Shown one piece after another: positions 1 to 33,589 of a DNA stretch of 33,589 nucleotides. Origin of the DNA: Acidobacteriota bacterium (lineage in GTDB: Bacteria > Acidobacteriota > Terriglobia > Acidiferrales > UBA7541); contig JAKASX010000037.1 of NCBI GenBank assembly GCA_021818865.1, forward strand, positions 1 to 33,589. The letters run 5' to 3'. The notes under the pieces are model-generated. The model saw nothing but the letters and a program-made list of their open reading frames with translations. It was not told where the DNA came from and ran no database searches. The position numbers and the translations under genes were made by a program. Numbering within the stretch: position 1 is the stretch's first letter; each line of letters begins with the position of its first letter.

Positions 1-262
1 CATTCGAGCTGAACGCGATCCAGTTCCCATCGGGAGAAAATTTCGGATTGGATTTCAGGCCCGGTCCGGCCGTCAGCCGCGTCGCCGCGCCGCCCGCTCG
101 CGGCACGCTCCACAAATCCCCGGCGTACACGAAAGCGATTTCCGTTTTGTTCAGCGTCGGCTGTTGGAGCAGCAGCGGTCCTTGCTGCGGCTGCGCATGG
201 CCAGCGGTGGCGACAAATGTCAAGCAAACGAACAGCGCAATGCAATTTGCGGTACGTCTCAT
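1..262 (-). CDS. Tricorn-like / S41 peptidase N-terminus (partial)
   Basis: Only the first 87 codons are in the window; the gene continues beyond base 1. The protein opens with a hydrophobic signal peptide (about residues 1-23, ending near AHAQ-like small residues), so it is probably exported to the periplasm. After it comes a beta-propeller-type segment with the pattern IAFVYAGDLWSVP, then RLTAGPG and PKFSPDGNWIAF, typical of WD40/TolB-like blades. In Acidobacteriota this arrangement is common at the start of tricorn-protease homologues, which carry PDZ and S41 peptidase domains further on. Those later domains are not visible here, so a TolB-like or amidohydrolase-fused propeller protein remains possible. 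The ATG at 260-262 is chosen because it begins the signal peptide and is preceded by a GAGAGGTG Shine-Dalgarno-like run. Confidence 0.75.
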   Translation of the reverse strand, partial: MRRTANCIALFVCLTFVATAGHAQPQQGPLLLQQPTLNKTEIAFVYAGDLWSVPRAGGAATRLTAGPGLKSNPKFSPDGNWIAFSSN

Positions 263-324
263 GGAAGACACCTCTCTTCCCATTCTTCGGAACGGCACAC
301 TATAACTCCGGCTCGCAGCAGAGT

Positions 325-1485
325 CTACGGATGTCCCTTCGGAAAGTTCGTTGGTACCGCGACCGAAAATGGCGGTTCCCGCGGCGTGGCATTCGATCTT
401 TCGCTGCCGGGCTGCCCGGCACAGACTCGGCCCCCGCTCGGCTGCTGCTGCGTCAAGCAATGCAGCGTGCCGAGGCCGAGCACCAGGTCGCGGCACGGCA
501 CACCCACGATTTCGCGCTTGGGAAAAAGCCTGGCCAGCGTATTCAGCGCCACGCGATCGTTTGCGTCGCCAAACATCGGTACGAGCACCAGCCGGTTCGC
601 GATATAGAAATTCGCGTAGCTCGCCGGCAGCCGCTGCCCGTTGAAATACACCGGCGCAGGCATCGGCAGCGTTTCCACGCGCAGCGGGCGGCCATTTTGG
701 TCGCGCATCGTTTTGACCAAAGCCAGATTTTCCCGAAGCGGCGCGTAGTTCTCCTCCGCCGGATCTCTCTCGACGACAACGACGACGGTTTGCGGATCGA
801 CGAATCGCGCCAGATCATCCACGTGCCCGTGCGTATCGTCGCCGGCGATTCCCCCTTCGAGCCACAGCACCCGCGTCACGCCCAGATATCGGCGAAACAC
901 CTCGGCGTAATCCTGCTCGGTGAATCCCGGATTCCGCTCCTGCACCGGGCTCAACAGACATTCGCGCGTGGTCAGCAGCGCGCCGCGCCCGTTCACGTCG
1001 ATGCTCCCGCCTTCGAGCACCACGCGCCGCTCTTTGTGTTCCGGCGTCCAAACGCGCCGTGCCGCTTTGCGATTGAGTTTCGCAACAACGACGGCGTCCT
1101 TCTTATGATCCGAATATTTCGCCCATCCATTGAATGCGAAATCGTTCCACGCCACTTCCCCCGCCGCGTTTCGCACCGCGATCGGCCCCGAATCCCGCAT
1201 CCAACCGCGATCGGTGGGCACGCGAAAGAAACTCACCGCGTCCAAGTTCGCGCCGGATTTTCGCAGGATCGTTCGCGCGCGCGTTTCCGCTTGGCGATCT
1301 TCCACCAGCAGAAAAACGCGTTCCATGCGCGCCAAGTGCCGCACGATCTCCGCATACGCCCACGGTATCGCGGCGAATTTCCCGGGCCAGTCGGTGCGTT
1401 CGTGCGGCCAGCCGAGCCAAGTGCCTTCGTGCGGCTCCCACTCCGCCGGCATGTGGAACCCGAGGGAAAAGGGCGTCGTTTTCAT
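325..1485 (-). CDS. aguA: Agmatine deiminase
   Basis: This enzyme hydrolyses agmatine to N-carbamoylputrescine and ammonia, in the cytoplasm. The 386-residue protein belongs to the peptidyl-arginine-deiminase-like family. Visible signatures are MPAEWEPHEGTWLGWP at the N-terminus, WMRDSGP near residue 95, EGGS at 158-161, DDTHGHVDD at 216-224 and the nucleophile motif GTLHCLTQQQP with catalytic Cys343. Family members normally end just after QQQP. Here about 37 extra residues follow (350-386), encoded by 325-438, and this tail contains a perfect palindrome at 405-421. The gene starts 12 bp after the stop of aguB, so the two form an operon that makes putrescine from agmatine. The core call is firm; the tail is unexplained. 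Confidence 0.94.
   Translation of the reverse strand: MKTTPFSLGFHMPAEWEPHEGTWLGWPHERTDWPGKFAAIPWAYAEIVRHLARMERVFLLVEDRQAETRARTILRKSGANLDAVSFFRVPTDRGWMRDSGPIAVRNAAGEVAWNDFAFNGWAKYSDHKKDAVVVAKLNRKAARRVWTPEHKERRVVLEGGSIDVNGRGALLTTRECLLSPVQERNPGFTEQDYAEVFRRYLGVTRVLWLEGGIAGDDTHGHVDDLARFVDPQTVVVVVERDPAEENYAPLRENLALVKTMRDQNGRPLRVETLPMPAPVYFNGQRLPASYANFYIANRLVLVPMFGDANDRVALNTLARLFPKREIVGVPCRDLVLGLGTLHCLTQQQPSGGRVCAGQPGSERSNATPREPPFSVAVPTNFPKGHP
405..421. repeat. Palindrome in the aguA 3' extension
   Basis: TGCCGGGCTGCCCGGCA is a perfect inverted repeat with 8-bp arms around a single central base. It lies inside the extra C-terminal tail of aguA, roughly codons 355-361. It could be a REP-like insertion that displaced the original stop codon, a hairpin that ends transcription of the operon, or chance in GC-rich DNA. 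There is no T-run after it in the direction of transcription. Confidence 0.45.
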
Positions 1486-1497
1486 TCGCGGCCGAGG

Positions 1498-2394
1498 CTA
1501 TTCTTCTTCATCCAGCCAGCGCCTGACAATCGGCTCGTACGCGTCGATTCTTCGGTCGCGCAGAAACGGCCAATTCCGCCGCGTCTCTTCCGCCACCGCC
1601 GGATCGCATTCCACCACGAGAATTTCTTCCTTGTCGCTCGCCGCCTGCGAAACCACCTGCCCGAACGGGTCCGCCACGAACGAATTCCCCCAGAATTCCA
1701 GTCCCGGATCCCCCTCTTTCGGCCGCCCTTCGAACCCCACCCGGTTCACCGCCGCTGCGTACACGCCGCTGGCGATCGCGTGCGCGCGGTGCATCGTCCG
1801 CCACGCATCCAGCTGCGCCGCGCCGAACTCCGCTTTTTCGCTCGGGTGCCAGCCGATGCTCGTCGGATAGAAAATCACCTGCGCCCCGCCGAGCGCGGTA
1901 ATTCGCGAGCCCTCCGGGTACCACTGATCCCAGCAGATCTGCACGCCGATCCGTGCGTATCTCGTATCAAAATTTGGAAAGCCAAGATCGCCCGGAGTGA
2001 AGTAGAATTTCTCGTAGTAGAGCGGGTCGTCGGGGATGTGCATCTTGCGATATTTGCCAAGAAAACTCCCGTCCGCATCGAGCACGGCGCAGGTATTGTG
2101 GTAGATGCCGGGGGCGCGCCGCTCGAAAAGCGAGACGACCAGGGCCACCTTTTTCTCCCGGGCGAGTTCTGACAGTTCGTCGGTCGTCGGGCCGGGGACG
2201 GGCTCGGCCAGTTCGAAAAGGCTCGCATCCTCGGCGCGGCAAAAATATTCGGAGCGAAACAGCTCGTGCAGGCAGATAATTTGAGCGCCCCGCGCCGCGG
2301 CTTCGCGGATCTTTTCGCCGGCGCGCTCCAGGTTTTGGGCCGGGTCCGCCGTGCATCGCATCTGCACGAGCCCGATGGTGAATTTGTCCGCCAT
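1498..2394 (-). CDS. aguB: N-carbamoylputrescine amidase
   Basis: The enzyme hydrolyses N-carbamoylputrescine to putrescine, CO2 and ammonia, which is the step after agmatine deiminase. It is a 298-residue nitrilase-superfamily protein with the complete Glu-Lys-Cys triad: Glu44 in HELF, Lys117 in YRKMHIPD and Cys154 in QICWDQWYPE. The sequences YHNTCAVLDADG and EFWGNSFVADPFG fit the AguB branch rather than general nitrilases. It is the first gene of the aguB-aguA pair, with aguA starting 12 bp downstream. The ATG at 2392-2394 opens directly into the domain (MADKFTIGLVQ). No strong ribosome-binding site is seen before it, only a weak GAGACG. Confidence 0.94.
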   Translation of the reverse strand: MADKFTIGLVQMRCTADPAQNLERAGEKIREAAARGAQIICLHELFRSEYFCRAEDASLFELAEPVPGPTTDELSELAREKKVALVVSLFERRAPGIYHNTCAVLDADGSFLGKYRKMHIPDDPLYYEKFYFTPGDLGFPNFDTRYARIGVQICWDQWYPEGSRITALGGAQVIFYPTSIGWHPSEKAEFGAAQLDAWRTMHRAHAIASGVYAAAVNRVGFEGRPKEGDPGLEFWGNSFVADPFGQVVSQAASDKEEILVVECDPAVAEETRRNWPFLRDRRIDAYEPIVRRWLDEEE

Positions 2395-2565
2395 GGCGTC
2401 TCAGTCTATCACGGGCGTCGGGCGCGTTTGCCGCGGCGATTTCGCTCTTGCCGCATCGGTCAGGACGCGCCGCCGCGCTCGCTGCGGACCGACGCGAAGC
2501 TTTCGCCGGGCGACGACCCGAATCAGGACCGCTTGCTTTTTCGCACCGCGAAATGGAGCGATGGC

Positions 2566-2595
2566 TTGACAGAGCGGCAAGCGTAAGGGTATAGC
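2566..2595 (+). promoter_or_regulatory. Sigma-70-type promoter of the PP2C gene
   Basis: TTGACA at 2566-2571 and TATAGC at 2590-2595 are separated by 18 bp. The -10 element ends only 9 bases before the ATG at 2605, so transcription would start within two or three bases of the start codon. That would give a leaderless or nearly leaderless mRNA and leave the GGAG at 2596-2599 outside the transcript. The -35 box matches consensus exactly. The match could still be fortuitous and the true promoter could lie upstream. Confidence 0.45.
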
Positions 2596-2604
2596 GGAGC
2601 AACT

Positions 2605-3411
2605 ATGGGGATCAGTCGCGGACTGGAATTCGCCCAACTCACCGATCTCGGCCTCGTGCGCGAGCGGAATGAGGACTCGTTCGGCTATTGGGAGCCGGAA
2701 GACAAGGCGGAGTTCCAGAAAAAGGGTCGTCTCGCCGTCGTCGCCGACGGCATGGGCGGTCACGAAGGCGGCGAAATGGCCAGCGAAATCGCCGTCCAGA
2801 CCCTCTGCGAAATCTACCGCGATTCGCCGGAACCCGAACCGTCGCAGGCCCTCTCCGAAGCCCTCCGCGAAGCGCATCAGCGCATTCGCTCCTTCGCCGA
2901 AGAGCATCCCGAATATCGCAATATGGGCACCACTTGCACCGCCGCCGTCATCCGTGGCGACCGTCTCTGGTTCGCCCACGTCGGCGACAGCCGCTTATAT
3001 CTGTTTCGCGGCGGCCGTCTGCGCCGGCTGACGCGCGACCACTCCTACGTCAATCAGCTCCTCGAGTCCGGCGTCATCACCAGCGCCGAAGCCGAACACC
3101 ACCCCCAGCGCAACGTCCTCACCTCCGCGCTCGGCATCGGCCGCAACGGCGCCTCCTTCGAAACCTCCGCTCAACCGGTCGAGATCCAATCGGGCGATAC
3201 GCTGCTGCTCTGCACCGACGGATTATGGGGCCTGGTGGGTGAACTCGAGATGATCGACACCGTAGCCGCCCATTCCCCCGCGGACGCCTGCCGCGTCCTC
3301 GTGAACCTGGCCCGCGAGCGCGGCGGCCCCGACAACATCACCGTCGAAATTCTCCGCGTCGTTTCCCTCGAAGCCGCTCCCGCCGGCAAACCCGTTCCCG
3401 ACGGGGCGTAA
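2605..3411 (+). CDS. PP2C-family serine/threonine protein phosphatase
   Basis: This is a soluble 268-residue metal-dependent phosphatase of the Stp/PrpC type, which dephosphorylates Ser/Thr (and some Arg/Tyr) phosphoproteins. All core motifs are visible in order: RNED at 21-24, VADGMGGH with metal-binding Asp48, MGTTCTAAVI at 107-116, HVGDSRLYLFR around 125-135, CTDGLWG with Asp205, and GGPDNITV with Asp243. The length is that of a single catalytic domain with no added sensor or membrane segment. The usual partner, a PknB-like Hanks kinase, is not in the window, so its substrate is unknown. It is followed on the same strand by the DCC, LMF-like and RNase R genes, but a 131-bp gap separates it from the next gene. 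Confidence 0.93.
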   Translation: MGISRGLEFAQLTDLGLVRERNEDSFGYWEPEDKAEFQKKGRLAVVADGMGGHEGGEMASEIAVQTLCEIYRDSPEPEPSQALSEALREAHQRIRSFAEEHPEYRNMGTTCTAAVIRGDRLWFAHVGDSRLYLFRGGRLRRLTRDHSYVNQLLESGVITSAEAEHHPQRNVLTSALGIGRNGASFETSAQPVEIQSGDTLLLCTDGLWGLVGELEMIDTVAAHSPADACRVLVNLARERGGPDNITVEILRVVSLEAAPAGKPVPDGA

Positions 3412-3542
3412 CCCGCCACGCCGCAAAATCCCCGGGAAAGCTACAATAATCGCATCGCTGGCTTTCGAATCGCGCGGCCAGGCGTCAATTGCCGCCCGCG
3501 CGCTTTGCGCCGGCTTTCCGCTCCGCACCGGAGGAGTGGCTC

Positions 3543-3944
3543 GTGGCTGAACTGACGGTGCTCTTCGATGGCGAATGCGCGCTCTGCCGCGCCAGCGCCG
3601 AGCGTGTGCGCCGCCTCGACCGCCTCCGCCGCATCGAGCTGCTCGACCTTCACGATCCCTCCGTCTCAGCCAGGTTCCCGCAAGTGGACCGTGAACGCGC
3701 CCTGCGCCTCATGCAAGCCGTCGACTCTTCCGGCCGCGTTTCGAGCGGCGTCGACGCCTGGGCCGAAATCGCGCGTCGCGTCCCGGCCTGGCGCCCCGCC
3801 GCCGCGCTACTGCGCGTTCCGGGAATCCACGCCGTCGCGGAATGCGTTTACGCGTGGGTCGCGCGCAATCGTTATCGCTGGAATCGCCAGGTCTGCGCCG
3901 ATGGTTCCTGCTCCTTCCACGGCCAGTCGCCGAGCCGTCGCTGA
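3543..3944 (+). CDS. DCC-family (DUF393) thiol-disulfide oxidoreductase
   Basis: This is a small 133-residue protein of the DCC/DUF393 family, related to B. subtilis YuxK. Its defining motif is VLFDGECALC, with Asp9 and the Cys12-x2-Cys15 pair near the N-terminus, followed by the ARFPQVD and RVSSGVDAW segments normal for the family. The family is predicted to do thiol-disulfide chemistry, but substrates are not established. The start is taken as GTG at 3543 because a strong GGAGGAG lies at 3530-3536 with 6-base spacing and the domain begins two residues later. An in-frame ATG at 3489 has no such site. The next gene, 39 bp downstream, is a polytopic membrane protein of the LMF family. DCC proteins are often linked to the related HTTM membrane family, which suggests the pair acts together. 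Confidence 0.85.
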   Translation: MAELTVLFDGECALCRASAERVRRLDRLRRIELLDLHDPSVSARFPQVDRERALRLMQAVDSSGRVSSGVDAWAEIARRVPAWRPAAALLRVPGIHAVAECVYAWVARNRYRWNRQVCADGSCSFHGQSPSRR

Positions 3945-3983
3945 GCGCCCGCTCGGTATCGAAGCCCCTTACGCGCTCGTATA

Positions 3984-5594
3984 ATGTCCGCGGCGATGGA
4001 CCTTCCGCCCGCCAAGCTCGCGCGCTTCTTGCTCGCACCGGCTTCCGGCTATCTGCGGATTCGCCTGATTTTTCTCCGCGCCCTCGCGCTCATCTATTTC
4101 TCCGCTTTCTTTTCCCTCGCGTTCCAGATTCGCGGTCTCATCGGCCCGCAAGGCATCTTGCCCGCAAACGTTTATCTGCAAGCGGTGGCCAAAGCACTCG
4201 GCTGGCTGCGCTTTTGGTACGCGCCCACGCTCCTCTGGGCTTCGAGCGGCAATCACGCGCTCCAGTTTCTCTGCTGGGCGGGCATGGCCGCGGCCCTTCT
4301 CGCCGCGCTGAATTTCTGGCCGCGGATGACCTTTTTCATCTGCCTCGTCCTCTTTCTTTCCTTCATCGCCGCGGCGCAGGATTTCGCCGATTACCAATCC
4401 GACGGCATGCTGCTCGCCGCCGGCCTCCTTGTGCTCTTTTTCGCTCCGCCCGGCTGGCGGCCCGGTCTCGGGTCGGACCATCCGCCCTCCCGCGCCAGCC
4501 TCTACCTTCTCCGTTGGGAATGGTTTCGCATCTATTTCGAATCCGGCATCGCCAAACTCGCAGGCCACGACCCCGAATGGCGCCATCTCACCGCGATGGA
4601 TCAGTATTATCAAAACAACCCTCTGCCAACTTGGATCGGCTGGTACGTCCAGCAATTCCCCCACTGGTTCCAGGCCGCGACCGCCGGTGCCACGCTCGCC
4701 ACCGAACTCGGCCTCGTCCTGCTCGTCTTTTTGCCCCGCCGTTTCCGCATCGCCCTGTTTTTCTGGGTCACCGCTTTTCAAATCGGCATCATTCTCACCG
4801 CCAATTACGCCTTCCTGAATTACCTGGTCCTCGCCGAAGGCTTCCTTCTGCTCGACGACCGCTTCCTCGCCTGGCTGCTTCCGAAACGCTTCGCGAAGCC
4901 CGCGGAAACCGCCGCAAACGGGCAATCAGCCACGCCAGCCGCAACAACTGGCGAAGCGCCGGCCACAGGCAACTGGCGCGGCCGGCTCCATGCCGCCAAA
5001 TCCTGGGCAACCGGCATTACCCTCGGCTGGATCTTCTACGCGACGACGGCGCTGCTCGTCGGCGCCGCGATCCCGTTGCCAATGCAGCCGGTCACGCTTC
5101 TCGAACCTTTTCGCTTCGCCAACTCCTACGGCCTTTTCGCCGTGATGACGCGCGCGCAATACGAAATCGAATTCCAGGGCTCGCCCGACGGCAAAACCTG
5201 GCTCGCCTATCCTTTCCGCTACAAACCCCAGAACCCCGCCCAGCCGCCCGGAATCTACGCTCCCTATCAACCCCGTTTCGATTGGAATTTGTGGTTCGCA
5301 TCGCTCGGCCCTTGGAACCAGTCGCCCATCGTCGTTCGCACCGAGGAGCGCCTTCATGAAACGGATCCCTCCGTCCTCGCCCTTTTCGCCGCAAACCCCT
5401 TCGCTGCGAAACCTCCTCTCGAAGTGCGCGCTGTCCTCTGGCAATATTGGTTCACCGACGCCGCGCAACGGCGAAAGACCGGGGATTGGTGGCGCAGGAA
5501 GCTGATCGGCCTCTACGCTCCGGTCCTCCAGCGCGCCCCCGGCGGCAAATTCGCTGTCATCCAGATGCCGGGAATGATGCAGATGCAACCGTGA
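3984..5594 (+). CDS. Lipase maturation factor family membrane protein
   Basis: This 536-residue polytopic membrane protein resembles the LMF1 family, whose vertebrate members are needed for folding of secreted lipases in the ER. The N-terminal part carries several hydrophobic spans from about residue 28 to 290, interrupted by WFRIYFESGIAKL and HLTAMDQYYQNNPLPTW, which are family hallmarks. The C-terminal soluble part shows YPFRYKP, PRFDWNLWFASLGP and a W-rich stretch, also as in the family. In bacteria the role is not known; oxidative folding or chaperoning of exported proteins is a reasonable inference given the thiol oxidoreductase immediately upstream. A second ATG four codons in is an equally plausible start, since neither has a clear ribosome-binding site. 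RNase R follows after 13 bp, so the three genes probably share a transcript. Confidence 0.85.
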   Translation: MSAAMDLPPAKLARFLLAPASGYLRIRLIFLRALALIYFSAFFSLAFQIRGLIGPQGILPANVYLQAVAKALGWLRFWYAPTLLWASSGNHALQFLCWAGMAAALLAALNFWPRMTFFICLVLFLSFIAAAQDFADYQSDGMLLAAGLLVLFFAPPGWRPGLGSDHPPSRASLYLLRWEWFRIYFESGIAKLAGHDPEWRHLTAMDQYYQNNPLPTWIGWYVQQFPHWFQAATAGATLATELGLVLLVFLPRRFRIALFFWVTAFQIGIILTANYAFLNYLVLAEGFLLLDDRFLAWLLPKRFAKPAETAANGQSATPAATTGEAPATGNWRGRLHAAKSWATGITLGWIFYATTALLVGAAIPLPMQPVTLLEPFRFANSYGLFAVMTRAQYEIEFQGSPDGKTWLAYPFRYKPQNPAQPPGIYAPYQPRFDWNLWFASLGPWNQSPIVVRTEERLHETDPSVLALFAANPFAAKPPLEVRAVLWQYWFTDAAQRRKTGDWWRRKLIGLYAPVLQRAPGGKFAVIQMPGMMQMQP

Positions 5595-5607
5595 CGGGAG
5601 AAAACGC

Positions 5608-8046
5608 ATGAGCCGGCCACTGGAAATCACCGACGAGGAAATCCTCATCGCGCTCACGGGCGCCGAGCCCAAGAGCCTGGGCGAGCTCGCGCGGGCGCTC
5701 GGCATGGCTCGCATGGGCCGCGCTGGCCGGCGCGAATTGCGCCATCGCATCGCGAAGCTCAAGCGGCAGGGCGAAATCGAGGAAATGCGCCGCGAGGGCC
5801 ATCGCTCCTACATCGCCACCGAACAGGCCTCCCGCCGGGCGCACGCTCCCGCCGCCGAGCATGCCGCAAAAGCCGGCCCGCTCCGCGAAGCGCCCCCCGA
5901 ACCTCGCGCTCATGAACGCCGCGATCCCAACCTCTTCACCGGCCGTTTCGTCCAGCATCGCGACGGCTTCGGCTTCGTCGTTCCCGATGAACCGATCGGC
6001 ATCGAAGGCGATCTCTACGTCAATGCGGAAAATACCGGCGACGCCATGCACGGCGACCGCGTCACCGCCCGCATCGATCGCCGCCGTCCCGATGGCCGCG
6101 CCGAAGGCCACATCGTCCGCGTCACCAGCCGCGCGCACCCCACCGTCGTCGGCATTTACCGCTACGTCTCTCGCGGCGGCATCGTGCAGCCGCTCGATCC
6201 GCGCCTCGCCCGCGAAATCCTCGTTCCCGCCGGCGACGAACTGCCCGAGCAATGGCGCCCCGCCGCCGAACGCCCGCGCGCCGAAAAAACGCCCCCGCGT
6301 CGCGCCGAACTCGAAGGTGCCGCCGTCAACGTCGAACTCGTGCGGTTTCCCCGCGGCGGCGTCCGCGCGCTCGGACGCGTGATCGAAGTATTGGGAAAGC
6401 CCGGCGAAGCGGGCGTCGACGTCGAAATCATCGTCCGCAAGCACCACTTGCCTCACGTTTTTCCCGACGAAGTGCTGGACGTCGCGCTCGAAGCTCCGCA
6501 AACTGTGGCCGCGGGTGCGCTCGAAGGTCGCGAGGATTTTCGCGCCCTCCCGATCGTCACCATCGACGGCGAAACGGCGCGCGATTTCGACGACGCCGTC
6601 TACGTCGATCGCCTTCCCCACGGCGGCTTCGAGTTGCAGGTCCACATCGCCGACGTCGCCCACTACGTCGAGCGCGCTTCCGCCCTCGATCGCGAAGCCC
6701 GATTGCGCGGCACTTCCGTCTATTTCCCCGACCGCGCCATCCCCATGCTTCCGCACGAGCTTTCAAACGGCATCTGCTCGCTCAACCCTCGCGAAGACCG
6801 CCTCGTCATGAGCGTCATCATGGAACTCGACGACGCCGGCAAGGTCCTGCGCGCGCGCTTCACGCCCGGCGTCATCCGCTCGGCCGAGCGCATGACCTAC
6901 ACGAACGTCAATCGCGTCCTTGAAGGCGATCCCGAAACCACCGCCCGCTACGCCGCGCTCGCCGAACGCTTCCGCTTGATGAAGGAACTCGCGCTGCTCC
7001 TGAACGCCCGCCGCCAGGAACGCGGCGCGATCGATTTCGACTTGCCAGAGCCCGTCGTCGAATTCGACGAACTCGGTCACCTCAAAACCATCAGCCGCAG
7101 CGAACGCAACATCGCCCATCGCCTGATCGAGGAATTCATGCTCGCGGCCAACGAACAGGTCGCCCGCTATCTCGATCGCCGCGCCCTCGGTTCGCTGCAC
7201 CGCGTCCACGAAATTCCCGACGCGAAAAAAGTCCTCGAATTCGAGGATCTCGCCCGCGCCTTCGGCTACTCCCTCGGCCTCGGCGCCGCGCTCGACCGTC
7301 CCGTCGCCGTTCGTCACGGCCGCCACGCCGCCCAGACGCGCTCCGGTTTTCGCGGCCGCCGCCAGCGCCCGATGGTCGTCAGCGTCCCGCGCGAACTCGA
7401 AATTCGCCCGGCCCACTACCAGCGCCTAGTCGAAAAAATCTCCGGTCGCCCCGAAGAGCGCATCCTTTCCTACCTCATGCTTCGCTCGCTCAAGCAGGCC
7501 CGGTACGCCGCTGACCCGATCGGCCATTTCGCCCTCGGCCTCGATTTCTACACCCATTTCACTTCGCCCATCCGCCGCTACCCCGACCTAGTCGTGCACC
7601 GCATCCTCAAATGGGCGGTCGCCCATCCGGACGAGCGCTCCCTCGCCGGCCCCTATCACGCAGGCGAACTCGAGGAAGTCTCGAGCGAAAGTTCGGAAGC
7701 CGAACGCCGCGCCGTCGACGCCGAACGCGAACTCGTGGATTGGAAAACGGCCGAATACATGGAGCGCCATCTGGGCGAGGAATACGACGCGCTCATCATT
7801 TCGGTGCAGAAATTCGGCTTTTTCGTGGAATTGACGGAAGTCTTCGTCGAAGGACTCGTGCCGATGGATCGCCTCGAGGAAACCGTCGGCGACCGCTGCT
7901 TCTTCCGCGAAACCGACCACGCCATCGTCAGCCGCCGCCGCAATCGCCGCTTCCATCTGGGCGACCGGGTCCGCGTCCGCGCCGAGCGCATCGATCCCGT
8001 GTTCAAACGCGTCGAATTCGCCGTGCTCCTCGGCGCGTCGAAATAA
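5608..8046 (+). CDS. rnr: Ribonuclease R
   Basis: RNase R is a processive 3'-5' exoribonuclease that degrades structured RNA and takes part in RNA quality control. The 812-residue protein has a winged-helix N-terminal segment (about 8-70), cold-shock RNA-binding domains (about 108-290), the catalytic RNB domain (about 310-665) and a C-terminal S1 domain (about 725-808). The active-site motif IDGETARDFDDAV at 319-331 keeps the metal-binding aspartates. HFTSPIRRYPDL near 650-661 is the conserved RNB end motif. One oddity is a basic Arg/His-rich stretch at about 563-590 between the RNB subregions, which looks like a lineage-specific insertion. The gene starts 13 bp after the LMF-like gene. Confidence 0.96.
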   Translation: MSRPLEITDEEILIALTGAEPKSLGELARALGMARMGRAGRRELRHRIAKLKRQGEIEEMRREGHRSYIATEQASRRAHAPAAEHAAKAGPLREAPPEPRAHERRDPNLFTGRFVQHRDGFGFVVPDEPIGIEGDLYVNAENTGDAMHGDRVTARIDRRRPDGRAEGHIVRVTSRAHPTVVGIYRYVSRGGIVQPLDPRLAREILVPAGDELPEQWRPAAERPRAEKTPPRRAELEGAAVNVELVRFPRGGVRALGRVIEVLGKPGEAGVDVEIIVRKHHLPHVFPDEVLDVALEAPQTVAAGALEGREDFRALPIVTIDGETARDFDDAVYVDRLPHGGFELQVHIADVAHYVERASALDREARLRGTSVYFPDRAIPMLPHELSNGICSLNPREDRLVMSVIMELDDAGKVLRARFTPGVIRSAERMTYTNVNRVLEGDPETTARYAALAERFRLMKELALLLNARRQERGAIDFDLPEPVVEFDELGHLKTISRSERNIAHRLIEEFMLAANEQVARYLDRRALGSLHRVHEIPDAKKVLEFEDLARAFGYSLGLGAALDRPVAVRHGRHAAQTRSGFRGRRQRPMVVSVPRELEIRPAHYQRLVEKISGRPEERILSYLMLRSLKQARYAADPIGHFALGLDFYTHFTSPIRRYPDLVVHRILKWAVAHPDERSLAGPYHAGELEEVSSESSEAERRAVDAERELVDWKTAEYMERHLGEEYDALIISVQKFGFFVELTEVFVEGLVPMDRLEETVGDRCFFRETDHAIVSRRRNRRFHLGDRVRVRAERIDPVFKRVEFAVLLGASK

Positions 8047-8071
8047 TCCTTGCGATGGGAAACGCTTCGCC

Positions 8072-9085
8072 TTATGGCGGCGAAAGCGGCGGGAAGAAAC
8101 AGAACGGCAGATCGCGCGCCGTCCGCAGCCCGGCCGGTGCGGCCAGCAGCGCCGGAATCGCGTTCACCGTGATCGAAGCCGTGGCCACGTCGCCGTGCGT
8201 CCCGCCGGGGATGATCAGCTTCAGGTTCGGCTCGCCGGAAAGCTCGATCGTGTCGCTCGGATCGGTCGCGCCGACGTACATATTCAATTCCAGATAAACC
8301 TTTTCCTGCCCGCGCGAAATCCCTCGTGCCACCTGGTGGATCCCGGCTGCCTGTCCCGGCTCGATTTCCACCGCTTCCGTGCGCACGTGCTCGGAGGCCA
8401 CCATCGCCTCCACCGTTTCCGTGATCGTGTCCACTTCGAACCCCAGCCCGTCCGAAATCATCGCCACCGATTCCGGCAGGCCCACGTGCTTCACCGTTCC
8501 TTCTGTCACCCGCCGTTGAAATTCCTCCAGCGAAAGTCCCGCGCCCACTTTCCGCTGCAGCGGCAGCCGCCGGTGTCCCGCGTCCACGATTCGCACCGCT
8601 CGCGCGTGGTCCACGCGCTGGCACGCTGCCGAAAGCCCCAGCACCAGCTTGTCCATCACGAATCCGGGATTCACGCCCGTGCCCAGCAGAGTCACGCCCG
8701 ATTCCTTCGCCGCTTCGTCCAGCTTCTGGGACAGCTCCGGATATTTGCGGAAAGGATAGGAAAGCTCCTCGCACGTCGAAACGACGCACGCTCCCGCCTC
8801 CAGGCATTCCATCAGCTGCCCGGCAACGTCGGTCAGGAACGACGACGTCGTGTGCACCACCACGTCCACTGGGTGCGAAAGCACCTCGGCCGAATCGGCG
8901 GAAACTTTCACGCCCCAGGGAGCGTCTTCGGCTCCGGCCACCTCGCCCAGGTCGCGCCCGGCCTTTTCCGGATCCTTGTCGATCGCGCCGGTGATCACGA
9001 GCGCCTGTTTCTGCCGCATCAGCCGCGCGATCGAGGCTCCGATCGGCCCGACGCCGTATTGGACTACGCGAATCTTTTTCTTCAT
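8072..9085 (-). CDS. NAD(P)H-dependent amine dehydrogenase-like (2,4-diaminopentanoate dehydrogenase family)
   Basis: The 337-residue protein starts with a Rossmann dinucleotide-binding fold, VVQYGVGPIG with the Gly-x-Gly-x-x-Gly pattern at residues 11-16, and follows the dihydrodipicolinate-reductase-like layout. Family features include VVHTTSSFL, GTGVNPGFVMDKL near the middle and a C-terminal VNAIPALLAAPAGLRTARDLP. This combination matches the 2,4-diaminopentanoate dehydrogenase (Ord-like) group, which oxidatively deaminates an amino acid using NAD(P)+. The other genes of anaerobic ornithine breakdown are absent, so the true substrate is open. The open frame extends far upstream, but the ATG at 9083-9085 begins the fold and is preceded by GGGAG at a 7-base distance. 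It ends 25 bp from the convergent rnr stop. Confidence 0.78.
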   Translation of the reverse strand: MKKKIRVVQYGVGPIGASIARLMRQKQALVITGAIDKDPEKAGRDLGEVAGAEDAPWGVKVSADSAEVLSHPVDVVVHTTSSFLTDVAGQLMECLEAGACVVSTCEELSYPFRKYPELSQKLDEAAKESGVTLLGTGVNPGFVMDKLVLGLSAACQRVDHARAVRIVDAGHRRLPLQRKVGAGLSLEEFQRRVTEGTVKHVGLPESVAMISDGLGFEVDTITETVEAMVASEHVRTEAVEIEPGQAAGIHQVARGISRGQEKVYLELNMYVGATDPSDTIELSGEPNLKLIIPGGTHGDVATASITVNAIPALLAAPAGLRTARDLPFCFFPPLSPP

Positions 9086-9109
9086 GCGAGCGCTCCCATC
9101 CGCCTGCCC

Positions 9110-9137
9110 ATTATCACAAAGCAATAACTTTGAGCAA
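9110..9137 (-). promoter_or_regulatory. Candidate promoter for the amine-dehydrogenase-like gene
   Basis: On the minus strand, TTGCTC (complement of 9132-9137) and GATAAT (complement of 9110-9115) are 16 bp apart. A TG dinucleotide one base before the -10 makes an extended -10 element. The start would fall near 9103, giving an 18-base leader to the ATG at 9085. A short inverted repeat, CAAAG/CTTTG at 9117-9132, lies in the spacer. Confidence 0.4.
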
Positions 9138-9259
9138 CGAATTACCGTCGCTGCGGATAGTCTACCGTGTTTTGGCGCGCCGCGGCTGGGGGAAGAAAAA
9201 AAATCTGCGCCGCCCGTGCTTTTCGGGACCGCTTGCAGCCATCCCCCGGCCGGGCCATA

Positions 9260-10267
9260 ATGCCCGAAATGTCTCGCCAGCCCCGCAAAATCGCCTGGCG
9301 CGTGGCGCTGCGGCTCGGCGGCAGCGCGGCCGTCCTCCTTTTGCTCTTCCGCTTCGTCCCGTTCGCCCAGGTCTGGCAGGCGCTCGGCAACCTCCCCGCT
9401 CCCGTCTGGCTTGGCGTATTCGGCGCCTATTTTTGCGTGCACCTGGCCGGCGTTCAGAAATACAAGCTGATGCTCAATGGCGCTGGCGCCGAACTCAGTT
9501 TCGCCCAGGCCGCCCGTTGCTATTTCACCGGCCTGTTCGGGGTGCTCCTGCTCCCATCCGTCGTCGGCGGAGACGTGCTGAAAGCCGGGCTCGCCTTGCG
9601 CCTCGGTCGCAGCAAAGCCGGCGTTCTGCTCGGCAGCCTGCTCGACCGCCTCCTCGATTTGACCGCGCTCGTCACGCTCGCCGCCACCGGTGCCCTGCTC
9701 GCTCCCGGCGAACTCCATCCCGCCGATCGCCGCGGTTTTCTGCTTGTTTTGGGGGTGATTGCCGCGGTCGCCGTCGTCGCCGCGCTTTTCCTCGCGCTAC
9801 TCCCTGCGCGCAGATTCCCCTTCTGGATTCGCCGCTGGCTCGCTCGCCTTCGCCTCGCCTGGCGCTCGGTGGCCAAACACCCGCTCCGCGTGCTATCCGC
9901 TCTGGGCCTCGGCTTCTTCGCGCAACTCGGTTTTCTGTCGTTGACCGTCCTGCTCGCCGCGGCCTGTGGCCTTCATCTGCCCTACCGCGTCTGGCTTTTC
10001 GCCTGGCCCATCGCCAAGCTTTCCGCGTTCGTGCCCATCAGCCAGGCCGGCATCGGCGTCCGCGAAGCCGCCTTGGCCGGGCTGCTCGTTCCCTTTGGCG
10101 CGGCAGCCGGCGTCGTCGTGGGAGCGGGACTCGCTTGGGAAACCGTTGTCATCTCCGCCGCGCTGATTGGGGGTCTGATTTCGCTGGTTCTGGGACGTTG
10201 CCACGCCGGCCAGGCGCGCGACCTCGAAACGCCCTCGGGCGAAGCCTTGCGCGTCCGCACTCCGTAA
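9260..10267 (+). CDS. Lysylphosphatidylglycerol synthase TM region / flippase-like membrane protein
   Basis: This 335-residue integral membrane protein has about seven or eight hydrophobic spans and matches the LPG_synthase_TM (UPF0104/YbhN-like) family. Diagnostic stretches are the early FVPFAQVWQAL, YFTGLFGVLLLPSVVGGDVLKAGLA with the conserved P-s-x-x-G-G-D-x-x-K, and the late KLSAFVPISQAGIGVREAALAGLL, where P-x-s-x-x-G-x-G-x-R-E is the family signature. Members carry or flip lipid-linked substrates across the inner membrane; no soluble synthase domain is fused here. The ATG at 9260 is used because the upstream part of the open frame is not hydrophobic and reads like non-coding sequence; a second ATG at 9269 is possible. 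It converges on a radical SAM gene, so no operon partner suggests the substrate. Confidence 0.83.
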   Translation: MPEMSRQPRKIAWRVALRLGGSAAVLLLLFRFVPFAQVWQALGNLPAPVWLGVFGAYFCVHLAGVQKYKLMLNGAGAELSFAQAARCYFTGLFGVLLLPSVVGGDVLKAGLALRLGRSKAGVLLGSLLDRLLDLTALVTLAATGALLAPGELHPADRRGFLLVLGVIAAVAVVAALFLALLPARRFPFWIRRWLARLRLAWRSVAKHPLRVLSALGLGFFAQLGFLSLTVLLAAACGLHLPYRVWLFAWPIAKLSAFVPISQAGIGVREAALAGLLVPFGAAAGVVVGAGLAWETVVISAALIGGLISLVLGRCHAGQARDLETPSGEALRVRTP

Positions 10268-10309
10268 CGCCCGCGAATTGGCCAACGGCAGCGCTTCGAA
10301 CGTCTTCCG

Positions 10310-11593
10310 TCAATCCGCCGCCGAAAGCTGCGAAATCGGCACGTCGTAGGAAACCGCCGCCGTAACCGCATCTACAGGGTAAACGGTCTGCCACGTCGCC
10401 GGGTCCTCATACAGCGGTTCGAGAGCCGCTTCGGCCGGCAGTCGTTTCCCCGTTCCCGGCTGCATGGCGAACTGCGCCACCGATTCCAAAACCAGTTGGT
10501 CCCAGAAGTGGTTCAGGTAATAAGCCGTCAGCACGTAGCAATTCAGCGCGCAGCCGCGCCAGCATTCCTTCCATTCGCCAAATTTCCGCTCGCCTTCGCG
10601 GTACGCCGCCTCCACCGATCCCAGCTCCAGCAGATTTCCGCCGATCCTCCCCAGCGGCTGGCACGGATAGAAAACGTCGCCGTTCGGATAAACGTGCGGC
10701 ACCGACGTCGCGTAGCAGGGAAATGGCCGTCCGAGCAGCAGCGTCTCGATCGACTCCTTCGATCCCAGAATCGGATACCCGCGCCGTTTGAGTTCCACGA
10801 TGTGCCCCACCAGCCGCTGGTAATCCGGCCTTCGGAGCAGCCGCCGGTCGGGCAGCGAATCCGACGTCGCGGACACCGGCGCGAAAACCACATCGTGCCG
10901 GAAACAGAATTCCATCACCCGGTACGCCTGCTCGATAGAGTCCCCGCTGATCACGCAGTTCACCAAGATCGAAATCCGCCGTCGCCGCTGATTTCGCGCG
11001 TAGTGCGCGATGATTTCGTAAATCCGCCGCGCTTGCCCCGGCCCCGCGTTCAGCACCCGGTCCCACGCGTGCGCATCCATCGAATCGAGCGAAATCACCA
11101 GGCGATCCACGTAATCGAGCGCCCGGTCGCGCAGCGGCAAGAGCAGCCCGTTCGTCCCCAGATGGATGGGGAAAAATTGCAGCCGCCGCGCTTCGCGCAC
11201 GATGTCCACGATGTCCGGCCGCACCAGCGGCTCGCCGCCGGTGAAGTAGATCGCCGACATTTCCTTCCGCAGCCGCTCGAGCACGGCAAACGCGCCTTCC
11301 GTATCGAGGTCCACCGTGTCTCGTATCGGATAGTGCTCGGTGCAATATCGGCATTTCAGGTTGCACCGGTGCGTCACGTAATAGGTGCCGACGAGCGGCC
11401 GCAGCTTGAAATCGCCGCGCGCCACGCGCCGCCGGTTTTCGCGGTGCGTCCGAATGGCCTGGATCGCGCCGCGTAGGTTCTTACGAAAGGTTTGAAACCG
11501 GGTGTCGTGTTCGAATGCCGGGCCGGAAGAATGGTCCTCCCCGGGAGCAACCCAGGAAGGTTCGACGTATGATTCAGGAGAAATGGTCTTCAT
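10310..11593 (-). CDS. Radical SAM protein with SPASM-like C-terminal cysteines
   Basis: The 427-residue protein has the radical SAM cluster motif CNLKCRYC (Cys77, Cys81, Cys84) and GGEP at 119-122, both needed for 4Fe-4S and S-adenosylmethionine binding. Further strands LGTNG and LVISLDS are standard for the barrel. The C-terminal part carries Cys293, Cys311, Cys344, Cys348 and Cys352 in a pattern (C-x17-C, then C-x3-C-x3-C) like a SPASM/twitch auxiliary cluster, as used in peptide modification or in anaerobic sulfatase maturation. No precursor peptide or sulfatase is recognised nearby, so the substrate is unknown. The ATG at 11591-11593 is chosen because residues before it look non-coding. 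The gene is divergent from the permease at 11784. Confidence 0.82.
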   Translation of the reverse strand: MKTISPESYVEPSWVAPGEDHSSGPAFEHDTRFQTFRKNLRGAIQAIRTHRENRRRVARGDFKLRPLVGTYYVTHRCNLKCRYCTEHYPIRDTVDLDTEGAFAVLERLRKEMSAIYFTGGEPLVRPDIVDIVREARRLQFFPIHLGTNGLLLPLRDRALDYVDRLVISLDSMDAHAWDRVLNAGPGQARRIYEIIAHYARNQRRRRISILVNCVISGDSIEQAYRVMEFCFRHDVVFAPVSATSDSLPDRRLLRRPDYQRLVGHIVELKRRGYPILGSKESIETLLLGRPFPCYATSVPHVYPNGDVFYPCQPLGRIGGNLLELGSVEAAYREGERKFGEWKECWRGCALNCYVLTAYYLNHFWDQLVLESVAQFAMQPGTGKRLPAEAALEPLYEDPATWQTVYPVDAVTAAVSYDVPISQLSAAD

Positions 11594-11783
11594 CCCGCCT
11601 ATTATCAAGAGCGAGCCCGCGCAGGTAAAGCCGCCCCGCGTTTCCTGTTGCGAAACCTCCCGCGCAACGTTTCCGGTGAAACTCCGTATCACCCCGTCAC
11701 AGCGGTGCCCGCGCAGCCGGCTTGTCTTGCGGCCGGGCCGCAATTCGAGCTAGTCTCGCTTCGCCGCCCCGGCGGCCGCGCCG

Positions 11784-13034
11784 ATGCATTTCAACTGGAT
11801 TCCGCTCACCATCTTCCTCATCACCTACGGCCTGATCGCCTTCGAAAGCAACGCCGCCCTCCACCTCGATCGCACCGCGACCGCCTTCTGCGGCGCGGTC
11901 GCAATGGTCCTCGCCGGCGCGCTCGCTCCCGCCCAGGCTCTACACGCCGTGGACTGGGGCACCATCGCCTTTCTGCTCGGCATGATGATCCTCGTCGCGC
12001 ATTTCCAGGTCTCCGGCTTCTTCCACTGGGTCGCGACGGCGGTCACCCGCGTCGCGCGCACGCGCTTCCAGCTCCTTGCGCTCGTCGTCTTCTCCGCCGG
12101 CATCCTCTCCGCCTTTTTCGTCAACGACACGATTTGCCTGATGTTCGCCCCGCTCGTCCTGACGGTCACTGCGGAACTCAAACTTCCGCTCGCGCCTTAC
12201 GCCATCGCGCTCGCTCTCGCCGCCAATATCGGCTCGGCGATGTCCGTCACGGGAAATCCGCAAAACGCCATGGTCGGCATTGCCGCGCATCTCACGTTTC
12301 TCGATTTTCTCGGCCATTTGGCTCCGGTTTCGTTCGTCGGCCTCGGACTCGAACTCGGCGTGCTCGCGCTGATGTTTCGCGGCCAGGTCTTCGGCCCTCT
12401 GCCCAGGCGGCCCGCGCCGGCTCCGGCGAAACTCGACGAAAAGCTGCTCGCGAAATGCGGCGCCGCCGCTTCGCTCGTCGTGGTGCTCTGGGCGATGGGC
12501 TATTCGTTCCCGCTCGTCGCCGTTTCCGTCGCCGCCGTGATTCTTGTGCTCGGCCGCGTCCGTTCGTCGGAAATCCATCAGCGGGTGGACTGGGAGCTAC
12601 TGCTGTTTTTCGCTTCTCTTTTCGTGGTGATCGAGGGTCTGGCGGCTTCGGGTGCGGTGGAATGGCTGGTGCACCTGTTCCGGCCGTGGCTTGGCGGCGG
12701 CGTGAAGGCCCAGCTTTTCGGAATGAGCGGCGCGATGCTCGTCCTCGGCAACGCAGTGAGCAATGTTCCAGCGGTTTTGCTGTTCCGCCCGCTGGTGCCG
12801 CGCTTTCCGCACACGCACCTGCTCTGGCTCACCCTCGCCTGCACGGCCACGCTTGCCGGCAACGCCACGCCCTTCGGCTCGATCGCCAGCCTGATCGTCG
12901 TGCAATACGCCGGCCAGCGCGGCGGCGTGAAATTCGGCCAGTTCGTTCGCGTAGGGTTAGTGGTGACGCTGGTGACGACGGCCGCTGCCGTCGCGATTCT
13001 CTGGGCGGAATACGCGTTGGGCCTGCACCCGTAA
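11784..13034 (+). CDS. SLC13/ArsB-NhaD-type anion permease
   Basis: This is a 416-residue inner-membrane transporter with ten or eleven hydrophobic spans in the two-fold pattern of the ion-transporter superfamily. The first half contains FFVNDTICLMFAPLVL and NIGSAMSVTGNPQNAMVG, and the second half contains LGNAVSNVPAVLL and TATLAGNATPFGSIASLI. These paired re-entrant motifs (N-D-T and S-N-V-P, G-N-P-Q-N and G-N-A-T) define SLC13/CitMHS/ArsB/NhaD relatives. Substrates in the group include dicarboxylates, sulfate, arsenite and sodium/proton exchange; the sequence alone does not settle which. No ars genes or dicarboxylate genes are near. The ATG at 11784 leads directly into the first span, without an obvious Shine-Dalgarno sequence. 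Confidence 0.82.
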   Translation: MHFNWIPLTIFLITYGLIAFESNAALHLDRTATAFCGAVAMVLAGALAPAQALHAVDWGTIAFLLGMMILVAHFQVSGFFHWVATAVTRVARTRFQLLALVVFSAGILSAFFVNDTICLMFAPLVLTVTAELKLPLAPYAIALALAANIGSAMSVTGNPQNAMVGIAAHLTFLDFLGHLAPVSFVGLGLELGVLALMFRGQVFGPLPRRPAPAPAKLDEKLLAKCGAAASLVVVLWAMGYSFPLVAVSVAAVILVLGRVRSSEIHQRVDWELLLFFASLFVVIEGLAASGAVEWLVHLFRPWLGGGVKAQLFGMSGAMLVLGNAVSNVPAVLLFRPLVPRFPHTHLLWLTLACTATLAGNATPFGSIASLIVVQYAGQRGGVKFGQFVRVGLVVTLVTTAAAVAILWAEYALGLHP

Positions 13035-13085
13035 GCCGCGCCGCCTGTTCGGCCGCGCTCACTTGCGGGGCAGGCCCAGCGGAAC

Positions 13086-13733
13086 TTACTTGCGGGCTTC
13101 GCCGAAGTTGCGCGTCACCTGTTCCCAATCCACCACGTGCCACCAGCTCTCGATGTATTCGTTCCGCCGGTTCTGATACTTCAGGTAGTACGCGTGTTCC
13201 CACACGTCCAGCCCCATCACCGGTTTCAAACCATCGATCACCGGATTGTCCTGGTTCGCCGTGGACTCGATCGCCAGTTGCCCGTTCCGCAGCAGCAGCC
13301 ACGCCCAGCCGGAGCCGAAGCGCCCCATCGCCGCCGCCGTGAATTTCTGCCGGAAATCGGCGAAGGAACCGAACGATTTCTGGATCGCTTCGGCCAGTTC
13401 GCCTTTCGGCTCGCCGCCGCCGCCTTTTTTCATCAGCTTCCAGAACATCGAGTGGTTCATGTGCCCGCCGCCGTTATTCCGCACCACTGTGCGAATGGCT
13501 TCGGGAACCTGGTTCAGCTTCCCAAGCAGTTCGGCCACGGAAAGCTTCTGCAAATCGGCCTGATTTTCGAGCGCCTTGTTCAGGTTGTTCACGTAGCCGC
13601 CATGGTGTTTCGTGTAGTGGATCTCCATGGTCATCTTGTCTATATACGGTTCCAGCGCGTCGTACGCATAGGGCAGCGCCGGCAGCTGATGAGGAAAAAC
13701 GTGAGCGGTTTGGGAAGCGGTAGATTCGGCCAT
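13086..13733 (-). CDS. sodA: Superoxide dismutase, Fe/Mn family (Mn-type)
   Basis: The enzyme converts superoxide to oxygen and hydrogen peroxide. The 215-residue protein shows [16 protein letters not shown] at the N-terminus and all four metal ligands: His39 (IHYTKHH), His94 (HMNHSMFW), Asp176 and His180 ([15 protein letters not shown]). Gln161 in STANQDNPV is the outer-sphere residue position typical of the manganese branch, so Mn or cambialistic use is favoured over Fe. There is no signal peptide, so it is cytoplasmic. Translation should be strong: AAAGGAGGA (complement of 13738-13746) precedes the ATG at 13733 with 4-base spacing. It stands alone, converging with the permease. Confidence 0.95.
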
Positions 13734-14099
13734 TATTTCCTCCTTTGGGGCTTTTTTCCGTAACAGTTAAGATTCAGGAAGTCGCCGCGAGGACGCATCC
13801 CGCGCCGCCCCCTTCCGGCGTGCCAGTCGCCGCCGCATCGGCCGGGCGCGGCGTCCAAACGCGCGGTCAGAAGCCGGACTCTGCCTGTGGAGGGTCCGTC
13901 CGGAGCTTCCCCGCGCGAGGATTTCATTCTACCCCTCTCGCCGAGCCTCGCGCTACCGTCTCCCTCCGCCCGCAAAAAAGTCCAAAATCTCCCGCGCTTG
14001 ATTTCCTTATTCGTGCATCTAAACTGAAAGGGTGGGGTGCCCGCCGCTCGGTGGCAGGGTCATCAGGGCTCATTGACGAAACCGACGAGGATCGAACCG
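13734..14099. other. Divergent intergenic region, sod / M48 protease
   Basis: About 366 bp separate the two divergent start codons. The left end holds the strong ribosome-binding site of sod. The right end holds a sigma-70-like promoter and the ribosome-binding site of the M48 gene. The middle is GC-rich; I see no convincing small gene, RNA gene or strong inverted repeat in it. Confidence 0.6.
13998..14025 (+). promoter_or_regulatory. Candidate promoter for the M48 protease
   Basis: TTGATT at 13998-14003 and TAAACT at 14020-14025 are 16 bp apart, in a locally AT-richer patch. Transcription would start near 14032, about 68 bases before the ATG at 14100. Confidence 0.42.
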
Positions 14100-15593
14100 A
14101 TGTCGCTATCGTGGAAAAAGGAAGCCAGACGTGCGCTGGTGGTAGTCTTGTGCGAGCTGATGGTCCTGTGGCCCGCCTTCGCGGCTCCCGTGCCAAAGTC
14201 GGTCGCCCGTCCCGCCGCCGCTCCCATCGAGCCACTCCCGCTTCGGGCTTATTTGGGTAAATCGTACGAAACGCTGTTCGAGCTCTCGCCCGAGCTGCAT
14301 TTCACCCCCGCCCAATTCCAGGCCGAACTCACCCGCCTCCAAAAAAACCAGCAGAAATGCCAGACCAAGTTCAATCAGAAGGTTGACGCCTTCAAGCGGC
14401 AGATTTCCGAGGCCCAAAAGGAGCTGAGAAAGAAGGACCTCAGCTCGGCCAAGCGCCACGAGTTGCACTGCAAGGTTCAGAACCTGCGGTATGAAGAAAC
14501 CCAGGAGAAGCTCCTCGCCAAGCATGGCATTCCCGTCGCCTATCAGAACCTCAAGGCCAAGCTCGAGCTCATTCAGAATTGGCCCGCTGCTTACAAGCAG
14601 ATTCAGCAGGAACTCGCCGACGGCGCCTATCGCAATCGCCGCTGGGGCGACGTCAGGGATATCGGCTTCCGCACCATCGCCGCGGGCCAGGCCAACGACA
14701 TCAAGACCGGCCTCGAAGCCATCAAGCAGATGAAGCAGGAAGGCATCATGCCGCCCGAGCTGAAGGATCCGGCCATCGTCGATTACGTGAAATCGGTCGC
14801 CCATCGCGTCGCCGCCCACAGCGATCTCCAGGTTCCGCTCCACGTCTACGTCCTCAATTCGAAAACGATCAACGCATTCTCGCTCCCCGGTGGCTACCTC
14901 TTCGTCGATCGCGGCCTCCTCCAGGCCGCCGACGACGAAGCAGAACTTGCCGGCGTCCTCGGCCACGAAATCGGCCACGTCTGCGCCCGCCACGGCCACA
15001 AGCTCATGGAACGCGCGACGGTTGCCTCCCTCCTTTACCAGGCGGCCGAAGTCGCGGGTATCATGCTCACCGGCGGCATCGCCAGCATCGGCACCTACTA
15101 CGCCCTCGAATACGGCTTCCAGGGCCTCGGCCTTCTGCTCAATCTGAAACTCCTCGGCGTCAGCCGCCAGTACGAATTGCAGGCCGATCAGCTCGGCATC
15201 CAATACTCCTGGAACGCCGGCTACGACCCGACCGGCTTCATCCGTTTCTTCGATAAAATGGCCACGCAGGTCGGCTACGTCAACGGCATGGACTGGTTTT
15301 ACGACCACCCGCCCTTCTACGAGCGCATGGTCGACGCCGAGCGCGAAATCGATTTTCTGCCGAAAAAGCCCGAATACGTCGTCCAGACCTCGGCGTTCCT
15401 ACAGATGAAACAGGAACTCGAGCCGATCGTCGCCAAGGCAAAAACGCAAAATATGTACAAGCCCAGCCTCGTCCCGCACGAAAAGGGATGCGAGGCGCCC
15501 CCGCAGATCCATTTCAAGCCCGGTCAGAACGTGGACGATATCTGCGGTTCGGCAACCCAGACGGCTTCGGCATCCAAGTCGGCGAAAAAGTAG
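14100..15593 (+). CDS. M48-family zinc metalloprotease with coiled-coil N-terminal region
   Basis: This exported zinc peptidase has 497 residues. A signal peptide covers about residues 1-30 (basic start, long hydrophobic run, WPAFAAP). Then comes a Lys/Glu/Gln-rich helical segment, about 65-160, likely coiled coil, which most short M48 proteins (BepA/LoiP type) lack. The catalytic part has GVLGHEIGHVCARHG with zinc ligands His289 and His293 and catalytic Glu290; the third ligand is Glu359 in YELQADQLG. Between them are hydrophobic stretches. BepA-like relatives degrade or refold outer-membrane assembly intermediates in the periplasm, and the DegP homologue directly downstream fits an envelope quality-control role. 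The ATG at 14100 has GAGGA at 14087-14091 and begins the signal peptide. Confidence 0.9.
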   Translation: MSLSWKKEARRALVVVLCELMVLWPAFAAPVPKSVARPAAAPIEPLPLRAYLGKSYETLFELSPELHFTPAQFQAELTRLQKNQQKCQTKFNQKVDAFKRQISEAQKELRKKDLSSAKRHELHCKVQNLRYEETQEKLLAKHGIPVAYQNLKAKLELIQNWPAAYKQIQQELADGAYRNRRWGDVRDIGFRTIAAGQANDIKTGLEAIKQMKQEGIMPPELKDPAIVDYVKSVAHRVAAHSDLQVPLHVYVLNSKTINAFSLPGGYLFVDRGLLQAADDEAELAGVLGHEIGHVCARHGHKLMERATVASLLYQAAEVAGIMLTGGIASIGTYYALEYGFQGLGLLLNLKLLGVSRQYELQADQLGIQYSWNAGYDPTGFIRFFDKMATQVGYVNGMDWFYDHPPFYERMVDAEREIDFLPKKPEYVVQTSAFLQMKQELEPIVAKAKTQNMYKPSLVPHEKGCEAPPQIHFKPGQNVDDICGSATQTASASKSAKK

Positions 15594-15766
15594 GCGCGCC
15601 GGCGGTAAACTGGTTTTGTGTTACACTCTGTAGCGTTACGCGTTGTGGCAAATAAGGATGTCCCGTTTCCAAGCTGTATTGTTTTGCGCAATCTTCTCGG
15701 GCCCCCTACCTCGTGCGATGGGGAACGTCCCCTCGCCCGGAAGGAATTTCGAAGGAGGAGTTAACA
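15594..15766 (+). promoter_or_regulatory. degP upstream region with weak extended -10
   Basis: This 173-bp gap contains TG-T-TACACT (TG at 15619-15620, TACACT at 15622-15627), an extended -10-like element without a clear -35. A start near 15634 would leave a leader of about 130 bases. At its end, AAGGAGGAG at 15752-15760 is a very strong Shine-Dalgarno sequence that fixes the degP start at 15767. No obvious sigma-E or CpxR-type box is recognisable. Confidence 0.3.
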
Positions 15767-17314
<1,548 letters not shown>

Positions 17315-17327
17315 CCCTCGTTCCATG

Positions 17328-17365
17328 GCACAACGGGTCGGCCTTTCACGACCGGCCCGCTGTGC
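17328..17365 (+). terminator. Hairpin after degP
   Basis: The arms are GCACA-A-CGGGTCGG (17328-17341) and CCGGCCCG-C-TGTGC (17352-17365). They pair over 13 positions with one A/C mismatch and one G-U, around a 10-base loop. There is no real U-run afterwards (TAAAATTTCC). The hairpin overlaps the proposed promoter of the tRNA array. Confidence 0.5.
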
Positions 17366-17371
17366 TAAAAT
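17344..17371 (+). promoter_or_regulatory. Candidate promoter of the tRNA-Val array
   Basis: TTTCAC at 17344-17349 and TAAAAT at 17366-17371 are 16 bp apart, and TG-C before the -10 makes it an extended -10 promoter. Transcription would begin near 17378, about 11 bases before the first, broken tRNA-Val copy. The intact tRNA would then be expressed only by transcription through that copy. Confidence 0.42.
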
Positions 17372-17388
17372 TTCCAAGCCAAACGTCC

Positions 17389-17456
17389 AGGCCCGTAGCT
17401 CAGTTGGTTAGAGCGTCCCGGCCCGCCGGGAAGGTCTGACGGTTCGAGCGGCACCA
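17389..17456 (+). pseudogene. Broken tRNA-Val copy (unit A)
   Basis: The first 27 bases match the intact tRNA-Val at 17467 exactly (acceptor 5' strand, D-arm). Where the 17-base anticodon arm should be, there is a 16-base palindrome at 17416-17431. Then AGGTCTGACGGTTCGA resembles the variable and T-arm region with one extra G, but the 3' end (GCGGCACCA) does not pair with the acceptor 5' strand. It cannot fold as a tRNA. It sits first behind the putative promoter. Confidence 0.8.
17416..17431. repeat. 16-bp palindrome replacing the anticodon arm of unit A
   Basis: TCCCGGCCCGCCGGGA has 7-bp arms around a CC centre. The same arms, TCCCGGC/GCCGGGA, occur with a TT centre at 17810-17825, in the same position of another tRNA-like unit. 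A related one is at 17845-17860. Confidence 0.8.
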
Positions 17457-17466
17457 AATGTTCGCC

Positions 17467-17543
17467 AGGCCCGTAGCTCAGTTGGTTAGAGCGCTACCTT
17501 GACACGGTAGAGGTCTACGGTTCGAATCCGTACGGGCCTACCA
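17467..17543 (+). tRNA. tRNA-Val (anticodon GAC)
   Basis: The 77-base gene folds completely: acceptor AGGCCCG with CGGGCCT, D-arm GCTC/GAGC, anticodon stem CTACC/GGTAG around the loop TTGACAC (anticodon GAC, reading GUC), a five-base variable region, T-stem TACGG/CCGTA with loop TTCGAAT, discriminator A and an encoded CCA. It is the only one of three related copies that can fold. A T5 run follows at once, as part of ATTTTTCAAAAAT at 17543-17555, and may end its transcript. Confidence 0.95.
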
Positions 17544-17553
17544 TTTTTCAAAA

Positions 17554-17805
17554 ATGCCTTTCCTCTACATCCTCCAAAGCCAATCCTCGGGCCGTTACTA
17601 CATCGGCTCGACCACCGACCTCGCTCGCCGCATCTCCGAACACCATCGCGATCACACCCCCTCCACACGCAATCGCGGTCCGTGGTCTCTCGTTTATCAG
17701 GAAGAATTTCGCACGTTACCCGAGGCCCGCCGCCGCGAACTGCAAATCAAGAGTTGGAAATCCCATCGGACGATCTCGGAACTGGTGAACGGCAACTCGG
17801 CTTAG
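17554..17805 (+). CDS. GIY-YIG nuclease-family protein
   Basis: The 83-residue protein is a stand-alone GIY-YIG domain of the YhbQ/UvrC-N type. The motif reads Y5-I-L and Y16-I-G. Arg25/Arg26 and His30 follow, and Glu62 in RRRELQIKSWK is the metal-binding catalytic position. GPWSLVYQEEF is the usual central strand. Such domains nick or cut DNA and occur in homing endonucleases and repair proteins. Oddly, the ATG lies 10 bases after the CCA end of tRNA-Val, with no Shine-Dalgarno sequence and inside a small A/T palindrome. Its TAG stop falls in the D-arm-like start of the next tRNA fragment (TTAG at 17802-17805). A decayed second copy follows at 17889. Confidence 0.85.
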   Translation: MPFLYILQSQSSGRYYIGSTTDLARRISEHHRDHTPSTRNRGPWSLVYQEEFRTLPEARRRELQIKSWKSHRTISELVNGNSA

Positions 17806-17809
17806 CGCG

Positions 17810-17825
17810 TCCCGGCTTGCCGGGA
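17810..17825. repeat. 16-bp palindrome replacing the anticodon arm of unit C
   Basis: TCCCGGCTTGCCGGGA, 7-bp arms with a TT centre. It differs from the unit A palindrome only in the central dinucleotide. Confidence 0.8.
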
Positions 17826-17844
17826 AGGTCTACGGTTCGACCTG

Positions 17845-17860
17845 CCCCGACTCGTCGGGG
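17845..17860. repeat. 16-bp palindrome inserted in the T-loop of unit C
   Basis: CCCCGACTCGTCGGGG, 7-bp arms with a TC centre. With the other two it fits one pattern: pyrimidine-CCCG-purine-C, two bases, G-pyrimidine-CGGG-purine. It is the core of a 21-base block absent from the intact tRNA. Confidence 0.8.
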
Positions 17861-17888
17861 GATCCGTACAGGCCTACCACTCACACCC

Positions 17889-17985
17889 ATGGCCTTCGTC
17901 TACATCTTGCAGAGCCAGTCCAGTTGTCGTTGCTACATCCGTTCGACCACCGATTTTCACCGCCCCGCGAACTTCAAATCAAAAC
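17889..17985 (+). pseudogene. Decayed GIY-YIG copy
   Basis: The start MAFVYILQSQSSCRCYIRSTTD parallels the intact gene (MPFLYILQSQSSGRYYIGSTTD), but YIG has become YIR. The central region between STTD and the catalytic-helix segment is deleted. The remaining CGCGAACTTCAAATC (the RELQI equivalent) is in another frame and ends in TGA. It begins 10 bases after the ACCA of unit C, the same spacing as in unit B. A non-homologous open frame continues to 18056. Confidence 0.75.
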
Positions 17986-18015
17986 CTGAGAGTCAGCAAA
18001 GCTGCCATTCCCTTT

Positions 18016-18426
18016 TTATCTCGCTTCGAGTCCCACCTGATATTGCTCGTCGCTGACTTTTTCCATCCATTCGACCACCTTGCCGTCGAGTCTTTCCTGA
18101 ATCGCGATATGCGTCATCGCCGTTCTCGGCGCGGCTCCATGCCAGTGCTTTTCGCCCGGCGGAATCCACACCACGTCTCCCGGCCGAATTTCCTCGATCG
18201 GCCCACCCCACCGCTGCGCCCGGCCGCAGCCGGCCGTAACGATGAGCGTTTGCCCGAGCGGATGCGTGTGCCAAGCCGTTCGCGCACCCGGCTCAAACGT
18301 TACACTCGCTCCCTGCACGCGCGCCGGATCCGGCGCCTGAAACAGCGGATCGACACGCACGACGCCGGTGAACCAATCGGCCGGCCCTTTCCCGGAAGCC
18401 TGTGCCCCAACTCTCTTGATCTCCAT
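18016..18426 (-). CDS. Cupin, hydroxynitrile-lyase-like (Mn-type)
   Basis: The 136-residue single-domain cupin starts [21 protein letters not shown]. From memory it is very close along its length to the metal-dependent hydroxynitrile lyase of Granulicella tundricola, an acidobacterium. The metal ligands reported there are all present: His53, His55, Gln59 ([10 protein letters not shown]) and His94 (GEKHWHG). That enzyme cleaves or forms cyanohydrins such as mandelonitrile in vitro; its natural role is unclear, and many sequence relatives are annotated only as cupins or carboxymuconolactone-decarboxylase-associated proteins. The ATG at 18424-18426 is preferred over a GTG three codons upstream because AAGGAG lies 8 bases before it and it gives the family N-terminus. 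Confidence 0.85.
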
Positions 18427-18503
18427 GTCCTCCACTCCTTCACTCGACCTGTTATTTTTTAGCCCTCGAAGTCGAACCCATAGCCGCGCGTCGCGCCGGA
18501 TGG

Positions 18504-20267
18504 CTATCTCAAGTCCATGGACAGCAAAACCGGCTCGGCTTCATCGGCGAACACGATCTGGTCGCCGCTCCGGTCCCGCATCTTCGCCAGGTACGCCAAG
18601 CCGGTCCAGGACGCCGCGAGCAGTGCGACCAGGACGAGAAACGGAACAGGACCCGCCACTTCAAGCGCCCAGTGCTCGAGCCGTGCCAGGCCGTAACAAA
18701 ACAGGACAGAGGCCAACAGATAGACGGCCAACGTGACGCCGAGGTTGTGTTTCGGCCCTGCGTACGAAGATGTGAAAGGGATCTTCGCATAATCAACCAG
18801 CAGGGCCTCGCAGAGGACCAGCGAAGCAAGCAACACAAAAGTTGCCACGGCAACCCCAATCCGGGCGCCCCAGCCCGCCGCGTAAACGACCAGGGAAATG
18901 ATCGCGATGGGCGCAACCAATGCCTGCATCAGCTTCCTCGCCACGCGGCGCGCTGCTCCCGCTCGCGCCCTCACGGCCATTCGGAAAGTCCAGTTGGCCG
19001 GCAACTCGGCCGGCAGAACGAAAACGAACCGCATGCCGGTAGCTAGGAAAAATAGGATTGCGAGCGGGGCCGCCAGCAGCGCTGAAGGCGGCGTAGAAAG
19101 CGACGCATTTGCCACCGAACCCCGGGAGGCTGCTGCGTCTTGTAGAGCGACGGCCATGCCTAATCCGGCAAAACCTGCCATCAGCAAGCGGTGCCTCCGG
19201 TTCCTCAAAAGTGTGCTCATTCCGAAATGGAAGCAGGCTCGGTCAAACGGACGATTGAGAGCGAATCGGTCGAACCAACGCACGACAAACGTCAACATCC
19301 TTCCCGGTTCCTTTGCTCCGGGCTCCTCAGAGTCGCGAATCCGGCGTACACATCGTCGGTAACTCGCCAAGTAGAGCGCCAGCGATGCGCCACCGACGGC
19401 AAAGAGCGCCGTAACCGCGCGCACAGCCAATGTGTGCGTCGCCGGAGTCGCACCGCCTAGCATGTCCTGGTAGAGACCGAGGAACCATACAGTGGGAAGC
19501 CACCCGAGCACGGCATGACCTCCGGCTGTCACTTGCGGCAAAAGCGCTTCGACCTCCGGCGTCGCGAAGAGCACCAGCACCAAGGCAACCGTTGCGATGA
19601 GCTGGAATGCAAATGAAATCGGTCGAAATCCACGCCCAGGCACCACGAGCGTCAGCAGACCAACCAGACCGAAGACGCCGAAAAAAGCCAAGAACCCCGC
19701 TGCCGCAGTTGCCGTCATGTGCGTTAGCATCATCCGGACGAGCGGGCCAAGGTTCGGTTGATTGCCCTCCACTTGCAGCGGAAAAAGAGCGCCTGAGCCC
19801 AGATTTAAAGCCACGACAACCAACGTGAAAAAAAGCGTCAGCGCGGTCAGCTTCGCCAAAAACATCCGTCCCATGCCCACCGGCAGCGGAGCAAGGTTTG
19901 CGTGGTCCAGCCGGTCGGGAAAAAGTCGGTCCCAAATGACGACGGCCACCAGTCCCGTGACCGTCGTCGTATACGCGACAAGCATGTACTTGTCCGGAAT
20001 GGAAAAGGTCTTGTAGTCAACGGGAGGAAGGCGCTCCAGCCAGCGAATCAGGCTTGAATATTTGGGGGTCAGCAGAATGGAAACGAACGCGCCCGGCAAA
20101 GCAAGCAGCGCAAGGATCACTCCCATCCCGAGCCGCAGATCGCTGTGCTCCGCAGTCAATTCACCCGTAAAGAAGCGCGTCAAGAAGTGGGAGACCAGAC
20201 ACACGAAGACGCCTTCGCGAAACCCCGTTCGCGGCCCGGCCGCGACTCTGCGCCAAGACTTTCTCAT
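18504..20267 (-). CDS. ABC exporter permease-like membrane protein
   Basis: This 587-residue, highly hydrophobic protein has roughly a dozen membrane spans in two halves, joined by a charged cytoplasmic stretch around residues 305-345. I do not recognise a named family, but its position directly after an ATP-binding subunit and its layout fit an ABC-2-like permease with both halves in one chain. Its ATG overlaps the ATPase stop as TGATG (20265-20269), and no Shine-Dalgarno sequence precedes it, so translation is probably coupled. The substrate is unknown. By eye the sequence is less GC-rich than the surrounding genes. Confidence 0.72.
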
Positions 20268-21031
20268 CAAGCTTTCGCTAATTCGACGATACCCTTTGCC
20301 GTCTGCTCGGAGTCCGGCTGCTTGGTGAGTTCCACGAAGAGTCGTTCGAGCGATGGCGCGGCCATAAGTTGACGCAAGTGCTGAACCGAATCGTATGCGA
20401 CAACCCGGCCGCCTTGGAGAATCATCACCCGTGAGCAGACTTTTTCTACCACCTCAAGCACGTGCGAAGAGTAGAGAACCACTTTCCCAGCACGGGCCAG
20501 CGCTTGCATCAAATCTCGGAACACGAGCGCGGAGTTGGGATCGAGCCCGGAGAGCGGCTCGTCGAAAATGAGTACATCCGGATTATGGAGCAGCGCCGCG
20601 ATGACCAGAATTTTTTGCCGCATTCCCTTTGAGTACGTGCCCAGCGCGGAATGGCGTTGCCCGTGCAGGCCAAACGCATCAAGCATTTGGGCTATTTTTT
20701 TACCCAGCGCTGGCTCAGGCAGTTGGCGCAGCGAACCAACGAGTTGCAAATACTCGATCCCGCTGAGATACGGGTAGAGGTTCGGCTCTTCGGGAACGTA
20801 GCCCAGCCGGCTCTTGTATCCGACCAGGTCCTTCGAAGTTCGCTGGCCATCCAGCAAAATTTCTCCCCGCGTGGGTTCCAGAAGCCCGGCCACCATTCGC
20901 ATGGTTGTGCTTTTTCCCGAGCCGTTTGGCCCCAAGCAGCCGAGGATTTCGCCTCGCTTCGCGTGGAAAGAAACGTCGCTGACACAACGCAAGCAGCCGT
21001 AGTACTTGGTTAACCTTTTCGCTTCGAGCAT
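20267..21031 (-). CDS. ABC transporter ATP-binding protein
   Basis: The 254-residue nucleotide-binding domain has Walker A GPNGSGKST (34-42), a signature loop written YSKGMRQK (133-140, in place of the usual LSGGQ) and Walker B VLIFDEP (153-159) followed by SGLDP. The divergent signature and the CcmA-like layout are typical of exporters of the ABC-2/NatA type. A short C-terminal extension (SLERLFVELTKQ) follows the core. The start has GGGAGGAGG just upstream of the ATG at 21031. The permease gene overlaps its stop by one base, so the two form a single transport unit. It lies 137 bp downstream of the ADOP permease on the same strand. Confidence 0.93.
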   Translation of the reverse strand: MLEAKRLTKYYGCLRCVSDVSFHAKRGEILGCLGPNGSGKSTTMRMVAGLLEPTRGEILLDGQRTSKDLVGYKSRLGYVPEEPNLYPYLSGIEYLQLVGSLRQLPEPALGKKIAQMLDAFGLHGQRHSALGTYSKGMRQKILVIAALLHNPDVLIFDEPLSGLDPNSALVFRDLMQALARAGKVVLYSSHVLEVVEKVCSRVMILQGGRVVAYDSVQHLRQLMAAPSLERLFVELTKQPDSEQTAKGIVELAKA

Positions 21032-21168
21032 GGCCTCCTCCCGAAAGCGCTTTGGCGCGCCTACTGTTGCCCGAGTTCCCCATTGCGCCGAGCATATCAG
21101 CTTTCGGGCAGAACGCAGCTCCCGGCAGCGCCGACGCCCCTTGGCCTTTCTTTAGCCCTACCACGCGC

Positions 21169-24135
21169 TCATTCCTCCCGCAGCGCCGTCACCGGGTCCA
21201 CGCGCGTCGCTCTTCGTGCCGGAATGTAGCAGGCGGCCAGCGAGACGAGCATCAGGAGACCGGCGGCCAAAGCCATGGTCGTGGGGTCGTCGGCGTGCAC
21301 GCCGTAGAGCACAGAGTCGAGATAGCGCGTCACGCCCAAGGCCATGCCGATTCCTAGCGCTGCTCCGACGATCGCCAGTGCGGCGCCCTGCCGCAGGATC
21401 AGCCACACCACGTTTTCCGGCTGCGCGCCGATTGCCATGCGGATTCCGATTTCGTGCGTTCTCTGCGAAATCTCGTAAGAGAGAAGACCGTAGAGTCCAA
21501 TGCTTGCGAGCGCAATGGCCAGAAGGCCGAAAAAGCTCGCGAGGCCCGCCAGCAGTCGCTCCCGAAAGAGCAGTTGGTCGATCTGCCGAGATTCCGTAGT
21601 CACATCGGAAAGGGCGATATCCGGGTCCACTTTGGCTACGATCTTACGCACTGCTGGCATCATCGATCGCGGATCGGTCTCGGTGCGCAACTCGAAAAAA
21701 AAGCGGCGGAACGACGGTTCATAAATTAACGGACGAATCCTCTGTCGCGGACCAAACAATCTCGCGTCGCCCACCACCCCGGTGATCTCGTAGCCGGGGC
21801 TGGCCGGCCTGCGTACGGTCGGCCCGTGCTCGTCGAATCTGATCCCCAGCGGGTCCTCCTTCCCGACGAATCGTTCGACGAACTTCCGATTCACGATCAC
21901 CGGAATTGGCCTTTGGGAGGGTTTTGCACTCTGGTCTCCGGCAGCAAGCTCGAAATCGGTGGCCTTGAAGAGCCGCCCTGCGAGCAAGGGAATGCGCATG
22001 GTTGAAAAGAAATTGGAACCAACCTTCAACTCGTCCGCTTCGGATCGCTCGTCCGTCGGCGTCCCCGGCCAGTGGAAGAGAGTCGAGCGAGAGGCACCCG
22101 TTAGCAGCGGAAACCATGTGTTGCTTGCGGATTGCACGCCAGGCATTTCGGCCAGGCGACGCTCCAGTTCTTGGCTGAGGGTCTCTTGGCGCTTTGCGCT
22201 AAGCGACGGCGGCGTCCAAACAGCGAAACTCAGGACGTGGTGAGTGTCGAACCCGAGGTCGACGTCGCGTAGGTTCGCGAGCGTGCGCACCAGCAGCCCG
22301 GCACCCGCGGTCACGACGACCGCCATCGCCACCTGCCCCATCACGAGCCCGTTCCCGAGCGTGAGCCAACTCCCCCCGGAGTGACCGGAATTTGTCGCAC
22401 CCCGCGCCCCCTGCTTGAGCGCTGGCGTCAAGTCGACCCGAGCGTTCCGAAACGCCGGGGCCACACCGAAAAGGATTCCAACGAGCAGCGAAATCGCGAG
22501 GGTGAATCCCAGGATGCGCGGGTCAATTGCCGTGAATTCCAAGATGCGAAGATGAATCGGGCCCGGGGATCCGACAGTTTGTACCTTAGCGCTCCCGACA
22601 AAGGAAACAATCGCGTGTGCGCCCGCGTAGGCGAAAAGAACTCCCAAGGCCCCGCCAAACAGCGAAACCGTCACACTCTCAGTCAAAAGTTGACGCACCA
22701 CCCGAGACCGCCCGGCACCCAGCGCCAGACGCACTGCTATCTCCTTTTGCCGAGCATTCGCCCGCGCCAGCAGCAATCCCGCCACGTTTGCGCAGGCAAT
22801 TAAAAGGACGAGTCCAACGGCGAACATCAGGACGTACAACGTGTTTGCGTACAGCCCCCGGTAACCCATCAGGCCGGTTTGAGCGGGTGTTATCGTTACC
22901 TCCGGCTCGCCGCCCGAAGATACCGGGGCGCGAGAGCCGCTTGACGGAACGCGCCCCGACTCGGCGTCGGCGAATAACGGGGCCGCTCCATGAAGCATTT
23001 GGCGGTGCAAGAGACCGTTCACGGCGACTTGCGCTTGAGCGCGTCGCTCTCCCGGCCTCAGCCTGCCTATAATCGTTAGCCACCAGGCACGCGCGTCGTC
23101 CCGCTGGCCCGGCCTGCCTTCGGCCCGCATATAGCTGGAAAGAGAGAGCCATAGGCCGACATTCGAGCCCGGCGTGAGCCCCGCAAAACCAGTCTCGGCA
23201 ACGCCGACAACCGTAAGAGGAAACCCCTGCAATTCGATCGTGCGGCCAATGGCACTGCGAGAGCCGCCGAACGCGCTTTGCCAATAGCCGTAGCTCAAGA
23301 CGGCAACGGGCGCCGCGGACGGAGTGTCATCGGCAGGCTCTATCAAACGCCCAGCGGCCGCTTTGACGCCCATCACATGGAAAAAACTGCCAGAGACTGC
23401 TTCCGCATCGACCGTAGTCTCAGAACCAATTCCCGACAAATACCTCGCGCGCAGATCGGCAAAAGCGCTAGCCCCGGAAAATACCTTTGCTCGCTCGATC
23501 TCATGGAAGAGAGGCTCGGAAAACGAGCACGCCGTGTAAACGTCGCTTTCGATATGGCCTTGGGGGCCGGGACCAAAGCCCTCCATATAGCAGGAACCAT
23601 AAAACATTAGGGAGTGGACGTTTGGTATGTATCGCGCGCTCGTTCTCCACCCCAGCAGAACCAACCGCGAGGGATTTTTCGCCGGCAGCGGCCGCAGCAT
23701 CACTGCGTCGATAACGGAGAAGACCGCGGCGTTGGCGCCAATGCCGAGGGCTATCGTCAAAATGGCCGCAGCGGCGAAGCCGCGACTCTTTGCCAGCAGC
23801 TTCATGCCATAGAAAAAGTCGCGCCAGACGCCGGCGAACAGGCCAAGCATTCCAGTCCGAGCCGCGCGGCGCTCGGCGGCGCGTTCGATCAGCCGGTCGA
23901 GCGCAGGCATTCGTCCCGTCGGCGACTCGCGCAGCTCCGCAGCCAAGGCATCCCAATCCGTTATGTGCTCGGCCGCGTCAGCTTGAGCCTGTTTCTCGTC
24001 GAGGCCTCGCCCCAGCGCATCTTCGTAAGCGTCCTCAAGTTGCCGCGCGACCTCCTCGACGATTTCCCCTTCGCGTTCCGGCCGCAGTTCGCCGAGCTGT
24101 AGCCGTTCGCGAACGTAAGCGGGCCAGTCAGGCAC
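21169..24135 (-). CDS. ADOP-family duplicated ABC permease (MacB/FtsX type)
   Basis: The 988-residue protein has an N-terminal permease-prefix domain (about 1-90, Glu/Ala-rich helices) and two MacB-periplasmic/FtsX repeats. The first membrane span is near 119-142 (GFAAAAILTIALGIGANAAVFSVIDAV, the ADOP hallmark). The first FtsX part contains FAVGLVLLIACANVAGLLLARA...RQKEIAVRLALGAGRSR, and the C-terminal copy contains IGLYGLLSYEISQRTHEIGIRMAIGA and ends IPARRATRVDPVTALREE. These duplicated orphan permeases are strongly expanded in Acidobacteriota and usually lack an adjacent ATPase. Here an ATPase gene does lie downstream, but it has its own permease. The start is GTG at 24133-24135, with GAGG upstream. 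A promoter with an operator-like repeat precedes it. Confidence 0.93.
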   Translation of the reverse strand: MPDWPAYVRERLQLGELRPEREGEIVEEVARQLEDAYEDALGRGLDEKQAQADAAEHITDWDALAAELRESPTGRMPALDRLIERAAERRAARTGMLGLFAGVWRDFFYGMKLLAKSRGFAAAAILTIALGIGANAAVFSVIDAVMLRPLPAKNPSRLVLLGWRTSARYIPNVHSLMFYGSCYMEGFGPGPQGHIESDVYTACSFSEPLFHEIERAKVFSGASAFADLRARYLSGIGSETTVDAEAVSGSFFHVMGVKAAAGRLIEPADDTPSAAPVAVLSYGYWQSAFGGSRSAIGRTIELQGFPLTVVGVAETGFAGLTPGSNVGLWLSLSSYMRAEGRPGQRDDARAWWLTIIGRLRPGERRAQAQVAVNGLLHRQMLHGAAPLFADAESGRVPSSGSRAPVSSGGEPEVTITPAQTGLMGYRGLYANTLYVLMFAVGLVLLIACANVAGLLLARANARQKEIAVRLALGAGRSRVVRQLLTESVTVSLFGGALGVLFAYAGAHAIVSFVGSAKVQTVGSPGPIHLRILEFTAIDPRILGFTLAISLLVGILFGVAPAFRNARVDLTPALKQGARGATNSGHSGGSWLTLGNGLVMGQVAMAVVVTAGAGLLVRTLANLRDVDLGFDTHHVLSFAVWTPPSLSAKRQETLSQELERRLAEMPGVQSASNTWFPLLTGASRSTLFHWPGTPTDERSEADELKVGSNFFSTMRIPLLAGRLFKATDFELAAGDQSAKPSQRPIPVIVNRKFVERFVGKEDPLGIRFDEHGPTVRRPASPGYEITGVVGDARLFGPRQRIRPLIYEPSFRRFFFELRTETDPRSMMPAVRKIVAKVDPDIALSDVTTESRQIDQLLFRERLLAGLASFFGLLAIALASIGLYGLLSYEISQRTHEIGIRMAIGAQPENVVWLILRQGAALAIVGAALGIGMALGVTRYLDSVLYGVHADDPTTMALAAGLLMLVSLAACYIPARRATRVDPVTALREE

Positions 24136-24201
24136 AGGGCAGCCTCGCCACCTAGTTTATCTCGCGCCACCTTTACTCGGGCCGCGCCGGAGTACGCCAG
24201 C

Positions 24202-24230
24202 AATATACTTCACGCAAGTATGTCAGTCAA
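24202..24230 (-). promoter_or_regulatory. Sigma-70 promoter of the ADOP gene
   Basis: On the minus strand TTGACT (complement of 24225-24230) and TATATT (complement of 24202-24207) are exactly 17 bp apart, one of the best matches in the window. Transcription would start near 24195, leaving a leader of about 60 bases before the GTG at 24135. Confidence 0.7.
24205..24221. promoter_or_regulatory. Inverted-repeat operator in the ADOP promoter
   Basis: ATACTTCACGCAAGTAT is a perfect 6-bp inverted repeat with a 5-base centre. It covers the spacer and half of the -10 box of the ADOP promoter, the position of a repressor site. PadR-type regulators often accompany ADOP genes, but none is encoded in this window. 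Confidence 0.55.
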
Positions 24231-24348
24231 CGGAATGTAGCCCGTCGCAGGCGCTGCAGAAGGGGGGCATGGCCGAAGGAGTTGCGAAAACCCGCAGACA
24301 GCCGAGCGGGGTGATCTCATCTGTTGCGAAATGACGCTTCCAAACCGC

Positions 24349-24831
24349 CTAGACCAACCGCAACTGCCGGCTTTCGAGGGCCAGCAATTTTTTCTTGATC
24401 GGCAATCCGCCGCCGTAACCCGTCAAAGTTCCATTCGCTCCGATCACGCGATGGCAGGGGATGATGATCGCAATGGGATTCGCCCCGTTCGCGAGCCCCA
24501 CCGCTCGCGCCGCCTGGGGCCTTCCGATGCGCCGTGCCAACTCCCCGTACGAAATCGTCTCGCCGTAGGGAATTTCGCGCAGCTTTTCCCACACGCACAG
24601 CTGAAATGGCGTTCCTTCCGGCGCCAGTGTCAAATCGAATTTCTTCAGCTCGCCCGCAAAATACGCCCGTAATTGGCGAACCGCGTCGCGAAACGGAGCA
24701 TCCTCGCGAGTCCATTCGCGCGGCACTACCGTCTTTCGTCTGCCCGCAACAAACCGTAATTGGCAAAGTCCTCGCTCATCGCCGGCCAGCAGCAGTGGAC
24801 CCACCGGGCTCTCGATCTTCGTGTAAAACAT
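24349..24831 (-). CDS. ogt: Methylated-DNA--protein-cysteine S-methyltransferase
   Basis: This suicide repair protein moves the alkyl group from O6-alkylguanine to its own cysteine. The 160-residue protein has the active-site motif IIIPCHRVIG, with the acceptor Cys in PCHR, preceded by the helix-turn-helix part FQLCVWEKLREIPYGETISYGELA and followed by GYGGGLPIKKKLLALE. The N-terminal domain (FYTKIESPVGPLLLAGDERGL) is the usual small one, and no AlkA or Ada domain is fused. The open frame extends far upstream, but the ATG at 24829-24831 begins the domain and has a GAGGG site before it. It is divergent from the KDG kinase gene. Confidence 0.94.
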   Translation of the reverse strand: MFYTKIESPVGPLLLAGDERGLCQLRFVAGRRKTVVPREWTREDAPFRDAVRQLRAYFAGELKKFDLTLAPEGTPFQLCVWEKLREIPYGETISYGELARRIGRPQAARAVGLANGANPIAIIIPCHRVIGANGTLTGYGGGLPIKKKLLALESRQLRLV

Positions 24832-24956
24832 ATTCCCTCGCGGCGCCGGCCGCCCACGCGATCCGCGCCCCCGGCTTCCCTGTGTCAGTCTAGCAAATCG
24901 TCCCGCGCCAAATCGTCTCAGCCTGTCCGCACGCCGCGCGGCGCTCGACCGGTTTG

Positions 24957-24980
24957 CCGGAAGTGTTACCATGCTTCCGG
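24957..24980. promoter_or_regulatory. Inverted repeat between ogt and the sugar kinase
   Basis: CCGGAAG at 24957-24963 and CTTCCGG at 24974-24980 form a perfect 7-bp inverted repeat with a 10-base spacer, 56 bp before the kinase ATG. It may be an operator or a leader hairpin. I see no good -10/-35 pair beside it. Confidence 0.35.
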
Positions 24981-25036
24981 AATGGTCAGCCGTGCCGACG
25001 CGAATTCCCGGCAGTGCGCCATTCCGGGAGAACAAC

Positions 25037-26119
25037 ATGGATTCCGGCCTCGCCATCCGCAAAGATGCCGCGCTCGATTTCCTCGCGCTCGGCGCGCTCG
25101 TGCATCGTCTCGATCCCGGCATCGTGCCGTTTCGCAAAGCTGCCGAATGCAAGATCCACGTGAGCGGCGGCGAATTCAATTGCGCGGCGAACCTGGCCGA
25201 TTGTTTCGGCCTCCGCACCGCCATCGCCACGGCGATGGTGGATTATCCTATAGGCGATCTGATTGCCGAGCGCGTTCGCGCGATGGGCGTGCGGCCCTTT
25301 TACAAACACTTTGCCCACAACGGCGTCAACGGCCCGAATATGGCCGCCGTCTACAGCGACCGTGGCTTTGGCATTCGTCCGCCCGTCGTTTTTTACAACC
25401 GCGCCAACGAAGCCGGCGCGCTTCTCAAGCCTGGCGATTTCGATTGGAAGGAGATTTTCTCCGGCCACGTTCGCTGGTTTCACAGTGGCGGCATTTTTGC
25501 CTCGCTCTCGTCCACCACGTCCGAACTCGTCGTCGAAGCGATGAGCGCAGCGCGCGCCGAGGGCGCCGTTGTCTCCTTTGACCTGAACTATCGCGCCAAG
25601 CTCTGGAAAATCTGGGGCCAGGAAGACCGCGCCCGCGCCGTGCTCGATCGCATCGTCCAAAACGTCGACGTGCTCGTCGGCAACGAAGAGGATTTGCAGA
25701 AAGGACTCGGCTTCCAGGGGCCTGAGGTCAGCGGCTCGTCGAAACTCGATCCCAGCGCGTTTCTCGGCATGATCGAGCAGGTTGTGAAAAAATACCCGCG
25801 CATCAAAATCGTCGCCACCACGCTGCGCGAGGTCCAATCCGCTTCCCGACATCGCTGGAGCGCCGTCGCCTGGGTGAATGGAAAAACCGTTTCCGCGCCC
25901 ACCGCCGATCTCGAAGTCTACGATCGCGTTGGCGGAGGCGACGGCTTCGCTTCGGGCTTTTTCTACGGATTGCTCGCCGGCGAATCCCCGGAAGAAGCGG
26001 TGAAACTCGGCTGGGCCCACGGCGCCCTGCTCGCCACGTTCCCCGGCGATACCACCATGGCCACGCTCGACGAAGTTCGCGCAATGGCCCGCGGCGGTTC
26101 CGCGCGCATCCAGCGCTGA
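25037..26119 (+). CDS. kdgK: PfkB-family sugar kinase, probable 2-keto-3-deoxygluconate kinase
   Basis: This 360-residue ribokinase-fold enzyme would phosphorylate 2-keto-3-deoxygluconate with ATP, giving KDG-6-phosphate for the Entner-Doudoroff aldolase. The fold is shown by VSGGEFNCAANLADCFGL near 43-60 (substrate-binding Gly-Gly and Asn), SFDLNYRAKLW at 180-190, VLVGNEEDL at 212-220 and the catalytic GGGDGFASGF at 299-308 with base Asp302. SFDLNYR is characteristic of KDG kinases, and the neighbouring uronate genes support it, though other 2-keto sugar acids are possible. The ATG at 25037 has GGGAG six bases upstream. It converges with the uronate operon, so it must be transcribed separately. 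Confidence 0.85.
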   Translation: MDSGLAIRKDAALDFLALGALVHRLDPGIVPFRKAAECKIHVSGGEFNCAANLADCFGLRTAIATAMVDYPIGDLIAERVRAMGVRPFYKHFAHNGVNGPNMAAVYSDRGFGIRPPVVFYNRANEAGALLKPGDFDWKEIFSGHVRWFHSGGIFASLSSTTSELVVEAMSAARAEGAVVSFDLNYRAKLWKIWGQEDRARAVLDRIVQNVDVLVGNEEDLQKGLGFQGPEVSGSSKLDPSAFLGMIEQVVKKYPRIKIVATTLREVQSASRHRWSAVAWVNGKTVSAPTADLEVYDRVGGGDGFASGFFYGLLAGESPEEAVKLGWAHGALLATFPGDTTMATLDEVRAMARGGSARIQR

Positions 26120-26153
26120 GCCCGGATTTTCGCGGCGCCGGGGCGTAACCGGC

Positions 26154-27434
26154 TTAGGATTTGATTCCCACGTCTTCCGCGCGATCCCGCTTCAGCCGGT
26201 AAAGCGTCTCGCCCGCGTGCGGCACCACCAGAATGCCTTCGTCTTCCCGCCCTTGCCATTCCTCCACGCAAATCGTCGCCGGATCGCGGTATCCCAAGTT
26301 GAGCCGCCGGCACGTTTCCGCCGGAATTTTCGTCGCGAGCGTCACCTGGATGCGCGGCGTTTCGATTCCCGTTCGCGCGTCGTATTCGCCCAGCCCCTTC
26401 AAATGCGTCGAATGCGCCAGCACGCCCCACGGGTAATGCTCGAACCGCTCCCACTGCTTCACGAAATAATCGCGCGTGTGGTAGCCGATTTCCTCGATCT
26501 GTTTCCCGTGCACCGAGCTGACCGTATCGAGCCGCGGGCTGTACAGAATCACTTCGCCTCCATCCGCCACCACCGGCTCGACCTTGTACATTCCCTTCGC
26601 CGCCGTCCAGATCTCGCCGTACATCTCCGGCATCAGCGACAGCACCTGCCGAAACGGCGTCTCCACGTAGCGCACGTGAATCTGCGCGGAAAGATTCGCC
26701 GCCGCCCGCCAAGCCTCCCGCGCCTCGCCGTAATAAAGTCCGGCCACGCCCTCCCGCGTCACCACCAGCGCCAAGCACGACGCCGGCCGCGGAATCATCG
26801 CCGCCGCGCGGTCGATCGCCGCCCGCACCGGCGTGTCGGCGCGGCCGATCACGCGGTAGCTCGTGATCAGCGCGCCCAGCCAATGTGTGAAATGGATGAT
26901 CTCCGCGCTGGCGATGCCGGGAAAAAAGTATTTGTTTCCGCCCGAAAATCCCACCACCTCGTGCGGAAACACCGGCCCGCACACGAGCAGGTGGTCGTAT
27001 TCCAGAATCAATCGGTTCAGTCCCACGCGCACGTCGCGCCCCAGCAGCCCGCCGCTGATTTCGCGCAGCTCCGCCGCCGGGATCGTTCCGAGCGTGATGA
27101 AATTTTCCGGATTTTCCCACCGGTGGTTGTAAACGTGCGTTTCCCCGGCCATGCCGTCCCGCACCGTCTCGCCCAGCAGGCGCGATAATTCCGCGTCCGT
27201 CATCGGCGCATGCGTCCCCAGCGCCACCAGGTAATCCAGCGCCCGCACGCGCGGCCGCAGAATTTTCCCCAGCAGCCGGAACATGTGCGGCATCGGCATC
27301 GTCCGCGTACCGTCCGGAATCAGCACCAGCACGCGCTTCCCATCGAGCGCGCCCGCTCCCGCCGCCTCTTCGATGATCCCGCCGAGCTCTTCCTCGCTCA
27401 GGTATTTGCCCGCCGATCCTTTTCCGATCGTCAT
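26154..27434 (-). CDS. LarA-family (nickel-dependent racemase/epimerase) protein
   Basis: The 426-residue protein matches the lactate-racemase (LarA/DUF2088) superfamily, which uses the nickel-pincer nucleotide cofactor to invert alpha-hydroxyacid carbons. Key residues are conserved: PDGTRT (Asp41, Arg44), His75 in GTHAP, His158 in FPHEV, Lys168 in GGNKYFFPG (the cofactor-attachment lysine) and His184 in HFTHW. The spacing from His158 to Lys168 to His184 is the same as in LarA. The family includes lactate, malate and other racemases and a D-gluconate 2-epimerase. In this operon an aldonate substrate is more likely than lactate. GGAAGGA at 27444-27450 is well spaced for the ATG at 27434; an ATG at 27443 is an alternative. 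The cofactor genes larB, larC and larE are not in the window. Confidence 0.85.
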   Translation of the reverse strand: MTIGKGSAGKYLSEEELGGIIEEAAGAGALDGKRVLVLIPDGTRTMPMPHMFRLLGKILRPRVRALDYLVALGTHAPMTDAELSRLLGETVRDGMAGETHVYNHRWENPENFITLGTIPAAELREISGGLLGRDVRVGLNRLILEYDHLLVCGPVFPHEVVGFSGGNKYFFPGIASAEIIHFTHWLGALITSYRVIGRADTPVRAAIDRAAAMIPRPASCLALVVTREGVAGLYYGEAREAWRAAANLSAQIHVRYVETPFRQVLSLMPEMYGEIWTAAKGMYKVEPVVADGGEVILYSPRLDTVSSVHGKQIEEIGYHTRDYFVKQWERFEHYPWGVLAHSTHLKGLGEYDARTGIETPRIQVTLATKIPAETCRRLNLGYRDPATICVEEWQGREDEGILVVPHAGETLYRLKRDRAEDVGIKS

Positions 27435-27474
27435 CTTCGGCATTCCTTCCGCCGGACCCGCGCCACTTCGCCCG

Positions 27475-28314
27475 TCACACCCCGCTGAACGCGGAAAATC
27501 CCCCGTCAATCGGCAGCACCACTCCCGTCACGAACGCCGACGCCAGCGACAGCAGCCACAGCGACGCGCCCACTAGGTCCTCCGGAACGCCCATTCGGTT
27601 CATCGGCGTGTGCGCCAGAATCGCCCGTCCTCGCGCCGTCCACTCGCCCGTTTGCTTGTCCTGCAACAGGAACCGATTCTGCTCGGTGAGAAAGAATCCC
27701 GGCGCGATCGCATTCACGCGAATCCCCGGCGAATATTCCTGCGCCAGGTGCACCGCCAGCCACTGCGTGAAATTGCTGACGCCCGCTTTCGCCGCCGAAT
27801 ACGCCGGAATCCGCGTCAGCGGCCGAAACGCCGCCATCGACGAAACGTTCAAAATCGCCCCGCCGCCCGTTTCCGCCATCGCCCGCCCGAAACTCTGGCA
27901 GCACAGAATCGTTCCCACCAGGTTCAAATCCAGCACGTGCCGCAGCGCTTCGGCCGGTAAATCGAAAAATTTCGCTTCCGGCCGCGTCGTTGCTTCCGGC
28001 ACGTTTCCGCCGGCCGCGTTCACCAGGCCGTCGATCGCGCCGAATCGCGAAAGCACCTCCCGCGCCGCCCGTTGCAATTCCTCCGCCTTCAGCACGTCGG
28101 CGCGAACCAGCATCGTCCTCGACGCGTGCTCGCCCAGCCGTTCCATCAGCTCGCGGCCGCGTTCCGCTTTTCGAGAGACGATCGCCAGTTGCGCGCCGCA
28201 GCTCGCCAGCGCGCACGCGATCTCGCTTCCCAGCACGCCCGCGCCGCCCGTCACCACAATCGTTCGGCCGGTGAAATCGAATGCCTGCGTCAGCTGTTTC
28301 GAGTCCATCGCCAT
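27475..28314 (-). CDS. SDR oxidoreductase, probable D-mannonate oxidoreductase (fructuronate reductase)
   Basis: The 279-residue short-chain dehydrogenase has the cofactor motif TGGAGVLG (22-29), NAAGG near 99-103 and the catalytic Ser158/159, Tyr172, Lys176 (YSAAK). The long segment EQNRFLLQDKQTGEWTARG followed by AILAHTPMNRMG and the ending VLPIDGGFSAFSGV are features I associate with the Bacillus UxuB/YjmF-type SDR, which interconverts D-fructuronate and D-mannonate. Its neighbour UxaE makes fructuronate, which supports that reaction. KduD-like activity is a less likely alternative. It lies 39 bp after uxaE and 40 bp before the LarA-family gene, so they are probably cotranscribed. Confidence 0.85.
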   Translation of the reverse strand: MAMDSKQLTQAFDFTGRTIVVTGGAGVLGSEIACALASCGAQLAIVSRKAERGRELMERLGEHASRTMLVRADVLKAEELQRAAREVLSRFGAIDGLVNAAGGNVPEATTRPEAKFFDLPAEALRHVLDLNLVGTILCCQSFGRAMAETGGGAILNVSSMAAFRPLTRIPAYSAAKAGVSNFTQWLAVHLAQEYSPGIRVNAIAPGFFLTEQNRFLLQDKQTGEWTARGRAILAHTPMNRMGVPEDLVGASLWLLSLASAFVTGVVLPIDGGFSAFSGV

Positions 28315-28353
28315 CTCAACCCCAAATTCCAGCCGCGTGCATCACTCGCAGCG

Positions 28354-29667
28354 CTACAGCGCCGTCGCTCGCGCCCGCTCGCCCAGAAACAGCGGCTTCA
28401 AATGCCGTTCGAAAAGGTTCGTCGTGACGTTCCGCCCGATCGTTTCCCGGCACGCGTCCACCATCTCCAGATATCGCGCCCCGAGTTCCGCCGCGATCCG
28501 GTAGCCCACGTGCACCAGTTGCCGCAAGCTCGGATTGTATTCCGCGCATCGCCGGTCGTGCCGCAGCGCTCGCACGAACTGCTCCGCGGACCAACCCGCC
28601 ACTTCGCCGGGCGCCGGCAGCTTCGCCGCCTCGATGTCGATCACCGGCGCGTACGGAACGCACAATTCCTCCCGCCGCGCGTACGCGCGCCCGTAAATCT
28701 CTTTCGCCAGCCCGAGCGCCTCTCCGCCCGATTCCGCCAGCCCGATCACTTCTTCGAGCCACGTCGTTCCCGCGGTTTTCAGGTGCAGCCCCGCTCCGGT
28801 CTCGTCGAGCGCGCGGTGAATCGCCGGATAAATCGAAAATTTATCGCTGCCCGAATGCACGCTCAGCTTCAGCGTCCCCGGCAGCCCGTACGCGCCCACC
28901 GCGTGCGCGATCGCCGCGATGTCCGCCCGGAATTCTCGCTCGAACTGCCCCACGTCGCCCACGTAATCCACGCCCTTGTTGAACCGCCCGGTGAATTTCG
29001 GCGCGATCGCCTGCAGCGGCACCCGCTCGTCGGCCAGCGCCGCCAGAATCAACAGCAGTTCCGTGGGCATCTGCGGGCTGTCGGTCTCATCCATCGAAAC
29101 TTCGGTGATGAAACTCGCCGGATCTTTCGCCGCCGCGATTTTCCGGTAAATTCGCCCCGCTTCTTTCACCGCCAGCAAATATTTCCCCGCCGCCCGCTCG
29201 GCCGTCTCCGCGTCCAGCCTCAGCGTCCCCGCGCCGATCGGCAATTCGATCGGCGCGGAAAATTCCCGATGCCGCTCGAGGAATGCCTCCACCTCCGCCC
29301 GCGGCGCCGGTTTCCCGATCGTTTCCGCCACGTCCAGCGTGAAATAATCGCTCGACGCGAGAAACAAATTCACCGTCTCGAACGTCGCGTGGTCGGCGTC
29401 CACGCGAAACGCCCGGTTCCATCCCGTCTCCTTCACCGCACGGTCTGCCGCCTCGCGCACGCTCTCCGGCCGCGACCCCACGATCGTGTGCTCCCGGTGC
29501 GATTTGTTCCACACCGGCGTCACGTCCACCGATTCCCGCGCCGCCAGCGCGCACGCCTCCAATTGCGGCTTCGCCTCCCGCGCGAATCGGTCGCCCACGC
29601 CAAACGAATATTTTTCGATGGGAAGAAACGCCGCTGAAGGTTCGCTCTCCTGCCGGGATGCAGCCAT
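28354..29667 (-). CDS. uxaE: D-tagaturonate epimerase
   Basis: The 437-residue protein corresponds to UxaE, first defined in Thermotoga, which epimerises D-tagaturonate to D-fructuronate. This lets the galacturonate branch join the glucuronate branch without a tagaturonate reductase. Recognised segments are EKYSFGVGDRFAREAKPQLEA near the N-terminus, SMDETDSPQMPTELL, APKFTGRFNKGVDYVGD and LSVHSGSDKFSIYP, rich in conserved Asp, Glu and His residues suited to a metal-dependent barrel enzyme. The ATG at 29667 has AAGGA eight bases upstream. It follows lacI by 34 bp, making it the first catabolic gene of the operon. No uronate isomerase (UxaC) gene is visible in the window. Confidence 0.9.
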   Translation of the reverse strand: MAASRQESEPSAAFLPIEKYSFGVGDRFAREAKPQLEACALAARESVDVTPVWNKSHREHTIVGSRPESVREAADRAVKETGWNRAFRVDADHATFETVNLFLASSDYFTLDVAETIGKPAPRAEVEAFLERHREFSAPIELPIGAGTLRLDAETAERAAGKYLLAVKEAGRIYRKIAAAKDPASFITEVSMDETDSPQMPTELLLILAALADERVPLQAIAPKFTGRFNKGVDYVGDVGQFEREFRADIAAIAHAVGAYGLPGTLKLSVHSGSDKFSIYPAIHRALDETGAGLHLKTAGTTWLEEVIGLAESGGEALGLAKEIYGRAYARREELCVPYAPVIDIEAAKLPAPGEVAGWSAEQFVRALRHDRRCAEYNPSLRQLVHVGYRIAAELGARYLEMVDACRETIGRNVTTNLFERHLKPLFLGERARATAL

Positions 29668-29701
29668 GTGTGCGGTCCTTGCGCCCGTCGCGTCGCGCGG
29701 C

Positions 29702-30775
29702 CTATCCGGCCTCGACTACGCCGGATTCCTCGCCGTGCTCTTTCACCGGATGTTCCGCGGGCGAACTGCACGATTCCCGCCGCACCAGTTGCGTCGGGAT
29801 CGTGATCACCTCTTGGCCCTGGTCCGGCCGGGCGATTTTTTTGAGCACCAGCTCGGCCATCTGTTTTCCCACCTGGTCGGTGAACACGCGCACCGAAGTC
29901 AGCGGCGGGTTCAGCGAAGCCGCTTCGGGAATGTCGTTGAAGCCGGCCACGCTCACGTCCTCTGGAATCCTCAATCCGGCTTCCTGCAGCGCTTTGTAAA
30001 CCCCGCGCGCCGCGTTGTCGTCACCGGCGAAAATCGCCGTCACCGGCCCCGGTCCGCTCAGAATGGATTTCGTCGCCAGAAAGCCCAGGTCCTCGGCCTC
30101 TTCGCAATCCATTTCGTTCTTCAGCGGCCGCAGCCCGGCTTCTTCCATCGCTTTCCGGTAGCCTTGGTAGCGCCGCTCGAACCACGGCATCCGGCAATTC
30201 CCCACGTACCAGATGTGCCGATGCCCCAGCGACTGCAAATGTCGTGTCACCCCGTACGCGCCGTCCACGTCGTCGAAAAACACCGCGCTCGATTCCTGCT
30301 GCCGCCACGGCCCGGCCACGTTGTTGCCCAATACGACGTACCCGATCCCCTTGTGCGTCAGAAAATCCAGCAGGTTCTGCGAATTCGTTCCCGCCACGAT
30401 CGCCGCCCGCACCAGATCGTGCCGCTGCAATACGGCCGGCAAGTGCAGCCTCTGCCACGCCACGTCCGCCGGATACCGCACCGGCAGAAACAGCAGCCCG
30501 TATTCGTGCGCCGCGCAATACGCCTCCGCGCCCACCAGCACCGCCGAATGAAACGGATGCAGCACCCCGCGATTGCTCAGAATGAACGCGATCACCCGCG
30601 ATTTCCGCCGCCCGTCCAGATCGAATCCCAGCTTCGTCGCCGCGCGGATCACCCGTTCCCGCAGACTCCGGCTCACGCTCTGGCTCCCGTTCGCCACGCG
30701 CGAAACCGTCGCGATGCTTACGCGCGCTTCCTTCGCCACTTCTTCAAATCTGATTTTTCGCGGTTTTCTCGCCAC
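29702..30775 (-). CDS. LacI-family transcriptional regulator
   Basis: The 357-residue regulator has an N-terminal helix-turn-helix (IRFEEVAKEARVSIATVSRVANG, about residues 8-30), the hinge region (RVIRAATKLGFDLDGRRKSR) and a periplasmic-binding-protein-like sensor with VIAFILSNRG, VAGTNSQN, AGDDNAARGVYKAL and IPEDVSVAGFND. It is the promoter-proximal gene of the uronate operon, so it probably represses that operon and itself until a sugar-acid inducer binds. An operator-like palindrome overlaps its promoter. The GTG at 30773-30775 is chosen because the HTH domain begins just after it; an in-frame GTG at 30820 would add 15 atypical residues. Confidence 0.93.
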   Translation of the reverse strand: MARKPRKIRFEEVAKEARVSIATVSRVANGSQSVSRSLRERVIRAATKLGFDLDGRRKSRVIAFILSNRGVLHPFHSAVLVGAEAYCAAHEYGLLFLPVRYPADVAWQRLHLPAVLQRHDLVRAAIVAGTNSQNLLDFLTHKGIGYVVLGNNVAGPWRQQESSAVFFDDVDGAYGVTRHLQSLGHRHIWYVGNCRMPWFERRYQGYRKAMEEAGLRPLKNEMDCEEAEDLGFLATKSILSGPGPVTAIFAGDDNAARGVYKALQEAGLRIPEDVSVAGFNDIPEAASLNPPLTSVRVFTDQVGKQMAELVLKKIARPDQGQEVITIPTQLVRRESCSSPAEHPVKEHGEESGVVEAG

Positions 30776-30898
30776 GCTATTCTCTTCGAAAAGCCGGCTG
30801 CAAACGACCCCGCCTCTCACCTCGCGCCATCCGTGCGGGAAAAACCCGGCGCGCGAAACGCGCCGACGGGCAGGGCGCGTCCCGAAAAGCTGTGCGCC

Positions 30899-30927
30899 AT
30901 CTTACAGGCGGCTTGTAAAATTTTCAA
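30899..30927 (-). promoter_or_regulatory. Promoter of the lacI-uronate operon
   Basis: On the minus strand TTGAAA (complement of 30922-30927) and TAAGAT (complement of 30899-30904) are 17 bp apart. The start would be near 30892, giving a leader of about 115 bases to the GTG at 30775. Confidence 0.55.
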
Positions 30928-30929
30928 GC
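30911..30929. promoter_or_regulatory. LacI-type operator overlapping the promoter
   Basis: GCTTGTAAAATTTTCAAGC is palindromic over 19 bases with one mismatched pair (arms GCTTG/CAAGC, AT-rich centre). It covers the -35 box and half the spacer, where repressor binding would block polymerase. The length and symmetry suit a LacI-family dimer, although the usual central CG is missing. Confidence 0.5.
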
Positions 30930-31097
30930 AAGGATCCGAAAAACCTCTCCGGACGCTGCCCTCGCACCATCCCTCCCGCACACTCCTACCGCTATCAGCC
31001 CAAATGACTTCCAGATAACCACTTCATTGCAAATATCTTTCTCCCCATAAACCACCCCGTCATTCCCCGCACCGCTTCCAGACGTGATATGAAAATA

Positions 31098-31113
31098 TTC
31101 AACGGCAGTTGAA
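31098..31113. promoter_or_regulatory. Inverted repeat upstream of the receptor promoter
   Basis: TTCAACGGCAGTTGAA has perfect 6-bp arms and a 4-base centre. It ends 8 bp before the -35 box of the receptor promoter, a position suitable for an activator or an upstream repressor site. Its half-site TTGAA also occurs in the lacI operator, but the spacing differs. Confidence 0.4.
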
Positions 31114-31121
31114 AAGTTTTC

Positions 31122-31150
31122 TTGACTTCCCCGCCCGCCTGCGCTATACG
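31122..31150 (+). promoter_or_regulatory. Sigma-70 promoter of the TonB receptor gene
   Basis: TTGACT at 31122-31127 and TATACG at 31145-31150 are exactly 17 bp apart. Transcription would start near 31157, leaving a leader of about 160 bases before the ATG at 31320. Confidence 0.6.
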
Positions 31151-31319
31151 GTTCCCTGCCGGTCGGCTGCGCCTCCCCACAGCCCTCCCGGCAGTGGGTC
31201 CTTTGGGCGTTCGCTTTAGGGCAGGGCGAGGTCCCGGAATTTACGTCGAGTCGGGCGCGCGTCAGCTCACCTTCCTCTCGATTGGCCGGGCCCCGTTCGG
31301 GCGGTCCAGCGGAGAATTT

Positions 31320-33589
31320 ATGAGCGCGAGGGGGTTTAGGTCCATGAGGTTCCGTTTTCTCGTTTTCTTTTTTGCTTTCGTTTTGGCTGCCCCGGCAGTC
31401 CTTCGGGCGCAGGAATTCCGGGCGACGATCAGCGGCGTGGTCTCTGACCCCAGCGGCTCGCCCGTCCCCGGCGCCACCGTCGTGGCCACCGAGATTCGCA
31501 CCGGCACCACCACCCGCACCGTTTCCGGTTCCACCGGCGGCTACACGATTCCTTTTCTCTTGCCCGGCGACTACACGCTCCGGGCCGAAGCGAAGGGATT
31601 CAAGACGTTTGTTCACCAGGGGCTGCATCTCGCCTCCGGCCAGCACGCCATGATTGATGTCCATCTGCAACTGGGCGCCATCAGCCAGAGCGTCCGCGTC
31701 GTTTCGAACGTTCCCCTGGTCAACACCGTCAACGCCTCCACCGGCCAGGTCATCACCACCAAGCAGGTCGAGGATCTGCCGCTCGACGGCCGCACGCCGA
31801 TGATGCTCGCCCAGCTTTCCGTCGGCGTCGTCGCCACGTCGAATCCCTCCCTCGTCCATCCCTTCGATAACAACGGCGCCGCCGCCTGGAGCATCGGCGG
31901 TACTCCCTCCCAGGTCAGCGAACTCCTCCTCGACGGCGCTCCCGATGAAATCTGGAGTGGCGCGCTCGCCTACAGCCCACCGCAGGACGCCGTCCAGGAA
32001 GTCACCGTCGACGCTTTTAATACCGACGCCGCCTACGGCCACAGCTACGGTGGCACCGCCAATCAGATCCTCAAGCAGGGCACTAATGGTTTCCACGGCT
32101 CGATGTACGAATTCTCCCAGCCGTCCAATCTCGACGCGAACACCTTCTTCAATAATCGCGCCGGCAATCCGCTCTCGGTCACCCACTTCAATCAGTACGG
32201 TCTCACCGCCGGCGGTCCCGTCTTCATCCCCAAGGTCTACAACGGCAAAAACAAGCTCTTCTGGTTTTTCGCCTGGGAAAACCTTGGCGATTCCCAGCCC
32301 ACCACCGACCTCACCACCGTTCCCACCGCCGCCGAGCGCAATGGCGATCTTTCCGCCCTTTCCGCTCTCGGCTCGCAATACCAGATTTACAATCCGTATT
32401 CCGGCGTTCTCAACGGCAGCACCATCGATCGCCAGCCTTTCTATTGCGACGCTTCCGGCAATGCGTTGCCCACCAATCCCAATGGAACTCAAACGCCCGT
32501 CACCGGCAGCGTCCCCTGCAACGTCATTCCCTCGAGCCTCATCAGCCCGATCGCCCAGTCTTATCTGAAGTTCTATCCGCAGCCCACTCCCGGCCTCGGC
32601 ACGAGCGAAGGTTTCGATAACTTCGTCAACAACAACACCAGCAAAGATTCCTTCGATAACGAACTCGGCCGCCTTGATTGGAACATGAGCGACCGTAGCC
32701 ATCTCTTCTTCGACGTTCGCCACAACTATCGCCTCCAGGGCAAAAACAATTACTTCGGCAACGCTGCCACCGGCGTCACCCTCTCTCGCGAAAACTGGGG
32801 TGGAACAATCGACGAGGTCTACACCATCTCGCCCACCACCGTCGCCGACGTTCGCGCCAACTGGACCTACATGAAGGAAATCCATGGCGATCCCAGCATC
32901 GGCTTCGATCCCACATCGCTCGGCTTTCCTTCTTATGTCGCCAGCAGCGCCCAGCGTCTCCAGATGCCGGCCATCGAGTTCTCCGGCAGTTGCGGCAGCC
33001 AGACCAGCTTTCAGTGCCTCGGCAACACCAACGATTCCGCCGTTCCCTCCAGTTCCTATCAGATTTTCGGCGATGTAATGAAAATGGTCGGCAACCACGA
33101 ACTCCACTTCGGCGTCGATCTCCGGCAGTACCGTCTCGATACGATCAGCTACGGCTGTCCCGACGGCTGCTACGCCTTCGGCACCAACTGGACCAACGGC
33201 CCCACGTCCAGCTCACCCGCCGCGCCCTTCGGCCAGGATCTCGCCGATTTCCTGCTCGGCCTGCCGAGCAACAGCGGCTCCAGCGAATACACCGTGAATT
33301 CCTACGGCACTTTCATCTCCTACTATTTCGCCGGCTACCTCCAGGACAACTGGCGCCTGCGCAGCAATCTCACGCTCAACCTCGGCATCCGTTTCGAGCA
33401 CGACACTCCCTACGCCGAAAGCTACGGCCGTACCGTCAACGGTTTCGACACCACTTCTCCCAGTCCCATCGCCACTGCCGCCGAAGCCGCCTACGCACTG
33501 CATCCCATCGCGCAGCTTCCGGCGAGCGATTTCAAGGTTCTCGGTGGCCTGACCTTCCCCAATTCCTCGCCCGGCGCCGTCTACAGCCA
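31320..33589 (+). CDS. TonB-dependent receptor with carboxypeptidase-regulatory-like domain (partial)
   Basis: The frame runs open from 31320 to the window end, 756 codons, so the C-terminal part of the barrel is missing. It begins with a signal peptide (hydrophobic run about residues 11-28, ending RAQ), then a CarboxypepD_reg/Cna-B-like domain (about 34-115: ISGVVSDPSGSPVPGATVVATE, GGYTIPFLLPGDYTLRAEAKGF). The TonB plug follows (VEDLPLDGRTPMMLAQL, VQEVTVDAFNTDAAYG), then outer-membrane strands rich in aromatic and Asn residues (AGYLQDNWRLRSNLTLNLGIRFE). This is the large 'OmpA-like oar/TonB' receptor type greatly expanded in Acidobacteriota, taken to import oligosaccharides or other large solutes. 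GGAG at 31311-31314 supports the ATG at 31320; an ATG at 31344 is the alternative. The position next to the uronate operon hints at a uronate-containing glycan. Confidence 0.92.
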   Translation, partial: MSARGFRSMRFRFLVFFFAFVLAAPAVLRAQEFRATISGVVSDPSGSPVPGATVVATEIRTGTTTRTVSGSTGGYTIPFLLPGDYTLRAEAKGFKTFVHQGLHLASGQHAMIDVHLQLGAISQSVRVVSNVPLVNTVNASTGQVITTKQVEDLPLDGRTPMMLAQLSVGVVATSNPSLVHPFDNNGAAAWSIGGTPSQVSELLLDGAPDEIWSGALAYSPPQDAVQEVTVDAFNTDAAYGHSYGGTANQILKQGTNGFHGSMYEFSQPSNLDANTFFNNRAGNPLSVTHFNQYGLTAGGPVFIPKVYNGKNKLFWFFAWENLGDSQPTTDLTTVPTAAERNGDLSALSALGSQYQIYNPYSGVLNGSTIDRQPFYCDASGNALPTNPNGTQTPVTGSVPCNVIPSSLISPIAQSYLKFYPQPTPGLGTSEGFDNFVNNNTSKDSFDNELGRLDWNMSDRSHLFFDVRHNYRLQGKNNYFGNAATGVTLSRENWGGTIDEVYTISPTTVADVRANWTYMKEIHGDPSIGFDPTSLGFPSYVASSAQRLQMPAIEFSGSCGSQTSFQCLGNTNDSAVPSSSYQIFGDVMKMVGNHELHFGVDLRQYRLDTISYGCPDGCYAFGTNWTNGPTSSSPAAPFGQDLADFLLGLPSNSGSSEYTVNSYGTFISYYFAGYLQDNWRLRSNLTLNLGIRFEHDTPYAESYGRTVNGFDTTSPSPIATAAEAAYALHPIAQLPASDFKVLGGLTFPNSSPGAVYS

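Follow-up and report, generated by a model that had tools for sequence, protein, structure and literature searches.

A tRNA gene followed closely by a small nuclease gene, and then by a broken copy of the same tRNA gene, raises the question of whether the three belong together and, if they do, which of them moves. This arrangement is found in the window analysed here, a stretch of DNA of 33,589 nucleotides that makes up an entire contig (C7) of an acidobacterial MAG of 3.97 Mb with a completeness of 95% (G000 in the following), whose named relatives belong to Terriglobia/Acidobacteria. The original prediction described three tRNA-Val units, each with a GIY-YIG frame behind it, and proposed that tRNA and nuclease are repeated together as a composite element that targets a tRNA gene.

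Anatomy of the tRNA-Val locus

All parts of the locus lie on the forward strand. Its centre is an intact tRNA-Val (GAC) gene with an encoded CCA end (17467-17543), which was called by ARAGORN and matches Rfam family RF00005 with 72.1 bits. This tRNA is the presumed target of the element and its left neighbour, and should remain functional in this position. No second tRNA-Val(GAC) was found among the 44 tRNAs analysed in the source genome.

The outline of three units holds, although A and C are not tRNAs but pseudo-tRNAs that bear a hairpin. Unit A (17389-17456), upstream of the intact tRNA, is a degenerate copy in which the first 27 nucleotides are identical to those of tRNA-Val (the 5' match between units A and B is 29/29), the perfect hairpin TCCCGGCCCGCCGGGA (17416-17431) stands in for the anticodon arm, and the T arm is decayed. 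The vestigial GIY-YIG frame assigned to this unit consists only of ATGTTCGCC (17458-17466, the 9 nucleotides from the ATG), 1 nucleotide past the ACCA, and is too short to serve as evidence.

In unit B, a 10-nucleotide spacer (17544-17553) separates the CCA end of the tRNA from the start codon of an intact GIY-YIG gene (17554-17805), which encodes an 83-residue, UPF0213/SLX1-like nuclease with the conserved residues of the family. The stop codon of the gene (TAG, 17803-17805) is supplied by TAGCGCG (17803-17809), the D-arm remnant of the downstream pseudo-tRNA, and the gene and the pseudo-tRNA are thus fused. The remnant is followed by the perfect hairpin TCCCGGCTTGCCGGGA (17810-17825), which takes the place of the anticodon arm and forms the right end of the element, and then by the right copy of the tRNA-Val 3' half (17826-17879), which is the pseudo-tRNA of unit C. 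Unit C lacks the 5' half of the tRNA, and its 3' half is broken by a second palindrome, CCCCGACTCGTCGGGG (17845-17860), inserted in the T loop. The 3' half of the intact tRNA (AGGTC...CCA, 17511-17543) would be the left copy of the flanking direct repeat, if the locus is read like the tRNA-Ile and tRNA-Ala sites described below, where empty sites define repeats of 45 bp and 41 bp.

The ACCA of unit C ends at 17879 and is followed, after a 9-nucleotide spacer, by a GIY-YIG start at 17889. This second copy (17889-17985) is decayed, as predicted: its start is conserved and it is 77% identical to unit B over 65 nucleotides, after which it suffers an internal deletion and degenerates. Both readable frames had been placed 10 bases after the ACCA, which is correct for unit B but is one nucleotide too many for unit C.

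The window locus is described here as one copy of an element accompanied by decayed copies. The element is about 261-266 bp long and consists of a GIY-YIG ORF of about 80 codons with a hairpin at its end. The order at a filled site is tRNA, GIY-YIG gene, D-arm remnant with hairpin, tRNA 3' half and native flank. The hairpin in place of the anticodon arm, which the original prediction did not describe, is the most constant feature of the system. Hairpins are not enriched within the window itself. Of the reverse-strand ORFs downstream of the locus (18504-20270 and 21169-24135), the first is long and has no Pfam match at 1e-6 and the second encodes a MacB/FtsX-type permease; these are ordinary chromosomal surroundings. 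Neither an integrase nor a transposase was found among the window ORFs tested, as the prediction had stated.

The nuclease

The intact ORF was correctly recognized as a GIY-YIG gene: the protein matches PF01541 with 56.4 bits against a cut-off of 22.6 (E 3.8e-15). Its Pfam matches are limited to GIY-YIG and T5orf172, and there is no DDE or HUH transposase among them. A comparison of 20 diverse members shows Y5, Y16, G18, R26, E62 and K66 to be invariant and H30 to be nearly so. The closest solved relatives are UPF0213 proteins and SLX1 (PDB 1zg2, 1ywl, 7cq4), with I-TevI further off, and the predicted AlphaFold structure (pLDDT 85) has UPF0213 1zg2 as its best PDB match. Phage homing endonucleases give weak profile matches. 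There is no separate DNA-binding domain beyond the approximately 80 residues. The dN/dS values of close pairs range from 0.06 to 0.39, and the nuclease is under purifying selection. In a PADLOC search the window protein was unmatched to known defence families, and two of 20 relatives matched PDC-S14 weakly.

Other loci in the same genome

When the whole genome is searched at the protein level, only two further full-length homologues are found, besides the decayed copy and a fourth, weak match. The two are located behind tRNA-Ile(GAT) and tRNA-Arg(ACG), and in both cases the nuclease is followed by another copy of that tRNA, whose anticodon arm has a hairpin. All three intact GIY-YIG loci of the genome (Val, Ile and Arg) thus follow one plan, and its recurrence at the two other loci and in other phyla, together with the 29/29 match of units A and B, places the three-unit arrangement beyond chance. 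Four more of the 44 tRNA genes, Arg-TCT, Pro-TGG, Cys-GCA and Ser-TGA, have palindromes and a partial copy of their 3' part behind them but no nuclease; these are likely remnants.

Further sequences of note lie near such loci. A stretch of about 450 bp (L002, reverse strand, ~1842-2295; G000:C91) just downstream of the tRNA-Ile element is missing in G003, a genome of the same genus. It holds a different, distant GIY-YIG frame at 3483-3680 and is possibly another type of GIY-YIG-bearing insertion. In L034 and L003, one repeated sequence resembling an IS end (TGTCCAGCCCGGAGACATGGGTAACAG...) begins within about 10 nucleotides of the CCA, in one case behind tRNA-Ala and in the other behind the pseudo-tRNA of tRNA-Arg.

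Association with tRNA genes across the family

Nuclease homologues, often several per genome, are carried by 40 of 61 related genomes. Their linkage to tRNA genes was assessed at 156 places, comprising the homologues in the 61 relatives and 80 loci of a collection-wide scan, with some overlap between the two. The scan used a profile of the closer homologue set, as the profile built from 20 diverse members was too varied. The loci were picked by the protein alone and not by the proximity of a tRNA, and the sample is centred on this subfamily. An intact tRNA is present on the same strand within 150 nucleotides upstream at 98 places, and a tRNA lies just downstream at a further 19. The predicted linkage is thereby borne out in homologues, 117 of the 156 places being tRNA-linked, while the chance of a same-strand upstream tRNA is about 0.1% (44 x 150 / 2 / 3.97 Mb). 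The partial tRNA copy expected downstream was likewise found, since in most tRNA-linked loci a pseudo-tRNA of the same tRNA lies 3' of the nuclease.

The tRNA-linked loci span at least 12 phyla and about 14 isotypes. The hosts include Acidobacteriota, Bacteroidota, Verrucomicrobiota, Lentisphaerota, Thermodesulfobacteriota, Nitrospirota, Methylomirabilota, Armatimonadota, Fidelibacterota, Ignavibacteriota, Chlorobiota and Rhodothermota. The linkage is seen in isolates (Pedobacter, Pontibacter) as well as in MAGs, so it does not stem from misassembly. A UPF0213-like side clade (L064, L065, L100, L104) and a homologue on a Sinorhizobium plasmid (pSymB, L249) have no tRNA nearby and serve as a built-in negative control for the linkage.

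A search of 50,697 phage records gave no homologue of the nuclease. Plasmids gave weak matches only, and the one plasmid locus examined had no tRNA linkage; the idea that the element is phage- or plasmid-borne was rejected on these grounds. Two IMG/VR contigs (L187, L188) carry a relative, and in L187 a tRNA-Ala lies 30 nucleotides upstream on the opposite strand. In five loci from Bacteroidota and relatives (L129, L131, L117, L147, L186) the tRNA and the nuclease gene have a terminator-like sequence between them, so that the gene is probably not co-transcribed with the tRNA in those loci. In several of the five the terminator-like sequence belongs to the repeated segment.

The relation between nuclease lineage and tRNA identity was examined on a maximum-likelihood tree of 144 nucleases. 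The isotype changes 30 times on this tree, compared with a mean of 78.8 when the isotype labels are shuffled, and none of 200 shuffles gave a value as low. With near-duplicates removed there are 29 changes against a shuffled mean of 70.8. Paralogues of one genome group with homologues located at the same tRNA in other genera. This pattern shows long-term fidelity to a tRNA and not movement as such, because vertical inheritance at each tRNA would produce the same tree. For a few elements the position in the tree suggests that the target has changed; the Pro element of Chlorobiota (L186), for instance, would on its position within the Asn clade have switched tRNA.

The hairpin and the second 3' half

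The hairpin was evaluated at 55 loci in which the downstream tRNA 3' half could be anchored without using the hairpin itself. A perfect stem of at least 5 bp abuts the 3' half in 50 of them, against 5.4% of control positions, and a perfect stem of at least 6 bp in 46, against 1.9%. In most Val, Ile, Ala and Pro loci, exactly nucleotides 27-43, the whole anticodon arm, are replaced, and the right junction of the Val/Ile/Ala type is the 3' foot of the anticodon stem. The Arg, Asn and Lys loci have other fixed junction points; the junctions are sharp and set by lineage. The sequence of the stem varies between loci while its pairing stays perfect. The stop codon of the GIY-YIG gene lies inside the hairpin, or no more than 12 nucleotides before it, in 35 of 57 loci. 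The decayed copy in L038 has kept its hairpin, and its T arm has degenerated. From these observations we infer that the hairpin is a functional end of the element.

The second tRNA 3' half follows the local tRNA closely. In 38 of 39 loci, no differing tRNA of the same anticodon from another genome matches it as well as the tRNA of its own genome does; the flank past the CCA, unlike this 3' half, is often unrelated. Either the second half is made afresh from the local tRNA, or the two repeats are kept alike by recombination. The pseudo-tRNA also holds the D-arm sequence of the local tRNA and, in the Arg, Asn and Lys cases, a full or nearly full 5' half. Thus, a simple insertion with target duplication does not account for the pseudo-tRNA.

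Palindromes of the TCCCG...CGGGA type are also dispersed over the source genome, where 146 are found against 30 in a reversed-pattern control, an excess of about five-fold; in relatives the numbers reach 502 against 54 (G004). Within the family, this excess correlates with the number of GIY-YIG copies (rho 0.66, p 9e-6, without a correction for phylogeny). The possibility that the hairpins are mere dispersed REP-like palindromes was rejected, as the stems in pseudo-tRNAs also include the GGCCGA, TCCGCC and GTCGCC types, and TCCCG palindromes are enriched in genomes without the nuclease as well.

Empty and filled sites

Two reciprocal pairs of sites define the ends of the element. The tRNA-Ile site is filled in the source genome and empty in G003. 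The flanks align at 90.4% over about 1.5 kb upstream and at 89.8% over 948 bp further downstream. The insert of 266 bp (AG-ATG...GIY...hairpin) lies between exact 45-bp repeats, each composed of tRNA nucleotides 45-77 and 12 nucleotides of flank. At tRNA-Ala the situation is reversed, with G003 filled and the source genome empty: the upstream flanks are 89.7% identical over 1.58 kb, and the native flank resumes past the second repeat (91.8% over a match of 98 bp). Here 261 bp are inserted, from the ATG to the hairpin TCCCGGTAACGACCGGGA, between exact 41-bp repeats made of tRNA nucleotides 44-76 and 8 further nucleotides. Positions were counted along each gene, and as the tRNA-Ile is 1 nucleotide longer, both repeats have a common starting point at the 3' foot of the anticodon stem.

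Both inserts contain only the GIY-YIG ORF and the hairpin, with no integrase. The idea that tRNA and nuclease move as a tandem unit is therefore not supported, as the inserted segment is the ORF with its hairpin. The proposal that the element targets a tRNA gene and leaves it working agrees with the linkage in homologues, the downstream fragment and the empty sites alike. Each of the two pairs could represent a precise loss by recombination between the repeats instead of a gain. At the tRNA-Val of G007 the nuclease is deleted and the second 3' half is kept, and the flank after this half resembles that found directly after tRNA-Val in G008 and G004.

Possible turnover at the tRNA-Val locus

Within the family the nuclease is patchily distributed. 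At the orthologous Val locus, recognized by the same DegQ-like protease upstream, the source genome and G003 carry one nuclease lineage, G001 carries none, and G002 carries another lineage with another hairpin (GGCCGA type, as opposed to the TCCCGGC type of the source genome). Monophyly of the genus at this locus was rejected in three of four tests (p-AU 0.019-0.023), the fourth giving 0.109. The clade tested was named after the tree had been seen and the gene has about 80 codons, and the result is suggestive only.

The tRNA-Val of G004 is occupied by a tyrosine recombinase island (L103:11156-12451, G004:C82). Nuclease fragments with 3' pieces of tRNA-Val are found several kb away, on the far side of the island. 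The junctions of the element differ from those of the island (tRNA nucleotides 26-77 and 33-77 in G004), which was set aside as a separate event.

Possible mechanism of insertion

The explanation that we consider probable is that the locus belongs to a family of minimal mobile elements which insert site-specifically at tRNA genes, with the GIY-YIG nuclease acting at the anticodon arm and at the hairpin that mimics it. The data show the anatomy, the linkage to tRNA genes across the family, the fidelity of nuclease lineages to a tRNA, the presence or absence at orthologous sites with flanking repeats, and the selection on the nuclease; the course of events outlined next is inference. The nuclease would recognize the anticodon arm of the cognate tRNA gene, extruded as a cruciform or present as a single-stranded hairpin, and would nick or cut the DNA at the 3' foot of this arm. 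SLX1 is a structure-specific nuclease. The hairpin at the right end of the element might mimic the anticodon-arm target, so that the same enzyme recognizes both. Repair or recombination across the tRNA 3' half would then install the element. Subsequent recombination through the 3' half might keep the repeats homogenized and could also remove the element cleanly. The intact neighbouring tRNA still holds the presumed target, which leaves the self-immunity of the element unexplained.

A wider claim may be entertained more tentatively, namely that an autonomous element of about 265 bp, present in at least 12 phyla, encodes a structure-specific GIY-YIG nuclease which recognizes the anticodon-arm hairpin shape of a tRNA gene, ends in a mimic of that shape, spares the tRNA by duplicating its 3' half, and thereby represents a new class of transposition. 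Its standing is possible, but somewhat short of an even chance.

Alternative explanations

The main rival is plain intronless homing. A free-standing homing endonuclease gene would cut tRNA alleles that lack the element and be copied by break repair, the repeat and the hairpin being by-products that restore the tRNA and shield the right side from being cut. The GIY-YIG family and the weak profile matches to phage homing endonucleases fit this explanation, as does the position of the gene at its presumed target, fixed behind the cognate tRNA, with a nuclease tree that tracks isotype; a homing cycle would also agree with the patchy distribution, the decay and the replacement. We know of no free-standing homing gene, however, with long repeats flanking the target or a hairpin that mimics a tRNA, and the flanking direct repeats of 41-45 bp together with such a hairpin speak against homing. 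The carrier moreover keeps an intact tRNA beside the gene, so that the presumed recognition site is not interrupted, and the protein has no DNA-binding domain of its own outside its 80 or so residues. Homing is thus regarded as unlikely, even though a precedent for the location exists in phage T4, whose SegB is described as a GIY-YIG homing endonuclease situated between tRNA genes (PMC2988022). An old tandem duplication of the tRNA, with the nuclease as a passenger that is inherited vertically and repeatedly lost through the repeats, would need no mobility at all. Recombination between direct repeats would yield exactly the empty sites observed, the pseudo-tRNAs hold D-arm or full 5'-half sequence, and the arrangement of the Arg locus is common to the source genome and G003. 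Yet one duplication cannot give recurring junctions at about 14 isotypes in at least 12 phyla, two lineages of nuclease and hairpin occur at one orthologous locus within one genus, and the same pair of tRNA and GIY-YIG gene is found in unrelated genomic surroundings across genera, which together make this history rather improbable.

It is still less probable that the system operates at the level of RNA, with the nuclease acting on its cognate tRNA, or with the pseudo-tRNA as an RNA decoy or antitoxin, in a toxin-antitoxin or tRNA-surveillance role for which linkage would simply mean co-transcription. The nuclease lineage does track tRNA identity, the pseudo-tRNA resembles a tRNA that cannot be cut, and its tRNA part stays like the local tRNA where the flank past the CCA often differs. 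Most Val, Ile and Ala pseudo-tRNAs, however, are without a 5' half and thus unable to adopt a tRNA fold; pseudo-tRNAs are seen to decay (L038), and some of them have outlasted their nuclease; a terminator-like sequence separates the tRNA from the nuclease gene in Pedobacter; and the GIY-YIG enzymes known to us act on DNA. The last explanation, that the loci are shrunken remnants of integrase-borne genomic islands that use tRNA attachment sites, scarcely deserves credence. An intact tRNA together with a partial copy of its 3' part is also what ordinary islands leave behind, and an island with a tyrosine recombinase does occupy tRNA-Val in G004. But the content of the loci is always the same nuclease and hairpin without an integrase, their junctions are unlike those of that island, and the empty and filled pairs, where the whole insert is 261-266 bp, contradict such an origin.

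Relation to known systems

The element thus favoured, a GIY-YIG gene with its hairpin inserted at a tRNA gene, shares traits with several known systems, of which T4 SegB and the group I intron endonucleases of anticodon regions come closest. SegB targets a tRNA intergenic region of phage T4, and the free-standing GIY-YIG genes of T4-like phages are likewise small, patchily inherited nuclease genes beside tRNA genes with a presumed DNA target in or near these genes (PMC2988022). SegB differs in being a phage gene, and the sections of that source available here describe neither direct repeats of a tRNA 3' half nor a hairpin that mimics a tRNA (PMC2988022). Group I introns with homing endonucleases occur in the anticodon regions of tRNAs, and GIY-YIG nucleases are typical of such introns (PMC3984707); the site of insertion is alike, but here the tRNA is rebuilt at the DNA level and uninterrupted. 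Rfam gave no group I intron match in the window, where the tRNA was the only family found, and the tRNA is continuous according to ARAGORN. Islands and prophages with tyrosine integrases are likewise bordered by an intact tRNA at one end and by a partial 3' copy of it at the other, and differ from the present ~265-bp insert, which has no integrase and carries a hairpin for the anticodon arm. REP/RAYT systems and REPINs (PMC2817692, PMC3116915) similarly tie palindromes to one small nuclease or transposase gene, and dispersed TCCCG palindromes are a further likeness, but their enzyme is an HUH tyrosine enzyme and not a GIY-YIG nuclease, and the linked hairpins described here are in pseudo-tRNAs. 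UPF0213 and SLX1 have the same fold and are the nearest solved structures, whereas the UPF0213-like relatives checked (L064, L065, L100, L104 and L249 of pSymB) are not beside tRNA genes.

The element is filed under no known class, because it lacks at least one of the features that define homing genes, tRNA-integrating elements, introns and insertion sequences, respectively. A full-text literature search, with most subscription papers and all bioRxiv preprints outside its coverage, returned no description of such an element, and the ~265-bp element is apparently undescribed. Because one species has it at a given tRNA gene where a close relative lacks it, the element is a strong candidate for one of the smallest mobile elements that carry a gene.

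If this explanation is true, the family would be among the smallest protein-coding mobile elements, and a nuclease alone, with neither transposase nor integrase, would suffice for site-specific insertion into a target that is both safe and universal. It would account for many of the tRNA 3' fragments and stand-alone GIY-YIG genes found by tRNA genes, and would provide a source of small nucleases with apparently distinct specificities for tRNA genes. How a GIY-YIG protein of 80 residues chooses its target, by sequence or by the shape of a hairpin, would become directly testable.

Follow-up and report, generated by a model that had tools for sequence, protein, structure and literature searches.

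A palindrome in the T loop of a tRNA-Val half in an acidobacterial genome and the probable displacement of this half by a small tRNA-carrying GIY-YIG nuclease unit

The window analyzed in this study, meaning the whole stretch of 33,589 nucleotides of contig JAKASX010000037.1 from an Acidobacteriota bacterium, contains an intact tRNA-Val(GAC) gene (unit B), which represents the sole full match to this tRNA across the genome, together with two partial copies (units A and C) and a small GIY-YIG nuclease gene (Table 1). Unit A spans positions 17389–17456 in total. An older tRNA-Val was split in its anticodon arm, with units A and C representing its displaced halves, and the inserted unit between them is approximately 410 bp long (17416–17825), comprising a hairpin, the intact tRNA-Val, the 83-aa GIY-YIG gene, and a further hairpin. 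The 5′ half of unit C has been reduced to about 14 degenerate bases shared with the end of ORF 1, the stop codon of which lies inside the D-loop remnant. ORF 2, located behind unit C, shares 72% identity over 25 aa with ORF 1, and this older, decayed nuclease gene 3′ of unit C indicates that the invasion is nested. Since the flanks of the two halves in the window differ as well, the newer unit is deduced to have entered the tRNA of an older unit. Direct or inverted repeats of at least 30 bases were not found in the window, and an Rfam scan of positions 17300–18020 matched the tRNA alone, giving no indication of a group I intron.

Table 1. Features of the split tRNA-Val locus in the window.
Feature	Start	End	Strand	Support
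Unit A, displaced 5′ half of the older tRNA-Val	17389	17415	+	blastn-short, tRNA nt 1–27, 100% vs intact tRNA-Val
Left hairpin TCCCGGCCCGCCGGGA, replacing the anticodon arm; left end of the unit	17416	17431	+	
Decayed inner remnant of the tRNA 3′ half, unit A	17432	17456	+	by-eye reading vs tRNA-Val
Unit B, intact tRNA-Val(GAC)	17467	17543	+	ARAGORN; Rfam RF00005, 72.1 bits
GIY-YIG ORF 1, 83 aa, single domain, UPF0213-like	17554	17805	+	Pfam GIY-YIG 3.8e-15; UPF0213 structures
Decayed D-arm remnant, unit C (cf. CAGTTGGTTAGAGCG)	17796	17809	+	
Right hairpin TCCCGGCTTGCCGGGA, replacing the anticodon arm; right end of the unit	17810	17825	+	
Unit C, beginning of the displaced 3′ half (variable region, then the T arm's 5′ side)	17826	17840	+	blastn-short, tRNA nt 45–59, 100%
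T-loop insert of 21 bases with hairpin CCCCGACTCGTCGGGG (17845–17860)	17841	17861	+	
Unit C, remaining 3′ half up to CCA	17862	17879	+	blastn-short, tRNA nt 60–77, one mismatch
ORF 2, degenerate start of an older GIY-YIG gene, formerly 3′ of the older tRNA	17889	17963	+	profile E 6.2e-5

A previous sequence-only reading of the window had described unit C as an otherwise intact tRNA copy into the T loop of which a discrete palindromic block had been inserted. The interruption of the tRNA-Val copy by 21 bases is real: TTCGA (17836–17840) is followed by CCTGCCCCGACTCGTCGGGGG (17841–17861) and then by ATCCGTACAGGCCTACCA (17862–17879), and removal of the block restores the T arm and acceptor strand of the tRNA-Val with one mismatch in the last 18 bases, as compared to positions 17467–17543. 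The core, CCCCGACTCGTCGGGG, had been called a perfect palindrome; its symmetry is in fact imperfect, with 7-base arms flanking a two-base center (TC), and as a hairpin it forms a 6-bp stem with a 4-base loop. Unit C is far from intact otherwise, its 5′ half being nearly gone and its anticodon arm consisting of a second palindrome, TCCCGGCTTGCCGGGA; the same kind of replacement, by TCCCGGCCCGCCGGGA, is found in unit A. Further genomic copies had been named as the mark of an inserted unit. No second copy of the exact 21-mer was detected in the genome, even at three mismatches, which speaks against the literal block as a repeated unit and sets it apart from REP-like elements with their many genome copies. 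A looser class of palindromes (CCCGAC-n-GTCGGG), not identical to the block, is dispersed in this genome with 25 copies, compared to 7 for the control. The idea of a discrete insertion nevertheless retains part of its value, because palindromes placed precisely in the T loops of tRNA copies, including inserts derived from dispersed repeats, occur in relatives (see below). The main structure had been missed: the 'copy' is a displaced tRNA half produced by a tRNA-carrying GIY-YIG unit, the hairpin of which took the place of the anticodon arm, and this 3′ half acquired the T-loop palindrome as an additional change, either later or in parallel.

Three other small GIY-YIG genes were found in the same genome, distributed over two loci adjoining tRNA-Arg and tRNA-Ile, the latter harboring two nuclease genes. 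Both loci feature the order tRNA, nuclease gene, and a tRNA copy whose anticodon arm holds a hairpin. Residues Y5, Y16, G18, R26, H30, and E62 are invariant across the three aligned genome copies of the GIY-YIG protein; conserved motif residues within a recognizable GIY-YIG domain (Pfam, 3.8e-15) are what is expected of a homing endonuclease. At the locus L019 (minus strand, ~1480–1720), a second, more distant GIY-YIG gene was observed behind the tRNA-Ile unit, surrounded by repeats of a different set (GCCCGCTcagAGCGGGC and similar). In the window's genome, TCCCGGC-n-GCCGGGA hairpins and 3′ fragments of tRNA also lie behind the tRNA-Cys (L006) and tRNA-Sec (L009) genes, where no nuclease gene is present.

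To place the locus in a wider context, homologues were searched with the protein query alone, the tRNA being no part of the search, and one genome per species was retained, resulting in 80 loci from named genomes. A tRNA on the same strand was located within 250 bp upstream of the nuclease gene in 52 of the 80 loci (median distance 44 bp) and solely downstream in 10 more, with none on the opposite strand, compared to a null expectation of 0.2% obtained from positions elsewhere within the same loci. Partial tRNA copies upstream of the nuclease gene were predominantly 5′ halves and those downstream 3′ halves (42:7 vs 13:61; Fisher p 3e-14). Hairpins placed exactly at the site of the anticodon arm, or part of it, were found at 72 junctions in 46 loci, affecting Asn, Arg, Val, Ala, Ile, Leu, Pro, Asp, Met, and His tRNAs. 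A stem of at least 5 bp was present at 44 of the 46 junctions with exact tRNA flanks, not all of which are independent, indicating that these hairpins do not represent chance occurrences. The hairpin loci are labeled as 14 phyla, one label (Heimdallarchaeota) belonging to a short metagenome contig that may be misbinned, and further acidobacterial loci feature the same anatomy. All or most of the close genomes are draft metagenome-assembled genomes (MAGs); the recurrence includes isolate genomes (Pedobacter, Pontibacter).

The flank identity beyond the tRNA was nearly all-or-none from locus to locus, as expected if some units are external in origin and others arose from local duplication. At L030, L045, and L086, displaced 5′ halves were found repeated two to three times in tandem upstream of the intact tRNA, together with their duplicated 5′ flank and with a period of ~95–105 bp. 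Upstream of the tRNA-Val at L022, the displaced 5′ half contains a third palindrome, CCTGCCTGccgCAGGCAGG, which separates its acceptor strand from its D stem.

Stem pairs 1 to 6 of the anticodon-arm hairpins were Watson–Crick pairs in 29–31 of the 31 loci with exact flanks, several pair types being represented (for example, pair 4 was C-G in 24 and G-C in 6 loci). Within a locus, the left and right hairpins differed at 1 of 144 outer bases compared to 12 of 64 center bases, with one of the 12 left/right pairs (L033) being uninformative, as it corresponds to the native tRNA-Gly arm in neighboring intact genes. Few exact-flank junctions were dropped for poor stems, and selection during the search thus does not explain this contrast. 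In the nuclease tree, comprising 106 rows, only 80 columns, and many open forks, the tRNA type required 33 changes, compared to at least 55 in 200 shuffles, and within Acidobacteriota 7 changes, compared to at least 10. The hairpin class changed 5 times, compared to at least 12 in shuffles. The Val, Arg, and Ile nucleases of the window's genome fell into separate clades, each together with nucleases residing at the same tRNA in other genomes. Both the adjacency to the presumed target and the tracking of this target by the clades correspond to the behavior of homing endonucleases. TCCGCC hairpins are common to the Arg units of Acidobacteriota and one Asn clade of Thermodesulfobacteriota, and the other Asn clade features TCCCG hairpins. 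As the hairpin class follows the nuclease clade, the anticodon-arm hairpin belongs to the unit. Both the contrast between stem and center and the link between hairpin and nuclease could also reflect co-inheritance without recognition.

Changes in the T arm were found to be more variable. The native T arm was kept in 19 of the 33 displaced 3′ halves with a recognizable end, and T-arm loss is therefore not required. In six loci (L030, L036, L045, L052, L065, and L072), the arm was replaced outright by a hairpin, which in L045 and L052 (CCCCGAC-n-GTCGGGG) is near the CCCCGA-n-TCGGGG of the window. In other loci, including the window, a discrete insert interrupts the T loop after GTTC or GTTCGA. 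A dispersed palindrome class, CCCTTCGRC-n-GCTCAGGG, includes the T-loop inserts of L064/L216 and L204; it has ~50 copies in G024, compared to 2 for the control, and 'unit insertion' is consequently a fair description in those genomes. Thus, the T loop is a recurrent site of palindromes, which in some genomes are ordinary dispersed repeats. Dispersed palindromic repeats were noted in G022, G024, and G019, namely TTCGRC-n-GCTCAGG with 154 copies in G022 and 50 in G024 (controls 0 and 2, respectively), and TCCCGR-n-YCGGGA with 133 copies in G019 (control 7). The possibility that the dispersed TCCCG palindromes are products of these nucleases was considered and rejected for now, since their copy number does not track the nuclease number.

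These results bear on the question of whether the T-loop palindrome of the window is a dispersed REP-like repeat of the ordinary kind that inserted into a tRNA pseudogene and is unrelated to the GIY-YIG unit. This is possible, if on balance doubtful: the inserts of L064/L216 and L204 demonstrably belong to the dispersed palindromes of their own genomes, and TCCCGR-n-YCGGGA hairpins are dispersed in the window's genome (62 copies vs 7 for the reversed-pattern control), whereas the uniqueness of the exact block, the position of the hairpins in the T-arm region of displaced 3′ halves, and the six arms fully replaced by a similar stem (CCCCGAC in the case of L045 and L052) argue against this reading. 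Alternatively, the hairpins may act in RNA, the displaced half with its hairpin arms giving the nuclease mRNA a folded 3′ terminus that serves in protection or processing. Such a role would agree with the constant strand and proximity of ORF and tRNA copies and with stems being maintained while centers drift. However, the same hairpins occur in upstream halves that no ORF precedes, unit C folds as single-stranded DNA only weakly better than shuffles (z −1.57), and no Rfam match besides the tRNA was obtained, making an RNA function improbable.

Comparison of related genomes provided further insight into the history of the locus. The orthologous locus between htrA and tRNA-Val is empty in the congener G001 and occupied in G000, G002, and G003; this presence/absence pattern is as expected for a homing endonuclease and fits gain and loss alike, and the empty locus of G001 could represent a clean loss instead. 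At this locus, G003 combines the tRNA with a truncated nuclease gene, G002 has the tRNA, the nuclease gene, and a hairpin half, and the window shows the nested arrangement. Nested copies were found in the window and at L053, L066, and L030. In the relatives G007 and G012 (L186 and L189), a hairpin and the tRNA-Val 3′ half were observed ~27 bp behind the intact tRNA-Val with no nuclease gene between them, representing either mini units without an ORF or remnants of deletions.

The congener G004 carries its tRNA-Val elsewhere, where it was invaded by a tyrosine-integrase island (Phage_integrase, 2.2e-12). At this locus (L250; G004, C82:106500–120300), two islands of ~6 kb lie in tandem, the integrase gene being part of the tRNA-proximal island and adjoining the tRNA. 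The displaced halves (nt 27–77 and 33–77) feature native anticodon and T arms, with a piece of a GIY-YIG gene behind each. Displacement by an integrase leaves hairpins absent, and G004 is a useful control for the view that the tRNA halves are scars left at the attachment sites of tyrosine-integrase islands that have since lost their genes. Islands of this type do rebuild the tRNA, a fragment of which ends up displaced (PMC4383910), which is also the configuration of the window with its intact tRNA-Val and displaced halves, and the G004 island is located at tRNA-Val in a congener. The native arms of its displaced halves, the absence of an integrase from the units (the 410-bp unit encodes solely the 83-aa nuclease), the junction hairpins in 46 loci, and the constant nuclease family contradict this origin, which was rejected after comparison with G004 and appears very improbable. 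Even less credible is the view that tandem tRNA copies decayed by chance or were misassembled; the short repeats and the draft state of the MAG would be in its favor, but the same anatomy was recovered from tens of separate assemblies covering many phyla, including the Pedobacter and Pontibacter isolates.

The closest parallel among known systems is SegB of the phages T4 and T6, a free-standing GIY-YIG homing endonuclease encoded within a tRNA cluster (PMC13096335, PMC2988022). SegB cuts inside tRNA genes, prefers the motif RAWTSGAAC, and drives duplication and amplification of the tRNA-segB segment (PMC13096335). Both systems feature a GIY-YIG nuclease gene beside tRNA genes. However, the units described here are chromosomal, encode a single-domain protein of 83 aa, carry one replacement tRNA each, and are accompanied by hairpins in place of tRNA arms and by displaced tRNA halves. 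A tblastn search of the window protein against 50,697 phage records yielded no match at E 1e-5, which excludes only a close relationship with SegB. In reverse complement, the SegB motif matches GTTCGAATC, a T-loop sequence of the intact tRNA-Val in the window and the very one that the 21-base insert interrupts in unit C. This match favors, but does not establish, the removal of cut sites as a role of the palindromes in the T loop and anticodon arm.

Islands carrying integrases at tRNA genes (Islander, PMC4383910) are similar in that the split tRNA is made whole again with element DNA and a fragment of it is displaced; in contrast, the present units are ~0.4 kb long, lack an integrase, feature arm-replacing hairpins, and displace 5′ as well as 3′ halves. 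Group I introns with homing endonucleases in tRNA genes (PMC3984707) share the tRNA target and the nuclease gene, whereas here the tRNA is uninterrupted and the Rfam scan found no intron. REP-like palindromes are similarly short and GC-rich, and some T-loop inserts are copies of such repeats, but the anticodon-arm hairpins are placed exactly in tRNA copies and track the nuclease clade. Single-domain GIY-YIG proteins of the UPF0213 type (1zg2, 1ywl) belong to the same sequence family as the window protein; however, only part of this broad family resides at tRNA genes, weaker homologues in relatives mostly being located elsewhere.

Taken together, the palindrome of the window is probably (approximately 60%) one of two hairpins in a tRNA-Val half that was displaced by a minimal, homing-type, tRNA-carrying element. 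This interpretation builds on the observed anatomy, its recurrence, the stem conservation, the linkage of nuclease, tRNA, and hairpin, the empty orthologous locus, and the nested copies; it further presumes nuclease activity and a function of the hairpins, the latter being its weakest step. The GIY-YIG protein would cut the tRNA gene, and repair of the break from a unit-bearing chromosome, using the outer tRNA halves as homology, would install the unit by homing. The carried tRNA would keep the host alive, as the unit supplies an intact copy. Afterwards, the outer halves would match the resident tRNA well while the inner parts decay, in line with the observed pattern. With less certainty, replacement of the anticodon arm and interruption or replacement of the T arm may strip the nuclease target from the displaced halves, and may also block recombination between tRNA copies and hence deletion of the unit. 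The palindromic stem may likewise serve as the binding site of the nuclease or as the end of the unit, and the T-loop palindrome may be an inactivating insert, drawn in some genomes from dispersed palindromic repeats. Two observations count against this scheme: the intact tRNA of the unit retains both supposed target arms, leaving immunity of the unit without explanation, and the 83-aa protein features no obvious DNA-binding domain outside the nuclease fold.

The unit, which combines an extra intact tRNA with a small nuclease gene and with hairpins where tRNA arms would be expected, is widespread and apparently undescribed, and it has the appearance of a minimal selfish element that exploits tRNA genes. 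Searches of the open-access literature for GIY-YIG proteins with tRNA genes or palindromes yielded just fungal mitochondria, phage SegB, and general GIY-YIG work, which is weak evidence for novelty, and tRNA adjacency is not mentioned in the available part of a GIY-YIG superfamily survey. More tentatively, the units might constitute an undescribed class of minimal tRNA-parasitic elements in at least a dozen phyla, in which a single-domain, structure-selective GIY-YIG nuclease would recognize hairpin-forming DNA, namely tRNA-gene arms and the matching palindromes at the element ends, and the element would move by tRNA-arm replacement and hold an essential tRNA hostage.

If the proposed explanation is true, these units would be among the smallest self-spreading elements known, living on tRNA genes across many bacterial phyla, and would account for many of the stray tRNA fragments and hairpins residing beside tRNA genes. 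They would also offer a natural system for studying how a nuclease of 83 residues chooses its target and by what means an element avoids being cut by its own enzyme, and the tRNA-linked behavior of the GIY-YIG nuclease SegB would thereby be extended from phages to chromosomes.
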